From Bacillus sp. (in: firmicutes) (GTDB lineage Bacteria > Bacillota > Bacilli > Bacillales > Bacillaceae): DNA of 35,769 bases. The notes under the pieces are model-generated. The model had not been told where the DNA came from. It searched no databases and saw only the letters and a list, made by a program, of their open reading frames with translations. A program made the position numbers and the translations under genes. This document shows, one piece after another, positions 1 through 35,769 of the stretch (positions within the stretch are counted from its first letter, which is position 1; each line of letters begins with the position of its first letter). The DNA is taken from assembly GCA_031180805.1 (NCBI GenBank), contig JAPSLL010000009.1, positions 78,536 to 114,304 on the forward strand. The letters are read 5' to 3'.

Positions 1-64
1 AGCAAAGAAAGAGAAAAACGATAAAGAAGAAGGACTTTTCGAAAAACTGTTTAAATGGTGGTAA
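1..64 (+). CDS. C-terminal tail of an upstream gene (partial)
   Basis: Frame 2 is open from the window edge to a TAA at 62-64 and encodes a lysine- and glutamate-rich tail ending in GLFEKLFKWW. A charged linker closing in an amphipathic aromatic stretch is a plausible protein end. Repeat element A begins a few bases after the stop, so this is a real gene boundary. In B. subtilis the gene beside ywhD is pbpG (a class A penicillin-binding protein), and such proteins often end in charged low-complexity tails, so a PBP is my guess from synteny alone. The 20 visible codons do not identify a family. Confidence 0.5.
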   Translation, partial: AKKEKNDKEEGLFEKLFKWW

Positions 65-65
65 C

Positions 66-188
66 TAGAAAAGCGAAAGCGCCTTGTTCAGCCCCGACAA
101 GCACAAGACGCATAGGAAATGAAGGTGTTCTTGACCTTCAATTCCTATGTGGCTTGTGACCTTGAGGGGCTTGGCGCTGGAGCTAGAC
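66..188. repeat. Interspersed inverted-repeat element, copy A (long form)
   Basis: The outer arms are CTAG...AGCGCC at the left and GGCGCT...CTAG at the right. Inside, AGCCCCGACAAG faces CTTGTGACCTTGAGGGGCT. The centre holds a second hairpin in which CATAGGAAATGAAGGT pairs with ACCTTCAATTCCTATG with one mismatch. The whole unit can fold into one long cruciform or RNA hairpin. It starts just after the stop codon of the upstream gene. Related copies lie at 194-310, 4093-4210, 14166-14234 and 19328-19426. Confidence 0.8.
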
Positions 189-193
189 AAATA

Positions 194-310
194 GAAAAGC
201 GGAAGAGCCTTACTCAGCCCCGACAAGCACAAGACGCATAGGAAATGAAGGTGCTCTTTACCTTCAATTCCTATGCTTGTAGCTTCGAGGACTTAGAGCC
301 GGAGTTAGAT
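194..310. repeat. Interspersed inverted-repeat element, copy B (long form)
   Basis: This copy follows copy A in tandem after about six bases and keeps the same order: GAAAAGCG, then CAGCCCCGACAAGCACAAG, then the central CATAGGAAATGAAGGT / ACCTTCAATTCCTATG hairpin, then CTTGTAGCTTCGAGGACTTAG. Its outer arms have drifted (GAGCC, GGAGTTAG). The A and B centres are almost identical while their ends differ, which suggests duplication or conversion of the central hairpin. Confidence 0.75.
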
Positions 311-348
311 GTCGTGCGCTTCACCACTTTTATATTTTCCTAAACGAT

Positions 349-383
349 AAAAAACCCCGAACAAATATGCTCGGGGTTTTTTA
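349..383. terminator. Bidirectional intrinsic terminator
   Basis: AAAAACCCCGA and TCGGGGTTTTTT form an 11-bp stem around a 10-base loop, with a T-run on both strands. It would stop the upstream plus-strand gene and ywhD on the minus strand. Repeat copies A and B sit between the upstream stop codon and this terminator, so they are probably transcribed in that gene's 3' UTR. Confidence 0.9.
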
Positions 384-484
384 TGTCCTAGTTTTATAAA
401 CTTAACCTTAGTCTACTAACTTTAAGGGAAATTCACAAGATATTACCAATTTGTTCACGAAAGTGTCACACTTTTGACATATTT

Positions 485-1000
485 TCAGTTTACGTTTAAA
501 TCATCCTTCAGCTTCTGCTCAGAGCGTTCCCACATGCCTTGATCATGATTTTTTAAATAATTTGCGAGAATTTCCTTAGAGCGGTCATCCATATGGTCAA
601 CAATAATATGTCTTTTCATTGATTTATCCATTCGGTTTACATGCTCAGGAAGAGATTTATACCCTCTTCTAATCGAGCGATCCACGGTCATTTCACATGC
701 TGTAACACCAGCATAATATGGACCTTCCGCTTTTCGATCAATTGTTACCCAAACGAGCCAATATGGCTTACCATTTGGTACTTCCTCTTTATTTTTTAGA
801 AACTTAATGCCCTTCTCAACAGCACTTCTAGCATGCATTGCACCAATATCAACAAAGGCCTCACCCTCTTCAATATCAATAAATACCGGAGACACATTAT
901 CAAGGCTTAAGGCACCTACACCGAACCCTCCGTGACCATCCGTTGGGTCATTTTTGATGATATTAAAGCCAATACTTTTCTTCTTTTTCTTTTCCTCCAT
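485..1000 (-). CDS. ywhD: YwhD family protein
   Basis: This 171-aa soluble protein starts with a lysine run and then a segment (IGFNIIKNDPTDGHGGFGVG) typical of the Bacillus YwhD family. I know no established function for the family. No signal peptide or membrane span is visible. The ATG at 1000 is preceded by AGGAGG with good spacing. The gene lies 52 bases downstream of the M50 protease gene on the same strand, the same pairing as in B. subtilis, so the two are probably co-transcribed and stop at the terminator at 349-383. The family call is firm; the role is unknown. Confidence 0.9.
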   Translation of the reverse strand: MEEKKKKKSIGFNIIKNDPTDGHGGFGVGALSLDNVSPVFIDIEEGEAFVDIGAMHARSAVEKGIKFLKNKEEVPNGKPYWLVWVTIDRKAEGPYYAGVTACEMTVDRSIRRGYKSLPEHVNRMDKSMKRHIIVDHMDDRSKEILANYLKNHDQGMWERSEQKLKDDLNVN

Positions 1001-1052
1001 AAGTAATCCTCCTTCTTTATAACCATTTATTTCTTTAAACTATTTTATGTAG

Positions 1053-1739
1053 TTAAATAATCGGGCTTAATAAGAAATGGAACATCTCCATCACTAATGG
1101 TCGACCGACAGCAAAAATTGGTTGAATAATGTACTGATCAAGCGGTGTAATGACAAGAATGAGAAAGATAATAATCCCATAGCTTTCATATTGTGTCATT
1201 TTAGCACGAATATGTGCTGGTGCTAAATCTTCAATAATTCGATACCCATCTAACGGTGGAAACGGTAATAGATTGAAAATAAATAGCATGACATTAAGTG
1301 ATACAAATATATTAAAAAAGTCCTCTAGACCGTACATCATCGATTCTGGCAGAGCCATTAATATATTCGTTGATATAAGAATATACCAAATAGCTGTTCC
1401 AAGAAAAGCGATCACTAAATTGCTTAATGGACCTGCTACAGATACTAAAACACCTGCAAGTCGAGGTCTTTTAAAAAAGTAGCGATTAACCGGTACCGGC
1501 CTTGCCCAACCGAAGCCTGCAATAAAAATAAGAATCGTACCAAACGGATCCAAATGAGCTAACGGTGATAGCGTTAGTCTCCCCTGCCTTTTAGCAGTAG
1601 GATCTCCAAATTTATAGGCAACATATGCATGGGCAAACTCATGAAATGTGAAGGCTACAACTAACGTAATGACAACATACGGAATCATTTGTAATGGAAA
1701 CGCCAAAAACTGTCCTATCGTTTCTTCTAATCTTTCCAT
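1053..1739 (-). CDS. ywhC: Site-2 protease family membrane metalloprotease (M50)
   Basis: This 228-aa polytopic membrane protein is predicted to cut substrates within or near the membrane. The zinc site is visible: HEFAH at residues 33-37 within the first hydrophobic segment, and the distal NLLPFPPLDG motif at 156-165, whose aspartate (D164) completes zinc binding. The PDZ domain of larger site-2 proteases is missing, as expected for the compact YwhC/Rip2-like class. The ATG at 1739 has GGAGA upstream. The natural substrate is unknown. It heads a unit with ywhD and diverges from ywhB. Confidence 0.92.
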   Translation of the reverse strand: MERLEETIGQFLAFPLQMIPYVVITLVVAFTFHEFAHAYVAYKFGDPTAKRQGRLTLSPLAHLDPFGTILIFIAGFGWARPVPVNRYFFKRPRLAGVLVSVAGPLSNLVIAFLGTAIWYILISTNILMALPESMMYGLEDFFNIFVSLNVMLFIFNLLPFPPLDGYRIIEDLAPAHIRAKMTQYESYGIIIFLILVITPLDQYIIQPIFAVGRPLVMEMFHFLLSPII

Positions 1740-1863
1740 CTCATTCTCCTTTATGTGAGGTTATGCAAACGTACTCGCTTAAAGTATACTATATTTACAG
1801 GCTGAATACATTTTCCAAGCAAAATGTTCACCAGCGATACATATTTTTGAAAGGATGAGACAT

Positions 1864-2049
1864 ATGCCATATGTAACTGTTAAAATGCTAGAAGGCCGTA
1901 CAGAGGAGCAAAAGAAGGCATTAGTGGAAAAAGTAACTGCTGCCGTCTCTGAAACAACAGGAGCACCTGATGAAAAAATTGTCGTCTTCATTGAAGAAAT
2001 GTCAAAAAATCATTATGCTGTTGGCGGAAAAAGACTAAGTGATGAATAG
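1864..2049 (+). CDS. ywhB: 4-oxalocrotonate tautomerase family enzyme
   Basis: A 61-aa protein of the 4-oxalocrotonate tautomerase family. These are small hexameric enzymes that use the N-terminal proline, exposed by Met removal, as catalytic base. The start decides the function: an in-frame ATG at 1855 would bury that proline, whereas the ATG at 1864 gives MPYVTVKML with Pro right after Met and has AAAGGA about eight bases upstream. I therefore chose 1864. The length matches the family (about 62 aa). The physiological substrate in Bacillus is not established. It is followed by its own terminator. Confidence 0.92.
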   Translation: MPYVTVKMLEGRTEEQKKALVEKVTAAVSETTGAPDEKIVVFIEEMSKNHYAVGGKRLSDE

Positions 2050-2066
2050 AAATACTGCAAAGTAAC

Positions 2067-2110
2067 AAAAGGCTGACTCAATAAGGTAAATCATTTGAGC
2101 AGCCTTTTTA
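2067..2110 (+). terminator. Intrinsic terminator of ywhB
   Basis: AAAGGCTG-CTCAA pairs with TTGAG-CAGCCTTT (one bulged A) and is followed by a T-run on the plus strand, 18 bases after the ywhB stop. Confidence 0.8.
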
Positions 2111-2134
2111 AACACCTTATATATACTCCCAAAC

Positions 2135-2163
2135 TAAAAAAAATAGGAAAGAAAATTCTTTCC
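2135..2163 (-). terminator. Intrinsic terminator of the ywfO-ywgA unit
   Basis: The self-complementary stretch GGAAAGAAAATTCTTTCC (2146-2163) is followed on the minus strand by an eight-T run, 14 bases past the ywgA stop. Confidence 0.75.
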
Positions 2164-2176
2164 ACCCGTACACTCT

Positions 2177-2695
2177 TTAATGTTTCGCATGCTCTTTCGT
2201 TACTAAATCTCTAATCTTTTCAATATACTGATAAGCCTCGTCGATTTCCTCTTCTGTATAACGCTGTTTGCTTTTTAACGTAAACACCTTATCCTTCACT
2301 TCATCTTTTTCAAGTCCTTCAAAGTATAAAACCGTTGATACTAACTCTAAAAATCTTGAATTTTGTTCATTTAAATCTAGCATAAAATCATTTAATGGCG
2401 GCAAATCAAGCTCATAATGGCCTAAAAATTCTTGTCCAGCGTCTGTTAATGAATAACGATATTGAAAGTAGCCACCCTTTTTTTCATGAACCTCATTTAT
2501 AAATCCTAAATTACAAAGCTCTTCAATTCGAAGTGTTAACTCCTCTGAATAAGGTCCATAAAAATGAAAGTTGTATTTTTCATAAAAAGGAAGATTTACC
2601 TTCTTTGCAATATAAATCATCTTTTGCAGCTTTTTACGACCAATAATTTCACCAGCTGATGAAATAACCTTCATCAGCTTAGCATGTTCTTTCAT
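2177..2695 (-). CDS. ywgA: YwgA family protein
   Basis: This 172-aa soluble protein matches the Bacillus YwgA family. The N-terminal half (GRKKLQKMIYIAKK ... FHFYGPYSEEL) has the look of the SocA/Panacea-type antitoxin-like domain, in which a KLQK(L/M)xY helix precedes a YGPxS loop. That similarity is my reading of the motif, not a search result, and no toxin gene is adjacent. The C-terminal half is rich in acidic and lysine residues. A TTG at 2698 lies just before the ATG at 2695; I chose the ATG. It sits 55 bases downstream of ywfO, so the two are probably co-transcribed. The biological role is unknown. Confidence 0.85.
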   Translation of the reverse strand: MKEHAKLMKVISSAGEIIGRKKLQKMIYIAKKVNLPFYEKYNFHFYGPYSEELTLRIEELCNLGFINEVHEKKGGYFQYRYSLTDAGQEFLGHYELDLPPLNDFMLDLNEQNSRFLELVSTVLYFEGLEKDEVKDKVFTLKSKQRYTEEEIDEAYQYIEKIRDLVTKEHAKH

Positions 2696-2750
2696 CAAAG
2701 CCCCGTCATCTCCTAACTCTTTCTATGTTCAACGTTATTTCTCTCTCGAT

Positions 2751-4058
2751 TTAGTTAGCTAATCCTAATAATCCTAATAATTCTAATATTTTTTTCTTCG
2801 CCGTTCGTTTCGTCGATAAATCCTCTAATAAATCCAAAGGAAAATATAGCTTATGGTCTGTCCTTCTTTTTCCCGATATGGCATCAACAATTTCTGATTC
2901 GCGTGATAGCTCTCGAATATCTCCATTCGTCATTTGCAGATGAATTGGTAAACGTTCCTCCTCTTCACCAGGGCGATAAAAATCATACGGCAAATCTGAT
3001 GACGAATCGACAACTAAATAATATTCGGGATCAATTCCAGCCTTTTTAAATAACGCCGTGAGCTCCATCAGTGTCATCATTTGTACATTTGGGTTAAACT
3101 CAACATATTTAAACAGCTTGCGGTCCATAAATCGCGTACATAAATCACTTAAAATCGCATCATCTTCATCCTGCCAAGCCTGAAAATAGTATAAAATAAT
3201 AGACTCATCTAATTTTAAATAGTCCGCTAATGTCATTTCATCCTCAAATAAAGAGTAAAAATGTAGCGGTTCATGTTTAAATGAATAAAATTCCTGATGA
3301 AGCTGTTTAGCACGATGAAGAATCTTTGTTAATATCACTTCCGCACTACGTGTAACAGGATGAAAATATACCTGCCAATACATTTGGTAACGGCTCATAA
3401 TATAATCCTCAACCGCATGCATCCCGCTGCTCTTAATTACGACCTGATCTTCTCGAGGACGCATCACACGTAAAATCCGTTCCATATCAAAATGTCCATA
3501 GCTTACACCCGTATAATAGGCATCCCGCTGAAGATAATCCATCCTATCAGCATCAATCTGGCTTGATATTAAACTTACAACCTGTTTATTTTCGTATGTT
3601 TTAGCAATCACTTCGGCAACCTTTTTCGGAAAATCCTTCCCATTCTCACAGAGAACTGCATGAACCTCTGTATCTCCCAAAATGATCGCCTGAGTATAAT
3701 CCTCGTGATCGAGATGGAATACCTTTTCGAATGAATGTGAAAAAGGGCCATGTCCTAAATCATGTAATAACGCAGCACAAAGACATAGCATTCTTTCTTC
3801 ATCATTCCATTGAGGTCTCCCTTTAAAAACATCATCAACAATTCGTCTAACAATTTCATAAACACCTAATGAATGATTAAATCGGCTATGCTCCGCACCA
3901 TGAAAGGTGAAAAATGTCGTCCCAAGCTGACGAATCCTTCGTAACCGTTGAAATTCCTTTGTCCCGATCAGATCCCAAATCAATTTATCTCGAACATGTA
4001 TATAGCGGTGAACGGGATCTTTAAAAACCTTCTCCTCAGACAATTTTGTATTTGCCAT
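2751..4058 (-). CDS. ywfO: HD-domain phosphohydrolase YwfO (dNTPase-like)
   Basis: This 435-aa protein belongs to the HD superfamily branch that includes deoxynucleotide triphosphohydrolases. The metal site is visible: histidines in AEHSRFNHSLG (H57, H62), the HD pair in ALLHDLGHGPFSHSFE (H99, D100) and the distal aspartate in SQIDADRMDYL (D169). It may trim the dNTP pool, but the substrate of YwfO itself is not shown here. The frame stays open upstream to 4133. I chose the ATG at 4058 (MANTKLSEEKVFKDP) because conserved sequence starts there, GGGAAG precedes it, and the upstream 25 codons run into repeat element C. Confidence 0.88.
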   Translation of the reverse strand: MANTKLSEEKVFKDPVHRYIHVRDKLIWDLIGTKEFQRLRRIRQLGTTFFTFHGAEHSRFNHSLGVYEIVRRIVDDVFKGRPQWNDEERMLCLCAALLHDLGHGPFSHSFEKVFHLDHEDYTQAIILGDTEVHAVLCENGKDFPKKVAEVIAKTYENKQVVSLISSQIDADRMDYLQRDAYYTGVSYGHFDMERILRVMRPREDQVVIKSSGMHAVEDYIMSRYQMYWQVYFHPVTRSAEVILTKILHRAKQLHQEFYSFKHEPLHFYSLFEDEMTLADYLKLDESIILYYFQAWQDEDDAILSDLCTRFMDRKLFKYVEFNPNVQMMTLMELTALFKKAGIDPEYYLVVDSSSDLPYDFYRPGEEEERLPIHLQMTNGDIRELSRESEIVDAISGKRRTDHKLYFPLDLLEDLSTKRTAKKKILELLGLLGLAN

Positions 4059-4092
4059 TGTCTTCCCACTTCCGTTCCGACTTAATAAAAAA

Positions 4093-4210
4093 GAGAAAAA
4101 CGCCTTGTTAGTGACCCTGTGAGGATAAGACAACTCATCAAGAAAGTCTCTATATCTTCAGGGTTCTTAGCTGACTCATGCCCTCATGAGGCTAGGCGTT
4201 GTAGCTCAAC
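4093..4210. repeat. Interspersed inverted-repeat element, copy C (diverged)
   Basis: The left arm GAGAAAAACGCCTTGTT and the right arm CTCATGAGGCTAGGCGTT followed by GTAGCTCAAC keep the architecture of copies A and B but have drifted. The interior holds a different imperfect hairpin (ACCCTG facing CAGGGT). It fills most of the 325-base gap between ywfO and the DUF1450 gene. Confidence 0.55.
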
Positions 4211-4343
4211 ATTTAAGAAATGCAAAAGTGCCTATATAGACACTAACACTAATCAATAACACTTGTTTTTATTATAGCTACTTCAACTAGACATTAACAC
4301 CTACAATTTTACAATTTTCTTCTTTTAAAACTTGAAAACATTC

Positions 4344-4382
4344 ATAAAAAAATCACCGTTGTAGAGACTTTACAAAGGTGAT
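4344..4382 (-). terminator. Intrinsic terminator of the DUF1450 gene
   Basis: ATCACC-TTGTA pairs with TACAA-GGTGAT around a short loop. On the minus strand it is followed by a seven-T run. It starts within two bases of the stop codon. Confidence 0.85.
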
Positions 4383-4383
4383 G

Positions 4384-4608
4384 TTATTTTTTTAGCTTGT
4401 TTTCAATTTTTTCAATTAATTCGTCTTCCGTTGGTGCTGCCACAGGACGATTATTGACAAAAGCAAAGGCTTTTTTTCTACCTGGTCCACAATATGATTG
4501 GCAAGCAATATCAATTGTTGCTTCTGCATCAATTTCTTTTAAACGTGGTACTAAAGTTTTTATGTTTGTTGCTTGGCAATCATCACAAATTCGAAATTCG
4601 TTTGCCAT
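4384..4608 (-). CDS. DUF1450 family small cysteine protein
   Basis: This 74-aa protein has four cysteines arranged CDDC (C8, C11) and CQSYC (C36, C40), followed by [13 protein letters not shown] and an acidic C-terminal helix. The arrangement matches DUF1450 proteins (the YuzB group), which look like small thioredoxin-fold or ferredoxin-like proteins. The cysteines may bind zinc or an iron-sulfur cluster, but nothing here decides which. A TTG at 4620 abuts the ribosome binding site, so I chose the ATG at 4608 with AAAGGG 12 bases upstream. It is a single gene with its own terminator. Function unknown. Confidence 0.8.
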
Positions 4609-4962
4609 AATTTTGTACAACCCTTTCTAACTAACCGAATATGATGGAAAACCCACCATCTATTAATTGAGGAGTTTATCCTACATCAATCTCTTTTTTC
4701 GCTAAAAAATATTTTACCGCTATTCAATTAGCAATGCAAGTATGATAAAGCACTTCTATTTTTAGGAGGAAATTCCATTTGTAGTAGATTCTAAAGCTAA
4801 AAGATATATTGTCAAAACATCCCAAACAAATATAATCCTTAAGGTTTTACAAAAAAATCTACTATCCTCGTAACAAAAATGAATAAAATTGCGATAACTT
4901 GTCCATGCTTATTAACAGTTATTTGGAAAAACATTTATTTATTTTAGGGAGTTGGAAAAATT
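4609..4962. other. 354-base intergenic region upstream of rsfA
   Basis: No gene is supported here. It holds the leaders of the divergent DUF1450 and rsfA genes, a candidate sporulation promoter at 4880-4910, and a 9-bp inverted repeat (TAGTAGATT at 4782-4790, AATCTACTA at 4856-4864) with a 65-base interior. An AGGAGGA at 4764-4770 is not followed by a usable reading frame. Confidence 0.6.
4880..4910 (+). promoter_or_regulatory. Candidate sigma-F/sigma-G promoter of rsfA
   Basis: TGAATA (4880-4885) and CATGCTT (4904-4910) are separated by 18 bases, close to the TGAATA / CATACTA pattern of forespore sigma factors. The expected start point lies about 46 bases before the rsfA ATG. In B. subtilis, rsfA is a forespore gene. 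The -10 matches five of seven positions, so this is only a candidate. Confidence 0.4.
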
Positions 4963-5727
4963 ATGAAACAAAGACAAGACGCATGGTCTCAAGAGAATGA
5001 TTTATTACTAGCAGAAACTGTCCTCAGACATGTTCGCGAAGGGAGTACCCAGCTAAACGCTTTTGAAGAGGTAGGCGATAAGCTTAACCGCACATCAGCT
5101 GCATGTGGCTTCCGCTGGAATGCTGTCGTTCGACACGATTATGAAAAAGCATTACAACTAGCAAAAAAACAACGCAAACAACGAATGAGAGCTCTCGGAA
5201 AAGGACAGCCTGTTAAAAAGCAGCTTCTTTATTCACCAGAGGTTCCTTCTATTGATTTAGATGAACAAGAAGAGCTTACGATGATGTCAGCTTTAGAGAA
5301 TCATATGGCAGAGGTAATGCCTGCAGATGAGGATGTAAAAGCAAATCTACCAGGAAGTGCAACTGCTCAAGCTTCAAAAACAGTTGCTAGACCTATGCAG
5401 CCTACAGCAACGAATAAGTTAACGATGGACCAGGTCATCGCATTCTTACAGTCTTATAAATCAACGAGTGACCATTCCGAAGCTTTAATGAGTGAAAACA
5501 CTCGTCTTAAGCGCGAAAACCAAGAATTGTCCACAGAAAATGAGGAATTGAAGAAAAAGGTAGCAAAGCTTGAACAAGATACCGTTACAGTCCAAGAAGA
5601 CTATGAAACATTAATGAAAATTATGAATCGAGCAAGAAAGCTTGTATTATTTGATGAAGAGGATCGCACGTCTCCTACTACATTTAAAATGGACCGAAAT
5701 GGAAATTTAGAAAAGCTTGCTGAATAA
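4963..5727 (+). CDS. rsfA: RsfA family prespore-specific transcriptional regulator
   Basis: This 254-aa regulator is a homologue of B. subtilis RsfA (YwfN), which fine-tunes sigma-F-dependent forespore genes. The N-terminal 55 residues form a Myb/SANT-like DNA-binding domain ([18 protein letters not shown] ... [15 protein letters not shown]). A basic stretch follows ([14 protein letters not shown]), then a low-complexity linker, then a coiled coil at about 175-225 ([20 protein letters not shown]) that likely dimerises the protein. The length is close to the family norm. The ATG has GGAG about 12 bases upstream. It is monocistronic with a strong terminator. Its presence supports an endospore-forming host. 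Confidence 0.92.
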
Positions 5728-5745
5728 TAATAGAATGCTGGAAAT

Positions 5746-5787
5746 AACGCCTTGATGCCTTGGTTACATGGGATCAAGGCGTTTTTT
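5746..5787 (+). terminator. Intrinsic terminator of rsfA
   Basis: AACGCCTTGAT and the facing ATCAAGGCGTT form an 11-bp stem followed by TTTTTT, 19 bases past the rsfA stop. Confidence 0.92.
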
Positions 5788-6044
5788 AGTCCGTATCACC
5801 CTTCTATTTTTAGCTAATATTATGTATAAAATGGATGTTTTATCTTATAATTACTTTTGCAGCGTTATGTTCGTTAGAGAGGATATTTGAGCCTCTTTGG
5901 GAGAATTGTATTAAATATCCCATCATAGAAAAATGGATACTAGTAAGGATTTTAATTTTACAGAGCCAAAAATTATTTTTGAAACTAAATAAACGGAAAT
6001 AACGTAATATGTTCTATAACTTTAATAGTAAAGGTTGGATCATA

Positions 6045-6863
6045 GTGGAAACGAAAGAATGGTTACAGGCTGAATTAAAAACGATTGAGGAATGGGAGCA
6101 GGATCAAAAGGGATTATGGTTCTGGGAAAAGATAGGAAGGCTTCCATTTAAATTACTAGATAAATTAACTCCTGCCTTCATTCAAAAGAAAATTGGAGTT
6201 TTACTAGATGAAATTGGGCAATATGTCCAAACAGGTGGGCAATATTTAACGAAGGAACATACGATATTAAAAAAACTACAACACTATTCAAAAAATGATT
6301 CCTTAACAGTAGATGAAATAGCTTCACTTCCATTATCAACGATGGATGCTGTTAGCAAGGATCTCAAAACAAATCGCAGCCAGTTTGCAACGATTCAAGG
6401 TGCGACAACAGGCTTTGGAGGAATCTTCACACTTGCTGTTGATATACCAGTTATTCTTGGACTTTCACTAAAAACGCTTCAGGATATTGCGATTGCCTAT
6501 GGCTATGACCCTAACGAACGAGAAGAGCGCATATTCATCATTAAATGCTTGCAATTCTCATCGGCCGATGTCGTCGGGAAGGAAGCAATTTTAAATGAAT
6601 TAGCAAACTTTTATAAAAATGAACAGTCCAAAAGTGAAGTGATTTCACAGCTTCAAGGCTGGCGCGAGGTTGTTTACACATACCGCGACCAATTTGGCTG
6701 GAAAAAGCTTTTGCAAATGGTTCCAATTGCTGGAATGGTATTTGGTGCCCTTACAAACCGCTCGATGATCAATGATTTAGCTGAAACGGGCATGATGCTA
6801 TATCGAAAAAGAAGAATACTCGAGAGATTAGAAGATAACAAAGAAGTCATAGAAACTGAATAG
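6045..6863 (+). CDS. EcsC family protein
   Basis: This 272-aa protein matches the EcsC family, named after the third gene of the B. subtilis ecs ABC transporter operon; its molecular function is not established. A conserved glycine-rich hydrophobic segment (GATTGFGGIFTLAVDIPVIL) and a second one near the C-terminus (MVPIAGMVFGALTNRSM) suggest membrane association. There is no ABC transporter beside it. The frame is open from an ATG at 6009, but similarity begins at VETKEWLQAEL, so I chose the GTG at 6045 with AAGG about ten bases upstream; 6009 remains possible. Its stop codon is the first base of the cassette at 6863-6921. Confidence 0.8.
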   Translation: METKEWLQAELKTIEEWEQDQKGLWFWEKIGRLPFKLLDKLTPAFIQKKIGVLLDEIGQYVQTGGQYLTKEHTILKKLQHYSKNDSLTVDEIASLPLSTMDAVSKDLKTNRSQFATIQGATTGFGGIFTLAVDIPVILGLSLKTLQDIAIAYGYDPNEREERIFIIKCLQFSSADVVGKEAILNELANFYKNEQSKSEVISQLQGWREVVYTYRDQFGWKKLLQMVPIAGMVFGALTNRSMINDLAETGMMLYRKRRILERLEDNKEVIETE

Positions 6864-6921
6864 AGGCTGCCTTAAAACGAAAGGGTCTGGCCCCAGGTCT
6901 GGCCCTACCTAAGACAGCCTC
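6863..6921 (+). terminator. Terminator-like repeated cassette, copy 1
   Basis: GAGGCTG(C)CTTA faces TAAG(A)CAGCCTC and is followed by a T-rich tract on the plus strand, so it can end the EcsC gene. The loop carries a GC-rich insert with AGGGTCTGGCCCC and GGTCTGGCCCT in tandem. The inverted complement of the hairpin downstream of hemQ (9902-9948) aligns with it along almost its whole length, so this is a repeated element rather than a private terminator. Confidence 0.75.
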
Positions 6922-6927
6922 CTATTT

Positions 6928-7764
6928 TTATTCAATTTTTGAGAATACCTTTTCGTTCCGTTCAATCATTCTCACTAGGTTTTGCTCATATATTTGCTGC
7001 TCATCTACTGTCAATGATGATGAAAGTAATTGCCCGCTATGTTCCTTTAATGTTGTGAATAAATCAAATAAAATCGTTTCATTTGTTACGTTCTCTTGTA
7101 ACAAATCACTTAGTGAGGACATTGTTTCTGGTTTGATAGTTGGAAAAGTGAGTTTCGTTTGCTCACCTTTAAGAGATATGTCATAAAATTGACGAATCAA
7201 ATCTGCTCGCTCCTCACCACTTCCAGACACACATAAATAAATTTGAACAGCGATACCGTTGCGCAATCTCCGCTGTGAAATCCCTGCAAATTTCTTTCCA
7301 TTTATGCTAAGATCATAACTTCCAGGACAATAGGAGCCGATAATTTCCCGCGCCTCTACCTTGCTGCCATGCTCCTTTAACATAGATTTAATCAATTCGA
7401 ACATCGCTTCATAGCCCCGATTGATATCAATTCCTTTTTCAAGGTCCGGGAAAATTAGTGAAATGTTCATAACATCCTTATCTAACACAACCGCAAGACC
7501 GCCTGAATTCCTTACGATTACGTGGTAGCCTCTCTCTTTTAAAAAATGAATCCCATCTTTTAAGTATGGTAGCTTTGTATCTTGAATCCCGAGGACTATT
7601 GTATTGTGATGCACCCATGTGCGAGCTGTTGGCGGTGATTCAAGCTTTCCGACAGTTGTACATAATGTATCATCTATTGCAAATGATTGTTTAGCCTCGA
7701 ATTGCGGACCTAAGCTAGATTGATCAACTATTCTCCATTGCGGCTGTTCAATTAATGAGTTCAT
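6928..7764 (-). CDS. lipL: Octanoyl-[GcvH]:protein N-octanoyltransferase LipL
   Basis: LipL (YwfL) moves octanoyl groups from the glycine cleavage protein GcvH to the E2 subunits of 2-oxoacid dehydrogenases, an amidotransfer step in lipoate synthesis in Bacillus. The 278-aa length fits the family (about 280). The catalytic cysteine is C146 in [10 protein letters not shown], followed by the [11 protein letters not shown] lysine motif and preceded by [11 protein letters not shown]. The ATG at 7764 has GGTGA upstream. The gene stands alone between the EcsC gene (convergent) and pta. B. subtilis also has lipL near pta. Confidence is high because LipM and LplJ differ around the cysteine. Confidence 0.93.
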
Positions 7765-7844
7765 ACGAATTCTTCACCCTTATGCTAGTTATACCGTTAT
7801 TATATCAAATATACTTATTAGCTTGGTTATTATCCAGAATATAC

Positions 7845-7877
7845 AAAAAGAGCCCACCCATTGACCCAGGTGAGCTC
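7845..7877 (-). terminator. Intrinsic terminator of pta
   Basis: GAGCTCACC pairs with GGTGGGCTC (one G-T pair) and is followed by TTTTT on the minus strand, 15 bases after the pta stop. Confidence 0.88.
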
Positions 7878-7891
7878 GAACAATTGTTAAA

Positions 7892-8860
7892 TTACGCTTG
7901 AGCCGCTGTAATTAACGCTAACTTATAAACATCCTCTGCATTACAGCCACGTGATAAATCATTTACAGGTTTATTTAACCCTTGTAAAATTGGTCCAACT
8001 GCTTCAAAGTTTCCTAAACGTTGAGCAATTTTATAGCCAATATTTCCTGCTTCAAGGCTTGGGAATACAAAAACATTTGCATCACCTTTTAGAACAGAGC
8101 CTGGAGCTTTCTTTTCTGCAACAGATGGTACAAATGCTGCATCAAATTGGAACTCTCCGTCTAAAACTAAATCTGGAGCTAATTCCTTCGCTATATTAAC
8201 TGCTTCTGCTACCTTTTCTGTTTCTGGTGATTTTGCAGATCCTTTTGTCGAGAAGCTCAAGAGTGCAACTCGTGGATCGATATCAAACATTTTTGCTGTT
8301 TCAGCACTTGCAACAGCAATTTCCGCTAGATCCTGGCTGTCAGGAGCAATATTGATTGCACAGTCTGCAAATACGTACTTCTCCTCTTCACGTACCATAA
8401 TGAATACACCTGAAGTCTTTTTAATTCCTGGCTTTGTTTTAATAATTTGTAGAGCAGGACGCACTGTATCAGCTGTTGAATGTGCCGCTCCACTAACAAG
8501 ACCTTGTGCTTTTCCAAGATGAACAAGCATTGTTCCAAAATAGTTTTCGTCTAATAGAATTTTACGTGCATCCTCTTCCGTTGCTTTCCCTTTACGTCTT
8601 TCAACAAAAGCTGCCACTAGCTCTTCCATTGCATCGTATTGCTTCGGATCGTACACTTCGATACCATCTAAAGAAACGTTAAGCTCACTTGCCTTTTTCG
8701 AAATTTCATCTTGATTTCCAATTAGGATTGGCTGTAAAATATTTTCACTAGCTAGACGATGAACAGCTGTTAAAATACGCTCATCCGTTCCTTCTGGGAA
8801 AACAATTTTAATTTGTTGTCCGCTCACTTTTTCCTTTAATGTCGCAAATAAATCTGACAC
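7892..8860 (-). CDS. pta: Phosphate acetyltransferase
   Basis: Pta converts acetyl-CoA and phosphate to acetyl phosphate and CoA, the first step of acetate overflow (with AckA) in the cytoplasm. The 322-aa length is that of the single-domain Firmicute enzyme, without the N-terminal regulatory domain found in enterobacteria. Typical segments are visible: IVFPEGTDERILTA near the start, GLVSGAAHSTADTVRPALQ in the middle and VFVFPSLEAGNIGYKIAQRL near the end. It uses a GTG start at 8860, decided by a strong GGAGGT upstream. Upstream lie a plausible sigma-A promoter and a cre-like site, fitting the CcpA activation known for B. subtilis pta. Confidence 0.97.
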   Translation of the reverse strand: MSDLFATLKEKVSGQQIKIVFPEGTDERILTAVHRLASENILQPILIGNQDEISKKASELNVSLDGIEVYDPKQYDAMEELVAAFVERRKGKATEEDARKILLDENYFGTMLVHLGKAQGLVSGAAHSTADTVRPALQIIKTKPGIKKTSGVFIMVREEEKYVFADCAINIAPDSQDLAEIAVASAETAKMFDIDPRVALLSFSTKGSAKSPETEKVAEAVNIAKELAPDLVLDGEFQFDAAFVPSVAEKKAPGSVLKGDANVFVFPSLEAGNIGYKIAQRLGNFEAVGPILQGLNKPVNDLSRGCNAEDVYKLALITAAQA

Positions 8861-8902
8861 GTTAAAAACCTCCTTGATATGTAAAGAAAAACCTCTTTCT
8901 TA

Positions 8903-8931
8903 AGAATACTCCACTTATTTTTAAATTCAAA
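8903..8931 (-). promoter_or_regulatory. Candidate sigma-A promoter of pta
   Basis: On the minus strand TTTGAA (8926-8931) and TATTCT (8903-8908) are separated by 17 bases. The start point would be near 8896, about 35 bases before the GTG. The -35 is weak, which fits a promoter that needs an activator. Confidence 0.5.
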
Positions 8932-8944
8932 CAAATCCTTATGA

Positions 8945-8958
8945 TAATAACGCTTACA
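8945..8958 (-). promoter_or_regulatory. cre-like site (CcpA) upstream of pta
   Basis: On the minus strand TGTAAGCGTTATTA matches the cre consensus TGWAANCGNTNWCA at all but one position. Its centre is about 55 bases upstream of the inferred start point. That is an activating position, like the site CcpA uses at pta in B. subtilis. Confidence 0.6.
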
Positions 8959-9138
8959 CCTAAAAGTCTTTACTTTCTAAATTTTCACTTATTTTATTTC
9001 CACTTTCTCATAAGAAATGATGCCCCACAATTGTCAAACTTACTCATTTGTTCAAGTTTTATTCATACTGTCGGATGGACAAACTATGATATAGTTAAGA
9101 TATAAGCATTTTCTATCAATCTTTAGGAGTGAATATAT

Positions 9139-9891
9139 ATGAGTGAAGCGGCACAAACGTTAGACGGCTGGTATTGTTTACATGATTTCCGTTCAATTGA
9201 TTGGCCATCATGGAAGCTGTTAACAAACGATGAGCGCCAGGCTGCCATCGATGAATTTTTAGGTTTACTTGAGAAATGGGGTACTGCTGAAAATGCAGAC
9301 AAAGGCAGTCATGCTCTTTATTCAATAGTTGGTCAAAAAGCTGACTTTATGATCATGATTCTCCGCCCTACAATGGATGAGCTAAATGAAATCGAGCTTG
9401 ATTTTAATAAAACAAAGCTTGCAGAATTTACGATTCCTACATATTCTTATGTGTCTGTTGTGGAACTAAGTAATTACTTAGCAGGTCAAAGCAATGAAGA
9501 CCCATATGAAAACCCACATGTTCGTGCAAGATTGTATCCAAAGCTTCCACAATCTAAATACGCATGCTTCTATCCAATGGATAAGCGCCGTCAAGGAAAT
9601 GATAACTGGTATTCTTTATCTATGGAAGAACGCCGTGAATTAATGAAAAGCCATGGCTTAATCGGTCGTTCCTATGCTGGAAAGGTGAAGCAAATCATTA
9701 CTGGCTCTGTTGGTTTTGATGATTATGAATGGGGTGTGACATTATTCTCAGATGATGTTCTCCAATTCAAAAAGCTCGTTTATGAAATGCGTTTTGATGA
9801 AGTAAGCGCACGTTACGGTGAATTTGGTTCCTTCTTTGTTGGAAACCTATTAAACGCAGAAAAAATCCAACCGTTTTTTGCTATTCAATAA
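9139..9891 (+). CDS. hemQ: Coproheme decarboxylase HemQ
   Basis: HemQ (YwfI) carries out the last step of the coproporphyrin-dependent haem pathway of Gram-positive bacteria, oxidative decarboxylation of coprohaem III to haem b. The 250-aa length fits the family. The catalytic tyrosine is Y145 in [12 protein letters not shown]149 is nearby, and the proximal haem ligand is H172 in KSHGLIGR. The ATG has TAGGAGT upstream. A possible -10 (TATGAT, 9085-9090) with a poor -35 lies in the leader. The pta-hemQ divergent arrangement is conserved with B. subtilis. It ends at the repeated terminator cassette at 9902. Confidence 0.97.
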
Positions 9892-9901
9892 AAATCAATG
9901 C

Positions 9902-9956
9902 GAGGCTGTCTTAGGAAGGGTCTGACCCTTACGTTTTGAGATAGCCTCTTTTTTTT
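9902..9956 (+). terminator. Terminator-like repeated cassette, copy 2
   Basis: GAGGCTGTCTTA faces TGAGATAGCCTC with loop AAGGGTCTGACCCTTACG, and a nine-T run follows on the plus strand just after hemQ. It is the shorter, inverted relative of the element at 6863-6921, which carries an extra copy of the GGTCTGGCCC segment. Confidence 0.85.
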
Positions 9957-10092
9957 GCTGTTTTCAAGTTAATCGATTTCCGCAGGATTTCGCAATTACC
10001 TCTTATCATCCTTAAAATTTTTTTTAATAACAAAACAACTATCTCCTATTTTTATAGGTATCCTTTCTATCCCCTAAATTGATAAATGAAAA

Positions 10093-10122
10093 GTCATAAG
10101 AGCTTCTCCTTTTACATACATA
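10093..10122 (+). promoter_or_regulatory. Candidate sigma-E promoter of the cwlJ-gerQ unit
   Basis: GTCATAA (10093-10099) and CATACATA (10115-10122) are 15 bases apart and resemble the mother-cell sigma-E pattern (-35 ATA core, -10 CATACAnT). gerQ and cwlJ are mother-cell genes in B. subtilis. With cwlJ dead, this would be the promoter that drives gerQ through the pseudogene. Confidence 0.45.
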
Positions 10123-10187
10123 TGAATGAGCAAAGATTGAATCATGCTCCCTTTTCGCATGACTGCTATCAAAAGTAGATTAAGAAA

Positions 10188-10570
10188 ATGGGGTTATTCC
10201 TTATACGTAAAGCGGATGTTTAATTGCTTACACGTTTCCTTCGAACAGAAGCAGAAGCTGTAGGTAATCCTTGAATGGGTGAGTAACACAGTATCAACCA
10301 TGTCGTTCCAAATGTCGAGTCTTCAAAAACTTATCAACGAATCAAAATATCGTCCATCAAAGTCCAGAAGGCTTTGATGGCAACACAGAGGGTGACCTCA
10401 CCCGAAAAGGTATTCAAGTTTAAAAAGCTTATCAAGCAAAATTCTCACTATAGTTAACCATCTAAGAGAATAACTTGTACATTTGTTTAATCAATGGCAT
10501 ATAGGTCATTACAAGCCACACTGCTTCTATTTTCCATCACAATCCGCTTGTTCAGTTTTTTATTTATTAA
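10188..10570 (+). pseudogene. cwlJ: Decayed cwlJ (spore cortex cell-wall hydrolase)
   Basis: From an ATG at 10188 one frame reads KADV-stop-LLTRFLRTEAEA, matching the ADVxLLARLxRAEAEGEG start of CwlJ (Hydrolase_2/SleB family), including the catalytic glutamate region. Further on, the third frame from 10328 contains NQNIVHQSPEGFDG, matching NQMVFQNPGGFEA. A different frame from 10489 contains NQWHIGHYKPHCFYFPS then ACSVFY, matching NQPNTGRYKSHCFFQPTS then CPNVY. So there are at least two frameshifts and several stops, and the span is a little short of a full gene (383 versus about 430 bases). It ends 12 bases before gerQ, the bicistronic order known in B. cereus. Homology is from memory of the family, not a search, but three collinear blocks make it convincing. 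Confidence 0.85.
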
Positions 10571-10582
10571 GGAGGGTTACAA

Positions 10583-11095
10583 ATGGCAAATGAAAAAAGA
10601 CAATCAACACAATCACCACCTTATAGCTTTAATCAGCAAGGTGCAGGAGGAGGAACTGGAATGCAAATGCAACCAATGATTATGCCAGGTGCAGGAAGTC
10701 AACCATATGGTACATATCCATATCCTGCTCAATATGGAGGTCAACAAGGTTTCCCACAGGTGCAATCATTTCCATTGCCAGCGCAGCAACAAGGTGTCGC
10801 TCAAAACATCCCTGGTATGCTTCCATTAGAGCAATCCTATATAGAAAATATTTTACGATTAAACCGCGGGAAAGTCGCAACTGTCTATATGACTTTTGAA
10901 AACAATCGAGAATGGAATGCGAAAATCTTTAAAGGGGTTATTGAAGCAGCTGGTCGCGATCATTTAATCCTTAGCGACCCGCAAACAGGCATGCGTTATT
11001 TATTACTAATGGTATACTTAGATTATGTAACATTTGATGAAGAGCTAGTATACGATCCACAATATACCCTAGCTACCTTTCAGCCTAGAAAATAA
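10583..11095 (+). CDS. gerQ: Spore coat protein GerQ
   Basis: GerQ (YwdL) is a spore coat protein that B. subtilis needs to localise the cortex hydrolase CwlJ, and it is cross-linked by transglutaminase Tgl. This 170-aa protein has the family layout: a low-complexity Gln/Gly/Pro/Met-rich N-terminal half (about 1-75) and a conserved C-terminal domain (about 80-165, LPLEQSYIENILRLNRGKVATV ... MVYLDYVTFDEELVYDP, shown in two parts). The ATG has a strong AAGGAGGG upstream. It is intact although the upstream cwlJ is not. A hairpin at 11109 closes the unit. Confidence 0.95.
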   Translation: MANEKRQSTQSPPYSFNQQGAGGGTGMQMQPMIMPGAGSQPYGTYPYPAQYGGQQGFPQVQSFPLPAQQQGVAQNIPGMLPLEQSYIENILRLNRGKVATVYMTFENNREWNAKIFKGVIEAAGRDHLILSDPQTGMRYLLLMVYLDYVTFDEELVYDPQYTLATFQPRK

Positions 11096-11108
11096 AATAA
11101 ACCAAAAT

Positions 11109-11138
11109 GGCCTATTCCACAATAACTGAGAATAGGCC
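11109..11138. terminator. Hairpin terminator between gerQ and ywdK
   Basis: GGCCTATTC and GAATAGGCC form a perfect 9-bp stem. The plus-strand tail (TCTTTAGTTT) is a moderate T-tract. It lies between two convergent genes and may serve both. Confidence 0.75.
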
Positions 11139-11193
11139 TCTTTAGTTTAGACTATTAATAAAAAGCATCAATGTTTACGAAAACAGCTTTATT

Positions 11194-11565
11194 TTACAGA
11201 AAGCGAATTGCGACATATCCGAGAAGAATCCAGCCAGCTAAAAAGGCAAGCCCACCTAACGGAGTAATAGCTCCCAACACACTAATTTGTGTCACACTTA
11301 ACACATAAAGACTACCGGAAAATAATATAATACCAATGAAAAACAACCAACCAGCAGCAGTTAGCAGCCCGACATTCGTTAGCTTATCCACTAAAAACGC
11401 AATGACAAACAGCCCGCCAGCGTGAAACATTTGATACGTAACACCTGTTTGCCACGTTTTTATGTATTTTTCGGGAATCTTCCCTTCTAACCCATGTGCC
11501 CCAAATGCTCCTAACGCAACAGCTAAAAATCCATTAATTGCACCTAAAATAAGAAACAGCTTCAT
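11194..11565 (-). CDS. ywdK: DUF423 family membrane protein
   Basis: This 123-aa integral membrane protein has four predicted spans. The diagnostic DUF423 start (GAINGFLAVALGAFGAHGL) is followed by TGVTYQMFHAGGLF and a glycine-rich C-terminal span (ITPLGGLAFLAGWILLGYVA). The family is widespread (YwdK, E. coli YgdD) and has no established function. GGAGGT precedes the ATG. Next to gerQ the gene keeps the B. subtilis order (ywdL-ywdK). Confidence 0.9.
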   Translation of the reverse strand: MKLFLILGAINGFLAVALGAFGAHGLEGKIPEKYIKTWQTGVTYQMFHAGGLFVIAFLVDKLTNVGLLTAAGWLFFIGIILFSGSLYVLSVTQISVLGAITPLGGLAFLAGWILLGYVAIRFL

Positions 11566-11676
11566 TCAACCAACCTCCTCTTTTATCATCTTACCCTAGA
11601 ATTCGCTCATTTCAACTTATGAAATTGTGAAAGATTTTTGAGAACTTCTGTTTTTTTTAAAACTACTCTCCTACAT

Positions 11677-11706
11677 AAAAAAAATAAGAGCCTACTTAAA
11701 GGCTCT
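11677..11706 (-). terminator. Terminator of the ywdF-ung-ywdI cluster
   Basis: AGAGCC and GGCTCT pair around eight bases. The minus strand then runs into TATTTTTTTTA. The stem overlaps the stop codon of the 99-aa gene by two bases. Confidence 0.8.
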
Positions 11707-12004
11707 AGCGATTTTGCAAATAAACTTTTAACACATTTGATATGCTTTGTTCATTTGTTTGAGTTCGAATATAGTAATGATCACCATCTAAGTAGGAATG
11801 GAAATCCTTTTGTCCTTCGTTCATGAGAAATTCATCAATGTCATGAACGGATTCCTGTGCAGTAAGCAAGTATTTTTGACCGACGAAATCGTCGTTTACA
11901 TATACATCATAACGGTCATGTGAAACTTGTGCTTGGGAAGCAGGACTGAACATATCTAAACCAAATCTCCCTCTCCCCATTTCAAATAAATCATCGTAAG
12001 CCAT
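11705..12004 (-). CDS. Conserved-looking protein of unknown function
   Basis: I do not recognise this 99-aa gene. The protein starts MAYDDLFEMGRGRFGLDMFSP, is rich in Asp and Tyr, and has an alternating pattern in the middle (YDVYVNDDFVGQKYLL) suggesting a small beta-rich fold with a C-terminal helix. There is no signal peptide, membrane span or cysteine. A TTG at 12019 is itself part of the GGAGGT ribosome binding site, so the ATG at 12004 is the start. It lies 92 bases downstream of ywdI with no terminator between, so it may be the last gene of the ung cluster. The ribosome binding site and terminator show it is a real gene. Confidence 0.75.
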   Translation of the reverse strand: MAYDDLFEMGRGRFGLDMFSPASQAQVSHDRYDVYVNDDFVGQKYLLTAQESVHDIDEFLMNEGQKDFHSYLDGDHYYIRTQTNEQSISNVLKVYLQNR

Positions 12005-12096
12005 ATTATAAACCTCCAATTGGATTTACTATCAGTGTGTCCTGATAAGGTTATAATATGATGAATTTGTTTGGGGAGTTTCTTCTTCCAATGGAA

Positions 12097-12399
12097 TTAA
12101 AAATCGAATAGGGAATCTCCGTTCGCATCATCTTCCTTGTAAAGATTTGACGATGTCTGCTGCGGCTTAGGTGTAGATGAAAGATTTCCCATCATTTTTT
12201 GAAGCTCTGCAGGATTAATTTGATTTGGTTGTGGTGAAGGTATGTGTAACGAATTCTTTTGCTCATCGAGAATGACGTCACATAGCGATTGAATAACAAT
12301 CAATCTTTCCCTTATTTCTTTATCTGAAGCACTTTGCTTTGCTTTTGTCAGCTCTTCCTCCATTTTTTGCAGGAGCTTTGAAACATGAATATTCATCAT
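12097..12399 (-). CDS. ywdI: YwdI family (DUF5327) protein
   Basis: This 100-aa protein starts with an amphipathic helical region (VSKLLQKMEEELTKAKQSAS ... IVIQSLCDVILDE). It then has a Pro/Gln/Ser-rich linker and ends DDANGDSLFDF. That layout and its place downstream of ung match B. subtilis YwdI (DUF5327). The function is unknown. Two ATGs stand in tandem (12399, 12396); AAAGGGGT upstream fits either. It begins five bases after the stop of the 56-aa gene, so translation is likely coupled. Confidence 0.8.
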   Translation of the reverse strand: MMNIHVSKLLQKMEEELTKAKQSASDKEIRERLIVIQSLCDVILDEQKNSLHIPSPQPNQINPAELQKMMGNLSSTPKPQQTSSNLYKEDDANGDSLFDF

Positions 12400-12404
12400 T
12401 TTTG

Positions 12405-12575
12405 TTACCCCTTTGGTTTAAATTTAAGACATGCTGTTCCTGATGATTGCTTCACCATTACAGCAGGTCTGGTGGCTGACTTAAAGCCATATGCACGACA
12501 GCCATTTGGGAAACTCTTATCCCATGTTATATAAAAATATTTGCATTTCAAACAATTTATTTGCTCGTCTTTCAT
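12405..12575 (-). CDS. 56-aa four-cysteine protein in the ung cluster
   Basis: This short frame is easily missed. It starts at an ATG (12575) with AAAGGAG nine bases upstream and stops at 12405, five bases before ywdI. The protein reads MKDEQINCLKCKYFYITWDK, then SFPNGCRAYGFKSATRP, and ends SSGTACLKFKPKG. Four cysteines (C8, C11, C26, C49) with a CxxC pair suggest a small zinc or metal-binding knuckle. The TWDxxxPxGCRAYGFKS segment seems familiar from small unnamed Bacillaceae proteins, but I cannot name a family. It lies 34 bases downstream of ung on the same strand. A role beside uracil-DNA repair is possible but not shown. Confidence 0.85.
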   Translation of the reverse strand: MKDEQINCLKCKYFYITWDKSFPNGCRAYGFKSATRPAVMVKQSSGTACLKFKPKG

Positions 12576-12609
12576 TATTGTTTACTCCTTTTCAGGAAAC
12601 TAAAAACAC

Positions 12610-13278
12610 TTATAAGCTCCAGTCAATTTCACGAATGTGATGCTGTTGTAAATAAGCGTTTGTTTTAGAAAAAGGTTTGCTTCCAAAAAAGCCTTTTCTT
12701 GCTGAAAATGGACTAGGGTGTGGGCTTTCAATGATATGATGCTGTGGCGAAGTAATAAGTTTCTTTTTTTCGCCAGCATGCTTCCCCCACAAAATAAAAA
12801 CAATCGGTTCCTCGCGCCTATTTAAAATGGAGATTACTTCATCTGTTAATCGTTCCCAACCTTTACCCTTATGTGAATTTGGACTGCCTTTTCTCACTGT
12901 TAAGACTGTGTTTAATAACAGCACTCCCTCTTTTGCCCATTTCATAAGCGAACCATTTGCAGGTTGTTCACATCCAATATCGTCTTGTAATTCGATAAAA
13001 ATATTTCGTAAAGATGGTGGAAGCTTCACTTCAGGCTGTACTGAAAAGCTAAGACCTTCCGCTTGTCCTTCACCATGGTACGGGTCCTGTCCGAGAATAA
13101 CCGCTTTTACAGAATCATATGATGTTTCATTTAAGGCAGTAAAAACCTTATCTTTAGCTGGAAAAACAACGTTGTTTTTATAATCATCCTCTAAAAATTC
13201 AAGAAGCTCTTGATAATATGACTGTTCAAACTGGGAGCTTAATCGCGTTGCCCAATCATTTTTTATTGAATGGTGCAT
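12610..13278 (-). CDS. ung: Uracil-DNA glycosylase (family 1)
   Basis: Ung removes uracil from DNA to start base excision repair. The 222-aa protein has both family-1 motifs: [18 protein letters not shown] with catalytic D65, and [10 protein letters not shown] with H187. The frame is open to 13326, but the ATG at 13278 (MHHSIKNDW) has a strong GGGAGG seven bases upstream and gives the normal length. This start overlaps the end of ywdF by 23 bases, so the two genes are translationally linked. The 56-aa gene and ywdI follow. Confidence 0.97.
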
Positions 13279-14086
13279 AGTCTTCCCTCCCGAATCTTGT
13301 ATAAATTGGTTTACCATCCCAAACAATTTTCGTTTCTGCCTCCCGCTTTTTCATCGCTGGCTCCTCTAATAAAACGAAAAAGTTTTTTTGTGGTAGATTG
13401 CCGAGTTGATGCTTCTCACATAGCTTGTCTAAATAATGTTTTCTTCTATCAGTAAATTCTGATGATTGATTGTCTCCTGATTCAGAAAAAGCATAAATAA
13501 CACTAGCAATAGGTAATCTTTTTACTTCACATACTATAGCTGCTCGGAGGAAAAAGTCCCAATCCCAATAATTATGAACATCGGGATCGAATAACCCAAT
13601 TTTGTCATGTAACGCTTTTTTATACGCACTTCCTGAAGGGATATAGGTTGAAAACTTTCTCATTTCTTCAAGACTATAGTGATAGGCAAATGTCCGTCTT
13701 GATAATGGTATGCGTGTGTTTCCCTTTTTTTCATAGCTAACGATTTCTGCGTCTGAATAAATGAAATCTGCATCCTCAAGTTCATTTCTTACAAATTCAA
13801 TATGCTGCTCTGTAAGGAAATCATCATCATCACAAATCATGATCACATCTCCTGTTACATAGCTTACACCAATATTTCTTGCATGAACATGCTTAACATT
13901 TTCCTTTAAATTTATTGCCCTTATCGGCAATTCTGGATATAACTCCACTAACGGTGTGACACTTTCCCCGGCATCATTCACGATAATAATTTCATATGGA
14001 GCTACTGTTTGTCTTAAGATTGATTCGAGAAGTTCAGCAAGTTCTGGGAGCCTATTATATGTAACAATCACGATAGAAAGTTTCAT
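13256..14086 (-). CDS. ywdF: Family 2 glycosyltransferase
   Basis: This 276-aa protein has a GT-A fold glycosyltransferase domain. It opens with [20 protein letters not shown], has the DxD-type metal/nucleotide-sugar motif in [15 protein letters not shown], and has a later acidic [10 protein letters not shown] segment. No membrane span is visible, so it likely acts in the cytoplasm on a cell-surface glycan; donor and acceptor are unknown. Two ATGs are adjacent (14089, 14086); the GGTGAT spacing favours the second. It overlaps ung as in the B. subtilis ywdF-ung neighbourhood and heads the cluster. Confidence 0.88.
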
Positions 14087-14165
14087 CATTTATCACCTTT
14101 TCTTACAATCTATTATTTATCTTATCATAGGTAAAACAAAAAATAGAATGTCGTTGACTGAATAA

Positions 14166-14234
14166 GAAAAGCGTAAGCCCCTTGAACAGTTCCGACAAGC
14201 TTATGACCTCGAGGGGCTAGTCGCTGGAGCTGGG
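14166..14234. repeat. Interspersed inverted-repeat element, copy D (short form)
   Basis: This copy has GAAAAGCGTAAGCCCCTTGA, then CAGTTCCGACAAGCTTATGA, then CCTCGAGGGGCTAGTCGCTGG and AGCTGGG, in the same order as copies A and B but without the central CATAGGAAATGAAGGT hairpin. It therefore defines the minimal element. It lies in the 329-base gap between ywdF and galT, which otherwise holds only the galT terminator. Confidence 0.75.
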
Positions 14235-14283
14235 TATTGTGTACTTATCCTCAGTTTCAAAATTTCATCTTTTTCCTAGACAA

Positions 14284-14313
14284 TAAAAAAAGCCCTAGTC
14301 TAAACACTAGAGC
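14284..14313 (-). terminator. Terminator of the galKET operon
   Basis: On the minus strand GCTCTAGT pairs with ACTAGGGC (one mismatch), followed by TTTTTTT. It lies about 100 bases past the galT stop. A second small hairpin (TCGGAA/TTCCGA) lies just before it. Confidence 0.75.
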
Positions 14314-14415
14314 AAACTCGGAAATACAAATTCCGAAAACAATATATTAAAAATAAAGGGGGGGATTAAGATCAGTATGTCCGCTATATCATTATCTTAT
14401 ACTAGCATCTCTGAT

Positions 14416-15948
14416 TTATTTTATATTGTTTTGCATTTCTTTTATAAAACGTTGAAACGCTTGCTTACCTGCTTCGTCACGCTTAAACACTCCTGCATGA
14501 CCTAGGATAGTAGCAAATATATTACCAACATCCTCTAGCAATAATTGATAGCTTGACTGTTCTCGTTCAGGTGTAAGCCTATTTTTTAGCTTAACGACCC
14601 AATCATAATGCTTTGTAAGCTCACTGTTTTCTAAAATTAAAGATAGATCATCATTGCTGTCTAAAATCTCAGCTATTGCTTTTAATTCCTCAAGTAATCT
14701 ACCTGGTAGAACCGCTAATCCCATGACCTCTATAAGCCCGATATTTTCCTTTTTAATATGATGAACCTCTTCGTGAGGGTGAAAAATGCCGAATGGGTGC
14801 GCATCACTTGTTCGGTTATTGCGGAGGACTAAATCTAATTCGAAAAGCTCTCCTCTTCTTCGAGCAATCGGTGTAATCGTATTATGTGGAGTATCACCTG
14901 TGAAAGCAATAATTTCAACAGATTCATCACTATACGTCTTCCATTCATGTAAAATATCATCCGCAGCACCGATTAAATCCTGTTGATTTAATCCTTGAAG
15001 TCGTAGGACAGACATTGGCCATTTAACTGTTCCAAGTTGAACGGTTGGATATTTATCGAGCGTAAAGCTATACTCAATTTCAGCTACTTCCATTGGAAAG
15101 GTATGATATCCACCTTGGAAATGATCATGGCTTAATATCGAGCCACCAACGATTGGTAAGTCTGCATTTGAGCCTAAGAAATAATGTGGATATTGCTCAA
15201 CAAATTGCAGCAGCTTTGTGAAAGTCTGCTTTGATATTTTCATTGGTTTATGCTCACTCGATAGGACAATTGCATGCTCGTTATAATAAACATATGGAGA
15301 AAATTGTAGAAACCATTGTTCATCTTCGAGCGTAACAGGAATAATTCGATGGTTTTGTCTTGCCGGGTGATTAAGTCTACCTGCATAGCCTACATTTTCT
15401 TTGCAAAGCAAGCATGTTGGATAATCGCTTTTTTGCAAATTTCTCGCAGCAGCAATTGCTACCGGGTCTTTTTCAGGCTTAGAAAGATTAATCGTCATTT
15501 GCAGGTCGCCATATTCTGTTGGAGCTAGCCATTTTTCATTTTTAGCAATTCGATCCGTCCGAATATAATGAACGTCCTGGGAGAACTGATAAAACGAAGC
15601 TGTTGCCTCCTTAGGACCATACTTTCGAACATTCTCTTCGAAGTGTCGGATGACTTCGCTCTGTGAAGGAACGAGACATCCCATTATTTTTGTATCAAGC
15701 AAGTCACGGTAGGTCACAGTATTTTCCGGTAATTGTCCGTTTTCAAAGGCCCAATCCAACATCCGCTCTAAAATCGGAACTGGTGAGGCAAGATCCTCAT
15801 TTGGTGCTGTAACCTGCTTAAAATCTGTCAGCTGTAAAACATCTAATATTTTATTGCGCGCTAAATCAAGGTCCCATTTGGAAATAAGTTGTTTTTTTAT
15901 TGCAAATTGTAATAGTCGTTCAATTTCATAATCGATTAGAATAGACAT
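14416..15948 (-). CDS. galT: UDP-glucose--hexose-1-phosphate uridylyltransferase
   Basis: GalT swaps UMP between UDP-glucose and galactose-1-phosphate in the Leloir pathway. The 510-aa protein is of the long Firmicute GalT type (about 500 aa), distinct from the 350-aa E. coli type. It shows a CLLC cysteine pair (C179, C182) and GGSILSHDHFQGGYH (HDHFQGG at 274-280), the counterpart of the uridylylated-histidine region. The frame is open to a TTG at 15966, but that lies in the GGGGAT ribosome binding site; the ATG at 15948 is the start. It is the last gene of the galK-galE-galT operon. Confidence 0.95.
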   Translation of the reverse strand: MSILIDYEIERLLQFAIKKQLISKWDLDLARNKILDVLQLTDFKQVTAPNEDLASPVPILERMLDWAFENGQLPENTVTYRDLLDTKIMGCLVPSQSEVIRHFEENVRKYGPKEATASFYQFSQDVHYIRTDRIAKNEKWLAPTEYGDLQMTINLSKPEKDPVAIAAARNLQKSDYPTCLLCKENVGYAGRLNHPARQNHRIIPVTLEDEQWFLQFSPYVYYNEHAIVLSSEHKPMKISKQTFTKLLQFVEQYPHYFLGSNADLPIVGGSILSHDHFQGGYHTFPMEVAEIEYSFTLDKYPTVQLGTVKWPMSVLRLQGLNQQDLIGAADDILHEWKTYSDESVEIIAFTGDTPHNTITPIARRRGELFELDLVLRNNRTSDAHPFGIFHPHEEVHHIKKENIGLIEVMGLAVLPGRLLEELKAIAEILDSNDDLSLILENSELTKHYDWVVKLKNRLTPEREQSSYQLLLEDVGNIFATILGHAGVFKRDEAGKQAFQRFIKEMQNNIK

Positions 15949-16013
15949 GACATCATCCCCCAACAAGGCATATATAACTGGAAGTAATTTTTAGTAAAAA
16001 ACGAAAGAGATGA

Positions 16014-16029
16014 GAGGGGATAACCCCTC
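16014..16029 (-). other. Small hairpin between galE and galT
   Basis: GAGGGG and CCCCTC form a 6-bp GC-rich stem with a four-base loop just after the galE stop. No T-run follows on the minus strand, so it is more likely an mRNA-stability or processing hairpin than a terminator. Confidence 0.5.
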
Positions 16030-16045
16030 GCTAATTCATTAACTT

Positions 16046-17035
16046 TTATTTTGTATATCCGTTTGGATTCGCTTGGAACCATTTCCATGCGCTTTCAATA
16101 ATTGTATGAAGGTCGGCATATTTTGGCTTCCAGCCCAGCTCTTTCATTGCCTTTTCTGATGAGGCAATTAAAATAGCTGGATCTCCTGCACGTCTCGGTG
16201 CAACCTCTGCTGGAATAGTGTGACCTGTTACTTTTCTTGCTGTTTCAATTACTTCTTTTACAGAGAAGCCATTTCCATTTCCAAGATTATAGGTAGCACT
16301 TTCGTTTTCTTTTCGAAGCTTCTCAATTGCTAAAATATGTGCATCTGCTAGGTCTGTCACATGAATATAATCACGAATACATGTGCCATCTTCTGTATTG
16401 TAGTCGTCTCCAAAAATCATAATTTTTTCGCGCTGACCAAGTGCAACCTGTAGTATGATTGGGATTAAATGAGACTCTGGTTGATGATCCTCACCTAATT
16501 TCCCTTCCATATGGGCTCCAGCAACATTAAAGTAACGTAAAACGACATAGTTTAAACCATATGCTTGCTTACTCCATTTCAGCATTTTTTCTACCGCAAG
16601 CTTCGTTTCTCCATATGGATTTGTTGGCACAGTCGGGTCTGTTTCTAAAATTGGAATATTTTCCGCTTCACCATAAGTTGCTGCAGTTGATGAAAAGACA
16701 ATTTTATCAACACCAAACTCTGTCATAACCTTTAATAAACACATCGTTCCGTATACATTGTTTTCATAGTATTGAAGTGGCTTTTCAACACTTTCACCAA
16801 CAAGAGAGTCTGCTGCAAAATGAATGACTGCTTCAATTTTATTTTCCGCAAATACTTGTTTTAAAAATGCTTCATCACGTAAGTCACCTGTATAAAGCTT
16901 TGCACCTTCTAATACTGCTGGTTTATGACCCTTCTGCAAATTATCAACGACGATAACCTCTTCATTTCGATCTAATAGCTCAGAAACAGCATGGCTACCG
17001 ATATAACCTGCTCCACCACATACTAATACTGCCAT
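16046..17035 (-). CDS. galE: UDP-glucose 4-epimerase
   Basis: GalE interconverts UDP-galactose and UDP-glucose using tightly bound NAD. The 329-aa extended SDR protein has the NAD-binding loop GGAGYIGSH at 7-15, the catalytic serine region FSSTAATYG at 114-122 and YGETK with Y141 and K145. Its length matches bacterial GalE. GGAGGG precedes the ATG at 17035, and the galK stop is only 16 bases away, so they form one operon. In B. subtilis galE lies apart from galKT, so the three-gene arrangement here differs. Confidence 0.96.
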
Positions 17036-17051
17036 GTAAATCCCTCCAAAA

Positions 17052-18221
17052 TTAAATTATTTCTCTCGCGCCATCCCCAACATTTGCAACGTAGAAATCA
17101 GCTGTTAACCCTGTTTTTTCCTTGTAGGCCTTGCCTACCTCTTCAATAAATTGATCAATTTTTTCATTCTCTACAATGGATACTGTACAGCCGCCAAATC
17201 CTGCACCAGTCATTCTCGAGCCTATGACCCCTTGTTGATTTAACGCTGCCTCAACTAAAGTATCTAATTCAAATCCTGTCACTTCATAGTCATCTCGTAA
17301 TGATGTATGTGAATCACACATTAATTGGCCAAAGCTTTTGATATCACCTTGTTGTAATTTCTCAACTGCTAGAATTGTCCGAGCATTTTCATAGACTGCA
17401 TGTTTCGCTCGTTTTTGGTCAATTTCATTCGCGATAAGATGACAGTAGTTTTCAAATTGTTCTGGCGTTAGCTCTCCTAGTGATTGAATATCAAGCTCCT
17501 TTTGCAAATCCTTTAGTGCACGTTCACATTCTGAGCGTCTTTCGTTATATTTTGAATCCGCTAATGCTCTGCGTTTATTTGTATTTGCAATAACAAGTGA
17601 TGCATCCTTAAGGATAATTGGACTGTATTTATACTGCAGGCTTTGACAATCTAAGAGAATTGCGTGATTTTCCTTGCCCATTCCAATCGCAAATTGATCC
17701 ATAATTCCACAGCTTACGCCGATAAATTCATTTTCAGCATGCTGACTCATCTTAACTAATTCAACTTTTGAAAAGCTTGTTTCAAACAATCCTTGAAGAA
17801 TAACTGATGTTGCAAGTTCAATTGAAGCAGAAGAGGATAAGCCTGCTCCATTTGGAATATCTCCATAATACAAGACATCAAATCCACGCCCGAACTCGAT
17901 TCCTCTATCAAGAAATTCCTTTAAAACACCCTTTGGATAATTTGCCCAATCATGCTCCTCCATAAAGCTCACCGGTTCATCAAGTGAAATGGAGATTACA
18001 CCTACGTCAGGAAAGTTCATTGAATACATTTGAATCGTTTTGTCTGTTCGTAAAGCGGCCAATGCATATGTTCCAAATGTTAGCGCACACGGAAAGACAT
18101 GCCCTCCATTGTAATCGGTATGTTCTCCGATTAAATTCACCCGACCTGGTGCAAAAAAGCTACGAATACCTTCAGTCTTACCATACAGCTTCTTAAATTG
18201 CTCGATCATTTGTTCCTTCAT
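17052..18221 (-). CDS. galK: Galactokinase
   Basis: GalK phosphorylates galactose at C1, the entry step of the Leloir pathway. The 389-aa GHMP-family kinase has the galactokinase signature [15 protein letters not shown] (26-40), the phosphate loop [13 protein letters not shown] (123-135) and the C-terminal [13 protein letters not shown] motif. The ATG at 18221 has GGGTGAT upstream. It is the first gene of the operon, with a good sigma-A promoter at 18292-18320, and diverges from an AraC-type regulator. No galactose transporter is in the window. Confidence 0.97.
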
Positions 18222-18291
18222 CTAAATCACCCTTCATTATATCGAATTTCACTAAAAATTTCCTTTAGATTATTTCTCTTTTGTTAGCTTC

Positions 18292-18320
18292 ATTTTAATT
18301 TTCATTTCTACCTGTTACAA
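18292..18320 (-). promoter_or_regulatory. Sigma-A promoter of galKET
   Basis: On the minus strand TTGTAA (18315-18320) and TAAAAT (18292-18297) are 17 bases apart, leaving a leader of about 65 bases before galK. An imperfect inverted repeat just upstream of the -35 (ATGAG facing CTCAT, about 18340-18360) could hold a regulator. Confidence 0.6.
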
Positions 18321-18399
18321 TGGTAAAATCATTTTATAAATGAGTACTTTTTTGCTCATGCTTAAATTAATAAAACAGTTTTTACTTGTGTAATAAATA

Positions 18400-18413
18400 C
18401 ATTTCCGGAAATG
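18400..18413. promoter_or_regulatory. 14-bp perfect palindrome in the leader of the AraC-type gene
   Basis: CATTTCCGGAAATG reads the same on both strands. It lies about 73 bases before the regulator ATG and about 80 bases upstream of the galK -35 box, in the galK/regulator intergenic region. It is a candidate operator, possibly for the regulator itself, though AraC proteins often bind direct repeats. Confidence 0.5.
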
Positions 18414-18485
18414 GTTTTTCATACAAAACAACCCTTATTTTGCTTCATTTATAAAAAAAGGGTAGAAAAGGGGGAATATTTTGCT

Positions 18486-19337
18486 ATGGATAAAAGTACA
18501 GGAGCGATCGTCTTTCGTTTTACCGATCACGAGGTCAATCATGTCGCACAAATTTGGTCTGTCGGGTGGGATGAACAGCACTCAACGATTTACAATTGGA
18601 GCGGAATTGAACGTAAAGATCAGGGAAAATACATTTTTCAATATACATTATCAGGTCATGGTGAAATATCGATTGATGGGCGCACTTTTAAGGTGGGTGC
18701 TGGACAAGCATTTATTGTTAGTAGTCCTGGTAACTATCATTATTATTTTCCAAAGGATGCTGAGAAATGGGAATTCCTATATTTGACCTTATATGGCAAT
18801 GAAGCAAAGCGCTGCTGGGATTATGTGAAGGAGACGGATAATCAAATCGTCCGTTTTCATCCTGAGTCAACACCAATTAAGCTTCTAAAAAAAATATATG
18901 ATGATGCAAAGGAACGCAAAATTACAAATGCGTACGAAGGATCAAGCATCGCCTATCATTTTATTATGGAGTTATATGTATACCTCTCAAATCTCGATAA
19001 ATTAATGGAGGATTGGTCAGAGGGGATTATTCGCGCAGCATTATTTGCTAGAAATTATTATCAAGAGGACATTAGCTCTGATGAAATGGCGGAAGCATCT
19101 CAATTATCAAAATACCATTTTAGCCGCTTATTTAAAAAGGAAACTGGCGTAACTCCTGTTCAATATTTAACAAACATCCGTTTACAAAAGGCAACGGAAT
19201 TATTGCAGCATACAAAGTATACGGTTGATGAAATCGCCCAGCTAGTAGGGTATAAAAACGCTAATTACCTAAGCAAAGTAACCCGAAAACAGCTTGGAAA
19301 ATCCCCTGGTCAAATTAGACAGGATCGAGAAAAGTAA
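18486..19337 (+). CDS. AraC family transcriptional regulator, probably of galactose genes
   Basis: This 283-aa protein has an N-terminal cupin-like sensing domain (about 1-150, with GHGEISIDGRTFKVGAGQAF) and a C-terminal AraC/XylS DNA-binding domain. The two helix-turn-helix units are seen in ISSDEMAEASQLSKYHFSRL and YTVDEIAQLVGYKNANYLSK, followed by KQLGKSPGQIRQ. The frame is open from 18411, but MDKSTGAIVF at 18486 has GGGGGAA upstream and is the better start. Divergence from galKET strongly suggests it controls galactose use, most likely as a sugar-responsive activator; this is inferred from position. Repeat element E overlaps its last codons. Confidence 0.88.
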   Translation: MDKSTGAIVFRFTDHEVNHVAQIWSVGWDEQHSTIYNWSGIERKDQGKYIFQYTLSGHGEISIDGRTFKVGAGQAFIVSSPGNYHYYFPKDAEKWEFLYLTLYGNEAKRCWDYVKETDNQIVRFHPESTPIKLLKKIYDDAKERKITNAYEGSSIAYHFIMELYVYLSNLDKLMEDWSEGIIRAALFARNYYQEDISSDEMAEASQLSKYHFSRLFKKETGVTPVQYLTNIRLQKATELLQHTKYTVDEIAQLVGYKNANYLSKVTRKQLGKSPGQIRQDREK

Positions 19338-19426
19338 TAAGCATCAGCTTTCCCCCGATAAAGATGTTCTTTAGCATGATATATATAGGCTTGTAAACTC
19401 GAGGGACTGAAGCTAACGCTAAACAT
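19328..19426. repeat. Interspersed inverted-repeat element, copy E (diverged)
   Basis: CCCCCGATAAAG at the left and ATAGGCTTGTAAACTCGAGG then GACTGAAGCTAACGCTAAAC at the right correspond to CCCCGACAAG and GGCTTGTGACCTTGAGGGGC of copy A. Its left edge overlaps the stop codon of the AraC-type gene. Confidence 0.5.
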
Positions 19427-19433
19427 AACTTAA

Positions 19434-19467
19434 AAAAGCAATTGGCTTTTATCCTCCAATTGCTTTT
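19434..19467 (-). terminator. Intrinsic terminator of the 84-aa gene
   Basis: AAAAGCAATTGG and CCAATTGCTTTT form a perfect 12-bp stem around a 10-base loop. T-runs occur on both sides, so it may also stop the AraC-type gene. The stem touches the stop codon of the minus-strand gene. Confidence 0.9.
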
Positions 19468-19720
19468 ACTTATTTATATTAATTTGAATCGATCCCTTTT
19501 CATGCATAATTGTCATCGTTGTACCTGGTGTCATCATATTTTCTAATATATCCTTTGCAGCTTGAAGAGAGAATTCTATTCTTTCTAATTTTTCTGTTTC
19601 CTCTTCTCGTTGTTCAAAAGGGATTTGCTTTAGTTGTTTCGCATATTCATGTGTTGTTGAATGATAGCTGGCAATCTTTTCATATACTTCATCATACAAT
19701 GCTTCTATTTCCTTCTTCAT
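19466..19720 (-). CDS. Small helical protein of unknown function
   Basis: I do not recognise this 84-aa gene. It is almost entirely charged and helical (KKEIEALYDEVYEKIASYHS ... EQREEETEKLERIEFSLQAA), probably a short coiled coil, and ends in a beta-like tail (GTTMTIMHEKGSIQININK). It has no cysteine, signal peptide or membrane span. GGGAGA precedes the ATG and a strong terminator follows, so it is a real single-gene unit. It lies between the gal region and the flavoprotein gene; the neighbours give no clue to its job. Confidence 0.75.
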   Translation of the reverse strand: MKKEIEALYDEVYEKIASYHSTTHEYAKQLKQIPFEQREEETEKLERIEFSLQAAKDILENMMTPGTTMTIMHEKGSIQININK

Positions 19721-19901
19721 TGCTTCCGTCTCCCTTACTTGTCTTCTCTCTATGATACAAAACTTACAGGTCTAGGTAAAATACGAATGTAATATTTGAG
19801 GCTCTTTATTAAGTTTTATTGTTTTCAAATAATCGTTAATTGGGCTTAGCTACCACACCGCTTAGGATAAAACAACAATGTTACGAATGCAGCTCAGTAT
19901 T

Positions 19902-20807
19902 TTAACTATTGTGTAATAAACGTTTATGGATCCAAATAGCAGCCTGGCACCCATCAGCCATTGCTATCGTCACTTGTTCCGAATGCGCAACAGCGTCACC
20001 TGCAGCCCATACATTTGTTATATTTGTCTCCTTCGTCCGCGGGTCAACGAGGATATGTTTATTTTCAAGCAATTCTACACCTAGTTGACTTGCCAGCTCC
20101 GAGTGCACCTTATTCCCACCAAAGCCAATAAACGCCTTATCTCCTTGAATGATCTTACCGCTTTTCAATTTAACTCCTTTAAATATTTCATCTGCAACTA
20201 TGGAATCTATTTCTCCATCAATGATTGTTATTTGCTTTTGCTTAAGTTTGTTTAATAGCTCTTCTTCTATCGTTTTTCCCTCATGATTAATAAACGTAAT
20301 CTGATTTGTAAAATATGTTAAAGTCAATGCCATATTTGCTCCGGTCCTACCAGATCCTAAGATTAATACATGTTTATTTTTCCCTTCATACCCATCACAA
20401 TCAGGACAAACATATATTGAAAGACCTAACCATTTTTCTATATTTTTAATCGGGGGAATATAATCCTTTACACCTGTTGAAATAAGCAGTGTTTTTGATT
20501 GGAATCGTTCGCCCTGTTTCGTACGAACCTTCATCAGCTTATCCTCTTTTTGCGCCTCGAGTACGTGATCATTTATAAATTGAATCCCCAATGCTTCCGC
20601 CTGTTTCCTTCCAAGCTCTCTAAGTGTTTGTCCACTAACACCATCAGGCCATCCAAGTAAATTATGATAACCACGGCAAAGATTTGAGCGACCATTTTCA
20701 CTATCAATTACTAGAACCTGTCGCATATATCTCCCTAGCTGGATTGCTGCCTGTAACCCTGCAATCCCTCCACCAATTATAATGCAATCAAATGTGTCCT
20801 GCCCCAT
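19902..20807 (-). CDS. Thioredoxin-reductase-like FAD/NAD(P) oxidoreductase
   Basis: This 301-aa flavoprotein has the thioredoxin reductase layout: an N-terminal FAD-binding GGGIAGLQAA (about 12-21), a central redox pair CPDCDGYEGK (C134, C137), the NAD(P)-binding GSGRTGANMA just after it, and the C-terminal FAD motif TNVWAAGDA. The pair is CPDC rather than the CATC common in TrxB, and the spacing and the DGYE context also differ. A specialised partner rather than ordinary thioredoxin is therefore likely; the substrate is unknown. The ATG at 20807 fits AAAGGA better than a GTG nine bases upstream. It stands alone. Confidence 0.85.
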   Translation of the reverse strand: MGQDTFDCIIIGGGIAGLQAAIQLGRYMRQVLVIDSENGRSNLCRGYHNLLGWPDGVSGQTLRELGRKQAEALGIQFINDHVLEAQKEDKLMKVRTKQGERFQSKTLLISTGVKDYIPPIKNIEKWLGLSIYVCPDCDGYEGKNKHVLILGSGRTGANMALTLTYFTNQITFINHEGKTIEEELLNKLKQKQITIIDGEIDSIVADEIFKGVKLKSGKIIQGDKAFIGFGGNKVHSELASQLGVELLENKHILVDPRTKETNITNVWAAGDAVAHSEQVTIAMADGCQAAIWIHKRLLHNS

Positions 20808-20904
20808 TTTCCACACGTCCTTTATTGTATTGTTTATATGTAGACTGTGTAAAAGTGGATTGGAACATTCTAAAAATGTAAAAATCGATTAATTGTTTAT
20901 ATGT

Positions 20905-20913
20905 TGTGGATAA
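20905..20913 (-). promoter_or_regulatory. Perfect DnaA box
   Basis: TGTGGATAA is the exact complement of the DnaA consensus TTATCCACA. It lies about 100 bases upstream of the flavoprotein start and about 225 bases from the cluster at 21130-21254. Confidence 0.75.
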
Positions 20914-20959
20914 CCCTCCCTCATTAAAGTAATCATCCGCTGTGTAAGGAATAAAACTA

Positions 20960-21010
20960 AGCAAGTGCCTTTTTTATAAAGTAAATCGTCCTCTATTCAA
21001 GGCACTTGCT
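20960..21010. other. 12-bp inverted repeat with a 27-base interior
   Basis: AGCAAGTGCCTT and AAGGCACTTGCT are exact complements. The minus strand shows only a weak T-rich tail, and the nearest minus-strand gene ends 327 bases away, so it is not an obvious terminator. It sits between the perfect DnaA box and the DnaA-box cluster. Confidence 0.6.
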
Positions 21011-21129
21011 AAGAAAAACCGCATATTTTTCTCATATTAGACAAACAGATACAAGCATTTCAATATTATCCAGTACATAGCTTTCCATTAACATTTTAAA
21101 AATTAAGATATTAACAAGGTAGGTATTGG

Positions 21130-21254
21130 TTAACAACAAGTTATACACAGAAGTTATCAACATATCCACAATTGATATCCACATTTTGTGTGGGTACATC
21201 TGTTCGCCACAATATCTATCAGAACTTATCCCTGTTATCAACAGGTTATACACA
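21130..21254 (+). promoter_or_regulatory. Cluster of DnaA-box-like sites
   Basis: Six 9-mers match TTATCCACA with one mismatch, all in the same orientation: TTATACACA (21141-21149), TTATCAACA (21154-21162), ATATCCACA (21162-21170), ATATCCACA (21175-21183), TTATCAACA (21235-21243) and TTATACACA (21246-21254). A two-mismatch site (TTAACAACA) is at 21130-21138. The 529-base stretch between the flavoprotein and SDR genes has no convincing gene; an open frame at 21032-21253 is unlikely to be real. B. subtilis has DnaA-box clusters outside oriC, one of them in the ywcI-vpr region near the ywc genes found here. Confidence 0.7.
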
Positions 21255-21336
21255 GCAATGTCAGTTGTTCTTCATACTTATTGCCTATAAATTTTATTAT
21301 TCTATTTTATTCGACATGTTCACTAAAAATCTGATT

Positions 21337-22242
21337 CTATGATGTTCGGTATCGTCCTCCATTTACATGAAGAACTTGACCAGTAACATAGCGAGAATCA
21401 TCTGAAGCTAAATACACATAGGTTGGGGCAAGCTCGAATGGTTGACCAGCACGCTTCATTTCTGTATCCAAGCCAAATATTGAAACTTCCTTTGCAGAAA
21501 AGCTCGATGGAATAAGCGGTGTCCAAATTGGCCCAGGTGCTACTCCATTCACCCGAATTCCTTTGTCAACTAACGAAAGTGATAGTGATCTCGTAAATGT
21601 CGTAATTGCTCCTTTCGTTGCTGAATAATCAATTAACGTTTTATGACCTTCATATGCAGTAATCGAGGTTGTATTTATAATCGAGCTTCCATTTTTCAGA
21701 TAAGGAAGACTTGCCTTCACCATATAAAAGAAGGCAAAGATATTCGTTCGAAAGGTTGCTTCAAGCTGCTGTGCAGAAATATCTAAAATACTTTTCTGGA
21801 CAATTTGAATCCCGTGATTATTTACAACGATATCTAATTTTCCAAAGGCAGCAATCGTTTGCTGAACAACATGATAACTTGTTTGCTCTTGGCTTAAATC
21901 ACCGGGAAGTAATAAACAACGACCACCTAATTCTTCAATTCGCTGCTTTGTCTCCTGAGCATCCCTGTGTTCATTTAAATATGGGATGGCCACAGCTGCC
22001 CCTTCTTTTACAAACGCATAGGCAATCGCTCTACCAATTCCACTATCACCACCTGTTATAATGGCAACTTTATTCTTTAATTTCCCACTGCCCTTGTATC
22101 CTTTTCTATCAGAAATAGGCCTTGGTACCATTTCATATTCAAATCCCGGATGGCGATTTTGGTGTTGAGGTGGAAACGTAAGTGGCTGTTCTTCACATTT
22201 TTGCTGTACGGAATAGTAAGGATATAACGGATATTTCCCCAT
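21337..22242 (-). CDS. SDR family oxidoreductase (YhdF/YhxC/YdaD-like)
   Basis: This 301-aa short-chain dehydrogenase has an N-terminal extension of about 55 residues (MGKYPLYPYYS ... FEYEMVPRP), typical of the Bacillus general-stress SDRs such as YdaD and YhdF. The Rossmann loop is TGGDSGIG (63-70), NNHG (141-144) stands in place of NNAG, and the catalytic residues are S193, Y206 and K210 (IDYSATK). The substrate is unknown; the family is linked to stress and spores. The frame is open to 22350, but a strong GGAGG fixes the ATG at 22242. Confidence 0.9.
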   Translation of the reverse strand: MGKYPLYPYYSVQQKCEEQPLTFPPQHQNRHPGFEYEMVPRPISDRKGYKGSGKLKNKVAIITGGDSGIGRAIAYAFVKEGAAVAIPYLNEHRDAQETKQRIEELGGRCLLLPGDLSQEQTSYHVVQQTIAAFGKLDIVVNNHGIQIVQKSILDISAQQLEATFRTNIFAFFYMVKASLPYLKNGSSIINTTSITAYEGHKTLIDYSATKGAITTFTRSLSLSLVDKGIRVNGVAPGPIWTPLIPSSFSAKEVSIFGLDTEMKRAGQPFELAPTYVYLASDDSRYVTGQVLHVNGGRYRTS

Positions 22243-22464
22243 GAGTAACCTCCTTTTCTTTCCTCTCAAATTAAGCCTATTCCAAGGAAGCTTGGGAACA
22301 TCACTATTTTTTTGACTCTTTTTACAAAGATTGTTTATCTCAAGGAACAAAATTGAGGTGGTTTGGAGTGGAGATACGAGATATGTATATGTGCAAACGA
22401 CGAGCGCGACTTAAAGAACAGCAAATCAACTTAAGTGCCTGCAATAGCATCCTGCTTTTAGCAA

Positions 22465-22500
22465 GAAAAAAGGAGGTTGCTCATTATCTGAACACCTCCT
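22465..22500 (-). terminator. Intrinsic terminator of nfrA
   Basis: AGGAGGT and ACCTCCT form a 7-bp stem with a T-run on the minus strand, 11 bases past the nfrA stop. Confidence 0.8.
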
Positions 22501-22511
22501 AGTAGATTCCA

Positions 22512-23261
22512 TTATCTTTTATTAAACCCTTGTTGTTCAACAAACTTTTTCATATACATCCTTGCTGGCTTCGCTAACAATCCTGCCATTTGTCCTGTCC
22601 ACGTATCCTTTCGCTTTCCGTTCGTTCGCTTTTGGTAGTAAGCAGAGATATCTTCATCATAATCATTTAACTGCTGATAATACGCCACTTTATCTTGATT
22701 GTATTCATCCTCATGATAAATATGTTGTAACGGAAGACGTTGCTTTTTATCTGGCTGCTGTGCAGGATACCCGACTGCAACTCCAAAAAGCGGGATGACA
22801 TATGGTGGAATTTTTAATAACTTACATACCTCTGTTAGCTGATTCCGTAGCCCACCGATATAGACTGCACCGAGCCCCATCGATTCAGCAGCAAGGACCG
22901 CATTTTGTGCTGCAAGTGTTGCATCAATGATCGCTACCATAAACTTTTCTGTGCTTTCTAAAACTTCACTCGCATCTTGTGAGTAATTCTCTGCAATTAA
23001 CTGATGACGATAAAGATCTGCACAGAATACGAAAAAATGTCCATTTTCTGCAACATAGTCTTGTCCACCTGCTAACTCAGCTAGCCTTTCCTTTTTCTGC
23101 TTATCCTTTACACCAATAATTGAATAGGCCTGGACAAAGCTTGAAGTCGATGCAGCTTGGGCGCTTTCAACTATCGTCTTTATTTGTTCATCTGATAATA
23201 ATTTGTTCTCAAATTTACGAATTGAACGGTGATTTTGGATTAATTCAATCATCTTATTCAA
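22512..23261 (-). CDS. nfrA: NADPH-dependent FMN oxidoreductase / nitroreductase NfrA
   Basis: This 249-aa protein matches B. subtilis NfrA (YwcG), a flavin-dependent NADPH oxidase/nitroreductase of the stress response, in length and sequence style. It shows the FMN-binding NHRSIRKF motif near the N-terminus, SAQAASTSSFVQAYSIIGV, AAQNAVLAAESMGLGAVYIG, the PLFGVAVGYP segment and a C-terminal RTNGKRKDTW. It uses a TTG start at 23261: the ribosome binding site GGAGGAGGGG is six bases from it, and the family N-terminus (MNNTIE) aligns with MNKMIE. The ATG three codons later is too far from that site. Confidence 0.93.
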   Translation of the reverse strand: MNKMIELIQNHRSIRKFENKLLSDEQIKTIVESAQAASTSSFVQAYSIIGVKDKQKKERLAELAGGQDYVAENGHFFVFCADLYRHQLIAENYSQDASEVLESTEKFMVAIIDATLAAQNAVLAAESMGLGAVYIGGLRNQLTEVCKLLKIPPYVIPLFGVAVGYPAQQPDKKQRLPLQHIYHEDEYNQDKVAYYQQLNDYDEDISAYYQKRTNGKRKDTWTGQMAGLLAKPARMYMKKFVEQQGFNKR

Positions 23262-23280
23262 AGATAGCCCCTCCTCCTTT

Positions 23281-23309
23281 TAAAAAAGGAATTAGAATCT
23301 CTAATCCCC
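23281..23309 (-). terminator. Intrinsic terminator upstream of nfrA (ends niaP)
   Basis: GGATTAGA and TCTAATTCC pair around a three-base loop, followed by TTTTTT on the minus strand. It lies 13 bases past the niaP stop and just before the nfrA ribosome binding site, separating the two genes. Confidence 0.8.
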
Positions 23310-23321
23310 TAAGTTCTACTA

Positions 23322-24524
23322 TTATTGTAACTCTCTTTGCTTCGTTTCCTCTCCTAGAAGCAATACCGCGAGCGCCCCAACTAGAATGGAAATGGCAAAA
23401 ATAAAGAATATTGTATGGATCGAAACATTTGCTGCAACTAAATATCCTACTAATAACGGACCAAAAATTCCACCAATTCGACCGAACGATGCCGCCAAAC
23501 CTGTTCCTGTGCCACGGATTTCTGTTGGGTAATGCTCAGGTGAATATGCGTATACTGCTCCCCATGCCCCAAGATTAAAGAAAGATAAGAAAATACCAGA
23601 TGTTAACAGTAATCCTAGGCTTTCTGCATTTCCAAAAAAATATGCACTGATAGCAGTTCCAATTAAAAATGTAACTAAAACAAATTTTCGGCCAACACGT
23701 TCTATTAAAAAAGCGGCACTAAAATAACCAGGTAATTGTGCCAATGTCATGATGAGAACATATTGAAAGCTTTGTATTAAATCAAAGCCCTTCATTACCA
23801 TCACACTTGGCAGCCATAAAAACATTCCATAATAAGAAAAAACAACACTGAACCATAATATCCAAAGCATTGCCGTCTGTTTAACATAAGGCTTTGCCCA
23901 AACCTTGATTATTTTACTAAAGGATGATTCCTTTTTTGCCCCTGTTGCTTGGAATGCAGGTGAATCAGGTAATTTCACTCTTAAATATAGTGCATAAAAT
24001 GCCGGTAATGCCGTTAAAATTAAAGCCGTTTGCCACCCAAAATGCGGAATGACAAAATAAGAAATAAGCGCTGCAATTAACCAACCGCCAGCCCAGAAGC
24101 TTTCTAATAAGACAACAACTTTTCCCCTTTCCTTAGCTGGTACACTTTCAGACACGAGCGTTGAAGCAACAGGAAGCTCCCCACCTAGGCCCATACCAAT
24201 GAAAAACCTTAAAATTAAAAACAACGCTAAAGATGTAACTAGAGCTGAAAGCCCACTACCTATTGAAAATAATAACAATGTAATAATGAAGACATTTTTT
24301 CTGCCAATTCGATCTGCCATCACACCAAATACTAACGCACCAACAGCCATTCCAATTGAATTGACACTTCCTATCCACCCCATTTCTGAAGAGGAAAGAT
24401 TCCAGTCTACCTTTAATGCTGCAATGATGAAGGAAAGGATTCCAACATCCATTGCATCAAACATCCAGCCTAAACCGGCAACACCAAGCAGTTTCTTTCT
24501 AGATATAGCTTGAGTATTCTCCAT
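23322..24524 (-). CDS. niaP: MFS transporter, niacin permease-like
   Basis: This 400-aa major facilitator with 12 predicted spans closely resembles B. subtilis YceI (NiaP), the niacin transporter, in length and wording: KKLLGVAGLGWMFDAMDVGI, GALVFGVMADRIGRK, GMGLGGELPVASTLVSES, SYYGMFLWLPSVMV and SFFNLGAWGAVYAYSPEHYP. It would import nicotinate or nicotinamide for NAD synthesis. A GTG at 24533 precedes the ATG at 24524; AAAGGTGG fits the ATG. It is monocistronic and diverges from ywcE. I saw no clear NiaR operator. A related aromatic-acid carrier is the main alternative. Confidence 0.85.
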   Translation of the reverse strand: MENTQAISRKKLLGVAGLGWMFDAMDVGILSFIIAALKVDWNLSSSEMGWIGSVNSIGMAVGALVFGVMADRIGRKNVFIITLLLFSIGSGLSALVTSLALFLILRFFIGMGLGGELPVASTLVSESVPAKERGKVVVLLESFWAGGWLIAALISYFVIPHFGWQTALILTALPAFYALYLRVKLPDSPAFQATGAKKESSFSKIIKVWAKPYVKQTAMLWILWFSVVFSYYGMFLWLPSVMVMKGFDLIQSFQYVLIMTLAQLPGYFSAAFLIERVGRKFVLVTFLIGTAISAYFFGNAESLGLLLTSGIFLSFFNLGAWGAVYAYSPEHYPTEIRGTGTGLAASFGRIGGIFGPLLVGYLVAANVSIHTIFFIFAISILVGALAVLLLGEETKQRELQ

Positions 24525-24786
24525 CTTGACCACCTTTCACTTCTTAACTCCCTCATTATTTCTAGAAGATATTTATTATGTTTGAAGAAGGAGAATTAAA
24601 TAGTCGAAAAATTATAACTCCATCTACACTTATACTTCAATTAAATTAAGATCGTCAATGTTTATTGCTTAACATCCCATTTTCTTTTCTACTTCATTCA
24701 TGACAGTTCTTAAAATGAGGCTATTTTATTATTTTTCAAAACTACAATATTTTTCCTTTGTATCACTTTCATCTAAAAAGGGAATA

Positions 24787-24795
24787 TGTTATAGT
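24787..24795 (+). promoter_or_regulatory. Candidate extended -10 promoter of ywcE
   Basis: TGTTATAGT has the TGn extension and a good -10 (TATAGT). The -35 region 17 bases upstream is poor, as is common for extended -10 promoters. The start point would be near 24802, about 80 bases before ywcE and upstream of the cre site. Nothing else is evident in the 358 bases between niaP and ywcE. Confidence 0.5.
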
Positions 24796-24842
24796 AAATG
24801 TAACAAAATGTTCACAAATTGTCCTTTTTTTTGACACAAATC

Positions 24843-24856
24843 TGAAAGCGTTAACA
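24843..24856 (+). promoter_or_regulatory. Perfect cre site (CcpA) in the ywcE leader
   Basis: TGAAAGCGTTAACA matches TGWAANCGNTNWCA at every position. It lies 26 bases before the ywcE ATG and downstream of the inferred start point, a place where CcpA would block transcription when sugars are plentiful. Confidence 0.75.
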
Positions 24857-24882
24857 AATAATTGTTAAGGAGCTGGTTCAAA

Positions 24883-25155
24883 ATGGACGTATTTTTCGCA
24901 TATTTATTAATGGCAAGTGCAACTCCACTCTTTTTATGGAAAGAGAATATGAAATTAGCTATTTTTCAAATCCCAGTTATCGTCGCAATGTGGGTTATGT
25001 TCTTCTTATATATAAGCAATGATTATACTATGGCTGGTCACCTAATGTTTGGTGCAATTTTTGCATTAAATGTTATTCTCGCTCATGCAACAATGTTTTA
25101 CGTGTTTGCTCTGCCTTTCTTTAAGCAATTAAAAAGCAAACGAAGAATCATCTAA
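24883..25155 (+). CDS. ywcE: Holin-like spore morphogenesis protein YwcE
   Basis: This 90-aa protein has three hydrophobic segments and the YwcE start (MDVFFAYLLMASATPLFLW; B. subtilis MDMFFAYLLVASATPLF from memory). In B. subtilis YwcE is a holin-like membrane protein needed for normal spore coat and germination. The C-terminus is basic (KQLKSKRRII), so it likely faces the cytoplasm. The frame is open from 24862; AAGGAG seven to ten bases upstream fixes the ATG at 24883. It is a single gene with a perfect cre in its leader, so carbon supply may control it. Confidence 0.9.
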   Translation: MDVFFAYLLMASATPLFLWKENMKLAIFQIPVIVAMWVMFFLYISNDYTMAGHLMFGAIFALNVILAHATMFYVFALPFFKQLKSKRRII

Positions 25156-25186
25156 TAGTGTTAGACAAAATATAAGGTTTAGAAAA

Positions 25187-25217
25187 GGGGCTAACTCATT
25201 GGAGTTAACCCCTTTTT
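25187..25217. terminator. Bidirectional terminator of ywcE and the NERD gene
   Basis: GGGG-TAACTC and GAGTTA-CCCC form a 10-bp stem with one internal mismatch. TTTTT follows on the plus strand and TTTT on the minus strand. The stop codon of the NERD gene lies inside the stem. Confidence 0.88.
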
Positions 25218-26174
25218 CTTTAAGCTGTAAATACGGTCCCGTGTTGATCCTTCACTTGGTAAATTTAACATTTGCAACAGTCTTGTTGCTAAATTAGGTG
25301 AATGTATCATCAAAAAGTCCCTTAACTTACGATTGGTAATTGTCGTTCCAATGAGGAGGATATAATCTTGAAGCGCCAAAATATGAGCATCCTTATCTTT
25401 ATTGCCACAGCTTGAGCAATTCCACGTGCCATATACCCTTATCATTGGGTGGCTTTGACACGATGGACAAAATACTCCCTTCACTAATTCATCATAGGTA
25501 ATATCAAATTGCTCTAAGTATGATAATTGTAAAGGTTCATCCGCTTTTTTTAACAAGCGACAAGCCTTTTTTATTTGTTTACCTGTTAACCTTTTGACTT
25601 GGTAAGTCTTTTCAAATTGCTGTAGTTTATTAGGAAGATGATGGGCATGTAATACCTTTTCGGCAGCATCCTTGTAATCGTTAGCTGTGCGAATAATCGT
25701 CCTTTCATTACTAATAACAACTAGCGATAGAATCGGGAGGCTTGGAAGGTCATTTTTTGCTAGCCAATTTTTCAGATGAAGCTCCTGTCTTTTTAATTGA
25801 GATATCGGATCTTTAAAAGCTGTTTCCTCTCCATCCTTTGTCCGGATTAACTGGTGAAAAACCGGATCAAAATATACGGTTCCTGAGATATTTTTCACCT
25901 CAACAATGCTGAGGAAATTGCTGTTTAGAATTAAAGTGTCCAATTGAAAATAATGACCGGAATCCTTTAGACGAAGATCATGTAAAATGTAATAATCCTT
26001 TTCAGAAAGAAAGCTTAATGGATAATCTAGTGCCTTTTCACCATTATAGCCTGATTGTCTTTTCGCGAGGTTTTCTTGCAACAGAGGAACTTTTGAATGA
26101 GTTTTTGGTAGTCTTCGAAGTAAGGCCTGTAATTTGAGGATCGAAAGAGGAATTTCTCTTTTTTTTATAATCAT
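25191..26174 (-). CDS. NERD domain protein with C-terminal zinc ribbon
   Basis: This 327-aa protein carries a nuclease-related (NERD) domain at about 40-160 with the restriction-endonuclease-like core visible: GEKAL (E46), D79 in FQLDTLIL and the E92-V-K94 pair in SIVEVKN. That is the D...ExK layout of metal-dependent nucleases. Near residue 236 a zinc ribbon (CPSC ... CSSCG; C236, C239, C253, C256) may bind DNA or RNA, and a helical tail follows. Catalysis has rarely been tested for NERD proteins. GGAGGGG precedes the ATG. It is single, downstream of the 21-bp repeat array. A DNA-processing role is inference. Confidence 0.88.
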   Translation of the reverse strand: MIIKKREIPLSILKLQALLRRLPKTHSKVPLLQENLAKRQSGYNGEKALDYPLSFLSEKDYYILHDLRLKDSGHYFQLDTLILNSNFLSIVEVKNISGTVYFDPVFHQLIRTKDGEETAFKDPISQLKRQELHLKNWLAKNDLPSLPILSLVVISNERTIIRTANDYKDAAEKVLHAHHLPNKLQQFEKTYQVKRLTGKQIKKACRLLKKADEPLQLSYLEQFDITYDELVKGVFCPSCQSHPMIRVYGTWNCSSCGNKDKDAHILALQDYILLIGTTITNRKLRDFLMIHSPNLATRLLQMLNLPSEGSTRDRIYSLKKKGLTPMS

Positions 26175-26269
26175 TTTACCCCTCCAATTGATTTTTCTTT
26201 ACATATTCGTGCTCTTGGCTTAGATTCCTACTGCTTTTTGAAAATTTTATTCGCTAACAGATACTGAAT

Positions 26270-26363
26270 CTGTCAACTTTCGCCGCTAATCTGTCAACTT
26301 TTACCGAAAATTTGTCAACTTCTTTAAAAAATCTCTCAACTATTCATAAAAATCTGTCATTCG
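26270..26363. repeat. Phased direct-repeat array, 21-bp period
   Basis: Four full units start at 26270, 26291, 26312 and 26333, with a partial fifth at 26354. Each begins YTGTCAACTT (the fourth CTCTCAACT) and ends AAAAT or TAAT. The spacing is exactly 21 bases, two turns of the helix. The core is conserved and the spacer half drifts. On the minus strand the core gives TTGACA, the -35 hexamer, but no -10 is suitably placed. It lies between the SRPBCC gene and the NERD gene, about 95 bases upstream of the NERD start. Confidence 0.85.
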
Positions 26364-26405
26364 ACAAATCCGTACAAAAATACGCCGCATTTTTCGTTGC
26401 GACGT

Positions 26406-26867
26406 CTAATCTTTAACTCTTTCTTCTGCAATTTTTTTAATATATCGGTTCCTTGTAATGAGGAACTCCTTCATATATTGCTCCAAAAATAAGCGATCAG
26501 CAATTCTTCCGACCCATCCTAATGGGGAAGTGTAATCAAACGTATCTACCATCAATGTACCGTTTGCTTTCTCAATGAATTCATGCGAATGATAGAAACG
26601 TTTAAATGCACCCTTTTCCATTTCATCGACAAACCGAACTGGAAACTCAAATTCGGTGATGCGCACAGTTAGCTTTTGCTTGATCCCGAAATGAATGGCC
26701 TCCCAGGTAACTGTCTCATTTAGTTCAATTAATCCGCTCGTAACACCAGCGATAGCTCTTTCAAATGTCTTGCTTGTTGATTCTGTATGAATTTCAATAT
26801 CTCGTGCGACATCAAAGCATATTTCTCGCGGTGCGTAAATAAACATATCTGTTTGAATGATAGGCAC
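26406..26867 (-). CDS. SRPBCC (START/polyketide-cyclase fold) family protein
   Basis: This 153-aa protein has the helix-grip layout: an N-terminal strand with IYAPREICFDVARDIEIHTES, the WEAIHFGIKQKLTVRITEFE strand pair, FVDEMEKGAFKRFYHSHEF and a long C-terminal helix (ADRLFLEQYMKEFLITRNRY). Such proteins bind hydrophobic ligands; the ligand is unknown. The start is a GTG at 26867 with AAGGAAG upstream; an internal ATG six codons on would remove the first strand. The dead VOC gene lies directly upstream on the same strand. Confidence 0.82.
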   Translation of the reverse strand: MPIIQTDMFIYAPREICFDVARDIEIHTESTSKTFERAIAGVTSGLIELNETVTWEAIHFGIKQKLTVRITEFEFPVRFVDEMEKGAFKRFYHSHEFIEKANGTLMVDTFDYTSPLGWVGRIADRLFLEQYMKEFLITRNRYIKKIAEERVKD

Positions 26868-26879
26868 GTTAAATCTTCC

Positions 26880-27210
26880 TTACTTATAAGCTTTTCACCT
26901 AAAGCAAATCGATTGCCATAAAGGTCTTCAAAAATGACTTCTATACCACATGGCATTCACCATAGAAGGTAACCCCTTTTCCTTCATCAGATGATAATCT
27001 CTGATACAAAGAAAAGAAAAACATGCTAATGCTGCCTAAAGAGCCAACGCGGGCATTCCTTTAAGCAGTATTAGCTTTATACAAAAATGTTGTCTCTGCT
27101 ACTATTACCCAGCCCATCCCTTTACCAAATTAATTATCAGTTAAAAGAATGAATCCTAATGTATTCGTATAAAAGTCAGGTAGCTTCATCATAGACAGAA
27201 ACAAGAATTT
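26880..27210 (-). pseudogene. Decayed VOC (glyoxalase/bleomycin-resistance fold) gene
   Basis: The minus strand from about 27195 reads DFYTNTLGFILLTDN, stop, FGKGMGWVIVAE, then FLYKANTA, stop, ARVGSLGSISMF and EGKGVTFYGE, all in one frame. After another stop and a +1 shift it reads IEVIFEDLYGNRFALGEK. These are the landmarks of a VOC protein in order (FYT..LGF, FG...RW..V, G..F...P, D.YGNRFAL). Two stops inside the domain and the shift make it non-functional. It fills most of the 369-base gap between topB and the SRPBCC gene. The last 25 bases form the ribosome binding region of the SRPBCC gene. Confidence 0.8.
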
Positions 27211-27236
27211 CGGTTCATCTCTCGCTTCTCTTTTAA

Positions 27237-29414
27237 TTATTTTTTCAAATTTAGCTTTGAAAGTGCGTCTGCGAGAGCTGAATTTGTGAACTCATCATTT
27301 TGGTTCTTCATATATTTTGCTACATCTCGTTTAGAAACTTTGCTATTTTGATTCTTTTTCCGTCTTTCCTGGAAGGTTGACATTTTTTCACGATGCCCAC
27401 AGCTGCATACGAAAATTTGCCCTTCTCCCTCGCCTCGTAGCTCAAGCTTTTTATGGCAATTCGGACAACGAGCATTCGTTGTTCGAGCTATATTTTTTCG
27501 ATAGCCACATTCGCGGTCCTGGCATACGAGCATTTTTCCTTTTTTCCCGTTAACTTCAAGAAGGAGCTTGTTGCATTCTGGACATTTACTGCCTGTAACA
27601 TTATCGTGTTTGAAACGTTCCTTGCTATTTTTTATTTCTTTTACAATTTCTTTAGCATACTGTCTCATATCACTTATAAAGGCTTTTTGCGATAAGGTTC
27701 CTTTTGATATTTTTGTTAGCTTTTGCTCCCATTCTGCTGTTAAAACTGGAGATTTTAAATCTTCAGGAACGAGGTTCAATAATTGCTTGCCCTTAGAAGT
27801 AATAAAGATTTCCTTCCCTTTCTTTTCAATGAGGAAGCTGCTATAAAGCTTTTCAATAATATCTGCTCTTGTTGCAACGGTACCGAGTCCACCTGTTTCA
27901 CCGATTGTTTTAATTAACTCCTTGCTTTCTCCTGCCATGTATTTTGATGGGTTTTCCATTGCAGATAAAAGTGTTGCCTCATTAAATCGTGCTGGTGGCT
28001 TTGTTTCCCCTGTTGTTTTTGTAAGCGAGACTACCGATAGAGTATCTCCTTTGTTTACTTCAGGGAGCTTTTGATCGTCTTCACTGTCTTCATCTGTATA
28101 GTCTGTATAAACTTCTTTCCAGCCTTGGACTAGAATTCTTTTACCTTTTGCTGAAAAAGACTCTTCACCGATTTTTGCTGTGACAACTGTTTGTTCATAC
28201 TGAAATGCAGGAAGTAGCACGGCGATAAATCGCTTTACAACTAAGTCATAAATTTTTCGTTCCTTCTCACTTAACGCACTCAACGGAACAGATTCTTCAG
28301 TTGGAATAATTGCATGGTGATCGGAAACCTTCTGATCATCAACAAATGACTTATTTGCTTTAATCGGCTTGTTTACGATTTTTGAGATAACAGCTGTATA
28401 AGGCTTAACCCGGCAAGCTTCTAACCGATCCTTTAACGTTCCAACGATATCACTTGTAAGATAGCGTGAATCAGTTCGTGGATATGTTAACACTTTATGC
28501 TGTTCGTAAAGCTTTTGCATGATCGATAATGTCTCTTTTGCTGAAAAGCCGAAACGTTTATTAGCATCACGTTGTAGTTCAGTTAAATCATATAATGCCG
28601 GAGAATACGTCTTTTTCGGTGATGTTTTCACGTCGATGACCTTTGCCGATTTACCTTTTAAATTTGCTAGCTTCTCATCAATATGTTTCTCTGTAAATGT
28701 TTTTGTGTCATTTGTTTTCGCATCATGCCAGGTGAGCGCAAGGCCAGCTGTCGTAACTGCCTTCATTCCATAATATTTTTTCGGCTTAAACGATTTGATT
28801 TCCTCTTCACGTTGGGCAATCATCGCTAAAGTCGGGGTTTGAACACGACCTGAAGAGAGCTGGGCATTGTATTTCGTTGTAAGGGCACGAGTTGCATTAA
28901 GCCCAACTAACCAGTCTGCCTCTGCACGGGCAACAGCTGATGCATATAGATTTTCATAGTCTTTTCCATTTTTTAAATGTCTGAAGCCATCTTTAATTGC
29001 CTTATCTGTTACAGATGAAATCCATAAACGTTTAATCGGCTTGTTTACACGTGCCTTTTCGAGAATCCAGCGGGCAACAAGCTCTCCTTCCCGCCCAGCA
29101 TCTGTCGCGATGACAATTTCACGAACGTCCTTACGAAGCAGCTGTGCTTTGACTGTCTGAAATTGCTTGCCTGTTTTTTTAATTACGACAAGCTTTAATT
29201 GTGGTGGCAGCATTGGTAAATCTTCTAAGCGCCATGATTTATATTGATCCCCGTAAGTTTCAGGATCGGCTAATGTAACGAGATGGCCTAATGCCCATGT
29301 AACGATATATTGGTCACCTTCTAAAAAGCCATTTCCTTTTTTATGACATTTTAACACTCTAGCTAAATCTCTTCCTACTGAAGGTTTTTCAGCTAGAACG
29401 ACTGTTTTACTCAT
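27237..29414 (-). CDS. topB: DNA topoisomerase III
   Basis: This 725-aa type IA topoisomerase relaxes and decatenates DNA by single-strand passage. The N-terminal TOPRIM domain shows VVLAEKPSVGRDLARVLK and ATDAGREGELVAR (the DxD-type metal site is altered to D-A-G-R-E-G-E, as in the family). The catalytic tyrosine is Y311 in VLTYPRTDSRYL. The C-terminus has zinc-ribbon-like CxxC pairs (CPECNKLLLE, CPNCHKKLEL). The length matches B. subtilis TopB (about 727). AAAGGAT precedes the ATG. No obvious terminator follows, so transcription may continue into the dead VOC region. Confidence 0.97.
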   Translation of the reverse strand: MSKTVVLAEKPSVGRDLARVLKCHKKGNGFLEGDQYIVTWALGHLVTLADPETYGDQYKSWRLEDLPMLPPQLKLVVIKKTGKQFQTVKAQLLRKDVREIVIATDAGREGELVARWILEKARVNKPIKRLWISSVTDKAIKDGFRHLKNGKDYENLYASAVARAEADWLVGLNATRALTTKYNAQLSSGRVQTPTLAMIAQREEEIKSFKPKKYYGMKAVTTAGLALTWHDAKTNDTKTFTEKHIDEKLANLKGKSAKVIDVKTSPKKTYSPALYDLTELQRDANKRFGFSAKETLSIMQKLYEQHKVLTYPRTDSRYLTSDIVGTLKDRLEACRVKPYTAVISKIVNKPIKANKSFVDDQKVSDHHAIIPTEESVPLSALSEKERKIYDLVVKRFIAVLLPAFQYEQTVVTAKIGEESFSAKGKRILVQGWKEVYTDYTDEDSEDDQKLPEVNKGDTLSVVSLTKTTGETKPPARFNEATLLSAMENPSKYMAGESKELIKTIGETGGLGTVATRADIIEKLYSSFLIEKKGKEIFITSKGKQLLNLVPEDLKSPVLTAEWEQKLTKISKGTLSQKAFISDMRQYAKEIVKEIKNSKERFKHDNVTGSKCPECNKLLLEVNGKKGKMLVCQDRECGYRKNIARTTNARCPNCHKKLELRGEGEGQIFVCSCGHREKMSTFQERRKKNQNSKVSKRDVAKYMKNQNDEFTNSALADALSKLNLKK

Positions 29415-29567
29415 ATGAACATCCTTTCACTCATAGTCCTCTCTCTATTATAGGTGTTATTAACGAGGAAATCTAATGAATAACTTCATTCGATTACCAG
29501 TAGCATATTGGATAAAACAATAGTAGAATGAGCAAAGATACTTGTTTACTCACGGAGGAAAAAAATT

Positions 29568-31112
29568 ATGAGTCTATTAACCATTGATAATCTCAGCCAT
29601 AGCTTCGGTGACCGTACGTTATTTAAAGACGTTTCACTTCGTCTTTTAGCAGGTGAACGTGTTGGACTTGTCGGTGCAAATGGTGTTGGAAAATCTACTT
29701 TAATGAATATTATTACAGGGCAGCTTATTTACGATACCGGTCGTGTCGAATGGACTCCAGGGGTTCGTTATGGCTACCTTGATCAGCATACTGTACTAAC
29801 AAAAGGTAAAACGATTCGCGATATATTAAATGATGCTTTTCTTCCTTTATTTGAGCAGGAAAAGGAGCTAAATGAAGTAACAGATAAAATGGCAACTGCA
29901 ACACCTGAGGAGCTAGAGGAGCTACTAGAAAAAATGGCACAAATTCAGGATCGCCTTGATGCTGGTGGCTTCTATTTACTTGATATGAAGGTTGAGGAAA
30001 CAGCAAGAGGGTTAGGACTTGATGCCATAGGACTAGACCGCGATGTTTCAGCATTAAGTGGTGGGCAACGAACAAAGGTGCTGCTTGCAAAGCTTTTATT
30101 AGAACAGCCTGATGTCTTATTGCTTGACGAGCCAACCAACTATTTGGATGTTGAACATATTCGCTGGCTAAGTAACTATTTAAAGGATTATCCATATGCA
30201 TTTCTATTAATCTCACATGATACCGAATTTATGAATGGTGTATCTAATGTCATTTTCCATTTGGAATTTTCTAAGCTCACGCGATACACAGCAACGTATG
30301 AGAAGTTTTTGGAGCTTGCTGAAATTAATAAAAACCAGCATTTACACGCTTATGAAAAGCAACGTGAATTTATTAAAAAGCAAGAGGAATTTATCGCAAA
30401 AAATAAAGCACGTTACTCAACAACTGGTCGTGCTAAAAGCCGTCAAAAGCAATTGGACCGCATTGAACGAATTGACCGTCCAGAAACTGCAGTAAAACCG
30501 ACATTTGAATTTAAAGAGTCCCGAAGCAGCAGCCGCTATGTGTTTGAAGCGAAGGATCTTGAAATTGGGTATGACACGCCACTTCTTCCTAAGCTAACGA
30601 TGACGATTGAACGCGGAGATAAAATTGCAATTGTTGGATGTAACGGAATTGGGAAATCAACCTTGCTGAAAACAATCCTTGGCAAGCTGAAGCCACTAGG
30701 TGGGACAATTAATCATGGTGACTTTTTATTCCCATCTTATTTTGAACAAGAGGTAAAAGCAGGAGATATTACACCTATCGATGATGTGTGGAATGCCTTT
30801 CCAAATCTCGATCAGCATCAAATAAGAGCATTGCTAGCACGTTCAGGTTTGAAAAACGAGCATATCTCTCGTCCATTATCACAGTTAAGCGGTGGAGAAC
30901 AAGCAAAGGTGCGTTTATGTAAATTGCAAATGAATGAAAGCAATTGGCTACTATTTGACGAACCTACAAACCATTTGGATGTTACTGCCAAGGAAGAGCT
31001 AAAGCGTGCAATTAAAGCATATAAAGGCACCGTTGTCCTCGTCTGCCATGAGCCAGACTTTTATGAAGATTGGGTAACAAAGGTTTGGGATATCGAAGAC
31101 TGGGCAAAGTAA
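29568..31112 (+). CDS. ABC-F family ATPase (translation factor or antibiotic-resistance type)
   Basis: This 514-aa soluble protein has two ABC domains and no membrane part. Domain 1 has Walker A GANGVGKST (36-44), LSGGQRTKVLLAKLL and Walker B LLLDEPTNYLDV. Domain 2 has GCNGIGKST, LSGGEQAKVRLCKLQ and LLFDEPTNHLDV. They are joined by a charged linker of about 80 residues (YEKQREFIKKQEEFIAKNKA) that reaches towards the ribosome in this family. Housekeeping ABC-F proteins (B. subtilis YfmM, YkpA) are the nearest type; a resistance role cannot be excluded. GGAGG precedes the ATG. It is monocistronic. Confidence 0.92.
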   Translation: MSLLTIDNLSHSFGDRTLFKDVSLRLLAGERVGLVGANGVGKSTLMNIITGQLIYDTGRVEWTPGVRYGYLDQHTVLTKGKTIRDILNDAFLPLFEQEKELNEVTDKMATATPEELEELLEKMAQIQDRLDAGGFYLLDMKVEETARGLGLDAIGLDRDVSALSGGQRTKVLLAKLLLEQPDVLLLDEPTNYLDVEHIRWLSNYLKDYPYAFLLISHDTEFMNGVSNVIFHLEFSKLTRYTATYEKFLELAEINKNQHLHAYEKQREFIKKQEEFIAKNKARYSTTGRAKSRQKQLDRIERIDRPETAVKPTFEFKESRSSSRYVFEAKDLEIGYDTPLLPKLTMTIERGDKIAIVGCNGIGKSTLLKTILGKLKPLGGTINHGDFLFPSYFEQEVKAGDITPIDDVWNAFPNLDQHQIRALLARSGLKNEHISRPLSQLSGGEQAKVRLCKLQMNESNWLLFDEPTNHLDVTAKEELKRAIKAYKGTVVLVCHEPDFYEDWVTKVWDIEDWAK

Positions 31113-31193
31113 AAGGAATTCTAGCTCTAACCGGCTAATTGTTTATGGTAAACTCGAAAATCTACGTTTACAAAAAGATGAATAAACTCTAAT

Positions 31194-31246
31194 AAAAGGT
31201 CGACCCTCCTAATCTAGTAACAATCGATTAGAGAGTCGACCTTTTT
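31194..31246. terminator. Bidirectional terminator between the ABC-F gene and the RsbR paralogue
   Basis: AAAAGGTCGA..CTC.TAATC pairs with GATTA.GAG.TCGACCTTTTT over about 17 bp with small bulges. T-runs follow on both strands. It lies between two convergent genes. Confidence 0.9.
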
Positions 31247-31253
31247 ATATAGC

Positions 31254-32093
31254 TTAATCTGCTATAATCCGATCCAATGCTTGTGAAAGTGTTGCTGTTG
31301 TACGGATATGACTAAAGTCTAATCCAAGCTGAATCGCTGTTTGGGCAATTTCCGGTCTAATTCCGCATAATGTTGAGCGAACACCAATGAGCTTTAACGC
31401 TTGGATTAAGTGGAATATTTCATGAGCTACCATTGTATCAATAATCGCGACACCTGATAAGTCGATACATAAATCCTCAATTCGTAAATCAGCACATTGA
31501 GCTAATGTATTTTCAAGAATGATTTTAGCTCGTGCTGTATCGATATCGCCAATAAGTGGCAGGAGAGCAATTTTCTTTCGAAGTAGGATAACTGGTGAGC
31601 TTAATTCATTAATAATTTCCTTTTGCGCTATAAGCTGCCTTAGCGTATTTCGGTTTGCTTCTTCAATATATATGTAAATTGATAAATTAACGACCCTTCT
31701 TACTAAATCAATCCAAGATAAAAATTGATCCAAAGCAACATTTTCTTTATTTAAAGAAAAATATTCCTTTAAATATTTTATATACACTTCTTGTGAATTC
31801 ATGAATTCCCGTACGACATATTGAACAGGTGTTTTTAAGTGCTTTTGGTCCTTTGCTAATTCCTCTGACCAAATTTTAAATTCCCGAAAAAAATCCTCTT
31901 CCTTTTCAATAAAGAGCTTATGTAAATGCTGAAAATAATCTTGATTTTGCTCTTTCAATGATTGAATAATCTCTGGATCTTTTGTTGAGTAAATCGACTC
32001 AGAATCTTCATCATTAACTAGTTTGTACCAATCCTCAGTGATTTGCCAGGAATGTTCATTTAAATAATTATATAACCCCTGATTTCGATGCAT
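31254..32093 (-). CDS. RsbR-type STAS domain stressosome protein
   Basis: This 279-aa protein has a helical N-terminal sensor half (about 1-150) and a C-terminal STAS domain (about 165-279), the layout of RsbR paralogues that build stressosomes and feed sigma-B. The two threonines phosphorylated by RsbT appear conserved: T186 in GDIDTARAK and T220 in IIDTMVAHE. The short N-terminal domain with no PAS or haem motif resembles RsbRD (YqhA). GAGGAGA precedes the ATG. It lies 55 bases downstream of liaR on the same strand, so it may be read from the lia operon, an unusual link between envelope stress and the stressosome. Confidence 0.88.
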   Translation of the reverse strand: MHRNQGLYNYLNEHSWQITEDWYKLVNDEDSESIYSTKDPEIIQSLKEQNQDYFQHLHKLFIEKEEDFFREFKIWSEELAKDQKHLKTPVQYVVREFMNSQEVYIKYLKEYFSLNKENVALDQFLSWIDLVRRVVNLSIYIYIEEANRNTLRQLIAQKEIINELSSPVILLRKKIALLPLIGDIDTARAKIILENTLAQCADLRIEDLCIDLSGVAIIDTMVAHEIFHLIQALKLIGVRSTLCGIRPEIAQTAIQLGLDFSHIRTTATLSQALDRIIAD

Positions 32094-32148
32094 CGTATGT
32101 CTCTCCTCTTTATCTAATCTGATGACATAAAATGTTTATATAAACCGA

Positions 32149-32781
32149 CTATTTGACTAATGAATGCTTAAAAGCATAAATAACCGCTTGAGTACGATCC
32201 TGTACCTCTAGCTTGCTCAAAATGTTACTTACATGGGTTTTTGCTGTTTTAAGAGCAATAAATAATTCATCTGCTATTTCCTGATTTGATTTTCCTTGTG
32301 CCATTAACATTAAAATTTCCATTTCACGGGAGGTGAGCTGATCATGAAGTTTCGTTTCGTCCTTTTGTCGCATTTTCATCATCATTTTTCCTGTAACTTC
32401 AGGCTCTAATATTGATTGCCCATGGAATGTAGACCGAACAGCATTGGCAATTTCACTAGCCTTGGACGTTTTCAATAAATAGCTTGTTGCACCAGCCTCT
32501 AATGCAGGGTATACCTTCTCATCATCAAGAAAGCTAGTAACAATTATAATTTTTGCTTCCGGCCATGACTGAATAATTTGCCTTGTCGCTTCAATTCCAT
32601 CCATTTCCTTCATTACTAAATCCATTAATATAATGTCTGGACGTAAACTTAAGCAGAGCTCAACGCCAGCCTTTCCATTATCCGCTTCCCCAATCACTTC
32701 AATATCCGGTTGAGCAGATAGGTAGGATGATACCCCTATACGGACCATTTCGTGATCATCAACAAAAACAACTTTAATCAT
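32149..32781 (-). CDS. liaR: Response regulator LiaR (NarL/LuxR type)
   Basis: LiaR activates the lia genes when the envelope is damaged by cell-wall antibiotics. The 210-aa protein has a receiver domain with acidic pocket D8-D9 (VFVDDHEMV), phospho-acceptor D54 ([13 protein letters not shown]) and T/K signature residues (IIVTSF, YLLKT), then a LuxR helix-turn-helix ([20 protein letters not shown]). A GTG at 32790 lies inside the AAGGTG ribosome binding site, so the ATG at 32781 is the start; this also gives D54 as in B. subtilis. It overlaps liaS by eight bases, indicating coupled translation. Confidence 0.94.
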
Positions 32782-33820
32782 TTGCTTCACCTTCTACATT
32801 AAGTACTGGAACCTTTACCTCTAAACGTGTACCTTTATTTTTTAAGCTAACTACCTTTATCGTTCCGCCAATTTCAATCGCACGTTCATACATGTTTTGC
32901 ATGCCATAGGACCCTGTTTTTCCTTCATTATCAACCTCAAAGCCAACTCCATCATCAGAAACCCTCATAATGACAAAATCATCCCGCTTAATTAACAGGA
33001 CATCCAACGTTGTTGCTTTTGCATGCCGGAGTGTGTTTGACACAGATTCTTGAAGAATCCGAAATAAATGCTCTTCGACTCCTTTATCTAGCTGCATATG
33101 CTCGACCTTCCATTTTATCTTCATTGAGACCTTTTGCATGAGTTCAACAAGCAATTCCTCGACACCTTCTTGAAGTGTTTTCCCTTTTAGAGCCGCAGGA
33201 CGTAAATGGAGAAGCAGCGCCCTCATTTCTAGCTGTGATTGTTGGATTGTTTCTTCGATTAATTTAAGCTGCTTCGTTTCACGGTCATCTGATAATGGCT
33301 TTGATTCGGTGATAGCAGACATCATCATTGAGGCTGCAAATAATTGCTGGCTAACAGAATCATGAAGCTCCCGGGCTAGGCGGTTTCTTTCTTGTGAAAC
33401 CATTTCTTGTACCCTTTTCTCATGGTCCTCTGCTTTTTCATTTGCTAGCTTTTGCGATAGCTTTGTTTGCTCCAACATATTTTTTTGAATTTTTTCTATT
33501 CGAACCCAAATATCATGAATTTCCGGTAGCACCTGCTGTTCAATAGGAATAGGACGACCTTTTTCTAATTCCTTAACAGCAGTTTCTACTATATATAACT
33601 GCTTTTTCCAATAATATCCTATTAACGCTCCATAACATGCTCCTAGTAAAATGCTAATACTCGGCACAATGTAAACAAAGGGAAAATCAAGAATCTTATT
33701 TTCCCAAAGAGAGCTCCAGCTTTCTAACGGAAAGGCAATAAAAAACATGAAGGAAAATAACACAAACAAAATAATTGTAAAGATGATTGCTGAAACGAGC
33801 TGACGTAAAATAATATTCAT
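32774..33820 (-). CDS. liaS: Sensor histidine kinase LiaS
   Basis: This 348-aa membrane kinase has two spans (about 8-30 and 48-70) with a very short outer loop, so it is an intramembrane-sensing kinase. A HAMP-like linker follows, then the HisKA_3 dimerisation domain with the phosphorylated H153 in [16 protein letters not shown], and a HATPase_c domain ([40 protein letters not shown]). It phosphorylates LiaR and is held inactive by LiaF in B. subtilis. Its ATG overlaps the liaF stop in ATGA, and its end overlaps liaR. Confidence 0.95.
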
Positions 33821-34545
33821 ACTCGCTTCACCTCAAGCTTTCCCGTTAAACCTGCGGTGATTATTTTTACCTTTTGCTCAGCCTGATCATATTCACCACT
33901 TTTGTAGACAACTGTCTCATTAACAATTCTATGCTCTTTTTCCTGAAATATTGTAACAGATCCAACGATGATGGAATGATTTAATTGAACCTCTACTTCA
34001 TATGGGACAAGGATTTGGATATTACCTATTAAGCTACGAATTGAAATAACCGCCTCTCCATTAGGTAAAACCGTATCACTTAAATCTATAATCGTATTTC
34101 CGACACCGACCTGAATGTTGATATCATTCCATTCATATACATGTTCAGGCGTTGTTTGATTAGCAAATAGCTTATTTTTAAATAAACTGCCTTGCTTATG
34201 AAATTCTCCGGGCTTCGATGCATTCTCTAAGGTAGCAGGCTTTATCTCCTTAGGCTTTTTTTGTGATTGAAAAAATTGAACAACTATTGAAACAAGGACA
34301 ACACAGAAAAAGTACCTAAACGTTATCATATTTAATACCGTTACGATTAACCATATCCATCCTATCCAGTACAGCATCTTGCCCATAAAACCAGGCTTCC
34401 ATCTTGAACCAAGATAGATACACCCAGTTGAAAGAACAACGGCAATGATTAAGCCACCATTAAAAAATACTACCTCTAACAAAAGGAGGAGAATTCCGAT
34501 TAACACTATCCAATTTAAGTAGTCTGTATTCATATTACGTAGCAT
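33817..34545 (-). CDS. liaF: LiaF, membrane inhibitor of LiaS
   Basis: This 242-aa protein has four closely spaced spans in its first 100 residues (NWIVLIGILLLLLEVVFF onward), a charged linker (about 95-130) and a C-terminal LiaF/DUF2154-type beta domain with IQVGVGNTIIDLSDTVLPNG and SLIGNIQILVPYEVEVQL. In B. subtilis LiaF keeps LiaS from signalling until the envelope is stressed. GGAGGG precedes the ATG. Gene order liaF-liaS-liaR is conserved and overlapping. There is no liaG between liaH and liaF, only a 200-base gap with two hairpins. Confidence 0.93.
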   Translation of the reverse strand: MLRNMNTDYLNWIVLIGILLLLLEVVFFNGGLIIAVVLSTGCIYLGSRWKPGFMGKMLYWIGWIWLIVTVLNMITFRYFFCVVLVSIVVQFFQSQKKPKEIKPATLENASKPGEFHKQGSLFKNKLFANQTTPEHVYEWNDINIQVGVGNTIIDLSDTVLPNGEAVISIRSLIGNIQILVPYEVEVQLNHSIIVGSVTIFQEKEHRIVNETVVYKSGEYDQAEQKVKIITAGLTGKLEVKRV

Positions 34546-34630
34546 ATGGACCCTCCTTTCATTTTGTTAATGAACTTTATAATATCCCTAAATAAGGTTT
34601 GCAGATTTTTTTCAGTATACTAGATAAATT

Positions 34631-34670
34631 ACTCCATAATAGAAGGTGTAATTACCTTGTATTATGGAGT
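34631..34670 (-). other. Long hairpin upstream of liaF
   Basis: ACTCCATAATA and TATTATGGAGT form a perfect 11-bp stem, extended inward by AAGGT/ACCTT with a single mismatch between. No T-run follows on the minus strand, so an mRNA-processing or stability element is more likely than a terminator. Confidence 0.65.
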
Positions 34671-34699
34671 AGCTTATCCGCTACTATTTATTAAGTATG

Positions 34700-34731
34700 A
34701 ATAAGGCGTAGTGATTACCTACGCCTTATTA
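34700..34731 (-). terminator. Hairpin after liaH (probable partial terminator)
   Basis: AATAAGGCGTAG and CTACGCCTTATT form a perfect 12-bp stem 16 bases past the liaH stop. The following minus-strand tail is only weakly T-rich. In B. subtilis most lia transcripts stop after liaH with limited read-through, and this could do the same. Confidence 0.7.
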
Positions 34732-34747
34732 GGATACCATGTTTTGA

Positions 34748-35395
34748 TTAAGAAATCGTACTAGTTTCCTCATTTTTCATTTGTTTTTCTAATTCCGCTA
34801 TTCTTGCATCAATTGTATTTCGATGATACATCGTGTTTACTTGATGCTCTAAACGATCAAGGTAGTTTTCCATTTCTGTAAATTTTGAATAAGAGTTCGT
34901 TGAGTAGTTTGTATTTTCGACTACCTTGTTCATACGATAGTGAGCGCGGGCAATATTTTCTCTGCCCATAAGTTCCATGCGTTTAATATGCATATCCTTT
35001 AGCTTATGTTTCATTTCTTCATATTTTTGCTCTAGCTCTTCTAACTGATGTGTTGTTTGCTGAAGAGATTCTCTTAAACGTCCAACTCTCTCTTCGTAGT
35101 ATACGTGCTCCTTCACTGCAAATTGATGAAGCTCTTCCTCACCTGCTTTTTCCGCAATTTCCGCCTGTCTTTTACGCTTTTCGGCTAGACGTAAAGCTTC
35201 ATTATATTCACGATTAAACTCTTCCTTTAATAAGTATTGACGTTCAACTAGCTTGCGAACCTTTTCAGTTTCCTGTTCACACTGTCTTAAATAATGATTA
35301 AGCACAGCAATTGGATTTTTTTGTTCCTTATTATCTAATGCTTCATGTAAATCCGCTGCAATTGAATCTTTAATTCTAGTAAAAATATTGGCCAT
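34748..35395 (-). CDS. liaH: LiaH, PspA/IM30 family envelope-stress protein
   Basis: This 215-aa protein is almost wholly helical, with the PspA/IM30 layout: an amphipathic start (MANIFTRIKDSIAADLHEAL) and a long coiled coil (about 30-150). It likely oligomerises and coats the inner membrane when the envelope is damaged. It is the main effector and target of LiaR in B. subtilis. The frame runs to 35434, but GGAGAGA fixes the ATG at 35395. It follows liaI after a 70-base gap and is separated from liaF by two hairpins. Confidence 0.93.
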   Translation of the reverse strand: MANIFTRIKDSIAADLHEALDNKEQKNPIAVLNHYLRQCEQETEKVRKLVERQYLLKEEFNREYNEALRLAEKRKRQAEIAEKAGEEELHQFAVKEHVYYEERVGRLRESLQQTTHQLEELEQKYEEMKHKLKDMHIKRMELMGRENIARAHYRMNKVVENTNYSTNSYSKFTEMENYLDRLEHQVNTMYHRNTIDARIAELEKQMKNEETSTIS

Positions 35396-35465
35396 TTTAC
35401 TCTCTCCTTTTATATAAAGGACGTGTGTTACCACGTCTCTTGTTTTATTTGAACGATATAAACGA

Positions 35466-35769
35466 TTAGTAATTTCCTTTTAATTGATTCCACTCTTTTT
35501 CAAAATTTGTAAAAGGGTCATCACTTTCATTTGACACTTTTTCAACTTCCGGCTTTTTATTCCATTTCTTATACACAACGTATAGAACATAGATTGCAAC
35601 TACTCCTATAACAGCTGGTAAATTTGATGCTGATGCAAACATGGCAACAACACCGATAATGGCTAATAGGATTTTCGTGAAAGTTGAGTCTGTTTTCATA
35701 AAGCCTTTATATGAAAAATACATCACTGTAAGACTAAGGGCTAAAGCAATCATTGGTGCCAAATTTGAT
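35466..35769 (-). CDS. liaI: LiaI-like small membrane protein (partial, cut by window edge)
   Basis: The frame is open past the right edge, so the start is outside the window. A TTG at 35762 is unlikely to be the start. At least 101 residues are visible, with three hydrophobic segments (LAPMIALALSLTVMYFSY, ILLAIIGVVAMFASA, LPAVIGVVAIYVLYVVY) and then a charged tail ending DDPFTNFEKEWNQLKGNY. B. subtilis LiaI, the membrane anchor for LiaH, has the same plan and a similar acidic FDDEWEEFL-type tail. The position directly upstream of liaH supports the call. The operon promoter is not visible. Confidence 0.7.
   Translation of the reverse strand, partial: SNLAPMIALALSLTVMYFSYKGFMKTDSTFTKILLAIIGVVAMFASASNLPAVIGVVAIYVLYVVYKKWNKKPEVEKVSNESDDPFTNFEKEWNQLKGNY

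Follow-up and report, generated by a model that had tools for sequence, protein, structure and literature searches.

In Bacillus subtilis (B. subtilis), DnaA binds to clusters of DnaA boxes that are located outside of oriC, and six such clusters have been published. The two that are closest to the locus described here are the ywcI-vpr cluster (region 3, Table 1, PMC4447404) and the yydA(rlmH)-yyzF cluster (region 8, Table 1, PMC4447404). The accessible parts of that paper report high-affinity binding of DnaA to both clusters in vitro, with 11 sites and a Kd of 0.13 uM with ATP for ywcI/vpr, and 7 sites and 0.16 uM for yydA/yyzF. They also report that DnaA directly represses vpr, ywcI-sacT, and yyzF-yydD. 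According to the available text of two reviews, deleting the six clusters together results in early initiation. One review, as far as its text is available, states that this effect is strong only when all six clusters are removed, and the other states that tenfold more DnaA does not cause over-initiation in otherwise wild-type cells; both points speak against simple titration. In E. coli, the available reviews describe datA, DARS1, and DARS2 as DnaA-box loci outside of oriC that regulate initiation, which is the feature that they share with the element discussed below; the comparison with these loci was made by description.

The locus is part of the window, which is the whole stretch of DNA that was analysed and is 35,769 nucleotides long. 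It lies in a gene-free gap between a thioredoxin-reductase-like (trxR-like) gene on the left (19902-20816, minus strand), which scores under its family cut-off, and an SDR gene on the right (ORF 21337-22350, minus strand). The ORF list of the window places the gap at 20817-21336, which corresponds to 520 bp and not to the 529 bases given in the preliminary description. A pattern scan of the gap found seven boxes: the minus-strand box at 20905 is perfect, and the other six (boxes 3 to 8 in Table 1) each have one mismatch and all lie on the plus strand within 114 bp. This agrees with the earlier account of the boxes. An additional one-mismatch box at 20807 is located inside the trxR-like ORF. 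Several of the boxes had been said to be 11-13 bases apart; the steps between the starts from 21141 on are 13, 8, 13, 60, and 11 bases, so that the spacing applies to three of the steps and not to those of 8 and 60 bases. The 8-base step makes boxes 4 and 5 overlap by one base. Several other Metabacillus feature a TGTGGATAA or TGTGGGTAA box closer to the element, and it is possible but unproven that the perfect box at 20905 is related to these boxes.

Table 1. Features of the DnaA-box cluster, in window coordinates.
Feature	Position	Strand	Basis or remark
Conserved element, site V	21104..21256	+	153-position model R1, alignment A1, column conservation; nearly gapless
DnaA-like box 1, ATATTAACA; many relatives ATATTCACA	21108..21116	+	rlmH-site version overlaps rlmH start codon
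Weak DnaA-like box 2, TTAACAACA	21130..21138	+	column conservation
DnaA box 3, TTATACACA	21141..21149	+	box scan and column conservation
DnaA box 4, TTATCAACA	21154..21162	+	box scan and column conservation
DnaA box 5, ATATCCACA	21162..21170	+	top-conserved box, mean identity 0.97 in 44 V copies
DnaA box 6, ATATCCACA	21175..21183	+	box scan and column conservation
Central block, TTTTGTGTGGGTACATctGTTCGCCACAATATCTA	21184..21218	+	no good DnaA box; V-copy conservation about equal to that of the boxes
DnaA box 7, TTATCAACA; many relatives TATTCACA	21235..21243	+	rlmH-site version in yyzF 3' end
DnaA box 8, TTATACACA	21246..21254	+	many rlmH-site copies TGTGGATAA, opposite orientation
Perfect DnaA box, TTATCCACA	20905..20913	-	89 bp upstream of trxR-like start

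The gap also features a strong inverted repeat at 20960-21010 with 12-bp exact arms, AGCAAGTGCCTT, that occurs once in the genome. A 71-nt strand across this repeat folds with a z of -4.9. The repeat is located downstream of the SDR gene, of which it may be the terminator. A terminator scan limited to loops of 3-8 did not call it.

The density of boxes was compared with random sequence and with a sample of the same genome. In 2000 random 520-bp sequences with the local dinucleotide make-up, the mean was 0.29 boxes and the maximum was 4, compared with the 7 observed. The genome sample covers 569,819 bases, about 12% of 4.58 Mb, and consists of the window, 8 stretches that were chosen for boxes or oriC, and 20 further stretches that were not randomly drawn. 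At least five boxes per 350 bp are found at six places in these 569,819 bases, namely oriC, the window, the rlmH site, ywlC/ywlB, gcp/ydiF, and one cluster that is not among the published ones, and the next best place has 3. When same-strand boxes in 120 bp are counted over the same bases, the window is highest with 6 and the runner-up has 4. A pattern of two close boxes gave 9 hits in the whole genome versus 1 for the reversed-pattern control. The window therefore contains a box cluster outside of oriC that is far above the background of this 12% of the genome, and the unusual density noted in the preliminary description is exceptional both against random sequence and against the sampled 12%. 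The ywlC-type published cluster of this genome is located by a threonylcarbamoyl-AMP synthase gene (L175, about 12,700), where the gene at the ywlB position gave no family match, and the gcp/ydiF-type cluster is located between tsaD (gcp) and a ydiF-like ABC-F gene (L169, about 4,300). Another DnaA-box cluster, at L170:15745-15904 (G000 C115), has 7 boxes in 350 bp and adjoins a gene whose matches to peptidoglycan hydrolases are weak; none of the six published clusters of B. subtilis has fitting neighbours.

Similarity searches with the intergenic query matched 47 of 60 genomes, its own genome included. Relatives from the same genus match at most about 160 bp of the 566-bp query, with the exception of one sister genome, and the alignment of the copies reveals a nearly gapless element of ~150 bp at about 21106-21254. 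A pattern scan of a collection of 84,980 species found 107 stretches, and the genera named among them are Metabacillus, Bacillus, Neobacillus, Niallia, Heyndrickxia, Lysinibacillus, Sporolactobacillus, Anoxybacillus, and Listeria, along with others. R1, a sequence-only model of 153 positions from the 21104-21256 region, matches all 40 genomes searched in the family, with two near-full-length copies in 39. In the order, R1 matches 295 of 299 genomes (E ≤ 0.001) and 113 of 114 genera among the matches listed, some of them weakly. Among the matches listed, the best E exceeds 1e-8 in about 26 of the 295, as judged by eye, and these may be other DnaA clusters. In the class, R1 matches 126 of 299 genomes, order members included, and among the matches listed many of the others are weak or partial; strong matches are thus largely limited to this order and a few additional families. 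The context of the order- and class-level matches was read for the fetched loci. The oriC of the same genome (C101, by dnaA) resembles the element in its dense DnaA boxes, however, these are in both orientations and the best match of R1 to oriC has an E of 0.036, from which it follows that the element is not a stray copy of the origin. A mobile origin was also rejected. Partial matches occur in four plasmid records (three from Listeria and one from Priestia) and in four phage records (all from Listeria), and some of these records are chromosome-like in size.

The copies are found at two sites, the contexts of which were read from ORF clusters and tblastn. Site V is the site of the window element, and in most Metabacillus copies seen it is adjoined by the trxR-like and SDR genes. 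Other neighbours of site V are sacT-like and vpr-like genes in the B. subtilis group, pdxK-like and nfrA genes, or sacT-like and chromate transporter genes. Site Y is located between rlmH (B. subtilis yydA) and yyzF, and the genes that come next are usually htrA-like and yycJ-like. The proteins that pass NCBIfam cut-offs are RlmH, the CxxH/CxxC protein (yyzF), SDR, nitroreductase (nfrA), galactokinase, and the pdxK-like kinase. The sacT-like, HtrA-like, and chromate-transporter proteins score under the cut-offs, and for the vpr-like protein the only match is to a serine protease family, likewise under its cut-off. The analyst assigned the names vpr, sacT, yycJ, yycI, and ywcH. In B. velezensis (L155), B. 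siamensis (L148), and B. nakamurai (L095), site V is located between sacT-like and vpr-like genes, and in B. nakamurai a ywcH-like gene and nfrA are present beyond these flanks. NCBIfam also places nfrA and galK near the window element. Because the homologous element sits between sacT-like and vpr-like genes, the window cluster is identified from its sequence and place as the equivalent in Metabacillus of ywcI-vpr in B. subtilis, and site Y as the equivalent of yydA-yyzF. The assignment to ywcI-vpr, one of the six published clusters, is based on the sacT-like and vpr-like flanks and on nfrA. The earlier suggestion that the neighbourhood is the same part of the map as ywcI-vpr is thus upheld; of the two genes that it had named there, nfrA passes NCBIfam and ywcE gave no NCBIfam match. 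The window cluster and ywcI-vpr share the homologous element, the matching place, and many boxes, however, the flanks in the window are the SDR and trxR-like genes, and the boxes of the window cluster are predicted DnaA sites. The yydA-yyzF cluster shares the ~150-bp layout and the non-box columns with the window element, however, it extends into the start of rlmH and the end of yyzF, whereas the window copy is non-coding.

Column conservation was determined from 141 unique copies, from which 8 low-scoring or cut copies were removed. The remaining 133 comprise 34 V copies, 95 Y copies, and 4 that are unassigned. Alignment A1 contains 49 of 86 eligible copies, and 50 loci collected by similarity went into core.hmm. 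The mean column identity in the 34 V copies is 0.83 in the boxes and 0.47 elsewhere in the element, and the two halves of the central block reach 0.88 (21184-21199) and 0.86 (21202-21218). The aligned 80-bp flanks of the V copies have values of 0.28 and 0.26 by a harsher measure that counts gaps against identity. When weaker copies are included (44 V copies), the values are 0.80 for the boxes, 0.82 and 0.79 for the block halves, and 0.45 for the other columns, and the double box is kept in 35 of the 44. Because the pattern scan required fixed letters in parts of 21161-21191, the loci fetched in this way overstate the conservation there, and similarity searches favour well-kept copies. The strength of the two sites differs between groups. 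In Metabacillus the V copy is strong and scores above the weak rlmH-site copy, and in several members of the genus of B. nakamurai, site Y is strong and site V is weak. The preliminary description had proposed that the element may be conserved, and the aligned relatives revealed deep conservation across the family and the order. Judged from these alignments, the predicted DnaA-box element is old and precisely spaced, and it is present in most of the Bacillus relatives searched. No description of the shared V/Y architecture or of order-wide conservation was found in the available text of the literature searched, the journal coverage of which was incomplete. The ywcI-vpr and yydA-yyzF clusters themselves were already known, and the putative ~150-bp element common to both of them would be new.

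The similarity between the two sites extends to the columns outside of the boxes, where the majority base is common to V and Y in 64 of 86; shifted controls gave a mean agreement of 0.27 and a maximum of 0.37. At site Y, box 1 covers the rlmH start codon, which is GTG in 81 of 95 copies. The RlmH-like ORF extends into the element in at least 78 of the 95 Y copies, and the CxxC ORF (yyzF), with endings such as CEYCQNQAIYVVGN, terminates inside the element in at least 73 of them. Part of the conservation at the rlmH site is, by this reading of the ORFs, coding (the yyzF end and the rlmH start). V copies retain similar letters of the rlmH start and the yyzF end without those genes. The yyzF frame contains a stop in 31 of the 34 V copies, and small ORFs across the element were rejected as a candidate on the basis of this one frame. 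The copy in the window appears to have arisen as a non-coding duplicate of the element at the rlmH site. A tree of 44 V copies, 26 family Y copies, and every third of the other Y copies, the rooting of which is arbitrary, places all 44 V copies in one clade with 3 Sporolactobacillus Y copies (support 0.971). A single V clade fits one duplication, although 150 bp is too short for proof. The two sites are on the same strand, with Y 77-312 kb further along, in 27 pairs that share a contig. Neighbouring genes confirm both labels in 23 of these pairs, and in G329, G033, G285, and G263 one or both labels were taken from the order along the contig. In the genome of the window, site Y is 36 kb from dnaA, and the contig that carries site V is without dnaA.

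The central block is a 35-bp region without a good DnaA box that is conserved about like the boxes in the V copies, and its pattern of tolerated changes is, by the analyst's reading, unlike that of a DnaA box. A 22-letter pattern over most of the block has one hit with up to 3 mismatches in this genome. The 17-letter signature GTTCnCnACnATATnTA has two exact hits in the genome, which are sites V and Y; with one mismatch allowed it has 14 hits versus 18 for the reversed control and is not commoner. The signature GTTCnCnACnATATnTn is found in 33 of 44 V copies and the strict signature in 23 of 56 rlmH-site copies. The interpretation of GTTCnCnACnATATnTA as a pure protein-binding signature was dropped because its rlmH-site version lies in the yyzF 3' end, and for this reason the V copies alone bear on a non-coding signature. 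The rlmH-site copy of the window genome (L172:11350-11515) has lost several boxes and has kept GTTCCCTACTATATATA, which by its place would belong to the yyzF 3' end. Five V copies of the genus Bacillus (L236-L240) have lost the block, which shows that it is not indispensable.

The best explanation, which is held with good confidence, is that the window cluster is a DnaA-binding element outside of oriC, the counterpart of ywcI-vpr, that would hold DnaA and thereby restrain re-initiation, that has a fixed geometry and possibly a partner, and that is most likely a duplicate of the rlmH-yyzF element. Counted against it are the uneven retention of the signature, the double box, and the block among the copies, the order matches that may be other DnaA clusters, and the coding share of the conservation at the rlmH site. 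This explanation combines the boxes, density, conservation, matching position, and homology of the two sites determined here with the DnaA binding and the early-initiation phenotype that the accessible parts of the papers report for B. subtilis. DnaA most likely binds the direct boxes at 21141-21183 and 21235-21254 cooperatively. The element is inferred to be on origin-proximal DNA, where its copy number would double soon after initiation, and DnaA held on it would result in less free DnaA, so that re-initiation would be restrained. The fixed spacing, the non-box block, and the near-universal match in the order suggest a role beyond that of a loose sink. An ordered nucleoprotein complex would fit the fixed spacing and the conserved block, and a second protein possibly binds 21184-21218; the complex, the partner protein, and a timing effect in this genus are likewise inferred. 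The element most likely originated from duplication of the rlmH-yyzF element. Most simply, the window element would play the same part in Metabacillus as its counterpart plays in B. subtilis, and by this analogy it probably helps to restrain the start of chromosome replication.

Other functions of DnaA at this locus were considered. The element could be a DnaA-controlled promoter element that was selected for regulating a neighbour gene, as for vpr and ywcI-sacT. The direct repression of vpr, ywcI-sacT, and yyzF-yydD found in the accessible text of PMC4447404 favours this function, as does the box at 20905, which is near a promoter-like site (20853-20824) ahead of the trxR-like gene. However, the neighbours vary between genera while the element is constant, which was counted for a DnaA element and against promoter control. 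Additionally, 21104-21256 is 288 bp away from the trxR-like start and, on its other side, past the stop codon of the SDR gene, a scan found no promoter-like site inside it, and the region is without a clear excess of promoter-like sites (6 versus 3.9 in shuffles), so promoter control is considered unlikely. An active DnaA-switching site like E. coli datA/DARS, at which the geometry of the array promotes ATP hydrolysis or nucleotide release with a partner such as IHF or Fis, is about equally improbable. It would account for the spacing that is fixed over ~150 bp and for the conserved non-box block, and box 6 of most V copies is opposed by an inverted box of poor quality, GTACCCACA (the reverse complement of 21189-21197). 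The inverted box is not retained in the copies of the B. subtilis group, however, and a statement in a 2026 review was counted against a switching site.

A passive fossil, meaning a duplicated rlmH-yyzF piece that is functionless at the window site, is very unlikely. The recognisable rlmH-start and yyzF-end letters of the V copy and the decay of V copies in some Bacillus are consistent with a fossil, but the columns of the element are far above the flanks in conservation throughout the family, and the Metabacillus V copy outscores the rlmH-site copy. The consensus of the LexA operator is GAAC-N4-GTTC, and the idea that the central block carries such an operator or another SOS site was rejected as having very little chance of being correct. 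Four of the 34 V copies carry the consensus, and GAAT-N4-GTTC is common at the rlmH site (35 of 95), but 27 of the 34 V copies, with the window among them, have GTAC where GAAC is expected and read GTAC-N4-GTTC. A structured RNA or DNA hairpin at 21176-21196 was also rejected and is the least probable of these candidates. The window strand is able to pair there, the column pair 21180-21192 partly covaries (CG 69, TA 18), and both arms changed together in four V copies of the B. subtilis group. However, the counts at 21182-21190 (CG 74, CA 27, TG 17, TA 10) and the 35 non-pairing rows at 21180-21192 indicate that the pairing is not kept, the folding is no better than that of shuffles (39 of 200 at least as good), and there was no Rfam match.

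A broader and tentative proposal, which goes beyond the DnaA-holding element favoured here and is doubtful at present, is that a single ancient composite element of fixed geometry, made of boxes and a non-DnaA block and spread across the order, gave rise to two of the six clusters in B. subtilis, and that it works as a dedicated nucleoprotein switch of initiation with a partner protein, as a Gram-positive functional counterpart of datA/DARS. In the accessible text, one review plays down the B. subtilis clusters as initiation control, and another treats the existence of regulators of DnaA-ADP/ATP interconversion in B. subtilis as unsettled. The element bears on whether B. subtilis controls initiation via chromosomal DnaA-binding loci, as E. 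coli does. The original paper on the deletion of the B. subtilis clusters is said to be that of Okumura in 2012. The element supplies two loci for joint deletion and a 35-bp bait for a partner protein, and site V helps to separate the constraint on a DNA element from the coding constraint of rlmH and yyzF.

Further copies were observed close to one another in some genomes. Six Listeria species other than L. monocytogenes (L114, L118, L119, L123, L126, and L151) have two element matches a few hundred bases apart, and the paired matches are at the rlmH site wherever the context is readable. In three Bacillaceae (L067, L097, and L132), a second, partial copy is located ~2.7 kb away with a ~770-aa ORF in between.
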